Assembly (NCBI RefSeq): GCF_900092655.1
Contig: NZ_FLUY01001598.1
Span: 1 to 32,163, forward strand
Source: Candidatus Thiosymbion oneisti
GTDB lineage: Bacteria > Pseudomonadota > Gammaproteobacteria > Chromatiales > Chromatiaceae
Direction of reading: 5' to 3'
Length of the DNA stretch: 32,163 bases
Shown here: positions 1 to 32,163 of the stretch, one piece after another
How the letters are laid out: every line of letters begins with the position of its first letter
Numbering within the stretch: position 1 is the first letter of the stretch
Translations under genes and position numbers: made by a program
The notes under the pieces: model-generated
What the model saw: the letters and a program-made list of their open reading frames with translations, nothing else
The model's database searches: none
Told to the model about the DNA's origin: nothing

Positions 1-340
1 CGCCGCCTATCAAGACGCTGAACGCAGACAAACATCCATTGCCCCCGTCCATGGGGGCAATGGATGTTGCTGGTTAGTTCCCCATTAGATTTGTTCCAAG
101 TAATGTAATAGTAGTGAAGTTTTGCGGTTTTAGGGGGAGTATGTCGGCAGGTAGGGGGAATTTTGATAGGGTTTGACCCAATTTGCGTAAACCCCGCCAA
201 AAACCCTCAACCTCAAGTCGTTGTTACCCCGATGGAGCCGAAAAGTACAAAACTCCAGGTATAGTAATGAAGTACAGAGAAGCGCGTTCATGGACTACGT
301 AAATATAGTGATTTAACTGAAAAAGAAGAGCAATCACACA
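1..340. other. Non-coding AT-rich leader of the first cassette
   Basis: No convincing gene lies here. The left 80 bases hold a strong hairpin described separately as a possible attC site. The rest is AT-rich and leads into the Roco gene. It contains two loosely similar stretches, around 104-120 and 262-273, both with the pattern ATAGTA(G/A)TGAAGT. A promoter is likely somewhere here, but I cannot place it with confidence. Confidence 0.5.
17..79 (+). repeat. Possible degenerate integron attC site / perfect 16-bp hairpin
   Basis: A perfect inverted repeat pairs 31-46 with 53-68 around the 6-base loop GTCCAT. The pairing continues outward imperfectly: AACGCAGACAAAC at 21-33 can pair with GTTGCTGGTT at 66-75 if three bases bulge out on one arm. 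Outer boxes GCTGAAC (17-23) and GTTAGTT (73-79) resemble the inverse core and core of an attC site, but each departs from the RYYYAAC/GTTRRRY consensus. It would mark the boundary of the upstream cassette. A simple terminator-like hairpin is the alternative. Confidence 0.35.
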
Positions 341-2863
341 ATGAGAATGAGTAACAAACTGGCATTAGGGAAAATTAAATCTGCGATAAAGGCTAGAGCT
401 GACAGGCTAGATTTGTCAAATATGAATCTTGAGGAATTGCCTGCTGATATTGGAGATATAACAACATTAACCGCACTAGATCTATCAAGTAACCGCCTAT
501 CTAAATTACCTGCTTCAATCGGCAACCTGAAGAATCTCAATCATCTTTGGCTCTATAATAATAATTTACGATTTTTACCGGCCGAGCTCAGCAATTTAGA
601 CAAGTTATCTACGTTTGCGATTGATAGAAACCCTCTTCCCGATTCTTTAATTACAACGGCCAAAAGAGGAACCCAGGATGCTCTTACATATTTGAAAAGT
701 TTGTATGGAGGGGCAGAAGAACTCTATGAAGCAAAATTAGTGCTAGTAGGCGAAGGCGCTGTTGGAAAGTCTTCTTTAGTATCTGCCTTGAAAGGTGAGC
801 GTTTTATAGAAAATAGGGCGACAACTCACGGAATTGAAATTACGTCCTTATCTGTTCCGTATCCTGCCTCACATAATAGAAACATCAATCTTAACGTGTG
901 GGACTTTGGCGGTCAGGCCGTATATAGGATCTCACATCAATTTTTTTATAGCAAACGTTCTTTGTATTTGCTTCTCTGGTCTCCGAGATTGGGAGTGGAA
1001 CAATGTGATGTATTAGGCTGGCTGAATAGAATAAAAATCAGAGTTGGATCGGATGCAAGCGTGTTAGTTGTTTCTACACATTGCAACACAGGAGGAAGAG
1101 TCGCAAGGATTGATAAAAGCCAAATTCTCGATGAATATGGGGATATTATACAAGGATTCTGTGAGGTTGATAGTAAAGATAATACAGGAATAAGAGAATT
1201 AAAGATAGAAATCGCTACTGCAGCAAGCCGACTTCCTCAAATGGGCGATCTGCTGAGCGAAAAATGGACGAATGCCAGAAACGATATATTAGGGTTGCTT
1301 GATCCATACATAAGTTTCGATAGGTTTGATTCTGTCTGCAGGAATCATAAAATCGAGCCTGATGCATCATTCGCATTGGCAATGTTAATGCATGATTTGG
1401 GGTATATTATTTATTATGGGGATGATGATGGATTAAAAAAGGAGGTTGTATTGCAGCCAGAGTGGCTAACTAAAGCTATAGGATACGTATTAGAAGACAG
1501 GAAAACGAATGAAGAATACGGTGTTCTCTTCCATTCTAGGCTAATTGATATTTGGGATAAGTCAGTATCTGCAGGCGGACAAAAATACCCTCCTGGATTG
1601 CATTCTTTCTTTTTGCGTTTAATGGAAAAATATGATGTTTCATATCGTCTTCCTGGCGAAAAGTCTAGTTTGGTTGCGCAACTGGTTCCCTCCGAAAAGC
1701 CAAATAATGCGACAACATCATTTTTAGTACTAGATCCAACAGATGCGGTAATCCATATTGTATGCGAAATGGAGAACTCCCCACCTGGACTTATACCTTG
1801 GCTAATTGTGAGAACCCATCAGTTTACTCCAACACCAAGGATGCACTGGGAAAAGGGGATGGCTCTACAATACCGTGAGCATGGTAGAGCCTTGATAGAA
1901 CTAAAGGGTGCTGACTTGCATATGATGATTGGAGGGCGTTGGCCTAATTATTATATGGGTCTCCTAAGACATATTTTAGAAAACCTAATAGGAGAACGTT
2001 GGCCAGGTTTAGAATATCGCTTATCTGTTCCGTGCCCTGTGTCGATGGCTGGCAAACAATGTAAAGGGAGGTTGCCACTAGAAACATTGCAGAATTTGAA
2101 GAGGAAAGGAACCGGAGAAGTACATTGCCTTTCATGCTCATCTTCGCTAAATATTGATAAGCTTCTTACCGGTTTTTCTCAGCCTCATATCAGGAACTTG
2201 GAATCACAGCTAATTCAGCTTGACGATCAACTTTCTAATTTATCGAGTGAGGTTGCTGGGTGGTTTGGCTCATTACTTAATGCTCTTAATCATGAGTCAA
2301 AGGAACATCCTAGGTTATGCACTATTACACCTAACATACCGAACAAAAAAGGAAAAGAGTTTACAAAACTATTAAGAAATGCGGCTGCAATCGAATATCG
2401 ACTGAATTTATGGTGTGAAATGCCAGGGTGCCAACATCCAATCTGCTCAATAGGGAGTGGCGGTGATGGAGAATATGAATTTTCCAAGCCGAAAGATTGG
2501 GTTGTGAAAATAGCCCCATACTTAAAGGTAATCATAAAAACATTAAAAGTTACAATTCCATTTTTGCAAATATCAGAATATTTGGATAAGGACAGCATGA
2601 AGAAAGCCAAGTCGAGTCTTGATTTATTAAATGAATTAACCGCTTCTTTTATTCCTGACGAAATTACTAGAGATGAAGACTCAACTAAGGTACTGACAAA
2701 ATTTGAAGGAGCAGCTCTACGAGAGCTTGGTACGCTTCTATTGGATTTAGATCCATCAAGAACATGGGGAAATATGCGGCGAACAATATTGCCAACTGGT
2801 GACTATATATGGGTTTGTGGCGCACACTATAGAGAACTAAATCCGGATCCACCAAAAATCTAA
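341..2863 (+). CDS. LRR-Roc-COR (Roco family) GTPase
   Basis: An 840-residue protein. A short leucine-rich repeat block of about three repeats lies at residues 22-100. A Ras-like Roc GTPase domain follows at about 130-300, with P-loop GEGAVGKSS (137-145) and switch motif WDFGGQ (187-192). The base-recognition motif is degenerate (THCN near 247 instead of NKxD). A COR-like region extends to about 560. The C-terminal third has paired cysteines around 565-600 (C-x8-C then C-x2-C), zinc-ribbon-like, another cysteine cluster near 692-702, and an aromatic end with WVCGAHYRE. Roco proteins are nucleotide-regulated dimers; the bacterial role is mostly unknown. ATG at 341 is used; ATG at 347 is equally possible, with a weak purine-rich AAGAAGAG 5'. 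The gene is AT-rich compared with the rest of the window. Its TAA lies inside the attC inverse core, so it looks like a cassette gene. Confidence 0.9.
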   Translation: MRMSNKLALGKIKSAIKARADRLDLSNMNLEELPADIGDITTLTALDLSSNRLSKLPASIGNLKNLNHLWLYNNNLRFLPAELSNLDKLSTFAIDRNPLPDSLITTAKRGTQDALTYLKSLYGGAEELYEAKLVLVGEGAVGKSSLVSALKGERFIENRATTHGIEITSLSVPYPASHNRNINLNVWDFGGQAVYRISHQFFYSKRSLYLLLWSPRLGVEQCDVLGWLNRIKIRVGSDASVLVVSTHCNTGGRVARIDKSQILDEYGDIIQGFCEVDSKDNTGIRELKIEIATAASRLPQMGDLLSEKWTNARNDILGLLDPYISFDRFDSVCRNHKIEPDASFALAMLMHDLGYIIYYGDDDGLKKEVVLQPEWLTKAIGYVLEDRKTNEEYGVLFHSRLIDIWDKSVSAGGQKYPPGLHSFFLRLMEKYDVSYRLPGEKSSLVAQLVPSEKPNNATTSFLVLDPTDAVIHIVCEMENSPPGLIPWLIVRTHQFTPTPRMHWEKGMALQYREHGRALIELKGADLHMMIGGRWPNYYMGLLRHILENLIGERWPGLEYRLSVPCPVSMAGKQCKGRLPLETLQNLKRKGTGEVHCLSCSSSLNIDKLLTGFSQPHIRNLESQLIQLDDQLSNLSSEVAGWFGSLLNALNHESKEHPRLCTITPNIPNKKGKEFTKLLRNAAAIEYRLNLWCEMPGCQHPICSIGSGGDGEYEFSKPKDWVVKIAPYLKVIIKTLKVTIPFLQISEYLDKDSMKKAKSSLDLLNELTASFIPDEITRDEDSTKVLTKFEGAALRELGTLLLDLDPSRTWGNMRRTILPTGDYIWVCGAHYRELNPDPPKI

Positions 2864-2948
2864 CAAGGCAAATGCAGCCGACTCCAAAAAGCGCCGTTTC
2901 GCTACGCTCATGGGCGCTTTTTGGGGCAGCTGATTTGCGATGTTAGAC
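2858..2948 (+). repeat. Integron attC recombination site
   Basis: This 91-bp imperfect palindrome has the full attC layout. The inverse core ATCTAAC (2858-2864, RYYYAAC) overlaps the Roco stop codon, and the core GTTAGAC (2942-2948, GTTRRRY) is at the other end. Inner arms GCAAATGCAGC (2868-2878) and GCAGCTGATTTGC (2926-2938) pair with unpaired extra bases, the hallmark that tells an integrase which strand to use. A central stem pairs CCAAAAAGCGCC (2883-2894) with GGCGCTTTTTGG (2913-2924). Its orientation, ORF then attC, is the normal one for a cassette. No integrase gene is present in the window. Confidence 0.85.
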
Positions 2949-2993
2949 TGTACAATGCAATAGTTCTAAGTAATCTGAAAATATTAGGAGTAA

Positions 2994-3209
2994 ATGGTGC
3001 AAAAAGTACAAATCAGTGATGATGTGGCCTCACAGTTATACGAATTGGCGAAAGTTGAGCATATTTCAGCTATGGAGCTTATAACGCAACTTGTGAAGGC
3101 ATATAAAATGGAAATAGCGAAACGAAATGAATTGAAGGAATTCTTTAGGCCCTATCAAAAAGATATGGCAGGTTTTAAATTTAGCCGAGAAGAAGCAAAT
3201 GAGCGATAG
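2994..3209 (+). CDS. Small antitoxin-like protein, partner of the PIN toxin
   Basis: A 71-residue protein with a likely N-terminal DNA-binding segment (VQISDDVASQLYELAKVEHI, ribbon-helix-helix-like) and a charged C-terminal tail ending in FSREEANER, the usual place where an antitoxin grips its toxin. The start at 2994 has a good ribosome site (AGGAG about 5 bases upstream). It begins 46 bases after the attC core, so it is the first gene of the next cassette. Its stop overlaps the start of the downstream PIN reading frame by 11 bases, a standard antitoxin-toxin coupling. I infer the antitoxin role from this context; I do not recognise a named family. Confidence 0.7.
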   Translation: MVQKVQISDDVASQLYELAKVEHISAMELITQLVKAYKMEIAKRNELKEFFRPYQKDMAGFKFSREEANER

Positions 3210-3600
3210 TTTTATCGATACCAATGTCGTTATTTATAGTCTTAGTTAAGATGAGTTAAAACAAAAGGCAGCCATAGCGCTACTAGCAAAAAAACCGGTA
3301 GTATCAGTGCAAGTGTTAAGTGAAACCGCCAATGTAATGAGGAAGAAACTAGGATTTGATATTTCGTCGGTGAGAATTGTTGTAGACCGCATAGCAAATG
3401 AGTGTACTACAATACAGCCTTTAACCATTGATACATTACGACATAGCCTGGATTTATCGGAACGTTATGGTTTTTCACATTTTGACAGTCTTATTATTGC
3501 TTCGGCATTGGATGCCGACTGCACCAAATTCTATTCTGAAGATATGCATCATGGGCCTGTTGTAAATCAAAGGTTGATAATCATTAATCCATTTGTATAA
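3199..3600 (+). pseudogene. PIN-domain toxin interrupted by an in-frame stop (nonsense)
   Basis: From ATG 3199 the frame reads MSDSFIDTNVVIYSLS, the classic PIN N-terminus with the first catalytic aspartate in IDTN. It then meets TAA at 3247-3249. The same frame is open afterwards to 3600 and reads like the rest of a PIN nuclease: QVLSETANVMRKKLGF carries the conserved glutamate, and HFDSLIIASALDADCTKFYSEDM carries the later aspartates. Intact length would be 133 residues, normal for VapC-type toxins. Reinitiation at ATG 3307 would give 97 residues without the first catalytic aspartate, so RNase activity should be lost. A sequencing error at the TAA is the main alternative. Confidence 0.85.
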
Positions 3601-4049
3601 AGCGGTTGTAGAGCCGTCTACTGTATGTTGGACGTTCTACGCCCAGCGGTTAACTTGTATTTTTCAACCAGGCATTGGAGAGACGAAGGGATTATCATAA
3701 GAGAATGAAAACCTTCCTTTTATCTACACCAGGCTACTGAGTGTTTTTATGGAACAATATTGATTGTATTTACTCGCTACAAGCCAAGTACTCACGATAT
3801 AGAGAAATTGGGCCAAAGAGTATCAAGCATAGAGCCAAGGTTTTTGTCTATTTAATCCTGTACTATTAGCTGGCGAGACGAGACTTCGCCTCAAGCCCAC
3901 GAGCCGTGAATTTCTTGTGCAGTGCAGAAACTCGACTCATTTGTAAAGATCCGGGGCCCTCAAGGGATCCTAGTGAATTTTCGCCAGCCGTCCTGTACTT
4001 TGGTGGCTTGCAGGCAAGTACGTTGAGCATCAGCAACCACAAGGTTTTC
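3601..4049. other. Intergenic region between cassette DNA and ABC operon
   Basis: No gene is supported in these ~450 bases. Just after the PIN stop lies a GTTGGAC (3627-3633) matching the attC core GTTRRRY, but I find no matching inverse core and only a 5-bp stem (GTAGA/TCTAC), so this could be a ruined cassette end at best. Base composition shifts from AT-rich to GC-rich towards 3900-4050. This is roughly where the acquired segment gives way to DNA resembling the rest of the window. Confidence 0.4.
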
Positions 4050-5312
4050 ATGATAGTGTTAACCAACTCGACATTCCCTGTTAGGTTCCAGATCGGTGCG
4101 GTTCTTGCCGCAGTTCTCATGTCCGGTTGTGTCCGGGAAGCACCTGTTACTCCAATACTAAGCTGGTATGTATTCAACGAGCCGTCCGGCGCTTTTGCTG
4201 AAGTGGCGCGGCGTTGTGCCGAGAAGTCGGATGGCGCTTACCGCGTTGAGCTCAAGCCGCTTCCCGCTGACGCCGACCAGCAGCGTGAGCAGTTAGTGCG
4301 GCGTCTGGCTGCGCGGGATAGCGATATCGATATTATCGGGATGGACGTGATCTGGACCGCGGAGTTCGCGCAAGCAGGATGGATCCTGCCCTGGTCGCAG
4401 GACGCAGCCCGGCAGGTCAGCATGGGCCGGATCGACGCCGCTGTGCAGAGCGCTGTCTACAAGGAGCGGCTGTGGGCGGTGCCTTTTACCACCAACACTC
4501 AGCTTCTTTGGTACCGCACTGACCGGGTGCCGCAACCGCCGCAGACCTGGGACCAAATGATCGACGTGGCCGAGATGCTCGGGGAGGACGGCACGATCCA
4601 GGCCCAAGGAGAGCGCTATGAAGGACTCACGGTCTTTTTCGTGTCCCTACTCGCATCCGCCGGGGGCTCGGTGCTCGACGAACAGGCAGATGCTCCCGCC
4701 TTGGGTGGCGCTCCTACCCGGGAGGCCTTGCGCATCCTGCATCGCCTTGCCGGATCCCCATCCGCCGATCCGGGATTAGCTACCGCCCGCGAGGACCAGT
4801 CACGCCTTGCCTTCGAGTCCGGCGGCTCGAGCTTCATGGTCAACTACACATACGTGTGGCCGAGCGCCCGCGCGAACGCCCCGGCGGTCGCCGAGTACAT
4901 GGGCTGGGCACGTTGGCCCGCGGTGGAGCCGGGACAACCCAGCCGAGTCACGATCGGGGGAATCAACCTCGGGGTGGGGGCCTTCTCACGCCATCCGGTC
5001 CTGGCACGGCGCGCCGCCGCTTGTATCGCCTCCCCGGAGAGCCAGCGTCTCGCCGCTGAGCGTGGTGGCCTGCCGCCGACGAGCGACAGGCTCTACGACG
5101 ATCCAGAGGTACGGGCGACCTTTCCCTTCGCCGACCTGTTGCGCGAGACATTGCGCGATGCCGTGCAACGTCCCCGGACACCCTATTACAACGATGTCTC
5201 GCTGGCGATCAGCCGCACGCTGCATCCCCTCTCCAGGATCGAGCCCGAGCGGGATGCCGAGCGTCTCCGCGATGCCGTAGGCCGCGCACTGCGTTCGGAG
5301 GGCCTATTATGA
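4050..5312 (+). CDS. Sugar ABC transporter substrate-binding lipoprotein
   Basis: A 420-residue extracellular solute-binding protein of family 1 (MalE/LpqY-like). I chose ATG 4050 because it places a signal peptide of about 26 residues at the start, ending in the lipobox LMSGC with the lipidated cysteine at 27, and AAGG lies 5-6 bases upstream. Reading from 3906 would add 48 residues with no signal character. The body has the usual features of these binding proteins: [24 protein letters not shown] near residue 90, and [16 protein letters not shown] a little later. It captures a sugar at the outer face of the inner membrane for the two permeases that follow. The last bases overlap the next start (ATGA). 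Similarity to trehalose/maltose-type binding proteins is my impression; the ligand is not provable here. Confidence 0.88.
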
Positions 5313-6187
5313 GCCGCGTGCGCGACCACTCGGAGGAGCGTCTGGCCTGGCTCCTGTGCACTCCGGCGGCTCTGGCCATGCTGCTGGTGACCGCCTATCC
5401 GATCACCTACGCTGTGTGGCTCTCGCTTTTCCGCTACGACCTGCGTTTCCCGGACGAACGGGCGTTCGTCGGACTCGCCAATTATGCCGGCGTGCTCACC
5501 TCCGGGGTTTGGTGGGAGTCGCTGGCCAACACCCTGATCATCACCATCGGTTCGGTTTCCATCGAGCTGGTGCTGGGCATGTTACTCGCGTTGTTGATGC
5601 ACCGGGTTCTCTTCCTGCGCGGCACGGTTCGCGCGTCTATTCTGGTCCCTTACGCCATCATTACCATCGTCGCGGCGCTGGCCTGGAAGTTCGCCTTCGA
5701 CCCGGTCACGGGATTCATAAACCCTTGGCTCGGCCTGGAGACGGCCTGGCTGACGGAACGCTGGTCGGCCTTCCTGGTAATCATCCTCACCGAGGTATGG
5801 AAGACCACACCCTTCATGGCCCTGCTGCTGCTTGCGGGTTTGACGTTGGTTCCCCAGGACCTGCTGGACGCGGCGCGCGTGGATGGGGCAAGTGCCCGGC
5901 AGCGTTTCTTTCGGGTGACCTTGCCCCTGATGCGCAATGCGGTCATGGTGGCTCTGCTGTTCCGTACCCTGGATGCCTTTCGCATCTTCGATACCGTCTT
6001 CGTGCAGACCCGCGGCGCTCAGGGTACCGAGACAATCTCCATCGTCGGCTACCACGCCCTTGTCAGCCGGCTCAACCTCGGGCTCGGCTCGGCGGTGTCG
6101 GTGCTGATCTTCCTGTGCGTCGTCGCCATCGCGATGCTCTTCGTCAAAGGTCTTGGGGCCAGCTTCGCTGCGGAGGACAAGGCATGA
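5309..6187 (+). CDS. Sugar ABC transporter permease 1 (MalF/UgpA type)
   Basis: A 292-residue inner-membrane protein with about six membrane segments, the first at residues 13-40. It carries the EAA loop that docks onto the ATPase ([22 protein letters not shown], about 186-206). It forms half of the membrane channel with the next gene. It starts by ATGA overlap with the binding-protein gene and ends by ATGA overlap with permease 2, so translation is coupled. Length is normal for a CUT1 permease without the MalF-specific periplasmic insertion. Confidence 0.92.
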
Positions 6188-7020
6188 GCCCACACAGAGG
6201 TGTGCTTGAAACCCTCTTTTGGCGCACCGGCAGCCTGGTCGTGATCGCCTATGCGTTGCTGCCGGTTGCGTGGATCCTTTCCCTATCCCTCAAGCCCGCG
6301 GCGGACCTGAACGACAACCGCTTCGTCCCACGGGAGCTCAGCCTGGAACACTACCGGGCCATCTTCGCGGACGCCCAGTTTCCGGCAGCGCTTTGGAACT
6401 CCATCGGCATCGCCGCAGTTTCGACCCTGCTCGCCGTGTCGCTGGCCATGTTCGCCGCCTATGCCATCGTGCGACTGCGCTTTCGCGGACGCGCCCTCAT
6501 ACTAGGGGCGGCCTTGTCCATCGCCATGTTTCCTCCGGTGGCGGTCATCGGTCCCTTATTCAACCTGTGGCGGAACATCGGTCTCTACGACACCTGGCCG
6601 GGTCTTGTTCTACCCTACATGACTTTCACCCTACCGTTGGCCATTTGGATCCTGTCGGCCTTCTTTCGCGAGATCCCGTGGGATTTGGACAAAGCGGCCC
6701 GCGTAGACGGTGCGACGCCGTTTCAGGCGTTCCGCCACGTGATCGCCCCCCTGGCGGCGCCGGGGATATTTACCGCAGCCATCCTGGTATTCATCTTCGC
6801 GTGGAACGATTTTCTGTTCGCCGCGGCGCTGACCTCCACCAACGATGCCAGGACAGTGCCCGCCGCCATCGCCTTCTTCACCGGTAGCTCCCGCTTCGAG
6901 CTGCCAACCGGTTCCATCGCCGCCGCCTCCGTAGTGGTTACGGTCCCGGTGAGCCTGGTGGTCCTCATCTTCCAACGGCGCATCGTTGCCGGACTTACCG
7001 CGGGCGCAGTCAAGGGGTAG
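6184..7020 (+). CDS. Sugar ABC transporter permease 2 (MalG/UgpE type)
   Basis: A 278-residue partner permease. The N-terminal membrane segment is at residues 16-36, followed by a periplasmic stretch with [22 protein letters not shown], typical of MalG-type proteins. The EAA loop is [24 protein letters not shown] (about 167-190). ATG 6184 overlaps the stop of permease 1. The open frame extends far upstream to 5356, but that part only runs through permease 1 in another frame and is not coding. The next gene starts 3 bases after this stop. Confidence 0.92.
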
Positions 7021-7022
7021 CA

Positions 7023-8183
7023 ATGGCGGAGATCGTTCTCGAACAGGTAAACAAACGCTTTGCGGATGGCACGGAAGGTCTCCGGCCGACAGACTTGACC
7101 ATTCGCGACGGCGAGCTTTTCATTCTGGTCGGACCCTCCGGGTGCGGCAAGTCGACACTCCTCAAGATTATTGTCGGTCTCGAGCGGCCTACATCCGGAG
7201 AGGTCCGGGTCGGCGGCGAGTCGGTTACGGAGCGAGATCCGAAAGACCGTAACATGGCTATGGTCTTCCAAAGTTATGCGATCTATCCTCACATGACCGT
7301 GCGCGAGAACATGGCCTTCCCGCTCAAGCTGGCCGGGGTAAATAACACAGAGATCGCCGCGCGAGTCGAAGAGGCTGCAACCATTCTGGAGCTCGGCGAA
7401 CTGCTCGAACGTAAACCCGCGGCGCTCTCCGGCGGCCAGCGGCAGCGTGTAGCCATGGGCCGAGCCATCGTGCGCCAGCCTGCCGCTTTCCTGCTCGATG
7501 AGCCGCTTTCGAATTTGGACGCCAAGCTCAGAGTGCAGATGCGAACCGAACTGGCGCGGCTGCAGCGGCGTCTCGGCACAACAATGGTGTATGTCACGCA
7601 CGATCAGACCGAGGCCATGACGCTCGGCCATCGGATTGCAGTGTTGCGTAAGGGGGAGATCCAGCAGACAGGAACGCCGCGGGAGCTATACGGACGTCCG
7701 GCCAACTTGTTCGTCGCCGGCTTCGTCGGCTCGCCGGCCATGAACCTCCTTCCTGCAAAAATCGAGGAGAACAGGCTCATTCTTCCCATGAGCGAGGTCG
7801 CCCTTCCCGAAGATTTTTCTTATAGCTTGCCGCGGGGAAAACGCGAGGTCATCGCCGGTATTCGCCCCGAGAATTTTTGCCACGCTAATCGGTCGGACGC
7901 CGGAGTGTTTAAATTCCAAGCTCGGTTAGAAGTGGTCGAATGGCTTGGGGCCGATCTTTTCGTGCATTTCGACGTGCGAGCAAATACTGGCGGGAGGTTG
8001 GGCGCACTGCAGCGGGAGCTCGAGCTCGATGCCGGACATGATGGTCGCTTGCGTGTTGTGGCGCGCCTGGGAGCGGATATTCGAGCACAGGAAGGGGAAA
8101 CAATTGACCTTTCCGTCGAACGCGGCGATGTCCACTTGTTTGATTCTGAAACCGGTGAGAATATCACTCCGGTGGTTTCATGA
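7023..8183 (+). CDS. Sugar ABC transporter ATPase (MalK/UgpC/SugC type)
   Basis: A 386-residue ATPase powering the importer. It has Walker A GPSGCGKST (37-45), the Q-loop glutamine at 83, signature LSGGQRQR (135-142), Walker B FLLDEP (156-161) and the switch histidine in VTHDQTEAM (about 193). The region after about 235 is the MalK-type regulatory extension with TOBE-like segments (FVAGFVGSPAMNLLPA and GIRPENF). All catalytic residues are present, so the four-gene importer appears functional. No sugar hydrolase or regulator gene sits in the operon, so the sugar is not revealed by neighbours. Confidence 0.94.
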   Translation: MAEIVLEQVNKRFADGTEGLRPTDLTIRDGELFILVGPSGCGKSTLLKIIVGLERPTSGEVRVGGESVTERDPKDRNMAMVFQSYAIYPHMTVRENMAFPLKLAGVNNTEIAARVEEAATILELGELLERKPAALSGGQRQRVAMGRAIVRQPAAFLLDEPLSNLDAKLRVQMRTELARLQRRLGTTMVYVTHDQTEAMTLGHRIAVLRKGEIQQTGTPRELYGRPANLFVAGFVGSPAMNLLPAKIEENRLILPMSEVALPEDFSYSLPRGKREVIAGIRPENFCHANRSDAGVFKFQARLEVVEWLGADLFVHFDVRANTGGRLGALQRELELDAGHDGRLRVVARLGADIRAQEGETIDLSVERGDVHLFDSETGENITPVVS

Positions 8184-8231
8184 TTTTCCGGTCCCGCTCA
8201 CCATTTTCCAAGAAAGCTGTGTATGCAGCTC

Positions 8232-8591
8232 TCATGATACCCCCGCCATCAGACTCTCATAAGGGATACGCAATCCGTCGTGCAGGCGCTTCACCATACG
8301 CAGGCTCAAGGGGCGCTTGCGATTCAACACCTCCGACACCCGACCGCTGGAGCCGATATAGGCCTCGAGATCGCGTGGGGTCAGCCCCTGTTGTTCCATT
8401 CTGAATCTGATGGCGTCGACGGGGTTCGCCGGACCGATCGGATAATGCTTATTCTCATAGGCTTCGATCAGGGTAACCAGGATCTCCATTTCATCCGCCT
8501 CCGGCGTTCCCTCTTCGGCCTGAAAAATCGTCTCGAGACGGCGAAAAGCCGCTTGCAGATCCTCGTTGCAACGGATAGGCCTAATATTCAT
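8232..8591 (-). CDS. HigA-type antitoxin (XRE helix-turn-helix)
   Basis: A 119-residue protein of the HigA type. The N-terminal half (IRPIRCNEDLQAAFRRLETIFQAEEGTPEADEMEILVTLIEAYENKHYPI) is the toxin-binding part common in these antitoxins. The second half is a helix-turn-helix (DAIRFRMEQQGLTPRDLEAYIGSSGRVSEVLNRKRPLSLRMVKRLHDGL). It neutralises HigB and should repress the operon. Its start overlaps the upstream higB stop by 11 bases. The toxin-first order is characteristic of higBA. Confidence 0.9.
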   Translation of the reverse strand: MNIRPIRCNEDLQAAFRRLETIFQAEEGTPEADEMEILVTLIEAYENKHYPIGPANPVDAIRFRMEQQGLTPRDLEAYIGSSGRVSEVLNRKRPLSLRMVKRLHDGLRIPYESLMAGVS

Positions 8592-8889
8592 TCACGGTCT
8601 CCACGTCGATCTTGTCGTACTGCGCATGGCTTCCTACGAATTTCACCCAAACGATGCCGGCCCGATACTGCACCTCTACTACCAAGCGGTACTTGTTGCC
8701 ACCGATATTGAACACGACACGATTGTTGGCGCAAATGCTGGCGCTGCGGTACTGCGCCTTGATCTGCTGCGGTGATGCCCATTTGGCTCTTGCCGCTTCC
8801 TCATGCCAGCTTTGCAATGGGCCTTGAGCATCCCTGTATGCAGGCTGGTCCCAGAATTTCTTCAGCGTGCTCTTGGCGATAATCCGCAT
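8581..8889 (-). CDS. HigB-type mRNA interferase toxin
   Basis: A 102-residue toxin of the RelE-superfamily HigB type. It starts MRIIAKSTLKKFW and includes KAQYRSASICANNRVVFNIGGNKYRLVVEVQYRAGIVWVKFVGSHAQYDKID, the conserved core strand and end of the family, with basic residues and the C-terminal H/Y pair. HigB cleaves mRNA on the ribosome. It is first in the higBA operon, and a perfect palindrome lies 11 bases upstream of its start (8901-8917), the likely HigA operator. Both genes look intact. Confidence 0.92.
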   Translation of the reverse strand: MRIIAKSTLKKFWDQPAYRDAQGPLQSWHEEAARAKWASPQQIKAQYRSASICANNRVVFNIGGNKYRLVVEVQYRAGIVWVKFVGSHAQYDKIDVETVNEY

Positions 8890-9277
8890 GTTTCAGTGTA
8901 TCTCCCATTATGGGAGAAGTGTAGCCAAGAAGCGCCCATCCAGCAAGGGGGGAAAGGGGTCAGGTCTTGACCTGTGCCTTCGCGATCAGACTGATCATTC
9001 TACTGATCATCGAGTAGTGCACTCCCCCATGATCGCCGATCTTCCGCATGTTGTAGCCCCCGCTGGCAAAGGTTTCGAAGATTGCGGTACCGGCATGATC
9101 AAGGCACCCTCGCGCGGGGCACCGTGTCGGCTAGAGGACTTCGATTCCGCCTCGCTGCTGGCGCGTGGGCATGACTCTGCGCCATGAAGTCCCTCGACAT
9201 GCACGGTAAGTCCTGATGGTTGTCAAAGGTTGCGAAATAGCTAAACTAGCTGTGTCAGTCATTCCATGGAGAATCCC
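8890..9277. other. Intergenic region between divergent TA modules
   Basis: Besides the higBA operator, this 388-base gap holds the palindrome CAGGTCTTGACCTG (8961-8974) inside AGGGGTCAGGTCTTGACC, a motif often found near RAYT genes in my recollection. It also holds two copies of CTGATCAT spaced 15 bases apart (8991-9013). Just before the Phd-like gene lies AGCTA-AAC-TAGCT (9239-9251), a possible antitoxin operator. Short open frames across 9030-9187 have no features I recognise, and I do not call them genes. Confidence 0.45.
8901..8917 (-). promoter_or_regulatory. Palindromic operator of higBA
   Basis: TCTCCCATTATGGGAGA has perfect 8-base arms around one central base. It lies 11 bases upstream of the higB start codon. 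On the minus strand its centre reads CATAAT, close to a -10 box, so a bound antitoxin would block RNA polymerase. The role is inferred from position. Confidence 0.6.
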
Positions 9278-9556
9278 ATGATTACCGTAACCTCTGTCGA
9301 AGCGCAAAATCGTTTCGGCGAACTGATCGACCGATCCCAGCGTGAACCCGTCGAGGTCACTCGACGTAGACGGACCGTGGCCTATGTCGTTTCCAGCCAT
9401 GACATGCAGGAGTTGGTTGAATTGCGTAGACGGCGTGACGAGGCGACACGCTGGTATTCTCGCTACCGCCGGAAGGTGACCGAGCAAACGGATGACAGCG
9501 AATCCCCCACTCTCACGGATTCGGGCGTGAACCGCTTGGTGCATGAGCTTCGTTAG
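9278..9556 (+). CDS. Phd/YefM-type antitoxin
   Basis: A 92-residue antitoxin. The N-terminus MITVTSVEAQNRFGELIDRSQREPVEVTRRRRTVAYVVSSHDMQELVEL is a textbook Phd/YefM DNA-binding fold, and the polar C-terminus is the usual unstructured toxin-binding tail. ATG 9278 is preferred over ATG 9266 because GGAG (9268-9271) sits at the right distance for 9278 and because the family starts at this methionine. The gene overlaps the PIN toxin gene by 14 bases. Confidence 0.9.
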   Translation: MITVTSVEAQNRFGELIDRSQREPVEVTRRRRTVAYVVSSHDMQELVELRRRRDEATRWYSRYRRKVTEQTDDSESPTLTDSGVNRLVHELR

Positions 9557-9959
9557 GCGGATCGTCATCGACACGGGCGTGTTGGTGAGTGCCGCCATCC
9601 GGCCCGAGTCTGTTCCTGCATTGGCGCTGGAAAAGGCCCTGCTGCAATTCGAGATCTGCGCCAGTGACGAGACGTTGGCCGAACTGGAAACCGTCCTGAT
9701 GCGCCCGAAGCTCGACCCTTATGTCGGGACCGGCTTGCGGCAGGAATTCGTCGCCGAATTTCGGCAAAGGGTGACCATGGTCGCCGTCGACCGGACCGTG
9801 ACCGACTGTACCGACCCGAAAGACAACAAATTTCTCGCACTCGCAGAGGCAGCCGGCGCTGAGCTCATCGTCGCCAGCGACCCGCACCTCACCGATATGC
9901 ACCCCTGGAGGGAGATACCGATCCTGCCTCCGTCGGCGTTCTTGGTGGGTATTCGGTGA
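9543..9959 (+). CDS. PIN-domain toxin (putative toxin component, PIN family)
   Basis: A 138-residue PIN ribonuclease. Acidic active-site residues are visible: D10 in VIDTGVLVSA, a glutamate in ETLAELETVL (44-51), D94 in DPKDNKFL and D113 in IVASDPHL. It matches the group of PIN toxins whose second half reads DNKFLALAEAAGAELIVASDPHL. It is an intact RNase expected to be held in check by the overlapping Phd-like antitoxin. Unlike the PIN frame at 3199, all key residues remain. Confidence 0.9.
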   Translation: MSFVRRIVIDTGVLVSAAIRPESVPALALEKALLQFEICASDETLAELETVLMRPKLDPYVGTGLRQEFVAEFRQRVTMVAVDRTVTDCTDPKDNKFLALAEAAGAELIVASDPHLTDMHPWREIPILPPSAFLVGIR

Positions 9960-10071
9960 CGAGAAGAATCGAGTCGAGCCGAGATAACCTATGCACGGAG
10001 AAGTCATGTTGGAATCCCCCCGGATTACCATTGATTTTCGAGTCGGCGAGTGCCACAGATGGGCGAAAGAC

Positions 10072-10083
10072 TACTGCGCAGTA
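10072..10083 (+). promoter_or_regulatory. Candidate operator of the RelE-like TA module
   Basis: TACTGCGCAGTA is a perfect 12-base palindrome 27 bases before the toxin start. It is followed at once by TCAC-CAA-GTGA (10086-10096), a second small inverted repeat. Two such sites ahead of an XRE-regulated operon fit antitoxin binding. The role is inferred from position only. Confidence 0.4.
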
Positions 10084-10109
10084 TTTCACCAAGTGATAGA
10101 CTTTTTTTC

Positions 10110-10496
10110 ATGAGGAGAGTGTTCAGGACCCGTACCTTCACTCGTTGGATGCGCAGGGTGGACTTGTCTGATGCAACGCTCTGCAAGGCCATTTCCGAGA
10201 TGGAGGATGGTCTGATCGATGCGGACCTCGGTGGCGGCGTGCTGAAAAAGCGCATCGCGCTTCCGGGGCAAGGAAGGCGCGGCGGCGCCCGGACAATCGT
10301 CGCCACAAACCTGGGAAGCCGCTGGTTCTTTCTCTACGGATTTGCGAAGAACGAGCGGGTCAACATCGATGAGCGTGAATTGCGTCTATTCCGGGAAGTG
10401 GCAACGGACCTGCTCGGGCTCGATGATCGACAAATCGCCGTTGCGCTTTCCTCCGGTGAGATAGAGAAGATTTGTCATGACCACAACCAAGAGTAA
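10110..10496 (+). CDS. RelE/HigB-like toxin
   Basis: A 128-residue toxin of the RelE-like group. The start at 10110 gives MRRVFRTRTFTRWMRRVDLSDATLCKAI, the normal beginning of this family. An upstream ATG at 10050 would add 20 unrelated residues. Conserved blocks are GLIDADLGGGVLKKRIALPGQGRRGGARTIVA and WFFLYGFAKNERVNI. It is expected to cut mRNA at the ribosome. It overlaps the following antitoxin gene by 20 bases in toxin-first order, as in higBA-type modules. Confidence 0.9.
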   Translation: MRRVFRTRTFTRWMRRVDLSDATLCKAISEMEDGLIDADLGGGVLKKRIALPGQGRRGGARTIVATNLGSRWFFLYGFAKNERVNIDERELRLFREVATDLLGLDDRQIAVALSSGEIEKICHDHNQE

Positions 10497-10797
10497 CAGC
10501 CGAATCCTGTCAGAACTGCATGAAACCGCTCGCGGATTGCACGCAGCCGGCCTGATCGACAAACGCCGCATGCACGAGTTCGATGCATTGTGCCATCTCG
10601 ATGTCGAGGAGATGCCGCCAGAAAAGATCAGAGCGCTTCGCGAAACGGCACATGTCAGCCAAGCGGTTTTTGCCGCTATCTTGAATACGAGTGTGTCCAC
10701 CGTTCAAAAGTGGGAAATAGGTGAGAAGAAGCCGAGCGGGCCTTCCGTGAAACTTCTCACGCTCATTGATCGTAAGGGGTTGGAAGCGGTGTTGTGA
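10477..10797 (+). CDS. XRE-family antitoxin of the RelE-like module
   Basis: A 106-residue helix-turn-helix protein. The HTH occupies about residues 50-95: MPPEKIRALRETAHVSQAVFAAILNTSVSTVQKWEIGEKKPSGPSVKLLTLI. This group (COG2944-like) consistently pairs with RelE-like toxins. It should bind the toxin and repress the operon. The gene is intact and directly coupled to the toxin. Confidence 0.9.
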   Translation: MTTTKSNSRILSELHETARGLHAAGLIDKRRMHEFDALCHLDVEEMPPEKIRALRETAHVSQAVFAAILNTSVSTVQKWEIGEKKPSGPSVKLLTLIDRKGLEAVL

Positions 10798-10910
10798 ACG
10801 GACAGGGGCAAGTTCTCGCAATGTGGTACTTACAAGATACGGACGACGCAGCAAGGGCTTGTTCTCTGCCGTGAAAAACTGGTCCAAAAAACAGCCCGAC
10901 CTCTTCAATA

Positions 10911-10941
10911 AACGTGTCTATAATCTGGCGGGACTTGACAC
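10911..10941 (+). repeat. Dispersed 31-bp repeat, copy A
   Basis: This segment matches 20974-21004 at 27 of 31 positions, on the same strand. It ends in GGCGGGACTTGACAC here and GGCGGGTCTTGACAC there. On the complementary strand it starts GTGTC and ends GACACG, so it has short inverted ends. Here it sits directly upstream of a transposase remnant. It may be an end of a mobile element or a REP-type repeat. Confidence 0.5.
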
Positions 10942-10950
10942 GATCCCAAT

Positions 10951-11046
10951 GTCAGGGCCTATTATCGCCACCTGATCGAGACCCGCAGCCTCAAGAAGCC
11001 CCAGGCCCTCTGTGCCGTCATGCGCAAGCTCCTGATCGGTATATAA
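10951..11046 (+). pseudogene. C-terminal remnant of a transposase (IS110-like)
   Basis: The frame starting at 10951 reads VRAYYRHLIETRSLKKPQALCAVMRKLLIGI followed by TAA at 11044. The pattern YYRxLxE...KKPxALxAVMRKLL is what I know from the C-terminus of IS110/IS116-type transposases. The rest of the gene is missing, so only about 31 codons remain. It abuts the dispersed repeat and ends 17 bases before the glycosyltransferase start. Confidence 0.55.
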
Positions 11047-11063
11047 TCACACGGGACCTGACA

Positions 11064-12071
11064 ATGATAACAACTCAATTGAGAACGCCCCCTAGGTCAT
11101 CCGACAACGAGGAGCGAAGTGTCAATATCTCCCCAACGATCTCGGTATCACTGGTGGTTCCAGTATATAACGAGGCCGAAACGGTCGGCCTTTTCCTCGA
11201 CCGGGTAGACCGGGTGGTCGCCGACAAGCCTGTGGTACAGCTGGAAGTTGTTTTTGTAAACGACGGCAGTTCGGATGCCACCCTGGACCGCCTCCTCGAA
11301 TATCAGCGACGAGATAGCCGCCTGCGGGTGGTTGATCTCAGCCGTAACTTCGGCAAGGAGGCCGCGCTTACCACCGGAATGCGGATCGCAAAAGGACAGG
11401 TGGTGGTGCCGATCGACGTGGATCTGCAGGACCCACCGGAGCTTATCTTGGAGATGATCGAACAGTGGCGGGAAGGTTATGATGTAGTGCTCGCGCGTCG
11501 AGTCGTCCGCGACACGGACTCATGGGCCAAGCGACTGTCGGCCGGTTGGTTCTACCGCGTCCATAATTGGATCGCCGAGCCGGTGATCCCGGAAAATGTT
11601 GGCGACTTCCGGCTGATGGACCGCACCGTAGTCGAGGCGCTGAACGAGCTGCCGGAATCTAGGCGCTTTATGAAGGGACTCTTTGCCTGGGTAGGGTTCC
11701 GGACGACGTTTGTCGATTATGTCCGTCCGGAGCGCGCGGCCGGTTCCACCAAGTTCAACAGCTGGCGGCTGTGGAATTTTGCGTTGGAGGGGCTTACCAG
11801 CTTCAGCACCTTTTCGTTGCGGATCTGGACTTATCTGGGCAGCATGATGGCGCTGGCATCCTTCCTGTACGCCTCCTTTATCATCCTGAGGGTCCTGCTC
11901 TTCGGCGTCGATACCCCCGGTTATGCCTCGCTGCTGGTTACCATTACCTTTCTCGGTGGTCTCCAGCTCATGGGAATCGGCATCATCGGCGAGTATCTGG
12001 GGAGGACCTATCTCGAAGCGAAGCGACGGCCGGTGTCTCTGGTTCGGCATATCTATGAACCGAAGGAGTGA
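11064..12071 (+). CDS. GtrB-like polyprenyl-phosphate glycosyltransferase (GT2)
   Basis: A 335-residue GT2 enzyme of the DPM1/GtrB type. The catalytic domain starts at SVSLVVPVYNEAETVG (27-42), with DVDLQDPPE (118-126) carrying the metal and nucleotide-sugar aspartates, and GDFRLMDR about 180. Two membrane helices follow at about 257-280 and 288-312, then a short cytoplasmic tail. Such enzymes transfer a sugar from UDP- or GDP-sugar to undecaprenyl phosphate at the inner face of the membrane. I chose ATG 11064; the longer frame to 10914 runs through the transposase remnant. With the GtrA-like gene and the large membrane protein downstream it forms a GtrABC-style set. The next gene starts after 3 bases. 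Confidence 0.92.
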   Translation: MITTQLRTPPRSSDNEERSVNISPTISVSLVVPVYNEAETVGLFLDRVDRVVADKPVVQLEVVFVNDGSSDATLDRLLEYQRRDSRLRVVDLSRNFGKEAALTTGMRIAKGQVVVPIDVDLQDPPELILEMIEQWREGYDVVLARRVVRDTDSWAKRLSAGWFYRVHNWIAEPVIPENVGDFRLMDRTVVEALNELPESRRFMKGLFAWVGFRTTFVDYVRPERAAGSTKFNSWRLWNFALEGLTSFSTFSLRIWTYLGSMMALASFLYASFIILRVLLFGVDTPGYASLLVTITFLGGLQLMGIGIIGEYLGRTYLEAKRRPVSLVRHIYEPKE

Positions 12072-12074
12072 GCG

Positions 12075-12890
12075 ATGGATCTCAAAGAGGCCTCTCTCCT
12101 GGGCCCCGAGTTGACCGATCACTGGTACTACCGCTCCAAAGCGGCGGCCATGATGAAGCTACTCCCAGCCCCGGCCCCAGCGGTGATTCTGGATGTGGGT
12201 GCGGGCTCGGGTTACTTTTCCCGCTATCTCTTGCGCCGAACCACGGCTACCGTTGCCTGGTGCATCGACACCGGCTATGATTCCGACGCCGACACGGAAG
12301 AGGCGGGTAAGGCGATTCACTATCGGCGGTCTTTGGAGGATGTTGCAGAAGACACCGAGCGTCGCCCTTTGCCCCCCTCTCCCCAATCCCTCTCGCGGCC
12401 GGGAGAAGGGCTTTTGCGACACCCTCCTTTGGAGAGGGTTTCCGTCGATCTGGTTCTTCTGATGGATGTTTTGGAACACGTCGATGACGATGTCGGACTC
12501 CTGACCGATTGCGTCCGCAAAGTTCCCGGAGGCGCGCGGTTTCTTGTCTCGGTACCCGCGTTCCGGTTCTTATGGAGCGGGCACGATGAGTTCCTCGGGC
12601 ACCAGCGACGTTACACCCTCGACGAGTTGCAAGCGGTCGTGAGGCGTGCGGGTCTGCGGGTACGACAAGGCGCTTACTATTTCGGCTTGGTGTTCCCTCT
12701 GGCCGCGGCGATTCGCCTTGCCGACAACTGGCTACGTCGTCCCGGCGGGAAACCTGCCCACTCTCAGCTGAGAAGGCACGGTCGGCTGGTAAATGAGACC
12801 CTGGCGGCGATCTGCAAGGCGGAGTTGCCCCTTTTGAGCCTCAATCGGGTCGTTGGTTTGTCCGCATTTTGTGTGGCGGAACGGCCATGA
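12075..12890 (+). CDS. Class I SAM-dependent methyltransferase, with in-frame repeat insert
   Basis: A 271-residue methyltransferase. Motif I is VILDVGAGSGYFSR (37-50) and the motif IV region is LVLLMDVLEHVDDD (127-139), followed by VSVPAFRFLWSGHDEFLGHQRRYT, which I recognise from methyltransferases in polysaccharide clusters. Between the two motifs, residues 96-122 (RRPLPPSPQSLSRPGEGLLRHPPLE) are proline-rich and encoded by a palindromic repeat that fits in frame. Most relatives would continue straight into the DLV strand. The substrate is unknown; position between GT2 and GtrA suggests a lipid-linked sugar or glycan. The stop overlaps the next start (ATGA). Confidence 0.85.
   Translation: MDLKEASLLGPELTDHWYYRSKAAAMMKLLPAPAPAVILDVGAGSGYFSRYLLRRTTATVAWCIDTGYDSDADTEEAGKAIHYRRSLEDVAEDTERRPLPPSPQSLSRPGEGLLRHPPLERVSVDLVLLMDVLEHVDDDVGLLTDCVRKVPGGARFLVSVPAFRFLWSGHDEFLGHQRRYTLDELQAVVRRAGLRVRQGAYYFGLVFPLAAAIRLADNWLRRPGGKPAHSQLRRHGRLVNETLAAICKAELPLLSLNRVVGLSAFCVAERP
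12363..12440 (+). repeat. Palindromic repeat inserted in frame in the methyltransferase gene
   Basis: Two imperfect hairpins lie side by side: CCCTCTC (12388-12394) with GAGAAGGG (12403-12410), and ACCCTCC with GGAGAGGGT (12421-12439). The run CCCCTCTCCCCAATCCCTCTC is the start of a G/C-rich repeat that I have seen dispersed in many proteobacterial genomes. The insert adds about 26 codons without breaking the frame, similar in principle to the palindromic elements of Rickettsia genes. Confidence 0.6.
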
Positions 12891-13366
12891 GGCAAAGTCC
12901 GGGCGGACCGGGACGCAACGGAGTCCGCGGGCGACTCCGCCGTGAGCTCTTTCTCGTCGGCCGCTTCGGGTTAGTCGGTATCCTCGCCACGGCGGTCCAT
13001 ATGGCGGTCGTCTGGCTGTTGGTCGAGACCACAGAGCTTCCAGTGCTGGCAGCGAATTTGTTTGCTTTTCTGACCGCTTTCACAATTTCATTTGCCGGAA
13101 ATTACCTCTGGACCTTCGCCGCGCCCGGCAGTGCAAGGACGGCCATGCGGCGGTTCTTCCTGATTTCGGGTAGTGCCTTTGCAGTCAATACTCTGCTGTT
13201 GGCCGCGCTCACGAAGGCTGCATGGCTAGCCCCCGCCGCCGCAGCGGTTTCAGCCGCTGCGGTGATTCCGTTCATCACCTATCTGACCAGTCGGTTATGG
13301 GGTTTCAAGGTTGGACCGCGCCTTATGATAACCAGAGGTTCCTTGCGTGAAAACCTCATGGAATAA
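12887..13366 (+). CDS. GtrA-like polyprenyl-sugar flippase
   Basis: A 159-residue protein with four predicted membrane helices. It starts from ATG 12887, which overlaps the methyltransferase stop. Family signature: FGLVGILATAVHMAVVWLLVE in helix 1, AANLFAFLTAFTISFAGNYLWTF in helix 2 and the linker, RRFFLISGSAFAVNTLLLAAL in helix 3, and SAAAVIPFITYLTSRLWGFK at the end. GtrA proteins are thought to move polyprenyl-linked sugars across the inner membrane. The last 20 bases overlap the next gene, suggesting coupled translation. Confidence 0.88.
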   Translation: MRQSPGGPGRNGVRGRLRRELFLVGRFGLVGILATAVHMAVVWLLVETTELPVLAANLFAFLTAFTISFAGNYLWTFAAPGSARTAMRRFFLISGSAFAVNTLLLAALTKAAWLAPAAAAVSAAAVIPFITYLTSRLWGFKVGPRLMITRGSLRENLME

Positions 13367-15458
13367 AGCCATCGCCAATGCCGCCCTGCCATTCCTGTTG
13401 GGTACATCCGCCTTTTTTCTCATCGTCGGACCTCAGGTATTGAGACCGGACAATATCGCTTGGCTAGCCAACGGCGATCCCTCCACGCATTATCTTGGAT
13501 GGCATTTCTTTCGTAACTCCGATTGGTCGTTTCCCATTGGTCTGAATCCCGATTATGGCCTCGAGCTGGGCAATGCCATTCTGTTCTCCGACTCGAATCC
13601 TCTCTTGGCATTTCTCTTCAAGCCATTCTCGTCACTGCTGCCCGAGACCTTTCAATACTTCGGCTGGTGGCTGTTTGCCTGCTTTGTCCTCCAGGCCTGG
13701 TTCGCATGGAAGCTGGTCGGCCTGGTCTCGGAGCATCCCGCTATTCGTCTCCTCGGTGCTGGCTTGTTCGTCTTCGCACCGCCAATGATTTGGCGTCTGC
13801 TGGGTCATCTCAGCCTGGTCGGGCATTTTCTGATCCTCGCGGCACTCTATTTGTCGCTCCGACCGACTCAGCACATGCGTACCGTACTCTGGGCCCTCGT
13901 CCTTGTGGTTGCCGCCTTGGTGCACCCCTATTTGCTGGCGATGGCCGCGGCTCTATGGCTGGCTGACTTGACTCAAATCCTGATTCGGCATGAGCGACCT
14001 GCAAAGTCCGCCGTGCTGGAACTTGTCGGGATTTTGGCGCTGGTCGGGCTCGCCTGTTGGCAGGCCGGCTATTTCACAGTGGGAAGCGGGGTTTCGACGG
14101 GTGGATTCGGTCTCTATCGAATGAACCTGTTTTCCATTTTGGATCCCAATGGTTGGTCATATATATTGAAGAATCTGCCACAGGCAGAGGGGGAATACGA
14201 GGGGTTCAATTATCTCGGCCTCGGAATCATTGCTCTGACGCTCTTCGCGTTGCCTGCGCTGATCGCTGGGAATACTGGCTTACCAGCGGCGATCAAGCAG
14301 CGGGTGACCCTTCTGGGCGCCTTGGTGAGCCTCTTTTTGTTCGCGCTCTCCCACAAGATCGGGATCGGATCGCGGCAGCTCGAGCTTTCACTGGCCGACC
14401 CCTTGTTGCATGCCGCAAACGTATTTCAAAGTTCAGGACGGATGTTTTGGCCCGTGTTCTATGTACTGGTACTGACTGTCGTCTTCATCGCCGTTCGCGG
14501 TCACAATCCCCGGACTGCGATCTCGTTGCTGGCCATCGCCCTTGCGATTCAGGTGATCGATACCAGGGCCGGATGGCAGGTAACCCGGAGCCAGTTGATT
14601 GTAAGGCCCGCGACGGAGTGGGGCACCCCATTGAAAGATCCGTTCTGGGCCCAGGCCGTCGCCAGATACCAAAAAGTTCGGCGGCTGCCTCTGATGGATC
14701 ATTCTCCACATTGGCAAACGCTCGCGGCTTACGCCGGGCGATATGGTCTCGGTACGGATGCGGTCTACCTCGCCCGCGTCAATCAAAGAGCGCTTGAAAC
14801 CGCACTGAAAAAGGCGTCGGTCACCCTGAACACGGGGCGCTACGAGGCCGACTCCCTCTATGTGCTCGACCCGACCAAACTCGGGTCCATCGCCCTGCAC
14901 ATCGATTCCGAGACTGATCTTCTGGCACGCATCGATGGGTTTTACTTGGTGGCGCCCGGTTGGAAGCGTTGCCGCAAGTGTGGTCACCTCGACCGCGAGC
15001 TGGGGTTGGCGGATGTTCTTCCGGCGGTTGGGAGCGGCGAGCGGATCCGGTTCTCGGAGTCCGGAGACGGCCTCATCTATCTGGCCGCAGGCTGGTCCAA
15101 CCCGGAGTCGTGGGGGACCTGGTCGAACGGTCCGGCGGCGGAAGTCGTCTTACTGCTGTCGGATGTCGGTGCCCATGAAATCCTGATCGAAGCCAACGCG
15201 CTGGTCTCGCCCCTTCACCCCGAGCAAAATATCGAAATTTCAGTCAATGGCATGGTAGCGACGACCGCCCGCCTCACGACATACGCCGCCAACCGCATCC
15301 GCGTCCCGATACCTGATGCGGTGCGCGAAAAGCTGCAAAAACACAGGACCTTGCGGCTTAAATTCCGGTTTCCCGACGCCGTGCGCCCGCAGGCTCTCCG
15401 GATCGGTGACGACTCGCGCAGTCTGGCGCTCGGCCTTATGGCCATCACTCTGATTTAA
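13347..15458 (+). CDS. Large membrane protein, DUF6311-like (candidate GT-C glycosyltransferase)
   Basis: A 703-residue protein starting at GTG 13347 (AGAGG about 10 bases upstream). The N-terminal ~420 residues contain roughly ten membrane helices, and the last ~270 form a soluble, presumably periplasmic part with a beta-rich end. Near residues 38-55 the first outside loop reads LANGDPSTHYLGWHFF, an aspartate placed where GT-C enzymes keep their catalytic acid. It is followed by NPDYGLELGNAILFSDSNPLLAFLFKPF, which I associate with the uncharacterised DUF6311 family. A pair of cysteines (CRKC) lies near residue 545. Its place after GtrB- and GtrA-like genes suggests it is the outer-face transferase of a Gtr-type system. 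The family match is from memory; the function is inferred. Confidence 0.75.
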   Translation: MKTSWNKAIANAALPFLLGTSAFFLIVGPQVLRPDNIAWLANGDPSTHYLGWHFFRNSDWSFPIGLNPDYGLELGNAILFSDSNPLLAFLFKPFSSLLPETFQYFGWWLFACFVLQAWFAWKLVGLVSEHPAIRLLGAGLFVFAPPMIWRLLGHLSLVGHFLILAALYLSLRPTQHMRTVLWALVLVVAALVHPYLLAMAAALWLADLTQILIRHERPAKSAVLELVGILALVGLACWQAGYFTVGSGVSTGGFGLYRMNLFSILDPNGWSYILKNLPQAEGEYEGFNYLGLGIIALTLFALPALIAGNTGLPAAIKQRVTLLGALVSLFLFALSHKIGIGSRQLELSLADPLLHAANVFQSSGRMFWPVFYVLVLTVVFIAVRGHNPRTAISLLAIALAIQVIDTRAGWQVTRSQLIVRPATEWGTPLKDPFWAQAVARYQKVRRLPLMDHSPHWQTLAAYAGRYGLGTDAVYLARVNQRALETALKKASVTLNTGRYEADSLYVLDPTKLGSIALHIDSETDLLARIDGFYLVAPGWKRCRKCGHLDRELGLADVLPAVGSGERIRFSESGDGLIYLAAGWSNPESWGTWSNGPAAEVVLLLSDVGAHEILIEANALVSPLHPEQNIEISVNGMVATTARLTTYAANRIRVPIPDAVREKLQKHRTLRLKFRFPDAVRPQALRIGDDSRSLALGLMAITLI

Positions 15459-15465
15459 GGCGATT

Positions 15466-15600
15466 GCTGTTCAAGAGTCAGGCGCTGCTGGACGAGAAGG
15501 CGTTACTGACATGGCCTATGTGGATCTCAATCCGGTGCGGGCGGGGCTGGCCGAGATGCCGGATACTTCGGACTACACCTCGGACCAGGTCGTTTCTGAT
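15466..15600 (+). pseudogene. Fragment of a REP-associated tyrosine transposase
   Basis: This stretch closely matches part of the RAYT gene at the window end (31871-31999). It shares TCAAGAG(T/C)CAGGCG, GACGAGAAGGCG and GGCCTATGTGGATCT, then the same run encoding AYVDLNPVRAGLAEMPDTSDYTS. Bases are missing at 15508-15512 relative to the intact copy (TTACTGACATGG versus CTGCTGGCGGCGATGG), which breaks the frame. Only the C-terminal helix region of the gene remains. It starts 8 bases after the DUF6311-like gene stop. Confidence 0.85.
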
Positions 15601-15623
15601 TTGGGTCTTTGAACAAGTAAATT

Positions 15624-15673
15624 GCCTAACAAGCCCTTGCAGCCGACGCTTGTACCTCATGCGACTGAAGGGC
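15624..15673 (+). repeat. attC-like half site with damaged core
   Basis: GCCTAAC (15624-15630) matches the attC inverse core exactly. It is followed by AA, then GCCCTTGCAGCCGACGC, the usual start of an attC left arm. The matching right arm GCGACTGAAGGGC (15661-15673) pairs with it with one extra base bulged, as in attC. The expected core GTTRRRY then fails: the sequence reads AACAATA. This looks like an inactive cassette end. Confidence 0.5.
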
Positions 15674-15677
15674 AACA

Positions 15678-15705
15678 ATAAGCGGTGCGTCCATGCACCG
15701 CTTAT
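15678..15705. repeat. Perfect 11-bp hairpin with GTCCAT loop
   Basis: ATAAGCGGTGC (15678-15688) pairs perfectly with GCACCGCTTAT (15695-15705) around GTCCAT. The left-end hairpin at 31-68 has the same six-base loop. Both are followed within a few bases by GCTGGTTAG, in opposite orientation in the two places (69-77 here read forward; 15712-15720 reversed). It could be a terminator stem without a T tract, or part of a cassette boundary. Confidence 0.5.
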
Positions 15706-16013
15706 CGGCGGGCTAACCAGCAAATGCACTATAAAAAGTCTTACCGACCGGAAAGCACAATAGGGACATGCAGCGGGCACGAAAAACCTGATGTCTACGG
15801 GATTTCGACCAGGTACGTGGCCTGGGCCTATAGAAACCACGGGTAGTAGTTAAATTCAAAGTGGTATGGTTGTGCGATCTGATGGTTCCAACCCCCGCAG
15901 TTTTTGCCATCCCTGGCACTGGATTCCAGCGTCCCAGCCGGAATGAAGGCTTGGTTGCCGGCTCCCACGAGAGTTGCTACCTTTCAATGGGGCTTCTAGT
16001 TACTGATTGAAAA
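15706..16013. other. Gene-free debris region
   Basis: I see no gene here. Short open frames lack any family resemblance. The segment CACTGGATTCCAGCGTCC near 15917 resembles dispersed genomic repeats. The region is bounded by the attC-like remnant and the 163-bp MITE, consistent with accumulation of insertions between the glycan locus and hipA. Confidence 0.4.
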
Positions 16014-16176
16014 GGGACCTATATACATAGTTAGCCAGAACCACAATTAGGGAAAGCTACCGGCAGCCTATGGAGACTGAGGCGGTTGCGAAACCAGTTC
16101 TTATCCGTCATTTGGATTTCATCCAGGCCGCAAAGGAAAACACCACCCGCCGTGGCTAGCTATGTATATAGGTCCC
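16014..16176. mobile_element. 163-bp MITE with 24-bp terminal inverted repeats and 8-bp target duplication
   Basis: The left end (16014-16037) begins GGGACCTATATACATAG. The right end (16153-16176) is its inverted copy with 23 of 24 bases matching. The element is flanked on both sides by the identical octamer ATTGAAAA (16006-16013 and 16177-16184), a perfect target-site duplication. It has no coding capacity, so it must be mobilised by a transposase elsewhere. Families making 8-bp duplications include ISL3, IS6, IS66, IS256 and IS1595; I cannot assign it to one. The clean duplication suggests a relatively recent insertion. Confidence 0.9.
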
Positions 16177-16190
16177 ATTGAAAACACCTC

Positions 16191-16322
16191 CTAGTACCTC
16201 ATTTCATCAAATTTTGCATGTATCCCGCAGGGTGGGCTGTGCCCACCACTATGGGCCTGGATGGTGGGCACAGCCCACCCTACGGGTTTGATAATGAAAA
16301 ATAAGGTGAAACGAGGTACTAG
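16191..16322. mobile_element. 132-bp inverted-repeat element with nested hairpin
   Basis: The outer ends CTAGTACCTCATTTCA (16191-16206) and TGAAACGAGGTACTAG (16307-16322) are inverted copies with one mismatch. Nested inside is a long hairpin: CCGCAGGGTGGGCTGTGCCC... (from 16225) pairs with its inverse ending at 16285, 23 of 24 bases matching. This inner GGTGGGCACAGCCCACC palindrome is widely dispersed in gammaproteobacterial genomes in my recollection. The terminal CTAG or TA could be the target duplication. It starts only 6 bases after the right duplication of the 163-bp MITE. Confidence 0.75.
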
Positions 16323-16350
16323 CGCCGGGATAGGGGTAACGATGTGTCTG

Positions 16351-17240
16351 TCAGCCGACGCGAGCCTCTCGAGCACGCGCATCGTCGGCCATGGCTTTCA
16401 GGTAAGCAGCATCGTCGCCGAGACCCTCGAAGGCGTAAGGATTCAGGAACTGTCGCCCCCACAGCAGGGTGCGGTCTGTCGGAGCGAGCTCGGCTTGGTC
16501 ACAAACGCTGTCCCAGCTCTCGATAATCTTGTCCAGCAGACCTTCGAGGATCGCGATTGCCTCATCGCGGGACAGTAGAAAATGAGCCGCCGCATCGAGG
16601 CATGAAGCGATCCGGCTCATGCGATCTCCACCGGTGATCAGCGTCGCCTGTGAGGCCTCGTTGCCGGTGCGCGGTTGCGGACAGAATCGTAGGCCGGTGT
16701 CAGCGCGAGCGCCTGCCCGTCCCAGAAGGCCGAGTGGTTACGGGGGTGATCGTCCGTGTTGCCGCACAGGATGTTGAATGCCAGTCGGGAGAAGAGCTCG
16801 CGTAGCGTCGCTCGAGCATCTTTGAAGCGGTGACGGACGAGCTCCGCCAAGTCCTCGTAGCTCGCATAGCGCGCCATAATCTCATCGAGGGCGAGCATCG
16901 TGAGTGCCGACACCATCGCCTTGCGTTGCCAGCCGCCGCCGGATGGCACGCGGTCGAAACGCTCGATCAGCAGCACCTCTTTGTGCATCGCGCGTACAAG
17001 GGAGACGGGCGCCACCTCGAGCCCCGCCAGAGCACCGATTCGCATGGCAATGAATTCTGCCTTGGCCAGGCTGTAGAGATCGGTCGCCGACGCAAACTTG
17101 GCGATGTATTTTTTGCTACCCGCTTGAATCTGCGCCTTGGGCCGTGCTCCACCGATCGCGGTCCCATGCAGCAAGGCTTGATCGAGCTCGGAGCTCAAGG
17201 GCAAGCCTTTTTCTACGCGCTCGACGGATTGTACGAGCCC
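16351..17240 (-). pseudogene. hipA-like toxin kinase, truncated and frameshifted
   Basis: The minus-strand frame from about 17240 encodes GLVQSVERVEKGLPLSSELDQALLHGTAIGGARPKAQI, then KKYIAKFAS, ERFDRV and the catalytic loop LAFNILCGNTDDHPRNHSAFWD. The kinase motifs of HipA (Gly-rich loop, lysine, NTDDHxxN) are thus present. After LTPAYD near 16685 the frame breaks. Shifting frame restores the family sequence CPQPRTGNEASQATLITGGDRMSRIASCL and continues to 16351. The N-terminal ~100 residues are missing and replaced by an 88-bp palindrome, inside which the apparent start codon at 17273 lies. No hipB partner is seen. About 300 of the usual ~430 residues remain, so it is almost certainly dead. 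Confidence 0.85.
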
Positions 17241-17325
17241 GCGTAGGGCGGGACAGGTCAGGGACGACCGCATCCCGCCGTCCGAGTATCGGCGGGATGC
17301 GCTGCGCTTTCCCGCCCTACGCGGG
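17238..17325. repeat. 88-bp double palindrome that truncates hipA
   Basis: Outer arms CCCGCGTAGGGCGGGA (17238-17253) and TCCCGCCCTACGCGGG (17310-17325) are perfect inverse copies. An inner perfect hairpin pairs GCATCCCGCCG (17270-17280) with CGGCGGGATGC (17290-17300). The GTAGGGCGGGA...GATGCGCTGCGC motif belongs to a common class of dispersed non-coding repeats. It sits exactly where the hipA sequence stops resembling its family. Confidence 0.8.
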
Positions 17326-17621
17326 CTGGCGGGGCTCTCGCTACATCAACGCCCAGCTAATCTTCCGGAGCAACGAAGACAAGAAGTGGAGGGACGCGAC
17401 GGGTGATGGCGGGTGCATTCAACAGAAAGTTTCTGTCCCGCCCTATGGCATGGTGTTACTTCGAGAGGGATCGTAGTGTTGACATTTAGAAGGTCCGCAC
17501 AGCGGACCCTACGTCAACCATATACCAAGGCTTGTCCACCAGGATTCTCACAGATTTTTTCGTTTTTCATCTACGAAATCTGTGGATTGAAAGCGAGCTT
17601 GATTCACGACCATTGCCTTAC
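17326..17621. other. Repeat-rich gap between hipA remnant and aceK
   Basis: Plus-strand frame 17342-17476 encodes YINAQLIFRSNEDKKWRDATGDGG...SVPPYGMVLLREGS and could be the C-terminal tip of a carbohydrate-active enzyme. This is a weak impression and no start or body exists. GGTCCGC-ACA-GCGGACC (17492-17508) is a hairpin inside a wider TTGAC...GTCAA repeat. CACAGATTT (17549-17557) pairs with AAATCTGTG (17576-17584) just beyond the aceK stop and may help end that transcript, although no T tract follows. Confidence 0.4.
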
Positions 17622-19352
17622 TCAGGGTTGTGTACGCAGAAAACGCCGCTCCACCGGATACGCAAACACATCCTCCAGATACCCGTTTCGGATGACCTCC
17701 TGGCGCCGGCGCCACCAGGCGGCATCCAGCAGCTCTCGGTGGTATTCCAGGAAACACGCACGGATGCGGGGATCCGGGAGTAGAAAGGTCGCAAACTCCT
17801 CCGGGAAGACATCCCCCGGCGCCGGCGTATACCAGGGCTCATCCGCCAGTTCCATCTCCGGAAAGGGTGCCTCTGGAATTTCTCGGAAGTTGCACTCGGT
17901 CAGATAACAGATCTCGTCATAGTCGTAAAAGACTACGCGACCCTGGCGGGTAACACCGAAGTTCTTGAACAGCAAGTCGCCCGGGAAGATATTCGCGGCG
18001 GCCAGTTGTTTGATGGCATCGCCGTATTCCCGGATCACATGCCTTAGCTGCCCCGCGTCCGCCGTCTCCAGATAGAGATTGAGGGGACGCATGCGCCGTT
18101 CGATATACAGGTGTTTGATAATGACCTGATCACCCTCGATCACTAGGCTGTTCGCCGCCTCCTCCCGGAGCTGGGTCAGCAAGGCATCGGAGAAACGCTC
18201 CCGCGGGAAGGCGACCTCGGAGTACTCCCAGGAATCCGCCATCCGTCCCACGCGATCGTGCAGCTTGACCAACTGGTACTTCTCCATGACCGCCTCTCGG
18301 GTCGTCGTCTTGGGCGGCGGAAAGCGATCCTTGATCATCTTGAACACATAAGGAAAGGACGACAGGGTGAAGACGCACATCACCAGGCCGCGGATGCCCG
18401 GCGCTACCACCAGATCGTCGCTGGAATAGTGAAGGTGCTTGAGGAACGAGCGATAGAATTCGGCCTTGCCGAACTTGTGCAGGCCGATGGCGGTATAAAG
18501 CTCCGCCTTGCCCTTGTGGGGCATTAGCGGCCGTAGGAACTCCACGATCGCGGCCGGCACCTGGGTATCCACCATGAAGTAGGCACGCGAAAAGCTGAAG
18601 ATATCCCCGATCTCATCGCTGCCCATAAGCAGGGTGTCCACATAGAGACCACCCTCCTCGTCGTTCAAGATCGGAATGACGAAAGGAATCTGATCGGCCC
18701 CGTTGATGGCCTTACCGATGATGTAGGCGCCCTTGTTGCGATAAAAGACCTGCCTGAGGACCGCAAGCTGGAAGTTCTCACGCCTGTCCCTTCCACTCGG
18801 GAAGCGGGTCCGGATGGCGCGGGTGAGATTGCGCACATCGGCCCAAACGTCGCGGAAGGGCAACCGAAATCCGAAGCCGGACAGGATCTCGCAGACGACC
18901 TGAGCGAAGCCGTCCCGGGTCGGATAGTAACAGCGAAAGCTGGGGGTCTCCGACTCCAGGTGCTCGGTGGATATCACCGGCCATACGAAGATGAATTCGT
19001 TATTGTAATAGGTGCGGTGGAATAGGTGACAGAAGACCGAATTGTAATAGGTCTCCGCCAGCTCCGGCTGGCGGTGTTCGGGCAGCAGGCGCAGGTATTC
19101 CACCTTGACCCGCCGCCACAGGCGTGCGTCGAGGTCTTGGATGCTAAACTCGGAGCGCAAACCGGCGATGGTCTCGCCCACATGTCGGTCGTAGTAACCG
19201 ATGCGCTCGCGGGCGGCGCGCTGCACTTCCTCCCAATCCGCATCCTCGAACCACCGCCTTGCCCCCGCGGTCGTCATCCGATACCACCGGTAGTGGCGAT
19301 TGAACCCGGAATGGATCGCCCTAGCGATCTGCTTTGCCAGGACCCATGCCAT
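17622..19352 (-). CDS. aceK: Isocitrate dehydrogenase kinase/phosphatase
   Basis: A 576-residue bifunctional enzyme that phosphorylates and dephosphorylates isocitrate dehydrogenase, diverting carbon into the glyoxylate bypass. Family blocks are present throughout: FEDADWEEVQRAARERIGYYDRHV (35-58), APGIRGLVMCVFTL (317-330, nucleotide loop), the lysine in YVFKMIKDRF (338), NIFPGDLLFKNFGVTRQGRVVFYDYDE (454-480, catalytic and metal-binding) and the C-terminal EVIRNGYLEDVFAYPVERRF. Length is normal for the family. No aceA or aceB lies nearby, so the gene stands apart from its classical operon. Its presence implies that the cell grows on acetate or fatty-acid-derived carbon at times. Confidence 0.97.
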   Translation of the reverse strand: MAWVLAKQIARAIHSGFNRHYRWYRMTTAGARRWFEDADWEEVQRAARERIGYYDRHVGETIAGLRSEFSIQDLDARLWRRVKVEYLRLLPEHRQPELAETYYNSVFCHLFHRTYYNNEFIFVWPVISTEHLESETPSFRCYYPTRDGFAQVVCEILSGFGFRLPFRDVWADVRNLTRAIRTRFPSGRDRRENFQLAVLRQVFYRNKGAYIIGKAINGADQIPFVIPILNDEEGGLYVDTLLMGSDEIGDIFSFSRAYFMVDTQVPAAIVEFLRPLMPHKGKAELYTAIGLHKFGKAEFYRSFLKHLHYSSDDLVVAPGIRGLVMCVFTLSSFPYVFKMIKDRFPPPKTTTREAVMEKYQLVKLHDRVGRMADSWEYSEVAFPRERFSDALLTQLREEAANSLVIEGDQVIIKHLYIERRMRPLNLYLETADAGQLRHVIREYGDAIKQLAAANIFPGDLLFKNFGVTRQGRVVFYDYDEICYLTECNFREIPEAPFPEMELADEPWYTPAPGDVFPEEFATFLLPDPRIRACFLEYHRELLDAAWWRRRQEVIRNGYLEDVFAYPVERRFLRTQP

Positions 19353-19416
19353 CGGGTTACCCGTTAGTCGTGAAGCGCCCGAAATTGGAGTCGTTGGAGC
19401 GTCTTGGGGGCTGCAT

Positions 19417-20280
19417 TCACGAAAAGATCAGTTCTGCCTGCTTTGGGGTCTGGAGCCACTCCGGAAGCCTCGGCATCGGTAGACTTGCAAGTTCACTCGG
19501 TTCCAGCTTGTGCAATCCCCCACCATAGGTTCTTCCTCCGTTAATTAAGACTTGCTTTTTGAGGTTATTCAGGCAATCGAGAAGTTCTTCCATAGCATCG
19601 TTAAACTGCACATCTGCCGGATCGAACTGGTGAATATGAGTCAGGGTCACCCTGCGGAGAAGATACTCTCGGAGGACACGTCCGTAGTTCACGGAGAGAA
19701 ACTCGCTGGGGATCAACCAGGATGCGACCGCATTTGGTGCAAGTAGATGATGGGAAAGAAGGATAAAGTAGACGTACAGACCGCTTAATCCGCTGGGATT
19801 GAGACCTAGCTCGGATCGGACGCGACCCTGTAGAACCGATTTAACGGCTGACGGGATATGGTGGTGTCTTACATAGGGGGGATCTGTGCATAGTAGGCTG
19901 AATGTACCACGATTCTCCGGTAGTTTTGTGAAATCAAGGAAATTTTGGTTGATGACCCTAAACGGGGCGTCCGGCCATAGCTCACTGGCAATAGATGAAT
20001 ACCCAGCATCAAGCTCGATTCCTGATGCTTGTTTTATTCGTTCCTTGTCGGCACCAGCTTCTATTGCACCGAAGAAAACTCCTGTCCCTAATGCAGGTTC
20101 GAGAAAGCAAATATCACGATTACCGTGAAAGTGTAACGAATGCTTTACAATATCCCGTGCAAGATCAAAAGGTGTCGAAAATTGCCCAAGCCGATTGCGT
20201 TCCTCCTGCGTCCTGCAATCATCGATTTCCTTCTGTTTTATAACCGGAACATTCACCTTCTGTTTACCACTACTTCCCAC
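19417..20280 (-). CDS. N6-adenine DNA methyltransferase, probably internally deleted
   Basis: A 287-residue protein whose N-terminal 225 residues form a good N6-adenine methyltransferase domain. It has GQFSTP (32-37), motif I FLEPALGTGVFF (59-70), motif IV DPPY (133-136) and the helix region YFILLSHHLLAPNAVASWLIPSEFLSVNYG. After HIHQFDPADVQFNDA (about 229) the sequence jumps to MEELLDCLNNLKKQVLINGGRTYGGGLHKLEPSELASLPM, which is the C-terminal end of longer restriction-modification enzymes. The target-recognition region of perhaps 150 or more residues seems to be missing, in frame. No restriction endonuclease gene is adjacent. It may be a decayed or orphan enzyme. The gene is more AT-rich than its neighbours aceK and rraA, suggesting transfer. 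Confidence 0.8.
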   Translation of the reverse strand: MGSSGKQKVNVPVIKQKEIDDCRTQEERNRLGQFSTPFDLARDIVKHSLHFHGNRDICFLEPALGTGVFFGAIEAGADKERIKQASGIELDAGYSSIASELWPDAPFRVINQNFLDFTKLPENRGTFSLLCTDPPYVRHHHIPSAVKSVLQGRVRSELGLNPSGLSGLYVYFILLSHHLLAPNAVASWLIPSEFLSVNYGRVLREYLLRRVTLTHIHQFDPADVQFNDAMEELLDCLNNLKKQVLINGGRTYGGGLHKLEPSELASLPMPRLPEWLQTPKQAELIFS

Positions 20281-20351
20281 TGCAACATTGAGACGGAACG
20301 TGAAGAAGCCTGGAGAAAGATGCCGTGCATCATCAATACTAGTTGGCGAAA

Positions 20352-20368
20352 GGTACCTGTCAGGTACC
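20352..20368 (-). promoter_or_regulatory. Palindrome upstream of the methyltransferase gene
   Basis: GGTACCTG-T-CAGGTACC is a perfect 8+1+8 palindrome about 70 bases before the methyltransferase start. Immediately beyond it lies a second, overlapping one (TACCGGTA, 20365-20372). It could be an operator or a REP-type repeat. I have no evidence for a binding protein. Confidence 0.35.
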
Positions 20369-20440
20369 GGTATTTTTGAAGCTCAAGCCACTTCTGGATC
20401 GATTCCAGTTGGCGACGTTCCTGTATTCGACGCCGCACTC

Positions 20441-20923
20441 CTAAACCTCGAGCGCCTCCACGGAGACCAAGATGCCGTCCTCGTCGCAATAGATATGATC
20501 GCCCGGCCGGAAGCAGACCCCGGCGAAACTCACCGGGATGTCCCGCTGCCCTTCCCCCCGCTTCTCGCTCTTGCGCGGATTGGCGGCCAGCGCCTTCACC
20601 CCCAGCGCCATACCGACGAGTTCGACCGTATCCCGCACACAGCCGAACAACAGCACCCCGCGCCAGCCGTGCTCGACGGCGCTGGCCGCGATCAGATCGC
20701 CGAGCATCGCGCAGCGTAGGGAACCGCCGGCATCCACCACCAGCACCCTCCCCTCCCCCGGTTCGCCCAGAACGGCCTTGACCAGGGAGTTGTCCTCGAA
20801 GCATTTGACGGTGGCGATAGGACCGCAAAAGCGGGCGTGACCGCCGAAATCCCGGAAGATAGGGTCGCAGACCCGGACCCGGTCACCAGAGTCGTCAAAG
20901 AGATCGGCGGTTTTGAAGGTCAT
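20441..20923 (-). CDS. rraA: RraA-family protein (RNase E regulator / aldolase-like)
   Basis: A 160-residue protein matching RraA over its full length. It starts TADLFDDSGDRVRVCDPIFRDFGGHARFCGPIATVKCFEDNSLVKAVL and continues with GRVLVVDAGGSLRCAMLGDLIAASAVEHGWRGVLLFGCVRDTVEL, the conserved ring-shaped fold, and ends with PGDHIYCDEDGILV. E. coli RraA binds RNase E and slows mRNA decay. Relatives with the G-x20-R-D arrangement (GCVRD here) also act as hydroxymethylglutarate/oxaloacetate aldolases, so both roles are possible. It is on the same strand as the ROK kinase, 57 bases downstream of its stop. Confidence 0.92.
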   Translation of the reverse strand: MTFKTADLFDDSGDRVRVCDPIFRDFGGHARFCGPIATVKCFEDNSLVKAVLGEPGEGRVLVVDAGGSLRCAMLGDLIAASAVEHGWRGVLLFGCVRDTVELVGMALGVKALAANPRKSEKRGEGQRDIPVSFAGVCFRPGDHIYCDEDGILVSVEALEV

Positions 20924-20973
20924 GGGGCTGTCTGTCAGGAGGCATCATCTGTCCCAAGCTAAATCCGTTCAAA

Positions 20974-21004
20974 AACGAGTCTATGATCCGGCGGGTCTTG
21001 ACAC
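20974..21004 (+). repeat. Dispersed 31-bp repeat, copy B
   Basis: This copy matches 10911-10941 at 27 of 31 bases. It overlaps the last codons and stop of the ROK kinase gene, whose final residues (VSRPAGS) are partly encoded by the repeat. The position suggests an insertion that replaced the original 3' end of the gene. Confidence 0.5.
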
Positions 21005-21895
21005 CCACAGCCATGCCGCACCGCGGACGCCGCTGGAATCCCCGTGGATGGGGGACCGTAAGTCGATATGGGTTCCGTCCGAGAACAGGTACCGGCCAAT
21101 GAGCTTGGGTACCTCGCGGTAGAGCCGATTGAGGTTCGAGAGTCCGCCGCCGAGTACGATCACGTCCGGGTCGAGAAGGTTAACGACGCTGGCGAGTGCT
21201 CGGGCCATACGGTCCTCATAGCGCCGCAAGGCGGCCTCGGCTTCCGGGTCATGGGCCGCGGCGACGATCTGTGGGGGCGTCAGGTGGCGTCCCGTGGTCC
21301 GCAGCAAATCACTGGCGAGTCCCGGCCCTGACAGGAAGGTCTCGATGCAACCTCGTTTGCCGCAGTGACAGGGTGGTCCCGGCAGCTCGTCGTCCCGCGG
21401 CCAGGGCAGGGGATTGTGTCCCCATTCGCCGGCGATGCGGTTGGGTCCGGTGAGCAGGCGGCCGTTCACCACGATGCCGCCGCCGGTACCGGTGCCGATG
21501 ATCACGCCGAACACCGTGCCTACCCCACTGCCGGCGCCGTCTACCGCCTCGGAGAGGGCGAAGCAGTCGGCGTCGTTGGCCAACCGTACCGGGCGTCCCA
21601 GCATTTCGGCCAGATCCACATCCAGGTGTTTCCCGTTTAGCCATACCGAGTTGGCATTGCGCATGCGGCCGGTAAAGGGAGACAAGGAGCCTGGGATACC
21701 GACGCCCACGGTGCCGCGTGCGCCGGTCTCCGACTCCACCTTGGCGACCAGCGCACCGATGGTGCGCAGGGTCCCGGCATAATCGTTGCGCGGGGTTTGC
21801 ATCCGGTGGCGCGCCCGCACCCCCTGATCGGCGTCCAGCGCGATGACTTCGGTCTTGGTGCCGCCCAGATCAATTCCGATGCGGATTTCGCTCAT
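20981..21895 (-). CDS. ROK-family sugar kinase (fructokinase/glucokinase-like)
   Basis: A 304-residue sugar kinase. It has phosphate-binding [10 protein letters not shown] (7-16), the sugar-binding and catalytic segment [13 protein letters not shown] (105-117, base aspartate in NDA), [12 protein letters not shown] (134-145), EWGHNPLP (157-164), and the zinc site CHCGKRGC (176-183) that marks ROK kinases. The layout is closest to Mak-type fructokinases of gammaproteobacteria. It phosphorylates a hexose in the cytoplasm, the first step after uptake, and could in principle serve the sugar importer at 4050-8183, although they are 13 kb apart. The last few residues are encoded by a dispersed repeat; the core is intact. 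Confidence 0.92.
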
Positions 21896-21930
21896 ATTGC
21901 CCGGCTTGTCCTATTGTTGGCTTATCTCTA

Positions 21931-22167
21931 AGAGGCTGTCTGGTTAAAAGCAATCCTGAATTGTTTGGCGCTGTTTGGGGGACTTGACATGTTGCGTTCA
22001 ACGCCCAACGGCTCGTTGGTCTACGGCCAGGCCGGTGCCGGCGTCTTAACGCAACCTACACCCACATGATCCCCCGCGCGGCCTGCACGCGCGGACCTCG
22101 CCTTAAGTGTAGGTTGCGTGGCCTAACGCAACACGACGCTAGGCTCCGTTTTAACCAAACAGCTTCT
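21931..22167. mobile_element. 237-bp MITE-like element with 19-bp inverted ends
   Basis: AGAGGCTGTCTGGTTAAAA (21931-21949) and TTTTAACCAAACAGCTTCT (22149-22167) are inverse copies with 17 of 19 matches. The AGAGGCTGT end resembles that of IS5-type elements. No coding sequence lies between. A nested inverted repeat (ACGCAACCTACAC at 22050-22062 and GTGTAGGTTGCGT at 22107-22119) is the kind of dispersed non-coding repeat found in related genomes. Short TA or TNA duplications are possible at the borders but not distinct. The right end overlaps the stop codon of the exported-protein gene. Confidence 0.75.
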
Positions 22168-22714
22168 AACCCCGACTAAACATTTTTTTAAGCTGCTGAG
22201 CCATTCCCTTAATCTTTCCCTGCATCAGTATTTTCCACCCCCCTTCCGTCTTCTTAAAGGAAACAACCTCCATTGTCTCCATCGTCATGTCTCCCAACTT
22301 GGCATGGGTTCGAGCGAGCACATGACGCAGATTTTCTCCTTCAGGGACGGTACCCAAGATATCGACCTGTTTGAATTCGAGCTGACCGAGTTGTTCTGCC
22401 TGAGCCATGACCCCCTTGAAAAAGGATGAGAAAAAGTCTGTATCGGACATGGTCTTAAGCGTCGCTTTGGTCATCCCTGGTCCAAAGAACTGGGCCAACA
22501 TCTGCGGCGCCATTTCGTCCGGCACCTCAGAAAAAAACGACAACATCTCCCTCATATCGCGCAAAGCCGAGGGGTCATAGAGTTCCACAAGCTTATCCCA
22601 CTGATCTTCCTTCATAAAATCGAAGTAGGATTTCGATAGTTCCTCCGGCGTGCTGGCATAACTTAGTGAGGCTATGAGGAATATGCCGCTGATGACCGCA
22701 ATGATCTGTTTCAT
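22166..22714 (-). CDS. Small exported protein of unknown function
   Basis: A 182-residue protein with a clear signal peptide (MKQIIAVISGIFLIASLSYAS, cleavage after about residue 20), so it is periplasmic or exported. The mature part is helical and methionine-rich early (SYFDFMKEDQWDKLVELYDPSALRDMREML). It then has strands (LEFKQVDILGTVPEGENLRHVLARTHAKLGDMTMETMEVVSFKKTEGGWKILMQ), the pattern of an NTF2-like cone fold. It has a strong ribosome site, AAGGAG (22721-22726, minus strand) 6 bases before the ATG. Its TAG lies inside the end of the MITE-like element. I do not recognise a named family. It lies downstream of the dynamin-like gene on the same strand with a 216-base gap. Confidence 0.75.
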   Translation of the reverse strand: MKQIIAVISGIFLIASLSYASTPEELSKSYFDFMKEDQWDKLVELYDPSALRDMREMLSFFSEVPDEMAPQMLAQFFGPGMTKATLKTMSDTDFFSSFFKGVMAQAEQLGQLEFKQVDILGTVPEGENLRHVLARTHAKLGDMTMETMEVVSFKKTEGGWKILMQGKIKGMAQQLKKMFSRG

Positions 22715-22930
22715 CTCGTTCTCCTTACCTTTGTTTTAGGGGACCTTGAAAAATCACCTTCCCGGCAATTTTTGAAGGCGTGAAGTGATAACCTGATTTC
22801 CACTTCGCTCGATCTTTCCAAGCACTTGGATGCCTGGAAAATGGCGGGGCATCCTTGCCCCACATGGACACTTTGAATGTGGTGCCCAAGCACCACCCCT
22901 CAGTCGGCTGCATCCGTTGTTCTCGGGGTA

Positions 22931-24490
22931 TCAACTCCGCTCCGTGGTTGCTGCGGACTCGGCGCTGGTCCGAGGTGGCGTGAGATCCGAGTCCAAGCGG
23001 TCGCCGGAGGGGTTGGTGAAGCGGTCGTTGAGCGTCTGTACGTAGAGATCGGCGTCCTGCCTCACCTTGCGCAGGCGGCGCCTGGCGCGTGTATTCCAAC
23101 CGACCGGCGTGCGCGCGAAGATGGTTCGCCACCAACAGGTGTTACGTGTGAAGGCACGGGCCAGGTTACTATACAGGCCCTCCTCCGCGGCTCGGGCGGT
23201 CAATGAGCGGGCGACGGATTTCGCGGCCAGGGAGCGGATCCCGAAATGGGCCGCTACGAACAGGACGAAGGCCACAATAATCAGGGTCGGGATCACCCAG
23301 GAGGTATCCATGGCACTCTGGAGTGCGGCCAGTCCGTCGCCCCGGAAGATCCAAGCCAGCAAGGCGATCAGGGCCAGACCCAGGACGATTCCGTCGCCCC
23401 ACAGGGTGCGTCTGCGCCAACGGTCGATTGCCCGCTGGAGAAAGGGTACGGTGCGTTCTTCGATGTCCTTGGCGGTCCTGTCCACGGCGCTGACGATGCG
23501 GTAGGCCCGCTCGACTTCCACCTTCTGCATGCGCCTGTGGATCTCCTTCAGGTCTTGGTCCCGCTTCTCCTCATACCGGGCGCGCTTGGCCGCGTCCTCG
23601 ATGAAGATAGCGGCGTCCGGGTTGTAGATGGTGTAGAAACGCCCGGCGGTCAGGCCCTCCTCACCGATAGCCCGCTGCCAGGCGGCGATTACATCTTCGG
23701 GGTTGTCCTCCCGCGCCGTGGTATCGAGTTGATTGAGGATGTACAGGAACTTGCCGGCGTCCGGCCGTTTGATGGTATCGGCGACCAGATGTTTCAAGGT
23801 ATCGCGCATGGCCCCCGGCTCCGGGTGGCGGGCATCGAAGAACACCAGTACCAGATCGGACAGGCCGATGATGTGATCGGTGATACGCAGCGTCGCCGTG
23901 CGCTGGGCGTCGGCATCGAAGCCCGGCGAGTCGATGAGGATCCTGCCCCGCAGCCGTTCGCTGGAGTTGGCCTTGAGCTGCAGGTAGGTGTCGATGCGTT
24001 CGCCTTCGCCTTCGGACACCAGCTCGATATCCTTAGAGATCTGATAGAGGGGGAAACGCGGGTCCGAATCGAGGGCAACCCCCGGCAAGGCGTGGTCCGT
24101 CGACTCGCGACTGTAGCAAATGACGGTGAAACGGTCGTCTACCGCCTGGTTGCCCGTTCGCTGCAGCTTGCTGCCGAGGAAGTGGTTGACGAAGGTGGAT
24201 TTGCCGGCGGAGAAGGTTCCGAGCACCGAGATCAGGGGCCACCATGGGATTTGGGTGGCGTAGGATTGGTCCTTCTCGAGGAGACCCATGCCATAGGCAA
24301 CCCGATCCAGGGTGCGAAAGCTCTGAACCGTACCGAGCAGCACCGGGTTTTCCTGCTCCAGATGGGCCTCCAGATTCTTCAGTCGTTGCTCGACGGCGTT
24401 TGTGGAAGGATACATCGCATGGTTCCTCATGGCTTCGAAGCGCGGTCGGGAATCGGGGAAGAGGTTCGGATCCGGTCGACCCTCTATCAT
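22931..24490 (-). CDS. Dynamin-like membrane GTPase
   Basis: A 519-residue GTPase of the dynamin superfamily. It has P-loop GTFSAGKST (91-99), switch-II motif DSPGF (187-191) and base recognition NQLD (253-256). A helical region with YEEKRDQDLKEIHRRMQKVEVERAYRIV follows, then two membrane helices at about 366-383 and 398-416, and a basic region (RRRLRKVRQD) before a polar tail. Such proteins bind and reshape membranes in a GTP-dependent way; bacterial members act in membrane repair, vesicle handling or defence. ATG 24490 is taken; ATG at residue 21 is possible. Bacterial dynamins often come in adjacent pairs, but here there is one alone. Confidence 0.88.
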   Translation of the reverse strand: MIEGRPDPNLFPDSRPRFEAMRNHAMYPSTNAVEQRLKNLEAHLEQENPVLLGTVQSFRTLDRVAYGMGLLEKDQSYATQIPWWPLISVLGTFSAGKSTFVNHFLGSKLQRTGNQAVDDRFTVICYSRESTDHALPGVALDSDPRFPLYQISKDIELVSEGEGERIDTYLQLKANSSERLRGRILIDSPGFDADAQRTATLRITDHIIGLSDLVLVFFDARHPEPGAMRDTLKHLVADTIKRPDAGKFLYILNQLDTTAREDNPEDVIAAWQRAIGEEGLTAGRFYTIYNPDAAIFIEDAAKRARYEEKRDQDLKEIHRRMQKVEVERAYRIVSAVDRTAKDIEERTVPFLQRAIDRWRRRTLWGDGIVLGLALIALLAWIFRGDGLAALQSAMDTSWVIPTLIIVAFVLFVAAHFGIRSLAAKSVARSLTARAAEEGLYSNLARAFTRNTCWWRTIFARTPVGWNTRARRRLRKVRQDADLYVQTLNDRFTNPSGDRLDSDLTPPRTSAESAATTERS

Positions 24491-24773
24491 ATGCTCACTG
24501 AATGTTATACCTAAACAGTGTTCGGGACGATACCCTGTTTGTGTTAGTGTCGCTATTTATGTTCACGGGCAGCTAATCGAGTCCTCACGATCGCGCGCAC
24601 CCGCTTCTCGGGGTGATATCCGGGACCGAATTCCAGCCGATACAAGTGGTTGTCGGCTTCCATTAGGCACCTGATTTGTATGCATTAATCCTTGCCCGTG
24701 CTTGCGGGCATCGATTGATTTGGTGATAATTCTTATTTTGTTGCAATAGCAGCTTACTCGGGTAGCAAGGCAT

Positions 24774-25940
24774 ATGGGATTAGCGATGGTTCGCGGATTG
24801 CTGGTGGTGAGTTTGGCGTTGGCGGCACAGGCCGTTGCGGCGGTGCCTCCGGGCGGCGAGTTCGTGGTGAAGCAGGCCGAGGGGGCCCCTACCGTCTCGG
24901 TAGGCGGGACCGTGATCCCATATAAGGAGGTAACCTTCGCCGCCCAGCTGCCGGGACGGGTCAAATACCTTGCCGGTATCGAAGGCGATGCCTTCAAGAA
25001 GAGCGACCTGCTCGTCTCCCTCGACGACCGTGAGCTGCTCGCCAACCGCCAGGCCCTGCTGGCCCGGATGCAAAGCGCCGATGCCGCGCTGCGCAACGCC
25101 GGCATGCAGTACAACCGTGAGATCTTCGCGCCGCGCTCCCGCACCCCCCCGGGCGGCATGGGCATCCCGAACCTGTTCGACCAGATGTTCACCCGACCCA
25201 TGGAGGATTTCATGGGGGAACGCTCTCGGGGCGCGGAATTGTCCGCGGATCTTTACTCCTCCGGTACCCAGGTCGAGCAGGCACGCAGCACCCTCATGCG
25301 GTTGCAGGCGGAGCTGCAGGCGTTGGATTCCAAGTTGCGCGATGCCCGCAGCATCGCACCCTTCGACGGTGTCATCGTCAAGAAATTCATCGAGGTCGGC
25401 GATACGGTGCAGCCCGGTCAACCGCTGCTCAATTACGCCGATGTCCAGTACCTACAGGTCGAGGTGGACGTTCCGGCGCGGCTGCGGCCAGGTCTGCGCG
25501 AGGGCCTTATGATCCACGCCGAGCTCGATGTGAACCACCGGCGGGTACCGGCCCGGGTGGCCCAGATTTTCCCCATGGCCGATCCCCAGCGGCATACGGT
25601 CAAGGTCAAGCTCGACCTGCCCCAGGGCGTGTCCGAGCCGGGGATGTACGCCAAGGTGCTGGTGCCGGATTTCCAGGCCCCCATGCGCGCCAACCCGGTC
25701 ATCCCCGAGTCGGCGATCCGCTACAACGGCAGCCTGCCGGGGGTCTATGTGCTCGATGAGCAGGACCATGCCGAGTTGCGCCTCATCCGGGTCGGGGAGC
25801 CGCTTCCGGACGGCTTGATCACCGTGCTCAGCGGTCTGCGCCCGGACGAGCGGATCCTGGCGGACCCGCCGCCGGGGGTCGCCGCCGGTTGGTCCACCCA
25901 GCAACAACGGCAGCCTGAAGATGGGCATATTGAACGATGA
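24774..25940 (+). CDS. RND efflux periplasmic adaptor (membrane fusion protein)
   Basis: A 388-residue adaptor with an N-terminal signal peptide (MVRGLLVVSLALAAQAVAA; ATG 24774 or 24786). The barrel-hybrid starts VGGTVIPYKEVTFAAQLPGRVKYLAGIEGDAFKKSDLLVSLDDRELLANRQAL, a lipoyl-like half. The hairpin (about 85-180) contains an unusual glycine/proline/methionine-rich stretch, RTPPGGMGIPNLFDQMFTRPMEDFMG. The second lipoyl half is IAPFDGVIVKKFIEVGDTVQPGQPLLNYAD. A beta-barrel domain and PESAIRYNGSLPGVYVLDEQ complete the fold. It links the pump at 25937 to an outer-membrane channel, which is not encoded here. It overlaps the pump gene (ATGA). Confidence 0.92.
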   Translation: MGLAMVRGLLVVSLALAAQAVAAVPPGGEFVVKQAEGAPTVSVGGTVIPYKEVTFAAQLPGRVKYLAGIEGDAFKKSDLLVSLDDRELLANRQALLARMQSADAALRNAGMQYNREIFAPRSRTPPGGMGIPNLFDQMFTRPMEDFMGERSRGAELSADLYSSGTQVEQARSTLMRLQAELQALDSKLRDARSIAPFDGVIVKKFIEVGDTVQPGQPLLNYADVQYLQVEVDVPARLRPGLREGLMIHAELDVNHRRVPARVAQIFPMADPQRHTVKVKLDLPQGVSEPGMYAKVLVPDFQAPMRANPVIPESAIRYNGSLPGVYVLDEQDHAELRLIRVGEPLPDGLITVLSGLRPDERILADPPPGVAAGWSTQQQRQPEDGHIER

Positions 25941-28900
25941 ATGAAGACCAGACCCTGACGAGTCCCGAGGGTCGGAAACCCAAGTACACGGATGAACACC
26001 TCGGCATCGCCGGGCGCACGGCGCGATTCTTCATCCGCTCCCCCCTGTCGCCTCTGTTCTTTGTCGCGATGCTCCTGATGGGCCTGCTCGGTCTGGTGAT
26101 GACGCCCCGCCAAGAGGATCCCCAGATCTCGGTGCCCATGATCGACATCATGGTGCAGTATACAGGGGCCTCCGCCCAGCAAGTGTCGAACCTGGCGATG
26201 CAGCCGCTCGAGCGCATCATGAGCGAGATTCCAGGGGTCAAGCACGTCTACTCGGCATCCCAACGCAATAGAGGATTGGTCACCGTCGAGTTCGAGGTGG
26301 GGGAGCGGATGGGTCCGTCGTTGGTGAAGGTGAACGACAAGCTCGCCTCCAACATGGACAAGATCCCACCGGGGGTCATGCCGCCCTTGGTCAAGACCAA
26401 GGGCATCGACGACGTACCCATCGTCACCCTTACCTTGTGGTCGAAGGATCTGGACCAGGACGGCCAGCCGGATGTAGACGACGGGCAGCTGCGCCTCCTC
26501 GCCCAGGACGTGCTCCAAGCGGTCAAGGAGGTCAAGGACACGGGCAACGCCTTTATCGTGGGCGGCCGCCGCGAGCAGGTGACGGTGGACGTCTACCCCG
26601 AGCGCCTGTCCGGCTACGGCATCAGCCTGGATCAGGTTGCCCAGACCCTCAAGACCGCCAATGCCGAGACCATGGCCGGCGGGGTGGAGTCGAGCGGCGC
26701 CCATTTTTCGGTGACCACCGGCTCCTTCCTCAAGAGCGCCGACGAGATCAATCGGCTGGTGGTGGGGACCCACCAGAATGTTCCCATCTATGTGCGCGAT
26801 GTGGCGCGGGTCGTCCAGGGTCCGGAGGACGCCAAGCAACTGGTAGCCTACTACACGGGGCCGGCCGCACCGGAAGACCTGAAGGCCAATGGAGTGCCCG
26901 CGGTCACCCTTGCCATCGCCAAGAAGGAGCTGACCAACGGGGTCACCGTCGCCAACGCCATTATCGAGCGCGTGGAGCAGATCAAGGGCGAGCGGATCCC
27001 CAACAATGTGGCGGTCAGTATCACCCGCAACTATGGGGAGACCGCGGACGATAAGGTCTCGGACCTGATCAAGAAGCTGTTCATCGCCACCTTTTTCGTC
27101 TTCCTGTTGGTCTGGGGGGCGTTCCGGGCCTTGCGGCCGGCCATCGTGGTGCTGCTGGTCATCCCGGTGGTCCTGCTCATGACCATCTTTACCGCCTGGG
27201 TCTGGGAGTACACCATCGACCGGGTGAGCCTGTTCGCCCTCATCTTCTCCATCGGCATCCTGGTGGATGATGCCATCGTGGTGATCGAGAACATCTACCG
27301 GCGCTGGCTGGAGGAGGGGCGCACCGACGACGAGACCGCGGTGGACGCGGTGCGCGAGGTAGGTAACCCCACCATTCTCGCCACCTTTACCGTCATCGCC
27401 GCGCTGCTGCCCATGGGCTTCGTGAGCGGCATGATGGGGCCCTACATGGAGCCGATCCCGGCCCTGGGCTCGGTGGCAATGTTTATCTCCCTGTTCGCCG
27501 CCTTCGTATTCACCCCCTACTTTGCGTTGTCCAAGTGGCTGCGGCCCTCCATGCGCTACCTGGAGACGGCGGAAAGACGTGAGCATAAGGGAGCGGAAAG
27601 GCTCGAGAAGGGCTTCCGCAAGGTCCTGACCCCCCTCATCGAGCGCAAGGGCAAGCGGACCCTTTTCCGCCTCGTCCTCTGGGGTATCTTCCTCTTCACC
27701 TGCGCCTTCTTCTACTTCAAGTGGGTCCCGGTGAAGATGTTGCCCCTGGACAACAAGCCGGAGTTCTCGGTCGTGATCGACATGCCGGAAGGCACGGCCT
27801 TGCCGGTCACCGCCAACCTCGCGCACCGCATGGCGGAAGCGCTGCGTACCCTGCCGGAGGTGACGGCCATCCAGCTCTACGCGGGCACAGCACGGCCCTT
27901 CGATTTCAACGGCATGGTGCGCCACTATTACATGCGGTCCGACCCCTGGCAGGGCGAGCTCCAGGTGCAGCTCCTGCACAAGAACGACCGCGAGCGGAGC
28001 AGTCACGAGCTGGCGGTCACGGCCCGAGAGATGCTGGCGGAGCTGGCCGAGGAGGCCGGTGCCAATATCGCCGTCGTCGAGATGCCGCCGGGGCCGCCGG
28101 TATTACAGTCGGTGGTGGCAGAGATCCATGGTCCGACACCGGAGATCCGCCGCCAGTTCGCGCGTGATATGACCGAGTTCTTCGCCCAGGCCGAGAGTGC
28201 CCGCGACGTCGACAACTACCTGCGCGATACCTACGACTATTGGCGCTTCGACGTGGATACCGAAAAGGCAGTACGCCGCGGCATCTCCGTCGATACCATC
28301 AATCGCAACCTGGCCATGGCCTTGGGCGGGGCACCGATCGGGGACGTCAAGCAGAAGGCGGGTCACGAACCCATCGAGATCGTCGTGCAGGTCCCGTTGG
28401 CGGAGCGTTCCCAGATCGAACGCCTGGGCGATCTGCCGATCCAGTCCAGTGGCGGATTCACCATTCCACTGCGGGAGCTCGGGGCCTTCCAGCGGGTACC
28501 CGAGGAGGCCATCATCTACCGCAAGGACCTGCGTGCGGTCGAATTCGTGGTTGCCGACGTGGGCGGTACCCTGGCCGCGCCCGTCTATGCCATGTTCCAG
28601 ATCCGGGACGCGATGGATACCGCCGGTTATGTGGCACCGGATGGCTCGGTCCCACAGGCCTACTGGATCGGTCCCCCCCCCAACGACCGGTATTCGGCCT
28701 GGGAGTGGAGCGGCGAGTGGACGGTCACCTACGAGACCTTCCGCGACATGGGCGCCGCCTTCATGGTCGCGCTGGTGCTCATCTACATCCTGGTGGTTTG
28801 GGAGTTCGGCAACTTCCGGATCCCCCTGGTGATCATGGCGCCCATTCCCCTGACCCTGTTAGGGATCATCCCGGCCCACCTGATCATGTTCAAGCTGGGA

Positions 28901-30127
28901 CTGGGTGGTGAATTCACCGCGACCTCGATGATCGGCTGGATCGCCCTGGCCGGCATCATCGTGCGTAACTCGATCCTGCTCGTGGACTTCTCGATCCACG
29001 AGGTACAGAAGGGGGTGCCCGTGGCCGAGGCCGTCATCCGGGCCTGTAAGACCCGGACCCGCCCCATCGTGATCACCGCCCTGGCCCTGGTGGCGGGTTC
29101 CAGCGTCATCTTTACCGACCCCATCTTCCAGGGCATGGCGATCTCGCTGGCCTCTGGCGTATTGGTCTCGACCCTGCTCACGCTCATTGTGATCCCCTTG
29201 GGCTGCGTTGCCGCCAGCAAGGACCTGTGCGAGGTGGCGGCAGCAACCGCACCGGCCGGCACAAGCGTGCCTTGCGCAACGGCAGAGGCCGAGGAGGAAC
29301 CGAAGATCGAGAAGGAACCCAAGCAGAAGGAGCCCCGGACCGGCATCCTGACCAAGGTCTGGGGCTACCTGGTGGAAGGGATCATCCTAGGCTTCTACCT
29401 GATCCGCGGGCTCTTTCTGTTGTTGTACGATTTTCTGAAGGGCTGGGTGAAAAAGAAATGGCCCACGCCCAAGCCACCGGCCCCGCCAGCCGTGCCGGGC
29501 GCAGGTGGGGGGGGCCTGTCAGGTGGTTCCGGTACTTCCCCGACCGTTTCGGTTTCGGGATCCGGTAGCGCGCCGGTACCGCCGCCGTCGGACAGTGCCG
29601 CGGCGAGGACCGAGCACCCATCGAGCACGCCTGAGGAGACAGCCTCAGTGCCGCAGACCGAGGAGACGGATACACCAGCCGCACGGGAAGAGGCAACCGG
29701 TGTTGAGTCGCGGAAGGATACCCTGACCGTCGGACAGGAGTCACGGCAAGGCACGCCGGAGGTTCAGACGGCGCAGGCCGGTACCTCAAGCGCACCCCAA
29801 GCGGCCGGCGGGGCGACACCGGCGACTGATGCAAAACCGATGGCAGTGACGGACGCGGCTTCCGATGCAGCGGAGGAAATGGTCTCAAAACCGCAAACCG
29901 ATCCAGCCGTGACGGCGGAACAGGATGCATCGGCGGCGCAGAGAGAGGCAACCGGCAAAGAGGCCGCCGACGATACCCGCAAGGAGCGGGTTGCTACGGA
30001 GAAACCAGTGGCAAAGAAGACCACGGTCAAGCCGAAAACGGTAAAGCCGGCGTCGATCCAGAAAAAGCCCAGGCGGCGTGGCATACGCCTTAAAGCGGAT
30101 GATGGCCAGGGACCGAGCTTTGACTGA
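25937..30127 (+). CDS. RND efflux pump with long C-terminal extension
   Basis: A 1396-residue inner-membrane transporter. Residues 1-1095 are a complete AcrB-type pump (twelve membrane helices, two large periplasmic loops). Helix 4 reads SIGILVDDAIVVIENIYRRW with the proton-relay DD at about 440. The second half repeats this with LAGIIVRNSILLVDFSIHEV, where the DD is replaced as is normal. The pump starts with MTPRQEDPQISVPMIDIMVQYTGASAQQV, typical of a broad family whose substrates are mostly unknown. After about 1095 an extension follows: a charged linker, one added hydrophobic helix (VEGIILGFYLIRGLFLLLYDFL, about 1146-1167), then about 225 residues rich in A, T, E, P, S and K, ending KKPRRRGIRLKADDGQGPSFD. 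Ordinary RND pumps end near residue 1050. Confidence 0.95.
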   Translation: MNEDQTLTSPEGRKPKYTDEHLGIAGRTARFFIRSPLSPLFFVAMLLMGLLGLVMTPRQEDPQISVPMIDIMVQYTGASAQQVSNLAMQPLERIMSEIPGVKHVYSASQRNRGLVTVEFEVGERMGPSLVKVNDKLASNMDKIPPGVMPPLVKTKGIDDVPIVTLTLWSKDLDQDGQPDVDDGQLRLLAQDVLQAVKEVKDTGNAFIVGGRREQVTVDVYPERLSGYGISLDQVAQTLKTANAETMAGGVESSGAHFSVTTGSFLKSADEINRLVVGTHQNVPIYVRDVARVVQGPEDAKQLVAYYTGPAAPEDLKANGVPAVTLAIAKKELTNGVTVANAIIERVEQIKGERIPNNVAVSITRNYGETADDKVSDLIKKLFIATFFVFLLVWGAFRALRPAIVVLLVIPVVLLMTIFTAWVWEYTIDRVSLFALIFSIGILVDDAIVVIENIYRRWLEEGRTDDETAVDAVREVGNPTILATFTVIAALLPMGFVSGMMGPYMEPIPALGSVAMFISLFAAFVFTPYFALSKWLRPSMRYLETAERREHKGAERLEKGFRKVLTPLIERKGKRTLFRLVLWGIFLFTCAFFYFKWVPVKMLPLDNKPEFSVVIDMPEGTALPVTANLAHRMAEALRTLPEVTAIQLYAGTARPFDFNGMVRHYYMRSDPWQGELQVQLLHKNDRERSSHELAVTAREMLAELAEEAGANIAVVEMPPGPPVLQSVVAEIHGPTPEIRRQFARDMTEFFAQAESARDVDNYLRDTYDYWRFDVDTEKAVRRGISVDTINRNLAMALGGAPIGDVKQKAGHEPIEIVVQVPLAERSQIERLGDLPIQSSGGFTIPLRELGAFQRVPEEAIIYRKDLRAVEFVVADVGGTLAAPVYAMFQIRDAMDTAGYVAPDGSVPQAYWIGPPPNDRYSAWEWSGEWTVTYETFRDMGAAFMVALVLIYILVVWEFGNFRIPLVIMAPIPLTLLGIIPAHLIMFKLGLGGEFTATSMIGWIALAGIIVRNSILLVDFSIHEVQKGVPVAEAVIRACKTRTRPIVITALALVAGSSVIFTDPIFQGMAISLASGVLVSTLLTLIVIPLGCVAASKDLCEVAAATAPAGTSVPCATAEAEEEPKIEKEPKQKEPRTGILTKVWGYLVEGIILGFYLIRGLFLLLYDFLKGWVKKKWPTPKPPAPPAVPGAGGGGLSGGSGTSPTVSVSGSGSAPVPPPSDSAAARTEHPSSTPEETASVPQTEETDTPAAREEATGVESRKDTLTVGQESRQGTPEVQTAQAGTSSAPQAAGGATPATDAKPMAVTDAASDAAEEMVSKPQTDPAVTAEQDASAAQREATGKEAADDTRKERVATEKPVAKKTTVKPKTVKPASIQKKPRRRGIRLKADDGQGPSFD

Positions 30128-30225
30128 TATCAGGGCCTTGATTCGTTCTGCACGGTGACCAGTGCTGCCCTACCAATGGTGCCAAATCGACGCCTTCCAA
30201 CCCGATGAACAGGGGTGAAACCGAG

Positions 30226-31050
30226 ATGAAGATTGCGATACTGACGATTTGGCGCTCGCTGGCCGTCGGGCTGCTGGCGGCGGCTTCCGGCGCGGTGCTC
30301 GCCGGCACCCAGTTCTCCGCCGAGGTGTCCCAGCAGGGGCCCCAAGGAAAGCTATCCGCCGGCAAGTTGTTCGTGGGCGACAAGCGGACGCGCACCGAGC
30401 TGTCCCAGCAGGGACAACAGATTATCCAGATAACCGATGAAGGTCGCGGTGTCGAATGGATGCTGTTTCCGGACCGGAAAAAGTACATGGAGCGACCGCT
30501 GGGCGGATCGGGAGGTGCAATACCGGGTACGCGCTCGATTCAGGCCAAGGATCCCTGTAGTGGTATGCCGGGACTGACCTGCCGGCAGCTCGGGGAGGAG
30601 AAGATCAACGGGCGCATGGCCGTTAAATGGGAGATGGTCGCTTCCGCCTCCCATTCGGAACAGCCCATGAAGAGCACCCAGTGGATCGATAAGGAGCGGG
30701 GTGTTCCCCTGCGTCAGGAGATGTCCGACGGGCAAACTACGGAACTCAAATTCGTTGCCACGGAAAAACTGAACGGGCGCCAAGCCGAGAAATGGGAGCT
30801 GGTCGCGACCATGCCCGGTCGGCCGGAGATGCGCACCTTCCAGTGGTTCGATCCCGCGCTCGAGCTCACCGTGCGTCAGGAGCTCCCCGGCGGTATGGTC
30901 AGCGAGCTGAAGAACATCCGCGTCGGCAAGCAACCCGACGACCTGTTCGAGATTCCTACCGGTTATGAACGTATAACCATGCCTCCGGGTGGACCAGGTG
31001 GACCGGGAGTGCCGCCGGCCGGGCCAGAGGGCGGAGCGATTAAACCCTGA
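30226..31050 (+). CDS. Exported protein with internal domain duplication (DUF4412/LolA-like)
   Basis: A 274-residue protein with a signal peptide (MKIAILTIWRSLAVGLLAAASGAVLAG). ATG 30226 is preferred over 30205 because AGGGG (30211-30215) precedes it and the signal peptide then starts cleanly. The mature part begins FSAEVSQQGPQGKLSAGKLFVGDKRTRTELSQQGQQIIQITD, a strand-rich pattern like DUF4412 or LolA-fold proteins. Two tandem copies of about 54 residues follow (30595-30756 and 30760-30921): KINGRMAVKWEMV...TQWIDKERGVPLRQEM and KLNGRQAEKWELV...FQWFDPALELTVRQEL. The C-terminus is glycine/proline-rich. It lies 98 bases after the RND gene on the same strand and may be co-transcribed. Its function is unknown. 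Confidence 0.8.
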   Translation: MKIAILTIWRSLAVGLLAAASGAVLAGTQFSAEVSQQGPQGKLSAGKLFVGDKRTRTELSQQGQQIIQITDEGRGVEWMLFPDRKKYMERPLGGSGGAIPGTRSIQAKDPCSGMPGLTCRQLGEEKINGRMAVKWEMVASASHSEQPMKSTQWIDKERGVPLRQEMSDGQTTELKFVATEKLNGRQAEKWELVATMPGRPEMRTFQWFDPALELTVRQELPGGMVSELKNIRVGKQPDDLFEIPTGYERITMPPGGPGGPGVPPAGPEGGAIKP

Positions 31051-31130
31051 CCCCGCGGGTCGAGGCCCCAGGGTGTCTTTGCCCCTGTGGTGCGGTATGG
31101 TGGCGGGCGGTAACACCCTCGCCGAGAAAA

Positions 31131-31222
31131 GTGGTCTGTCCCTGAGGTATCCCCATAAAATAGCTTTTGAAAACAATCGGTTACTGAATAAAATAGGGAC
31201 AGGGAAAATGGGAACAGACCAC
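31131..31222. repeat. REP-like hairpin unit upstream of RAYT
   Basis: GTGGTCTGTCCC (31131-31142) pairs with GGGAACAGACCAC (31210-31222) with one bulge. An inner repeat, GGGACA (31196-31201), can alternatively pair with TGTCCC (31137-31142). A further ACAGACCAC follows directly. Such GTGGTCTGTCCC motifs lie beside RAYT genes in many genomes and are the likely substrate of the transposase that follows. The rest of 31051-31372 holds no gene. Confidence 0.65.
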
Positions 31223-31372
31223 AGACCACGTTTTCTGCTATCGTTTTCCAACCAAGCGATTACACTTGAGAGTAGGCCCCGCCTTGAGAATGAAAAGGAC
31301 ACCCACTTTGTTTGACATCTTTTCCCTCCCAAACTAAGCTGCCTTTCGACACGGAACCACAGAGAACCTCTC

Positions 31373-32163
31373 ATGACCGCTCCCCGCTCCGTTCTCGTCT
31401 CCCTTGAAGACACCCCCTGGTATCACTGTGTATGCCGCTGTGTACGTCGTGCCTTCTTGTGTGGTGAGGATCGGTTCTCGGGTCAGAACTTCGACCACCG
31501 CCGCGGTTGGATCGTCGAGCGCATCCAGCAGCTTGCCACCCTGTTTGCCATCGATGTGGCCGCCTATGCGGTGATGAGTAACCACTACCACATCGTGGTG
31601 CGCATCGACCGGGGACGGGCCTTGGATTGGTCGATGGAGGAGGTATTGAGGCGTTGGACAGCGCTCTTCACCGGACCTTTGTTGGTAACCCGGTATCTCT
31701 CAGAATCACGAGGGTCGATGAGCCAGGCGGAAATTGCCAAGGTTGGAGAGCTTGCCGCGGTCTATCGGGAACGGTTGCATGATTTGTCCTGGTTCATGCG
31801 CACTCTCAACGAGCACATCGCCCGTCGGGCTAATGCGGAGGATGGGGTGAAGGGGCGGTTTTGGGAGGGTCGCTTCAAGAGCCAGGCGTTGCTCGATGAG
31901 AAGGCGCTGCTGGCGGCGATGGCCTATGTGGATCTGAATCCGGTCCGGGCAGGACTGGCCGAGACGCCGGAGACCTCGGACTATACCTCGATTCAGGAAC
32001 GCGTCGTCGGCTTGCCGGAGGAGACTGGATCCGAAACCGGCTCGCGGGAGACTGCAACCGTTAAAGATCCTGACACAGTACTCGACGGGGAGCGGTTACG
32101 ACCGGAGGCCGAGACGCAAATCTTGCCCCAAGCCCCGCTGATGCCCTTTGATGCCACTGCACG
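31373..32163 (+). CDS. REP-associated tyrosine transposase (RAYT), runs off the window
   Basis: At least 263 residues, open to the window edge. It starts MTAPRSVLVSLEDTPWYHCVCRCVRRAFLCG and has the Y1-transposase HUH motif NHYHIVV (residues about 70-76), with the downstream helix region LSWFMRTLNEHIARRANAEDGVKGRFWEGRFKSQALLDEKALLAAMAYVDLNPVRAGLAE. These single-strand DNA transposases of the IS200-related group are thought to spread REP hairpins. A broken copy of its C-terminal part lies at 15466-15600. After about residue 210 the tail is variable and acidic. Confidence 0.93.
   Translation, partial: MTAPRSVLVSLEDTPWYHCVCRCVRRAFLCGEDRFSGQNFDHRRGWIVERIQQLATLFAIDVAAYAVMSNHYHIVVRIDRGRALDWSMEEVLRRWTALFTGPLLVTRYLSESRGSMSQAEIAKVGELAAVYRERLHDLSWFMRTLNEHIARRANAEDGVKGRFWEGRFKSQALLDEKALLAAMAYVDLNPVRAGLAETPETSDYTSIQERVVGLPEETGSETGSRETATVKDPDTVLDGERLRPEAETQILPQAPLMPFDATA

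Follow-up and report, generated by a model that had tools for sequence, protein, structure and literature searches.

The Roco family includes the Parkinson's-disease protein LRRK2, for which bacterial Rocos serve as models. These bacterial proteins alternate between a dimer and a GTP-bound monomer, and the LRR domain swings widely as they do so (PMC11052575); by both sequence and fold the closest solved Roc-COR relatives of the protein described here are Methanosarcina barkeri Roco2 (4wnr) and C. tepidum Roco (CtRoco; 6hlu, 8r4b). Prokaryotic LRR-AP-GTPase-COR proteins are predicted by Kaur et al. 2021 (PMC8195603) to form counter-invader systems whose C-terminal effectors vary. As to mobile DNA, the closest described arrangements are the cassettes of sedentary chromosomal integrons and the CALIN elements (IntegronFinder, PMC9024848). 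The window examined here is one whole contig (C1822, 32163 bp) of the Candidatus Thiosymbion oneisti draft genome (4.33 Mb in 1891 contigs, 99.7% complete), and its left end carries a Roco gene that resembles such cassettes in having a 3' attC on a single gene and in the same orientation, a stop codon that falls in R'', a low GC content, toxin-antitoxin genes as neighbours, and an integrase that the genus possesses but that is degraded in the window's own genome. It differs from them in its cargo, a Roco GTPase, in its length (2858 bp, the median being 712) and in a left core that is split by an inserted element. The features on which the comparison rests are as follows.

1-84, plus strand: right end of a non-coding repeated element of ~258 bp, within which the contig starts; an inverted repeat, TTGCTGGTTAGCTCCCC, lies near its right edge
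85-90, plus strand: TTAGAT, the cassette-side half of an R' core and the left boundary of the Roco cassette; homology between copies of the element stops here or at an adjacent position
85-2942, plus strand: putative Roco gene cassette, complete, of 2858 bp and 40% GC, delimited by the left half-core and the attC and by composition
91-340, plus strand: non-coding leader of the Roco cassette, in which all contained ORFs are of 53 aa or fewer
341-2863, plus strand: Roco gene, 840 aa from an ATG start, LRR-Roc-COR; domains (aa) LRR ~20-115, Roc 130-300, COR-A 307-449, COR-B 471-610, C-terminal domain ~614-840
2858-2948, plus strand: attC site, R'' ATCTAAC at 2858-2864 and R' GTTAGAC at 2942-2948, assigned by model and fold
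2943-3626, plus strand: second cassette, vapBC-like, with a degenerate attC of its own at ~3597-3633
2994-3209, plus strand: antitoxin-like gene, with a copy at 92% identity on contig C1490
3199-3600, plus strand: VapC-like PIN gene with an in-frame stop at 3247-3249
3627-3851, plus strand: remnant of a third cassette, an internally deleted nucleotidyltransferase-HEPN gene, with core GTTGGAC at 3627-3633
3852-3942, plus strand: further repeated fragment, 90% identical to contig C1497, followed by an ABC-transporter operon

Two attC covariance models were employed: R1 was built on ten sites from the window's own genome and then used to gather sites from G196, a better assembled sister genome that also served for cassette comparisons, and R2, the independent model, was built solely from these G196 sites, with no sequence from the window's own genome. 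When the whole window was searched with R2, the site at 2858-2948 scored 68.1 bits (E 9.9e-15) on the plus strand as against 41.5 bits on the minus strand, placing the attC in the orientation of the Roco gene. Folded as a single strand, 2856-2952 takes the attC shape, with the bottom strand at -26.9 kcal/mol (z -6.3; 0 of 200 shuffles as good), and the hairpin at 2858-2948 beats shuffles on both strands. The TAA stop of the Roco gene (2861-2863) lies inside R'', whilst TTAGAC of R' forms the start of the next cassette. The earlier note on this DNA had described a well-formed attC with the end of the Roco gene inside its inverse core, and both points were borne out, the former by the covariance-model check that it had proposed. 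A scan of 1-4500 against Rfam gave no match at E <= 1. A transcription terminator or some other hairpin would also give an inverted repeat here, and the long, G+C-rich stem does contain T runs; this reading is nevertheless scarcely credible, given the full R''/L''/L'/R' architecture with one extrahelical base, a score of 68 bits with a model from another genome and a preference for the plus strand, the lack of any call at 2858-2948 by intrinsic-terminator prediction, and the dispersal of like attC sites across the genus.

At the other end, the contig begins inside a repeated element. Positions 1-88 match ~45 places in G196 at 91-99% identity, with four or five further copies or ends in the window's own genome, and alignment of 15 G196 copies with their flanks (4509-4766 of locus L222 and 14 others from loci L219-L226) delineates a sequence of ~258 bp with 17-bp inverted repeats (GGGGAGCTAACCAGCAA and TTGCTGGTTAGCTCCCC) and a 28-bp palindrome at its left edge. 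The integrase IntI crosses over between the G and the TT of the attC R' box, and 10 of the 15 aligned copies directly follow a model-detected attC body and separate the G of this box from its TTRRRY; in the other five the left flank is a different sequence. The left core of the Roco cassette is of this GTTRRRY type and is present as TTAGAT at 85-90, its G being beyond the inserted element and off the contig. The attC body lies past the contig end, and what can be seen at the left end of the cassette is the half-core and the element before it. TTAGAT is the exact reverse complement of ATCTAA in the cassette's R'' (2858-2863), and a left core complements the R'' of its own cassette because cassettes insert as circles: in G196 the left core corresponds exactly to the cassette's own R'' in 27 of 52 cassettes, a match better than in 2000 of 2000 shuffles, and of the 11 cores that follow element-split cores, 8 are exact matches to R'' of the next cassette. 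With a half-core complementary to its own R'' at the left and an attC at the right, the cassette therefore comprises 85-2942, a segment that may excise and insert as a unit.

A hairpin at 21-75, considered as a second attC, reached only 9 bits with the attC models and belongs to the repeated element. As to a derivation of the repeated element from an attC-targeting element of IS1111/IS110 type, its inverted repeat was absent from 30 IS110-family loci, in which partial matches fall in unrelated IS sequence; no parent transposon was found, and IS1111-type elements that target attC are no more than a lead. Elsewhere in the window, another attC at 15624-15683 (extending to ~15725; 34 bits with R2) stands directly past the end of an ORF resembling an IS200-type transposase, and its R' is apparently interrupted by the left end of the same ~258-bp element.

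These boundaries alter the picture given by the earlier note in part. The cassette begins at 85 and not at 341, with ~250 bp of non-coding leader ahead of the gene, in which no sigma-70-like site was found on the plus strand. The description of the cassette as unusually large holds, since its 2858 bp exceed all 67 G196 cassette intervals (median 712, maximum 2766), whereas the length of 2.5 kb then suggested does not. The longest of the G196 intervals (14600-17365 of locus L225) holds a group II intron directly behind an attC core split by the repeated element. The difference in base composition from the rest of the window is confirmed, with 40.4% GC in the Roco cassette as against 59.8% for 4200-32163, a region with no 2859-bp stretch below 55%.

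To the right of the Roco cassette, paralogues of the downstream cassettes adjoin attC sites on other contigs. The 93 bp from 3627 are 89% identical to contig C1215, beginning exactly at the R' box (1064-1070) of an attC there whose cassette encodes, by translation, an intact nucleotidyltransferase-HEPN protein; compared with intact homologues, the window remnant retains the start of the protein and a portion of its HEPN domain. Past 3942 the composition rises to the chromosomal level and the ABC-transporter operon starts. This operon is common to relatives (70-75% DNA identity), none of which has an attC at this locus or a Roco above the search threshold. The earlier note had held that Roco homologues at the same chromosomal place without attC sites would speak against a cassette; what relatives have at this place is the ABC-transporter locus, without a Roco above the search threshold.

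Dozens of attC sites are scattered over the window's own genome, in which integron integrase was found as fragments only; on the window contig itself there is no intI, so that the pairing of intI with a nearby array that defines a complete integron is absent. Judged by its sequence, G196 is one Chromatiaceae genome with multiple dispersed integron copies, and its intact IntI scores 459 bits. We count 94 attC matches in several arrays there, together with that one intact intI and several broken copies. Real integrons thus exist in the genus. In the window's own genome, contig C108 (locus L019) carries minus-strand intI fragments at 5855-6073 and 9434-9811 that adjoin an attC array (sites at 9828, 10861 and 11409) including a BrnT toxin cassette; the order of the N- and C-terminal pieces does not fit a single gene, which makes two or more decayed copies likely. 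On these data the Roco cassette lies in a decayed array, in a genome with no detectable intact integrase.

Rocos are mostly chromosomal, two others in this genome included, and this stretch of the contig shows one clear attC, the left attC body being off the contig. Both observations would suit an ordinary chromosomal Roco beside a stray attC, for example one next to which a vapBC cassette had inserted at an attG (non-attC) site. We regard this as improbable, because the Roco stop lies in R'', the half-core TTAGAT matches R'' and immediately follows an element that in most cases interrupts attC cores, the GC content is cassette-like over all of 85-2942, and relatives have the ABC-transporter locus with neither an attC nor a Roco above threshold. 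The central proposal of the earlier note, that the Roco gene is cassette cargo, is instead upheld by the attC at its right and the R''-complementary half-core at its left, behind the attC-splitting element, and the gene is very probably an integron gene cassette, a reading that the sequence supports well. Taking all features together, the best explanation, which we hold with good though slightly lesser confidence, is that the Roco cassette at 85-2942 was recruited into a Chromatiaceae chromosomal integron and now resides in a decayed array. IntI-mediated recombination at attC sites would have brought the cassette into the chromosomal integron system of the genus; the array would have decayed afterwards, and the small repeated element would later have split the core at the cassette's left end.

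The Roco cassette is a single case and not a class. Searches with R2, which was trained on this genus and which distant attC types may escape, detected no attC at the Roco genes of 76 public-genome loci or of a further 16 from the order, which include this genome's two other Rocos; the question raised by the earlier note, whether Roco homologues also end in attC sites, is hence answered in the negative for all 92 regions. A Roco at C11:484928 of G196 (locus L224) has attC sites in its region, but none within 2 kb of the gene. The literature search found no published precedent for a Roco as integron cassette cargo, and the view that Rocos are not standard cargo stands as far as it can be tested. 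No relatives were found in phages or viral contigs, and the 10 relatives found on plasmids are distant and partial, each covering less than 80% of the query.

The protein itself is a recognisable Roco. Pfam assigns Roc (1.5e-21), COR-A (1.3e-30), COR-B (1.2e-22) and LRRs to the 840-aa ORF, the first three over the cut-off, and Foldseek matches the core fold to 6hlu (E 1.3e-32), 3dpu and 4wnr (TM 0.89). With CtRoco and M. barkeri Roco2 it shares the LRR-Roc-COR order, this core fold, and the P-loop (GEGAVGKS) and DFGGQ motifs, both of which are intact. It differs from them in a minimal LRR domain of about four repeats, in a G4 motif that reads THCN rather than THxD (G4 also varies among homologues), and in a C-terminal domain of 230 residues without relatives in Pfam or the PDB. 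Residues 611-840 matched no Pfam family and no solved structure, and the structure predicted for this domain is of low confidence (pLDDT 58) and likewise without a structural match; these C-terminal ~230 residues are conserved among homologues from Anaerolineales, Flavobacterium, Syntrophaceae, actinomycetes and another Chromatiaceae bacterium.

N-terminal LRRs, Roc-COR and a variable C-terminal domain in the effector position are also the layout of the AP-GTPase (Roc)-COR conflict systems, from which, as far as the parts of that work considered here describe them (PMC8195603), the present protein differs in being cassette-borne and in a C-terminal domain that is not GT4, TIR, DRHyd, caspase, trypsin, FGS or EADs. 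A conflict or defence role, which the earlier note had put forward as a hypothesis, is plausible for the cassette Roco, albeit at somewhat less than even likelihood, and the gene may be expressed. In such a role the LRRs would sense a ligand, Roc-COR would then change state as a self-contained GTP-dependent switch, and the C-terminal domain would relay the effect, most likely in defence or another conflict. There is about an even chance that the cassette is genuine and its Roco unrelated to defence, being a signalling or stress-response GTPase or unexpressed selfish cargo. This reading would accord with the absence of any PADLOC family match to the protein (0 matched), with a leader in which no promoter was recognised, with the general silence of cassettes distant from Pc (PMC11023631), and with homologue neighbours that are mostly housekeeping or transport genes, the neighbour survey having found no consistent defence partner. 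Pfam and the PDB gave no recognisable effector domain at 611-840. What argues for defence, by contrast, is the published prediction for the LRR-Roc-COR architecture (PMC8195603), the toxin-antitoxin and defence cargo of the same cassette pool, and a NACHT ATPase gene beside tandem Rocos at one homologous locus. The cargo, which is context and not a test, comprises among 48 G196 cassette ORFs three HEPN, three nucleotidyltransferase, two DUF5615, ParE, HicB and PIN-like proteins, one Shedu and one TIR/ThsB-like protein. At the Anaerolineales locus in question (L035, 3593-10869), the NACHT ATPase gene is directly upstream of the two Rocos.

The Roco cassette widens both the size and the type of cargo known for integrons. 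It is possible, if rather unlikely, that the integrons of the genus circulate a stand-alone Roco immune switch, composed of an LRR sensor, Roc-COR and a new C-terminal effector, as a single-gene cassette; were this so, GTPases of the LRRK2/DAPK type would be part of the mobile prokaryotic defence repertoire. The functions of bacterial Rocos are largely obscure, and the cassette Roco is a bacterial relative of LRRK2. Since it travels alone on its cassette, it must either need no genetic partner or rely on host partners that many bacteria share, and its function would for that reason be testable in a laboratory strain.

Follow-up and report, generated by a model that had tools for sequence, protein, structure and literature searches.

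ATPases of the ParA/MinD type act on cargos as different as DNA, carboxysomes, flagella, chemotaxis arrays, and the divisome, as listed in the available portion of PMC10241942. ParB binds ParA through a motif in its unstructured N-terminus that combines aliphatic and basic residues and is enough for stimulation (PMC12462528, available excerpt), and the available parts of two further articles treat the same binding mode as general to the partner proteins of ParA/MinD ATPases (PMC10241942; PMC12204374). The first of these also describes many ParA/MinD ATPases as 'orphans' whose partner is not known (PMC10241942, same portion). An RND exporter is absent as a cargo from that portion, in which the term RND occurs 0 times. 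Likewise, our search of the literature on RND exporters together with ParA, dynamin, SGP, the cell pole, or a C-terminal extension, with subscription journals mostly outside its scope, found no such system.

Here we describe an RND pump from the window, by which we mean the whole 32,163-nucleotide stretch of Candidatus Thiosymbion oneisti DNA that was analysed. We propose, with a probability of about 0.6 and from comparative sequence evidence, that its C-terminal extension serves as a tether in the cytoplasm, with an RRGIRLK tip that docks on the ParA/ParF-like ATPase of the same gene cluster and thereby positions the pump.

An HAE1-type RND permease with a C-terminal extension

The pump gene (25937..30127, + strand) is an uninterrupted ORF that starts with ATG and encodes 1396 amino acids, of which residues 30-1088 match Pfam ACR_tran (489 bits, E 2.7e-146). 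Foldseek searches with an AlphaFold2 model of residues 1-1185, which is of moderate quality (47-row alignment, mean pLDDT 70, pTM 0.59), returned OqxB, CmeB, AcrD, BpeF, and AcrB as best PDB matches at TMq ≈0.6. Fifteen NCBIfam models match the pump, every one under its curated cut-off, and we therefore regard it as an unnamed branch of the HAE1 permeases. Proton-driven export of a substrate by this pump is putative. Its periplasmic adaptor, a membrane fusion protein, is encoded just upstream at 24774..25940 (+ strand; NCBIfam TIGR01730, 150.6 bits, cut-off 94.9).

The preliminary description placed the normal end of the pump at about residue 1095, in agreement with the end of the ACR_tran match and with the final pump helix of the model (residues 1065-1092). 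Each of the elements that it listed beyond this point, namely a charged linker, one added hydrophobic helix, and an A/T/E/P/S/K-rich tail of about 225 residues with a very basic end, is present. The linker (residues 1091-1136; 29207..29344, + strand) is variable and partly charged, and its residues 1119-1136 are of low confidence in the AlphaFold2 model. It leads into the extra hydrophobic helix (residues 1137-1171; 29345..29449, + strand; consensus FYxxRGIFLLL), in which Arg1157 is nearly invariant. Structure prediction, which had been suggested as a check, yielded one continuous extra helix at exactly these residues (block pLDDT ≈68-79). The low-complexity tail that follows occupies residues 1172-1396 (225 residues). 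It consists of a disordered tether of variable length, rich in A/P/S/T/E/K (residues 1172-1379; 29450..30073, + strand), the motif RRGIRLK (residues 1380-1386; 30074..30094, + strand), which we propose as a putative ParA-ATPase-binding peptide, and the terminal residues; the very basic end reads KKPRRRGIRLKADD.

Homologues were drawn from a GTDB genome scan (the best 80 loci of 247 relatives) and from a search of 55 related genomes. Duplicates, homologues without a terminal stop, and one further motif-bearing locus (L026) were left out, giving a set of 86 distinct ORFs ending in a stop codon, with that of the window counted in. The extension is present in frame in all 86 of these distinct complete homologues from independent genomes and extends 139-405 amino acids (median 250) past residue 1084; an adaptor-like gene is present at 83 of the 86 loci. 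The named carriers are Chromatiaceae (Halochromatium, Thiocapsa, Allochromatium, Thiocystis, Marichromatium, and others), Sedimenticola, Candidatus Thiodiazotropha, and related gammaproteobacteria. The preliminary description knew of no standard RND pump built in this way, which fits our literature search; within this clade, however, such pumps are common.

RRGIRLK as the most conserved part of the extension

The pattern RRGI[RQ][LV][KR] occurs in 85 of the 86 homologues, 0-21 residues from the C-terminus, and the protein ends exactly with the motif in 21 of these 85. A survey of homologues for the tail and its conserved end, also suggested beforehand, thus bore out both. Exact RRGIRLK is found in 77/86 tails, compared to 13/86 for the next unrelated 7-mer, and none of 86,000 tails shuffled with their composition preserved contained the motif. 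At the DNA level, the motif pattern occurs in the genome of the window once in the forward and 0 times in the reverse direction, and 0 times in reversed-pattern controls. As judged from these homologues, conservation within the extension peaks in these seven residues near its end and not in the helix. A second shared stretch of the linker, KRPSTLKKQ, was seen in tails of Thiodiazotropha (for example L075, L078, and L089), and its 7-mers are found in up to 13/86 tails.

The gene cluster around the pump

A dynamin-like GTPase (22931..24490, - strand; Pfam Dynamin_N) is the divergent neighbor of the pump. On the other side, a LolA-like periplasmic protein is encoded at 30205..31050 (+ strand; Pfam LolA_like, 22.3 bits, under the cut-off of 30); genes of this type are present at 36 of the 86 loci, not all of which have room for one, and also in the clusters of other families. 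The stretch ends at 32163 within an ORF resembling REP-associated transposases (window 31373-32161; NCBIfam NF047646, 50.8 bits, below the cut-off of 80), and the pump cluster breaks off before the ATPase gene. This gene lies on another contig of the same genome (C477:1680-2303), adjoining a DUF948-like fragment, and in a genome of the same genus (G003, locus L040) the distance from the pump to the downstream ATPase gene is 4.7 kb. Elsewhere in the window (341-2863), we noted a bacterial ROCO-type protein of 840 amino acids with leucine-rich repeats and Roc GTPase, COR-A, and COR-B domains.

A fuller form of the cluster is found in about 20 other gammaproteobacterial families, although not every gene is present in every genome, and in the sample as a whole the cluster occurs in more than 20 families of gammaproteobacteria. 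The fuller cluster comprises the adaptor, the tailed RND pump, secreted proteins rich in Gly/Tyr/Pro/Trp/Asn/Gln (some matching Pfam SGP), LolA-like proteins, a ParA/MipZ-like ATPase, a TPR protein, a DUF302 protein, a DUF948-like coiled-coil membrane protein, and the dynamin-like GTPase. Three Gly/Tyr-rich secreted proteins reach the SGP (PF17228) cut-off of 26.7 bits: L194:10269-10706 (56.2 bits), L211:11431-11844 (34.4 bits), and L192:9758-10351 (26.7 bits, equal to the cut-off); a loose residue pattern marks one further likely case in L153. SGP-like proteins are known from the clusters of other families, and none was seen in the window. A link to sulfur metabolism through the SGP-like proteins was set aside as context only, the Pfam cut-off being passed in 3 clusters. 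The RND genes in the available part of a transcriptome study of a purple sulfur bacterium (PMC11267869) are not shown there to correspond to this pump.

Association of the motif with a ParA/ParF-like ATPase

The ATPase of the cluster is short (about 210 amino acids) and forms a clean ortholog family, with HMM scores of at least 199 bits compared to at most 134 bits for background copies (134 bits in G025, ≈100 bits in G169, and 109 bits for a second copy in G149). A second copy in G014 (260 bits) lies away from any tailed pump. In the sequence KGG[ST]GKST, residues K9, G10, G11, G13, K14, S15, and T16 are invariant in 15 sequences; we take this to be a deviant Walker A motif with the signature lysine. 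The nearest relatives of the ATPase with a solved structure, ParF (4dzz; 206 amino acids) and ParA (5u1g; 214 amino acids), match the profile over nearly its full length.

Downstream sequence of 5 kb or more was available for 56 tailed loci, and 55 of them carry the ATPase gene on the same strand, 0.5-4.7 kb downstream of the pump and scoring above 295 HMM bits. The exception is L056 (Thiospirillum jenense), where the ATPase is on another contig; we take L056 to be the same species as genome G022 because their pump ORFs match. By contrast, the ATPase was found in 0 of 17 neighborhoods of close RND paralogues (54-63% identical; 1/17 cut at a contig end), none of which has an intact motif.

The same association was seen between genomes. 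A set of 80 genomes was chosen to take in all pump- or dynamin-positive ones then known, and five in which a contig end cuts the pump tail (G008, G020, G027, G028, and G042) were set aside; 3 of these 5 have the ATPase. TRGIRLK (G130) and RKGIRLK (G164) were scored as the motif, and the ATPase of G017 was counted from a 71-residue fragment. The ATPase is present in 46/48 genomes with the motif compared to 1/27 without it. The latter group comprises two genomes that have the pump but with its tip lost or degenerate (0/2; G113 and G011) and 25 without the pump (1/25), of which nine are dynamin-positive (1/9; G075) and 16 have neither (0/16). In the two motif genomes without an ATPase match, G021 (via L062, which matches L018) and G121 (via L205), the contigs end ≈2.0 and ≈0.7 kb after the pump, respectively. 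Fisher tests that ignore phylogeny and cluster linkage gave p ≈1e-16 for all genomes and ≈1e-10 for one genome per family (21/22 vs 1/24). Because the motif and the ATPase share one cluster, part of this correlation reflects shared cluster ancestry.

In an even sample of the class, the ATPase is present in 25 of 143 genomes. Two genomes found by their ATPase alone, G156 and G165, served as a prediction test, and both (2/2) carry a tailed pump ending in RRGIRLK on the same contig as the ATPase. Conversely, G135 (two pumps) and G142 have pumps at E = 0 that lack the motif, and have no ATPase. A hand tally of the 139 nameable genomes among the 143 gave 23 with both, one with the ATPase only (G075), one with the motif only (G121), and 113 in which neither was found, with G042 outside these classes. 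The search for stand-alone carriers of the motif covered 27 genomes, so other motif carriers that are not RND pumps may be missed.

Several single genomes are informative. The complete, one-contig genome G113 keeps the adaptor, pump, SGP-like, LolA-like, TPR, DUF948, and dynamin genes, but its pump ends 36 residues past the pump body; the tail is lost, and no ATPase was found at E 1e-15. In G011, the tail ends in a degenerate RKSVRIK and the ATPase match is at background level only, a case that weighs less because the cluster of this genome has undergone other reductions as well. G075 has the ATPase, a pump pseudogene, and no motif that we could find; at L184:3952-4953 of this genome, fragments of RND and adaptor genes lie beside the dynamin-like gene in a decaying copy of the cluster. 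In G089, the motif is not in frame with the pump match and lies 440 bp downstream of it, and in G107 the tailed-pump gene is split across two contigs.

G149 has no tailed pump. Instead, it encodes a stand-alone motif protein, P0002 (L181:9367-10416, 349 amino acids), with two N-terminal hydrophobic segments, a long disordered tail, and an RRGIRLK end, beside Gly/Tyr-rich and LolA-like genes. Occurrence of the tail as a separate gene had been named as an observation that would speak against a pump with a genuine tail; it was found in this one genome, where the separate module supports modularity of the tail, and we do not read it as a refutation. The ATPases of G149 and G117 form a shared diverged subfamily (215 and 199 bits, respectively) and are encoded outside the cluster. 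Two second pumps of one family have other ends: that of G117 (L277:7516-11310) has the tail end RRGIRADKKPTK, an apparently degenerate motif, RRGIRADKK, on a paralogous pump, and that of G095 (L276:5418-9164) has KRISGIGPKIEAMLNELGI in its C-terminal extension in place of the motif, a stretch that resembles a helix-hairpin-helix.

Among the features compared, the best correlate of the motif is the ParA/ParF-like ATPase. The extension, its conserved tip, and the ATPase family, as well as the co-inheritance and co-loss of tip and ATPase, are established at the level of sequence.

Alternative explanations

Another cluster member could be the one that binds the tip, for instance the dynamin-like GTPase, the TPR protein, or the DUF948-like protein; the ATPase would then be only a co-inherited neighbor. 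The dynamin-like gene is indeed upstream of and divergent from the pump in 48 of 54 loci with room for it by script (49 when L055 is corrected by eye), and among the 55 relatives all 33 dynamin-positive genomes fall within the 34 that have the pump. However, G113 retains the dynamin, TPR, and DUF948 genes though its tail is lost, and G076, like G156 and G165, has the motif and the ATPase without a dynamin ortholog; on these four genomes, the dynamin-like GTPase was demoted as main partner. Moreover, with E = 0 as the criterion, a tailed pump is missing from 10 of the 33 dynamin-positive genomes of the class, and in the dynamin-enriched sample of one genome per family, dynamin is present in 21/22 genomes with the motif and still in 10/24 without it, unlike the ATPase with its single occurrence among the latter. 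We consider binding to another cluster protein unlikely.

Alternatively, the K/R-rich tail might bind nucleoid DNA, RNA, or acidic lipids nonspecifically, as an electrostatic tether anchored by RRGIRLK. Lysine makes up 12% of the tail linker, and many tails contain KKAAAKK or KKTATKK runs, which in our view resemble histone H1. Yet a nonspecific anchor would require neither a near-invariant 7-mer at a fixed place nor one that tracks a single ATPase family, and K-poor tails such as that of L157 retain the motif, which makes such a tether distinctly improbable.

The working part of the extension could also be the extra helix, acting in cis on the membrane domain of the pump as an AcrZ-like modulator, with the tail as a by-product. 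The FYxxRGIFLLL helix is conserved in the Chromatiaceae set, and AcrZ is a separate small protein bound to the membrane part of AcrB (PMC7267776, available portion). However, among 19 distinct motif-bearing pumps from other families (21 rows, two pumps having been fetched twice), 7 have no segment with a Kyte-Doolittle 19-mer hydropathy of at least 1.6 and retain the motif; in four of these (L142, L143, L280, and L283), the extension does not exceed 1.13 and the motif is intact. The helix is less constant than the motif and, across the families compared, dispensable where the tip is not. We therefore rejected the helix as the main conserved element, and the modulator explanation is very unlikely. 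Finally, fusion of two genes by an assembly error or frameshift, against which the preliminary description had cautioned, is refuted by the in-frame extension in all 86 homologues and has negligible probability.

Topology and proposed mechanism

Docking of the tip on the ATPase would require that the tail be cytoplasmic. The preliminary description supposed that the added helix changes the number of membrane passes, and the helix is hydrophobic enough for a membrane span (Kyte-Doolittle 19-mer of at least 1.6) in 85 of the 86 homologues. A simply membrane-spanning helix, which is compatible with this hydropathy, would place the tail in the periplasm and out of reach of the ATPase. Departure of the tail from the cytoplasm nevertheless appears improbable, given the charged residue within the helix in 81/86 homologues, the families that lack the helix, and the flanks of the helix, of which the C-terminal one is more positive than the N-terminal one in 70/86 homologues and less positive in 6. 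By the positive-inside rule, the more positive C-terminal flank does not point to a shift of the tail to the periplasm. In L142, L143, L280, and L283, which have no extra segment, the usual 12-helix topology would leave the tip in the cytoplasm, and we infer the same location for the remaining tailed pumps.

In the mechanism that we propose for docking on the ATPase, the hydrophobic helix would begin the tether, either embedded in the membrane or lying in its inner leaflet, and the disordered linker of variable length would supply reach. The RRGIRLK tip would then act as a short linear motif that docks on the dedicated, cluster-encoded ATPase and would stimulate ATP hydrolysis, as the peptides of ParB, ParG, or McdB do. 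As a result, the adaptor-RND pump complex would be positioned, clustered, or segregated in the cell; this complex perhaps also includes the LolA-like proteins and the secreted Gly/Tyr/Pro-rich proteins that the cluster encodes. The cytoplasmic tail, direct binding, ATPase stimulation, and positioning are what we infer from the genomic pattern. The preliminary suggestion that the tail may recruit a partner gains support, and a candidate, the ParA/ParF-like ATPase, from comparative genomics, with the binding itself putative.

At a broader level, the cluster may represent an undescribed gammaproteobacterial envelope-export system, in which the RND exporter is the cargo of a ParA/ParF-like ATPase through the RRGIRLK tether, alongside a dynamin-like GTPase, LolA-like carriers, and secreted Gly/Tyr-rich (partly SGP-like) proteins; together they would place a specific export machine within the cell or distribute it there. 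We see about even odds for this wider view. If true, an RND exporter and one ATPase family are paired by a short motif recognizable in sequence, the cell can organize tripartite pumps in space, an uncharacterized gene cluster of more than 20 gammaproteobacterial families is tied together, and a known class of ATPase-partner systems gains a new type of cargo.

Comparison with known systems

The pump shares its ACR_tran domain, its fold, and an adjoining membrane-fusion adaptor with the HAE1 RND permeases AcrB, OqxB, CmeB, and AcrD. Unlike them, it carries a C-terminal extension of about 300 residues with a conserved tip and is encoded in a cluster with ParA-, dynamin-, and LolA-like genes, and unlike the named HAE1 subfamilies it falls under the curated cut-offs of all the NCBIfam RND models that it matches. 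As in AcrB-AcrZ, an extra hydrophobic helix is added to an RND pump, but in the tailed pumps the helix belongs to the same chain, in cis, and across families it can be dispensed with, whereas the tip cannot. Pfam SGP (PF17228) is matched by some of the Gly/Tyr-rich cluster proteins, in the clusters of other families. ParF of plasmid TP228 (4dzz) and ParA (5u1g) are the nearest solved relatives of the cluster ATPase, yet at 54 bits only.

The tail itself resembles ParB, ParG, McdB, and MinE, which have an unstructured terminus, a short motif of aliphatic and basic residues, and their own ParA-type ATPase encoded nearby. Given the composition of the tip, its position at a disordered end, and an ATPase of its own that is kin to ParF and ParA, we take the pump to be a probable membrane-bound partner, or cargo, of this ATPase. 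Unlike the partners of ParA/MinD ATPases, the pump tail has no DNA-binding or microcompartment part, and unlike the known partner peptides, which are N-terminal, its motif is C-terminal and sits on an integral-membrane exporter. Because of this difference in position, we propose that the tip works like the ParB, ParG, and McdB peptides, and not that the pump belongs to their families.
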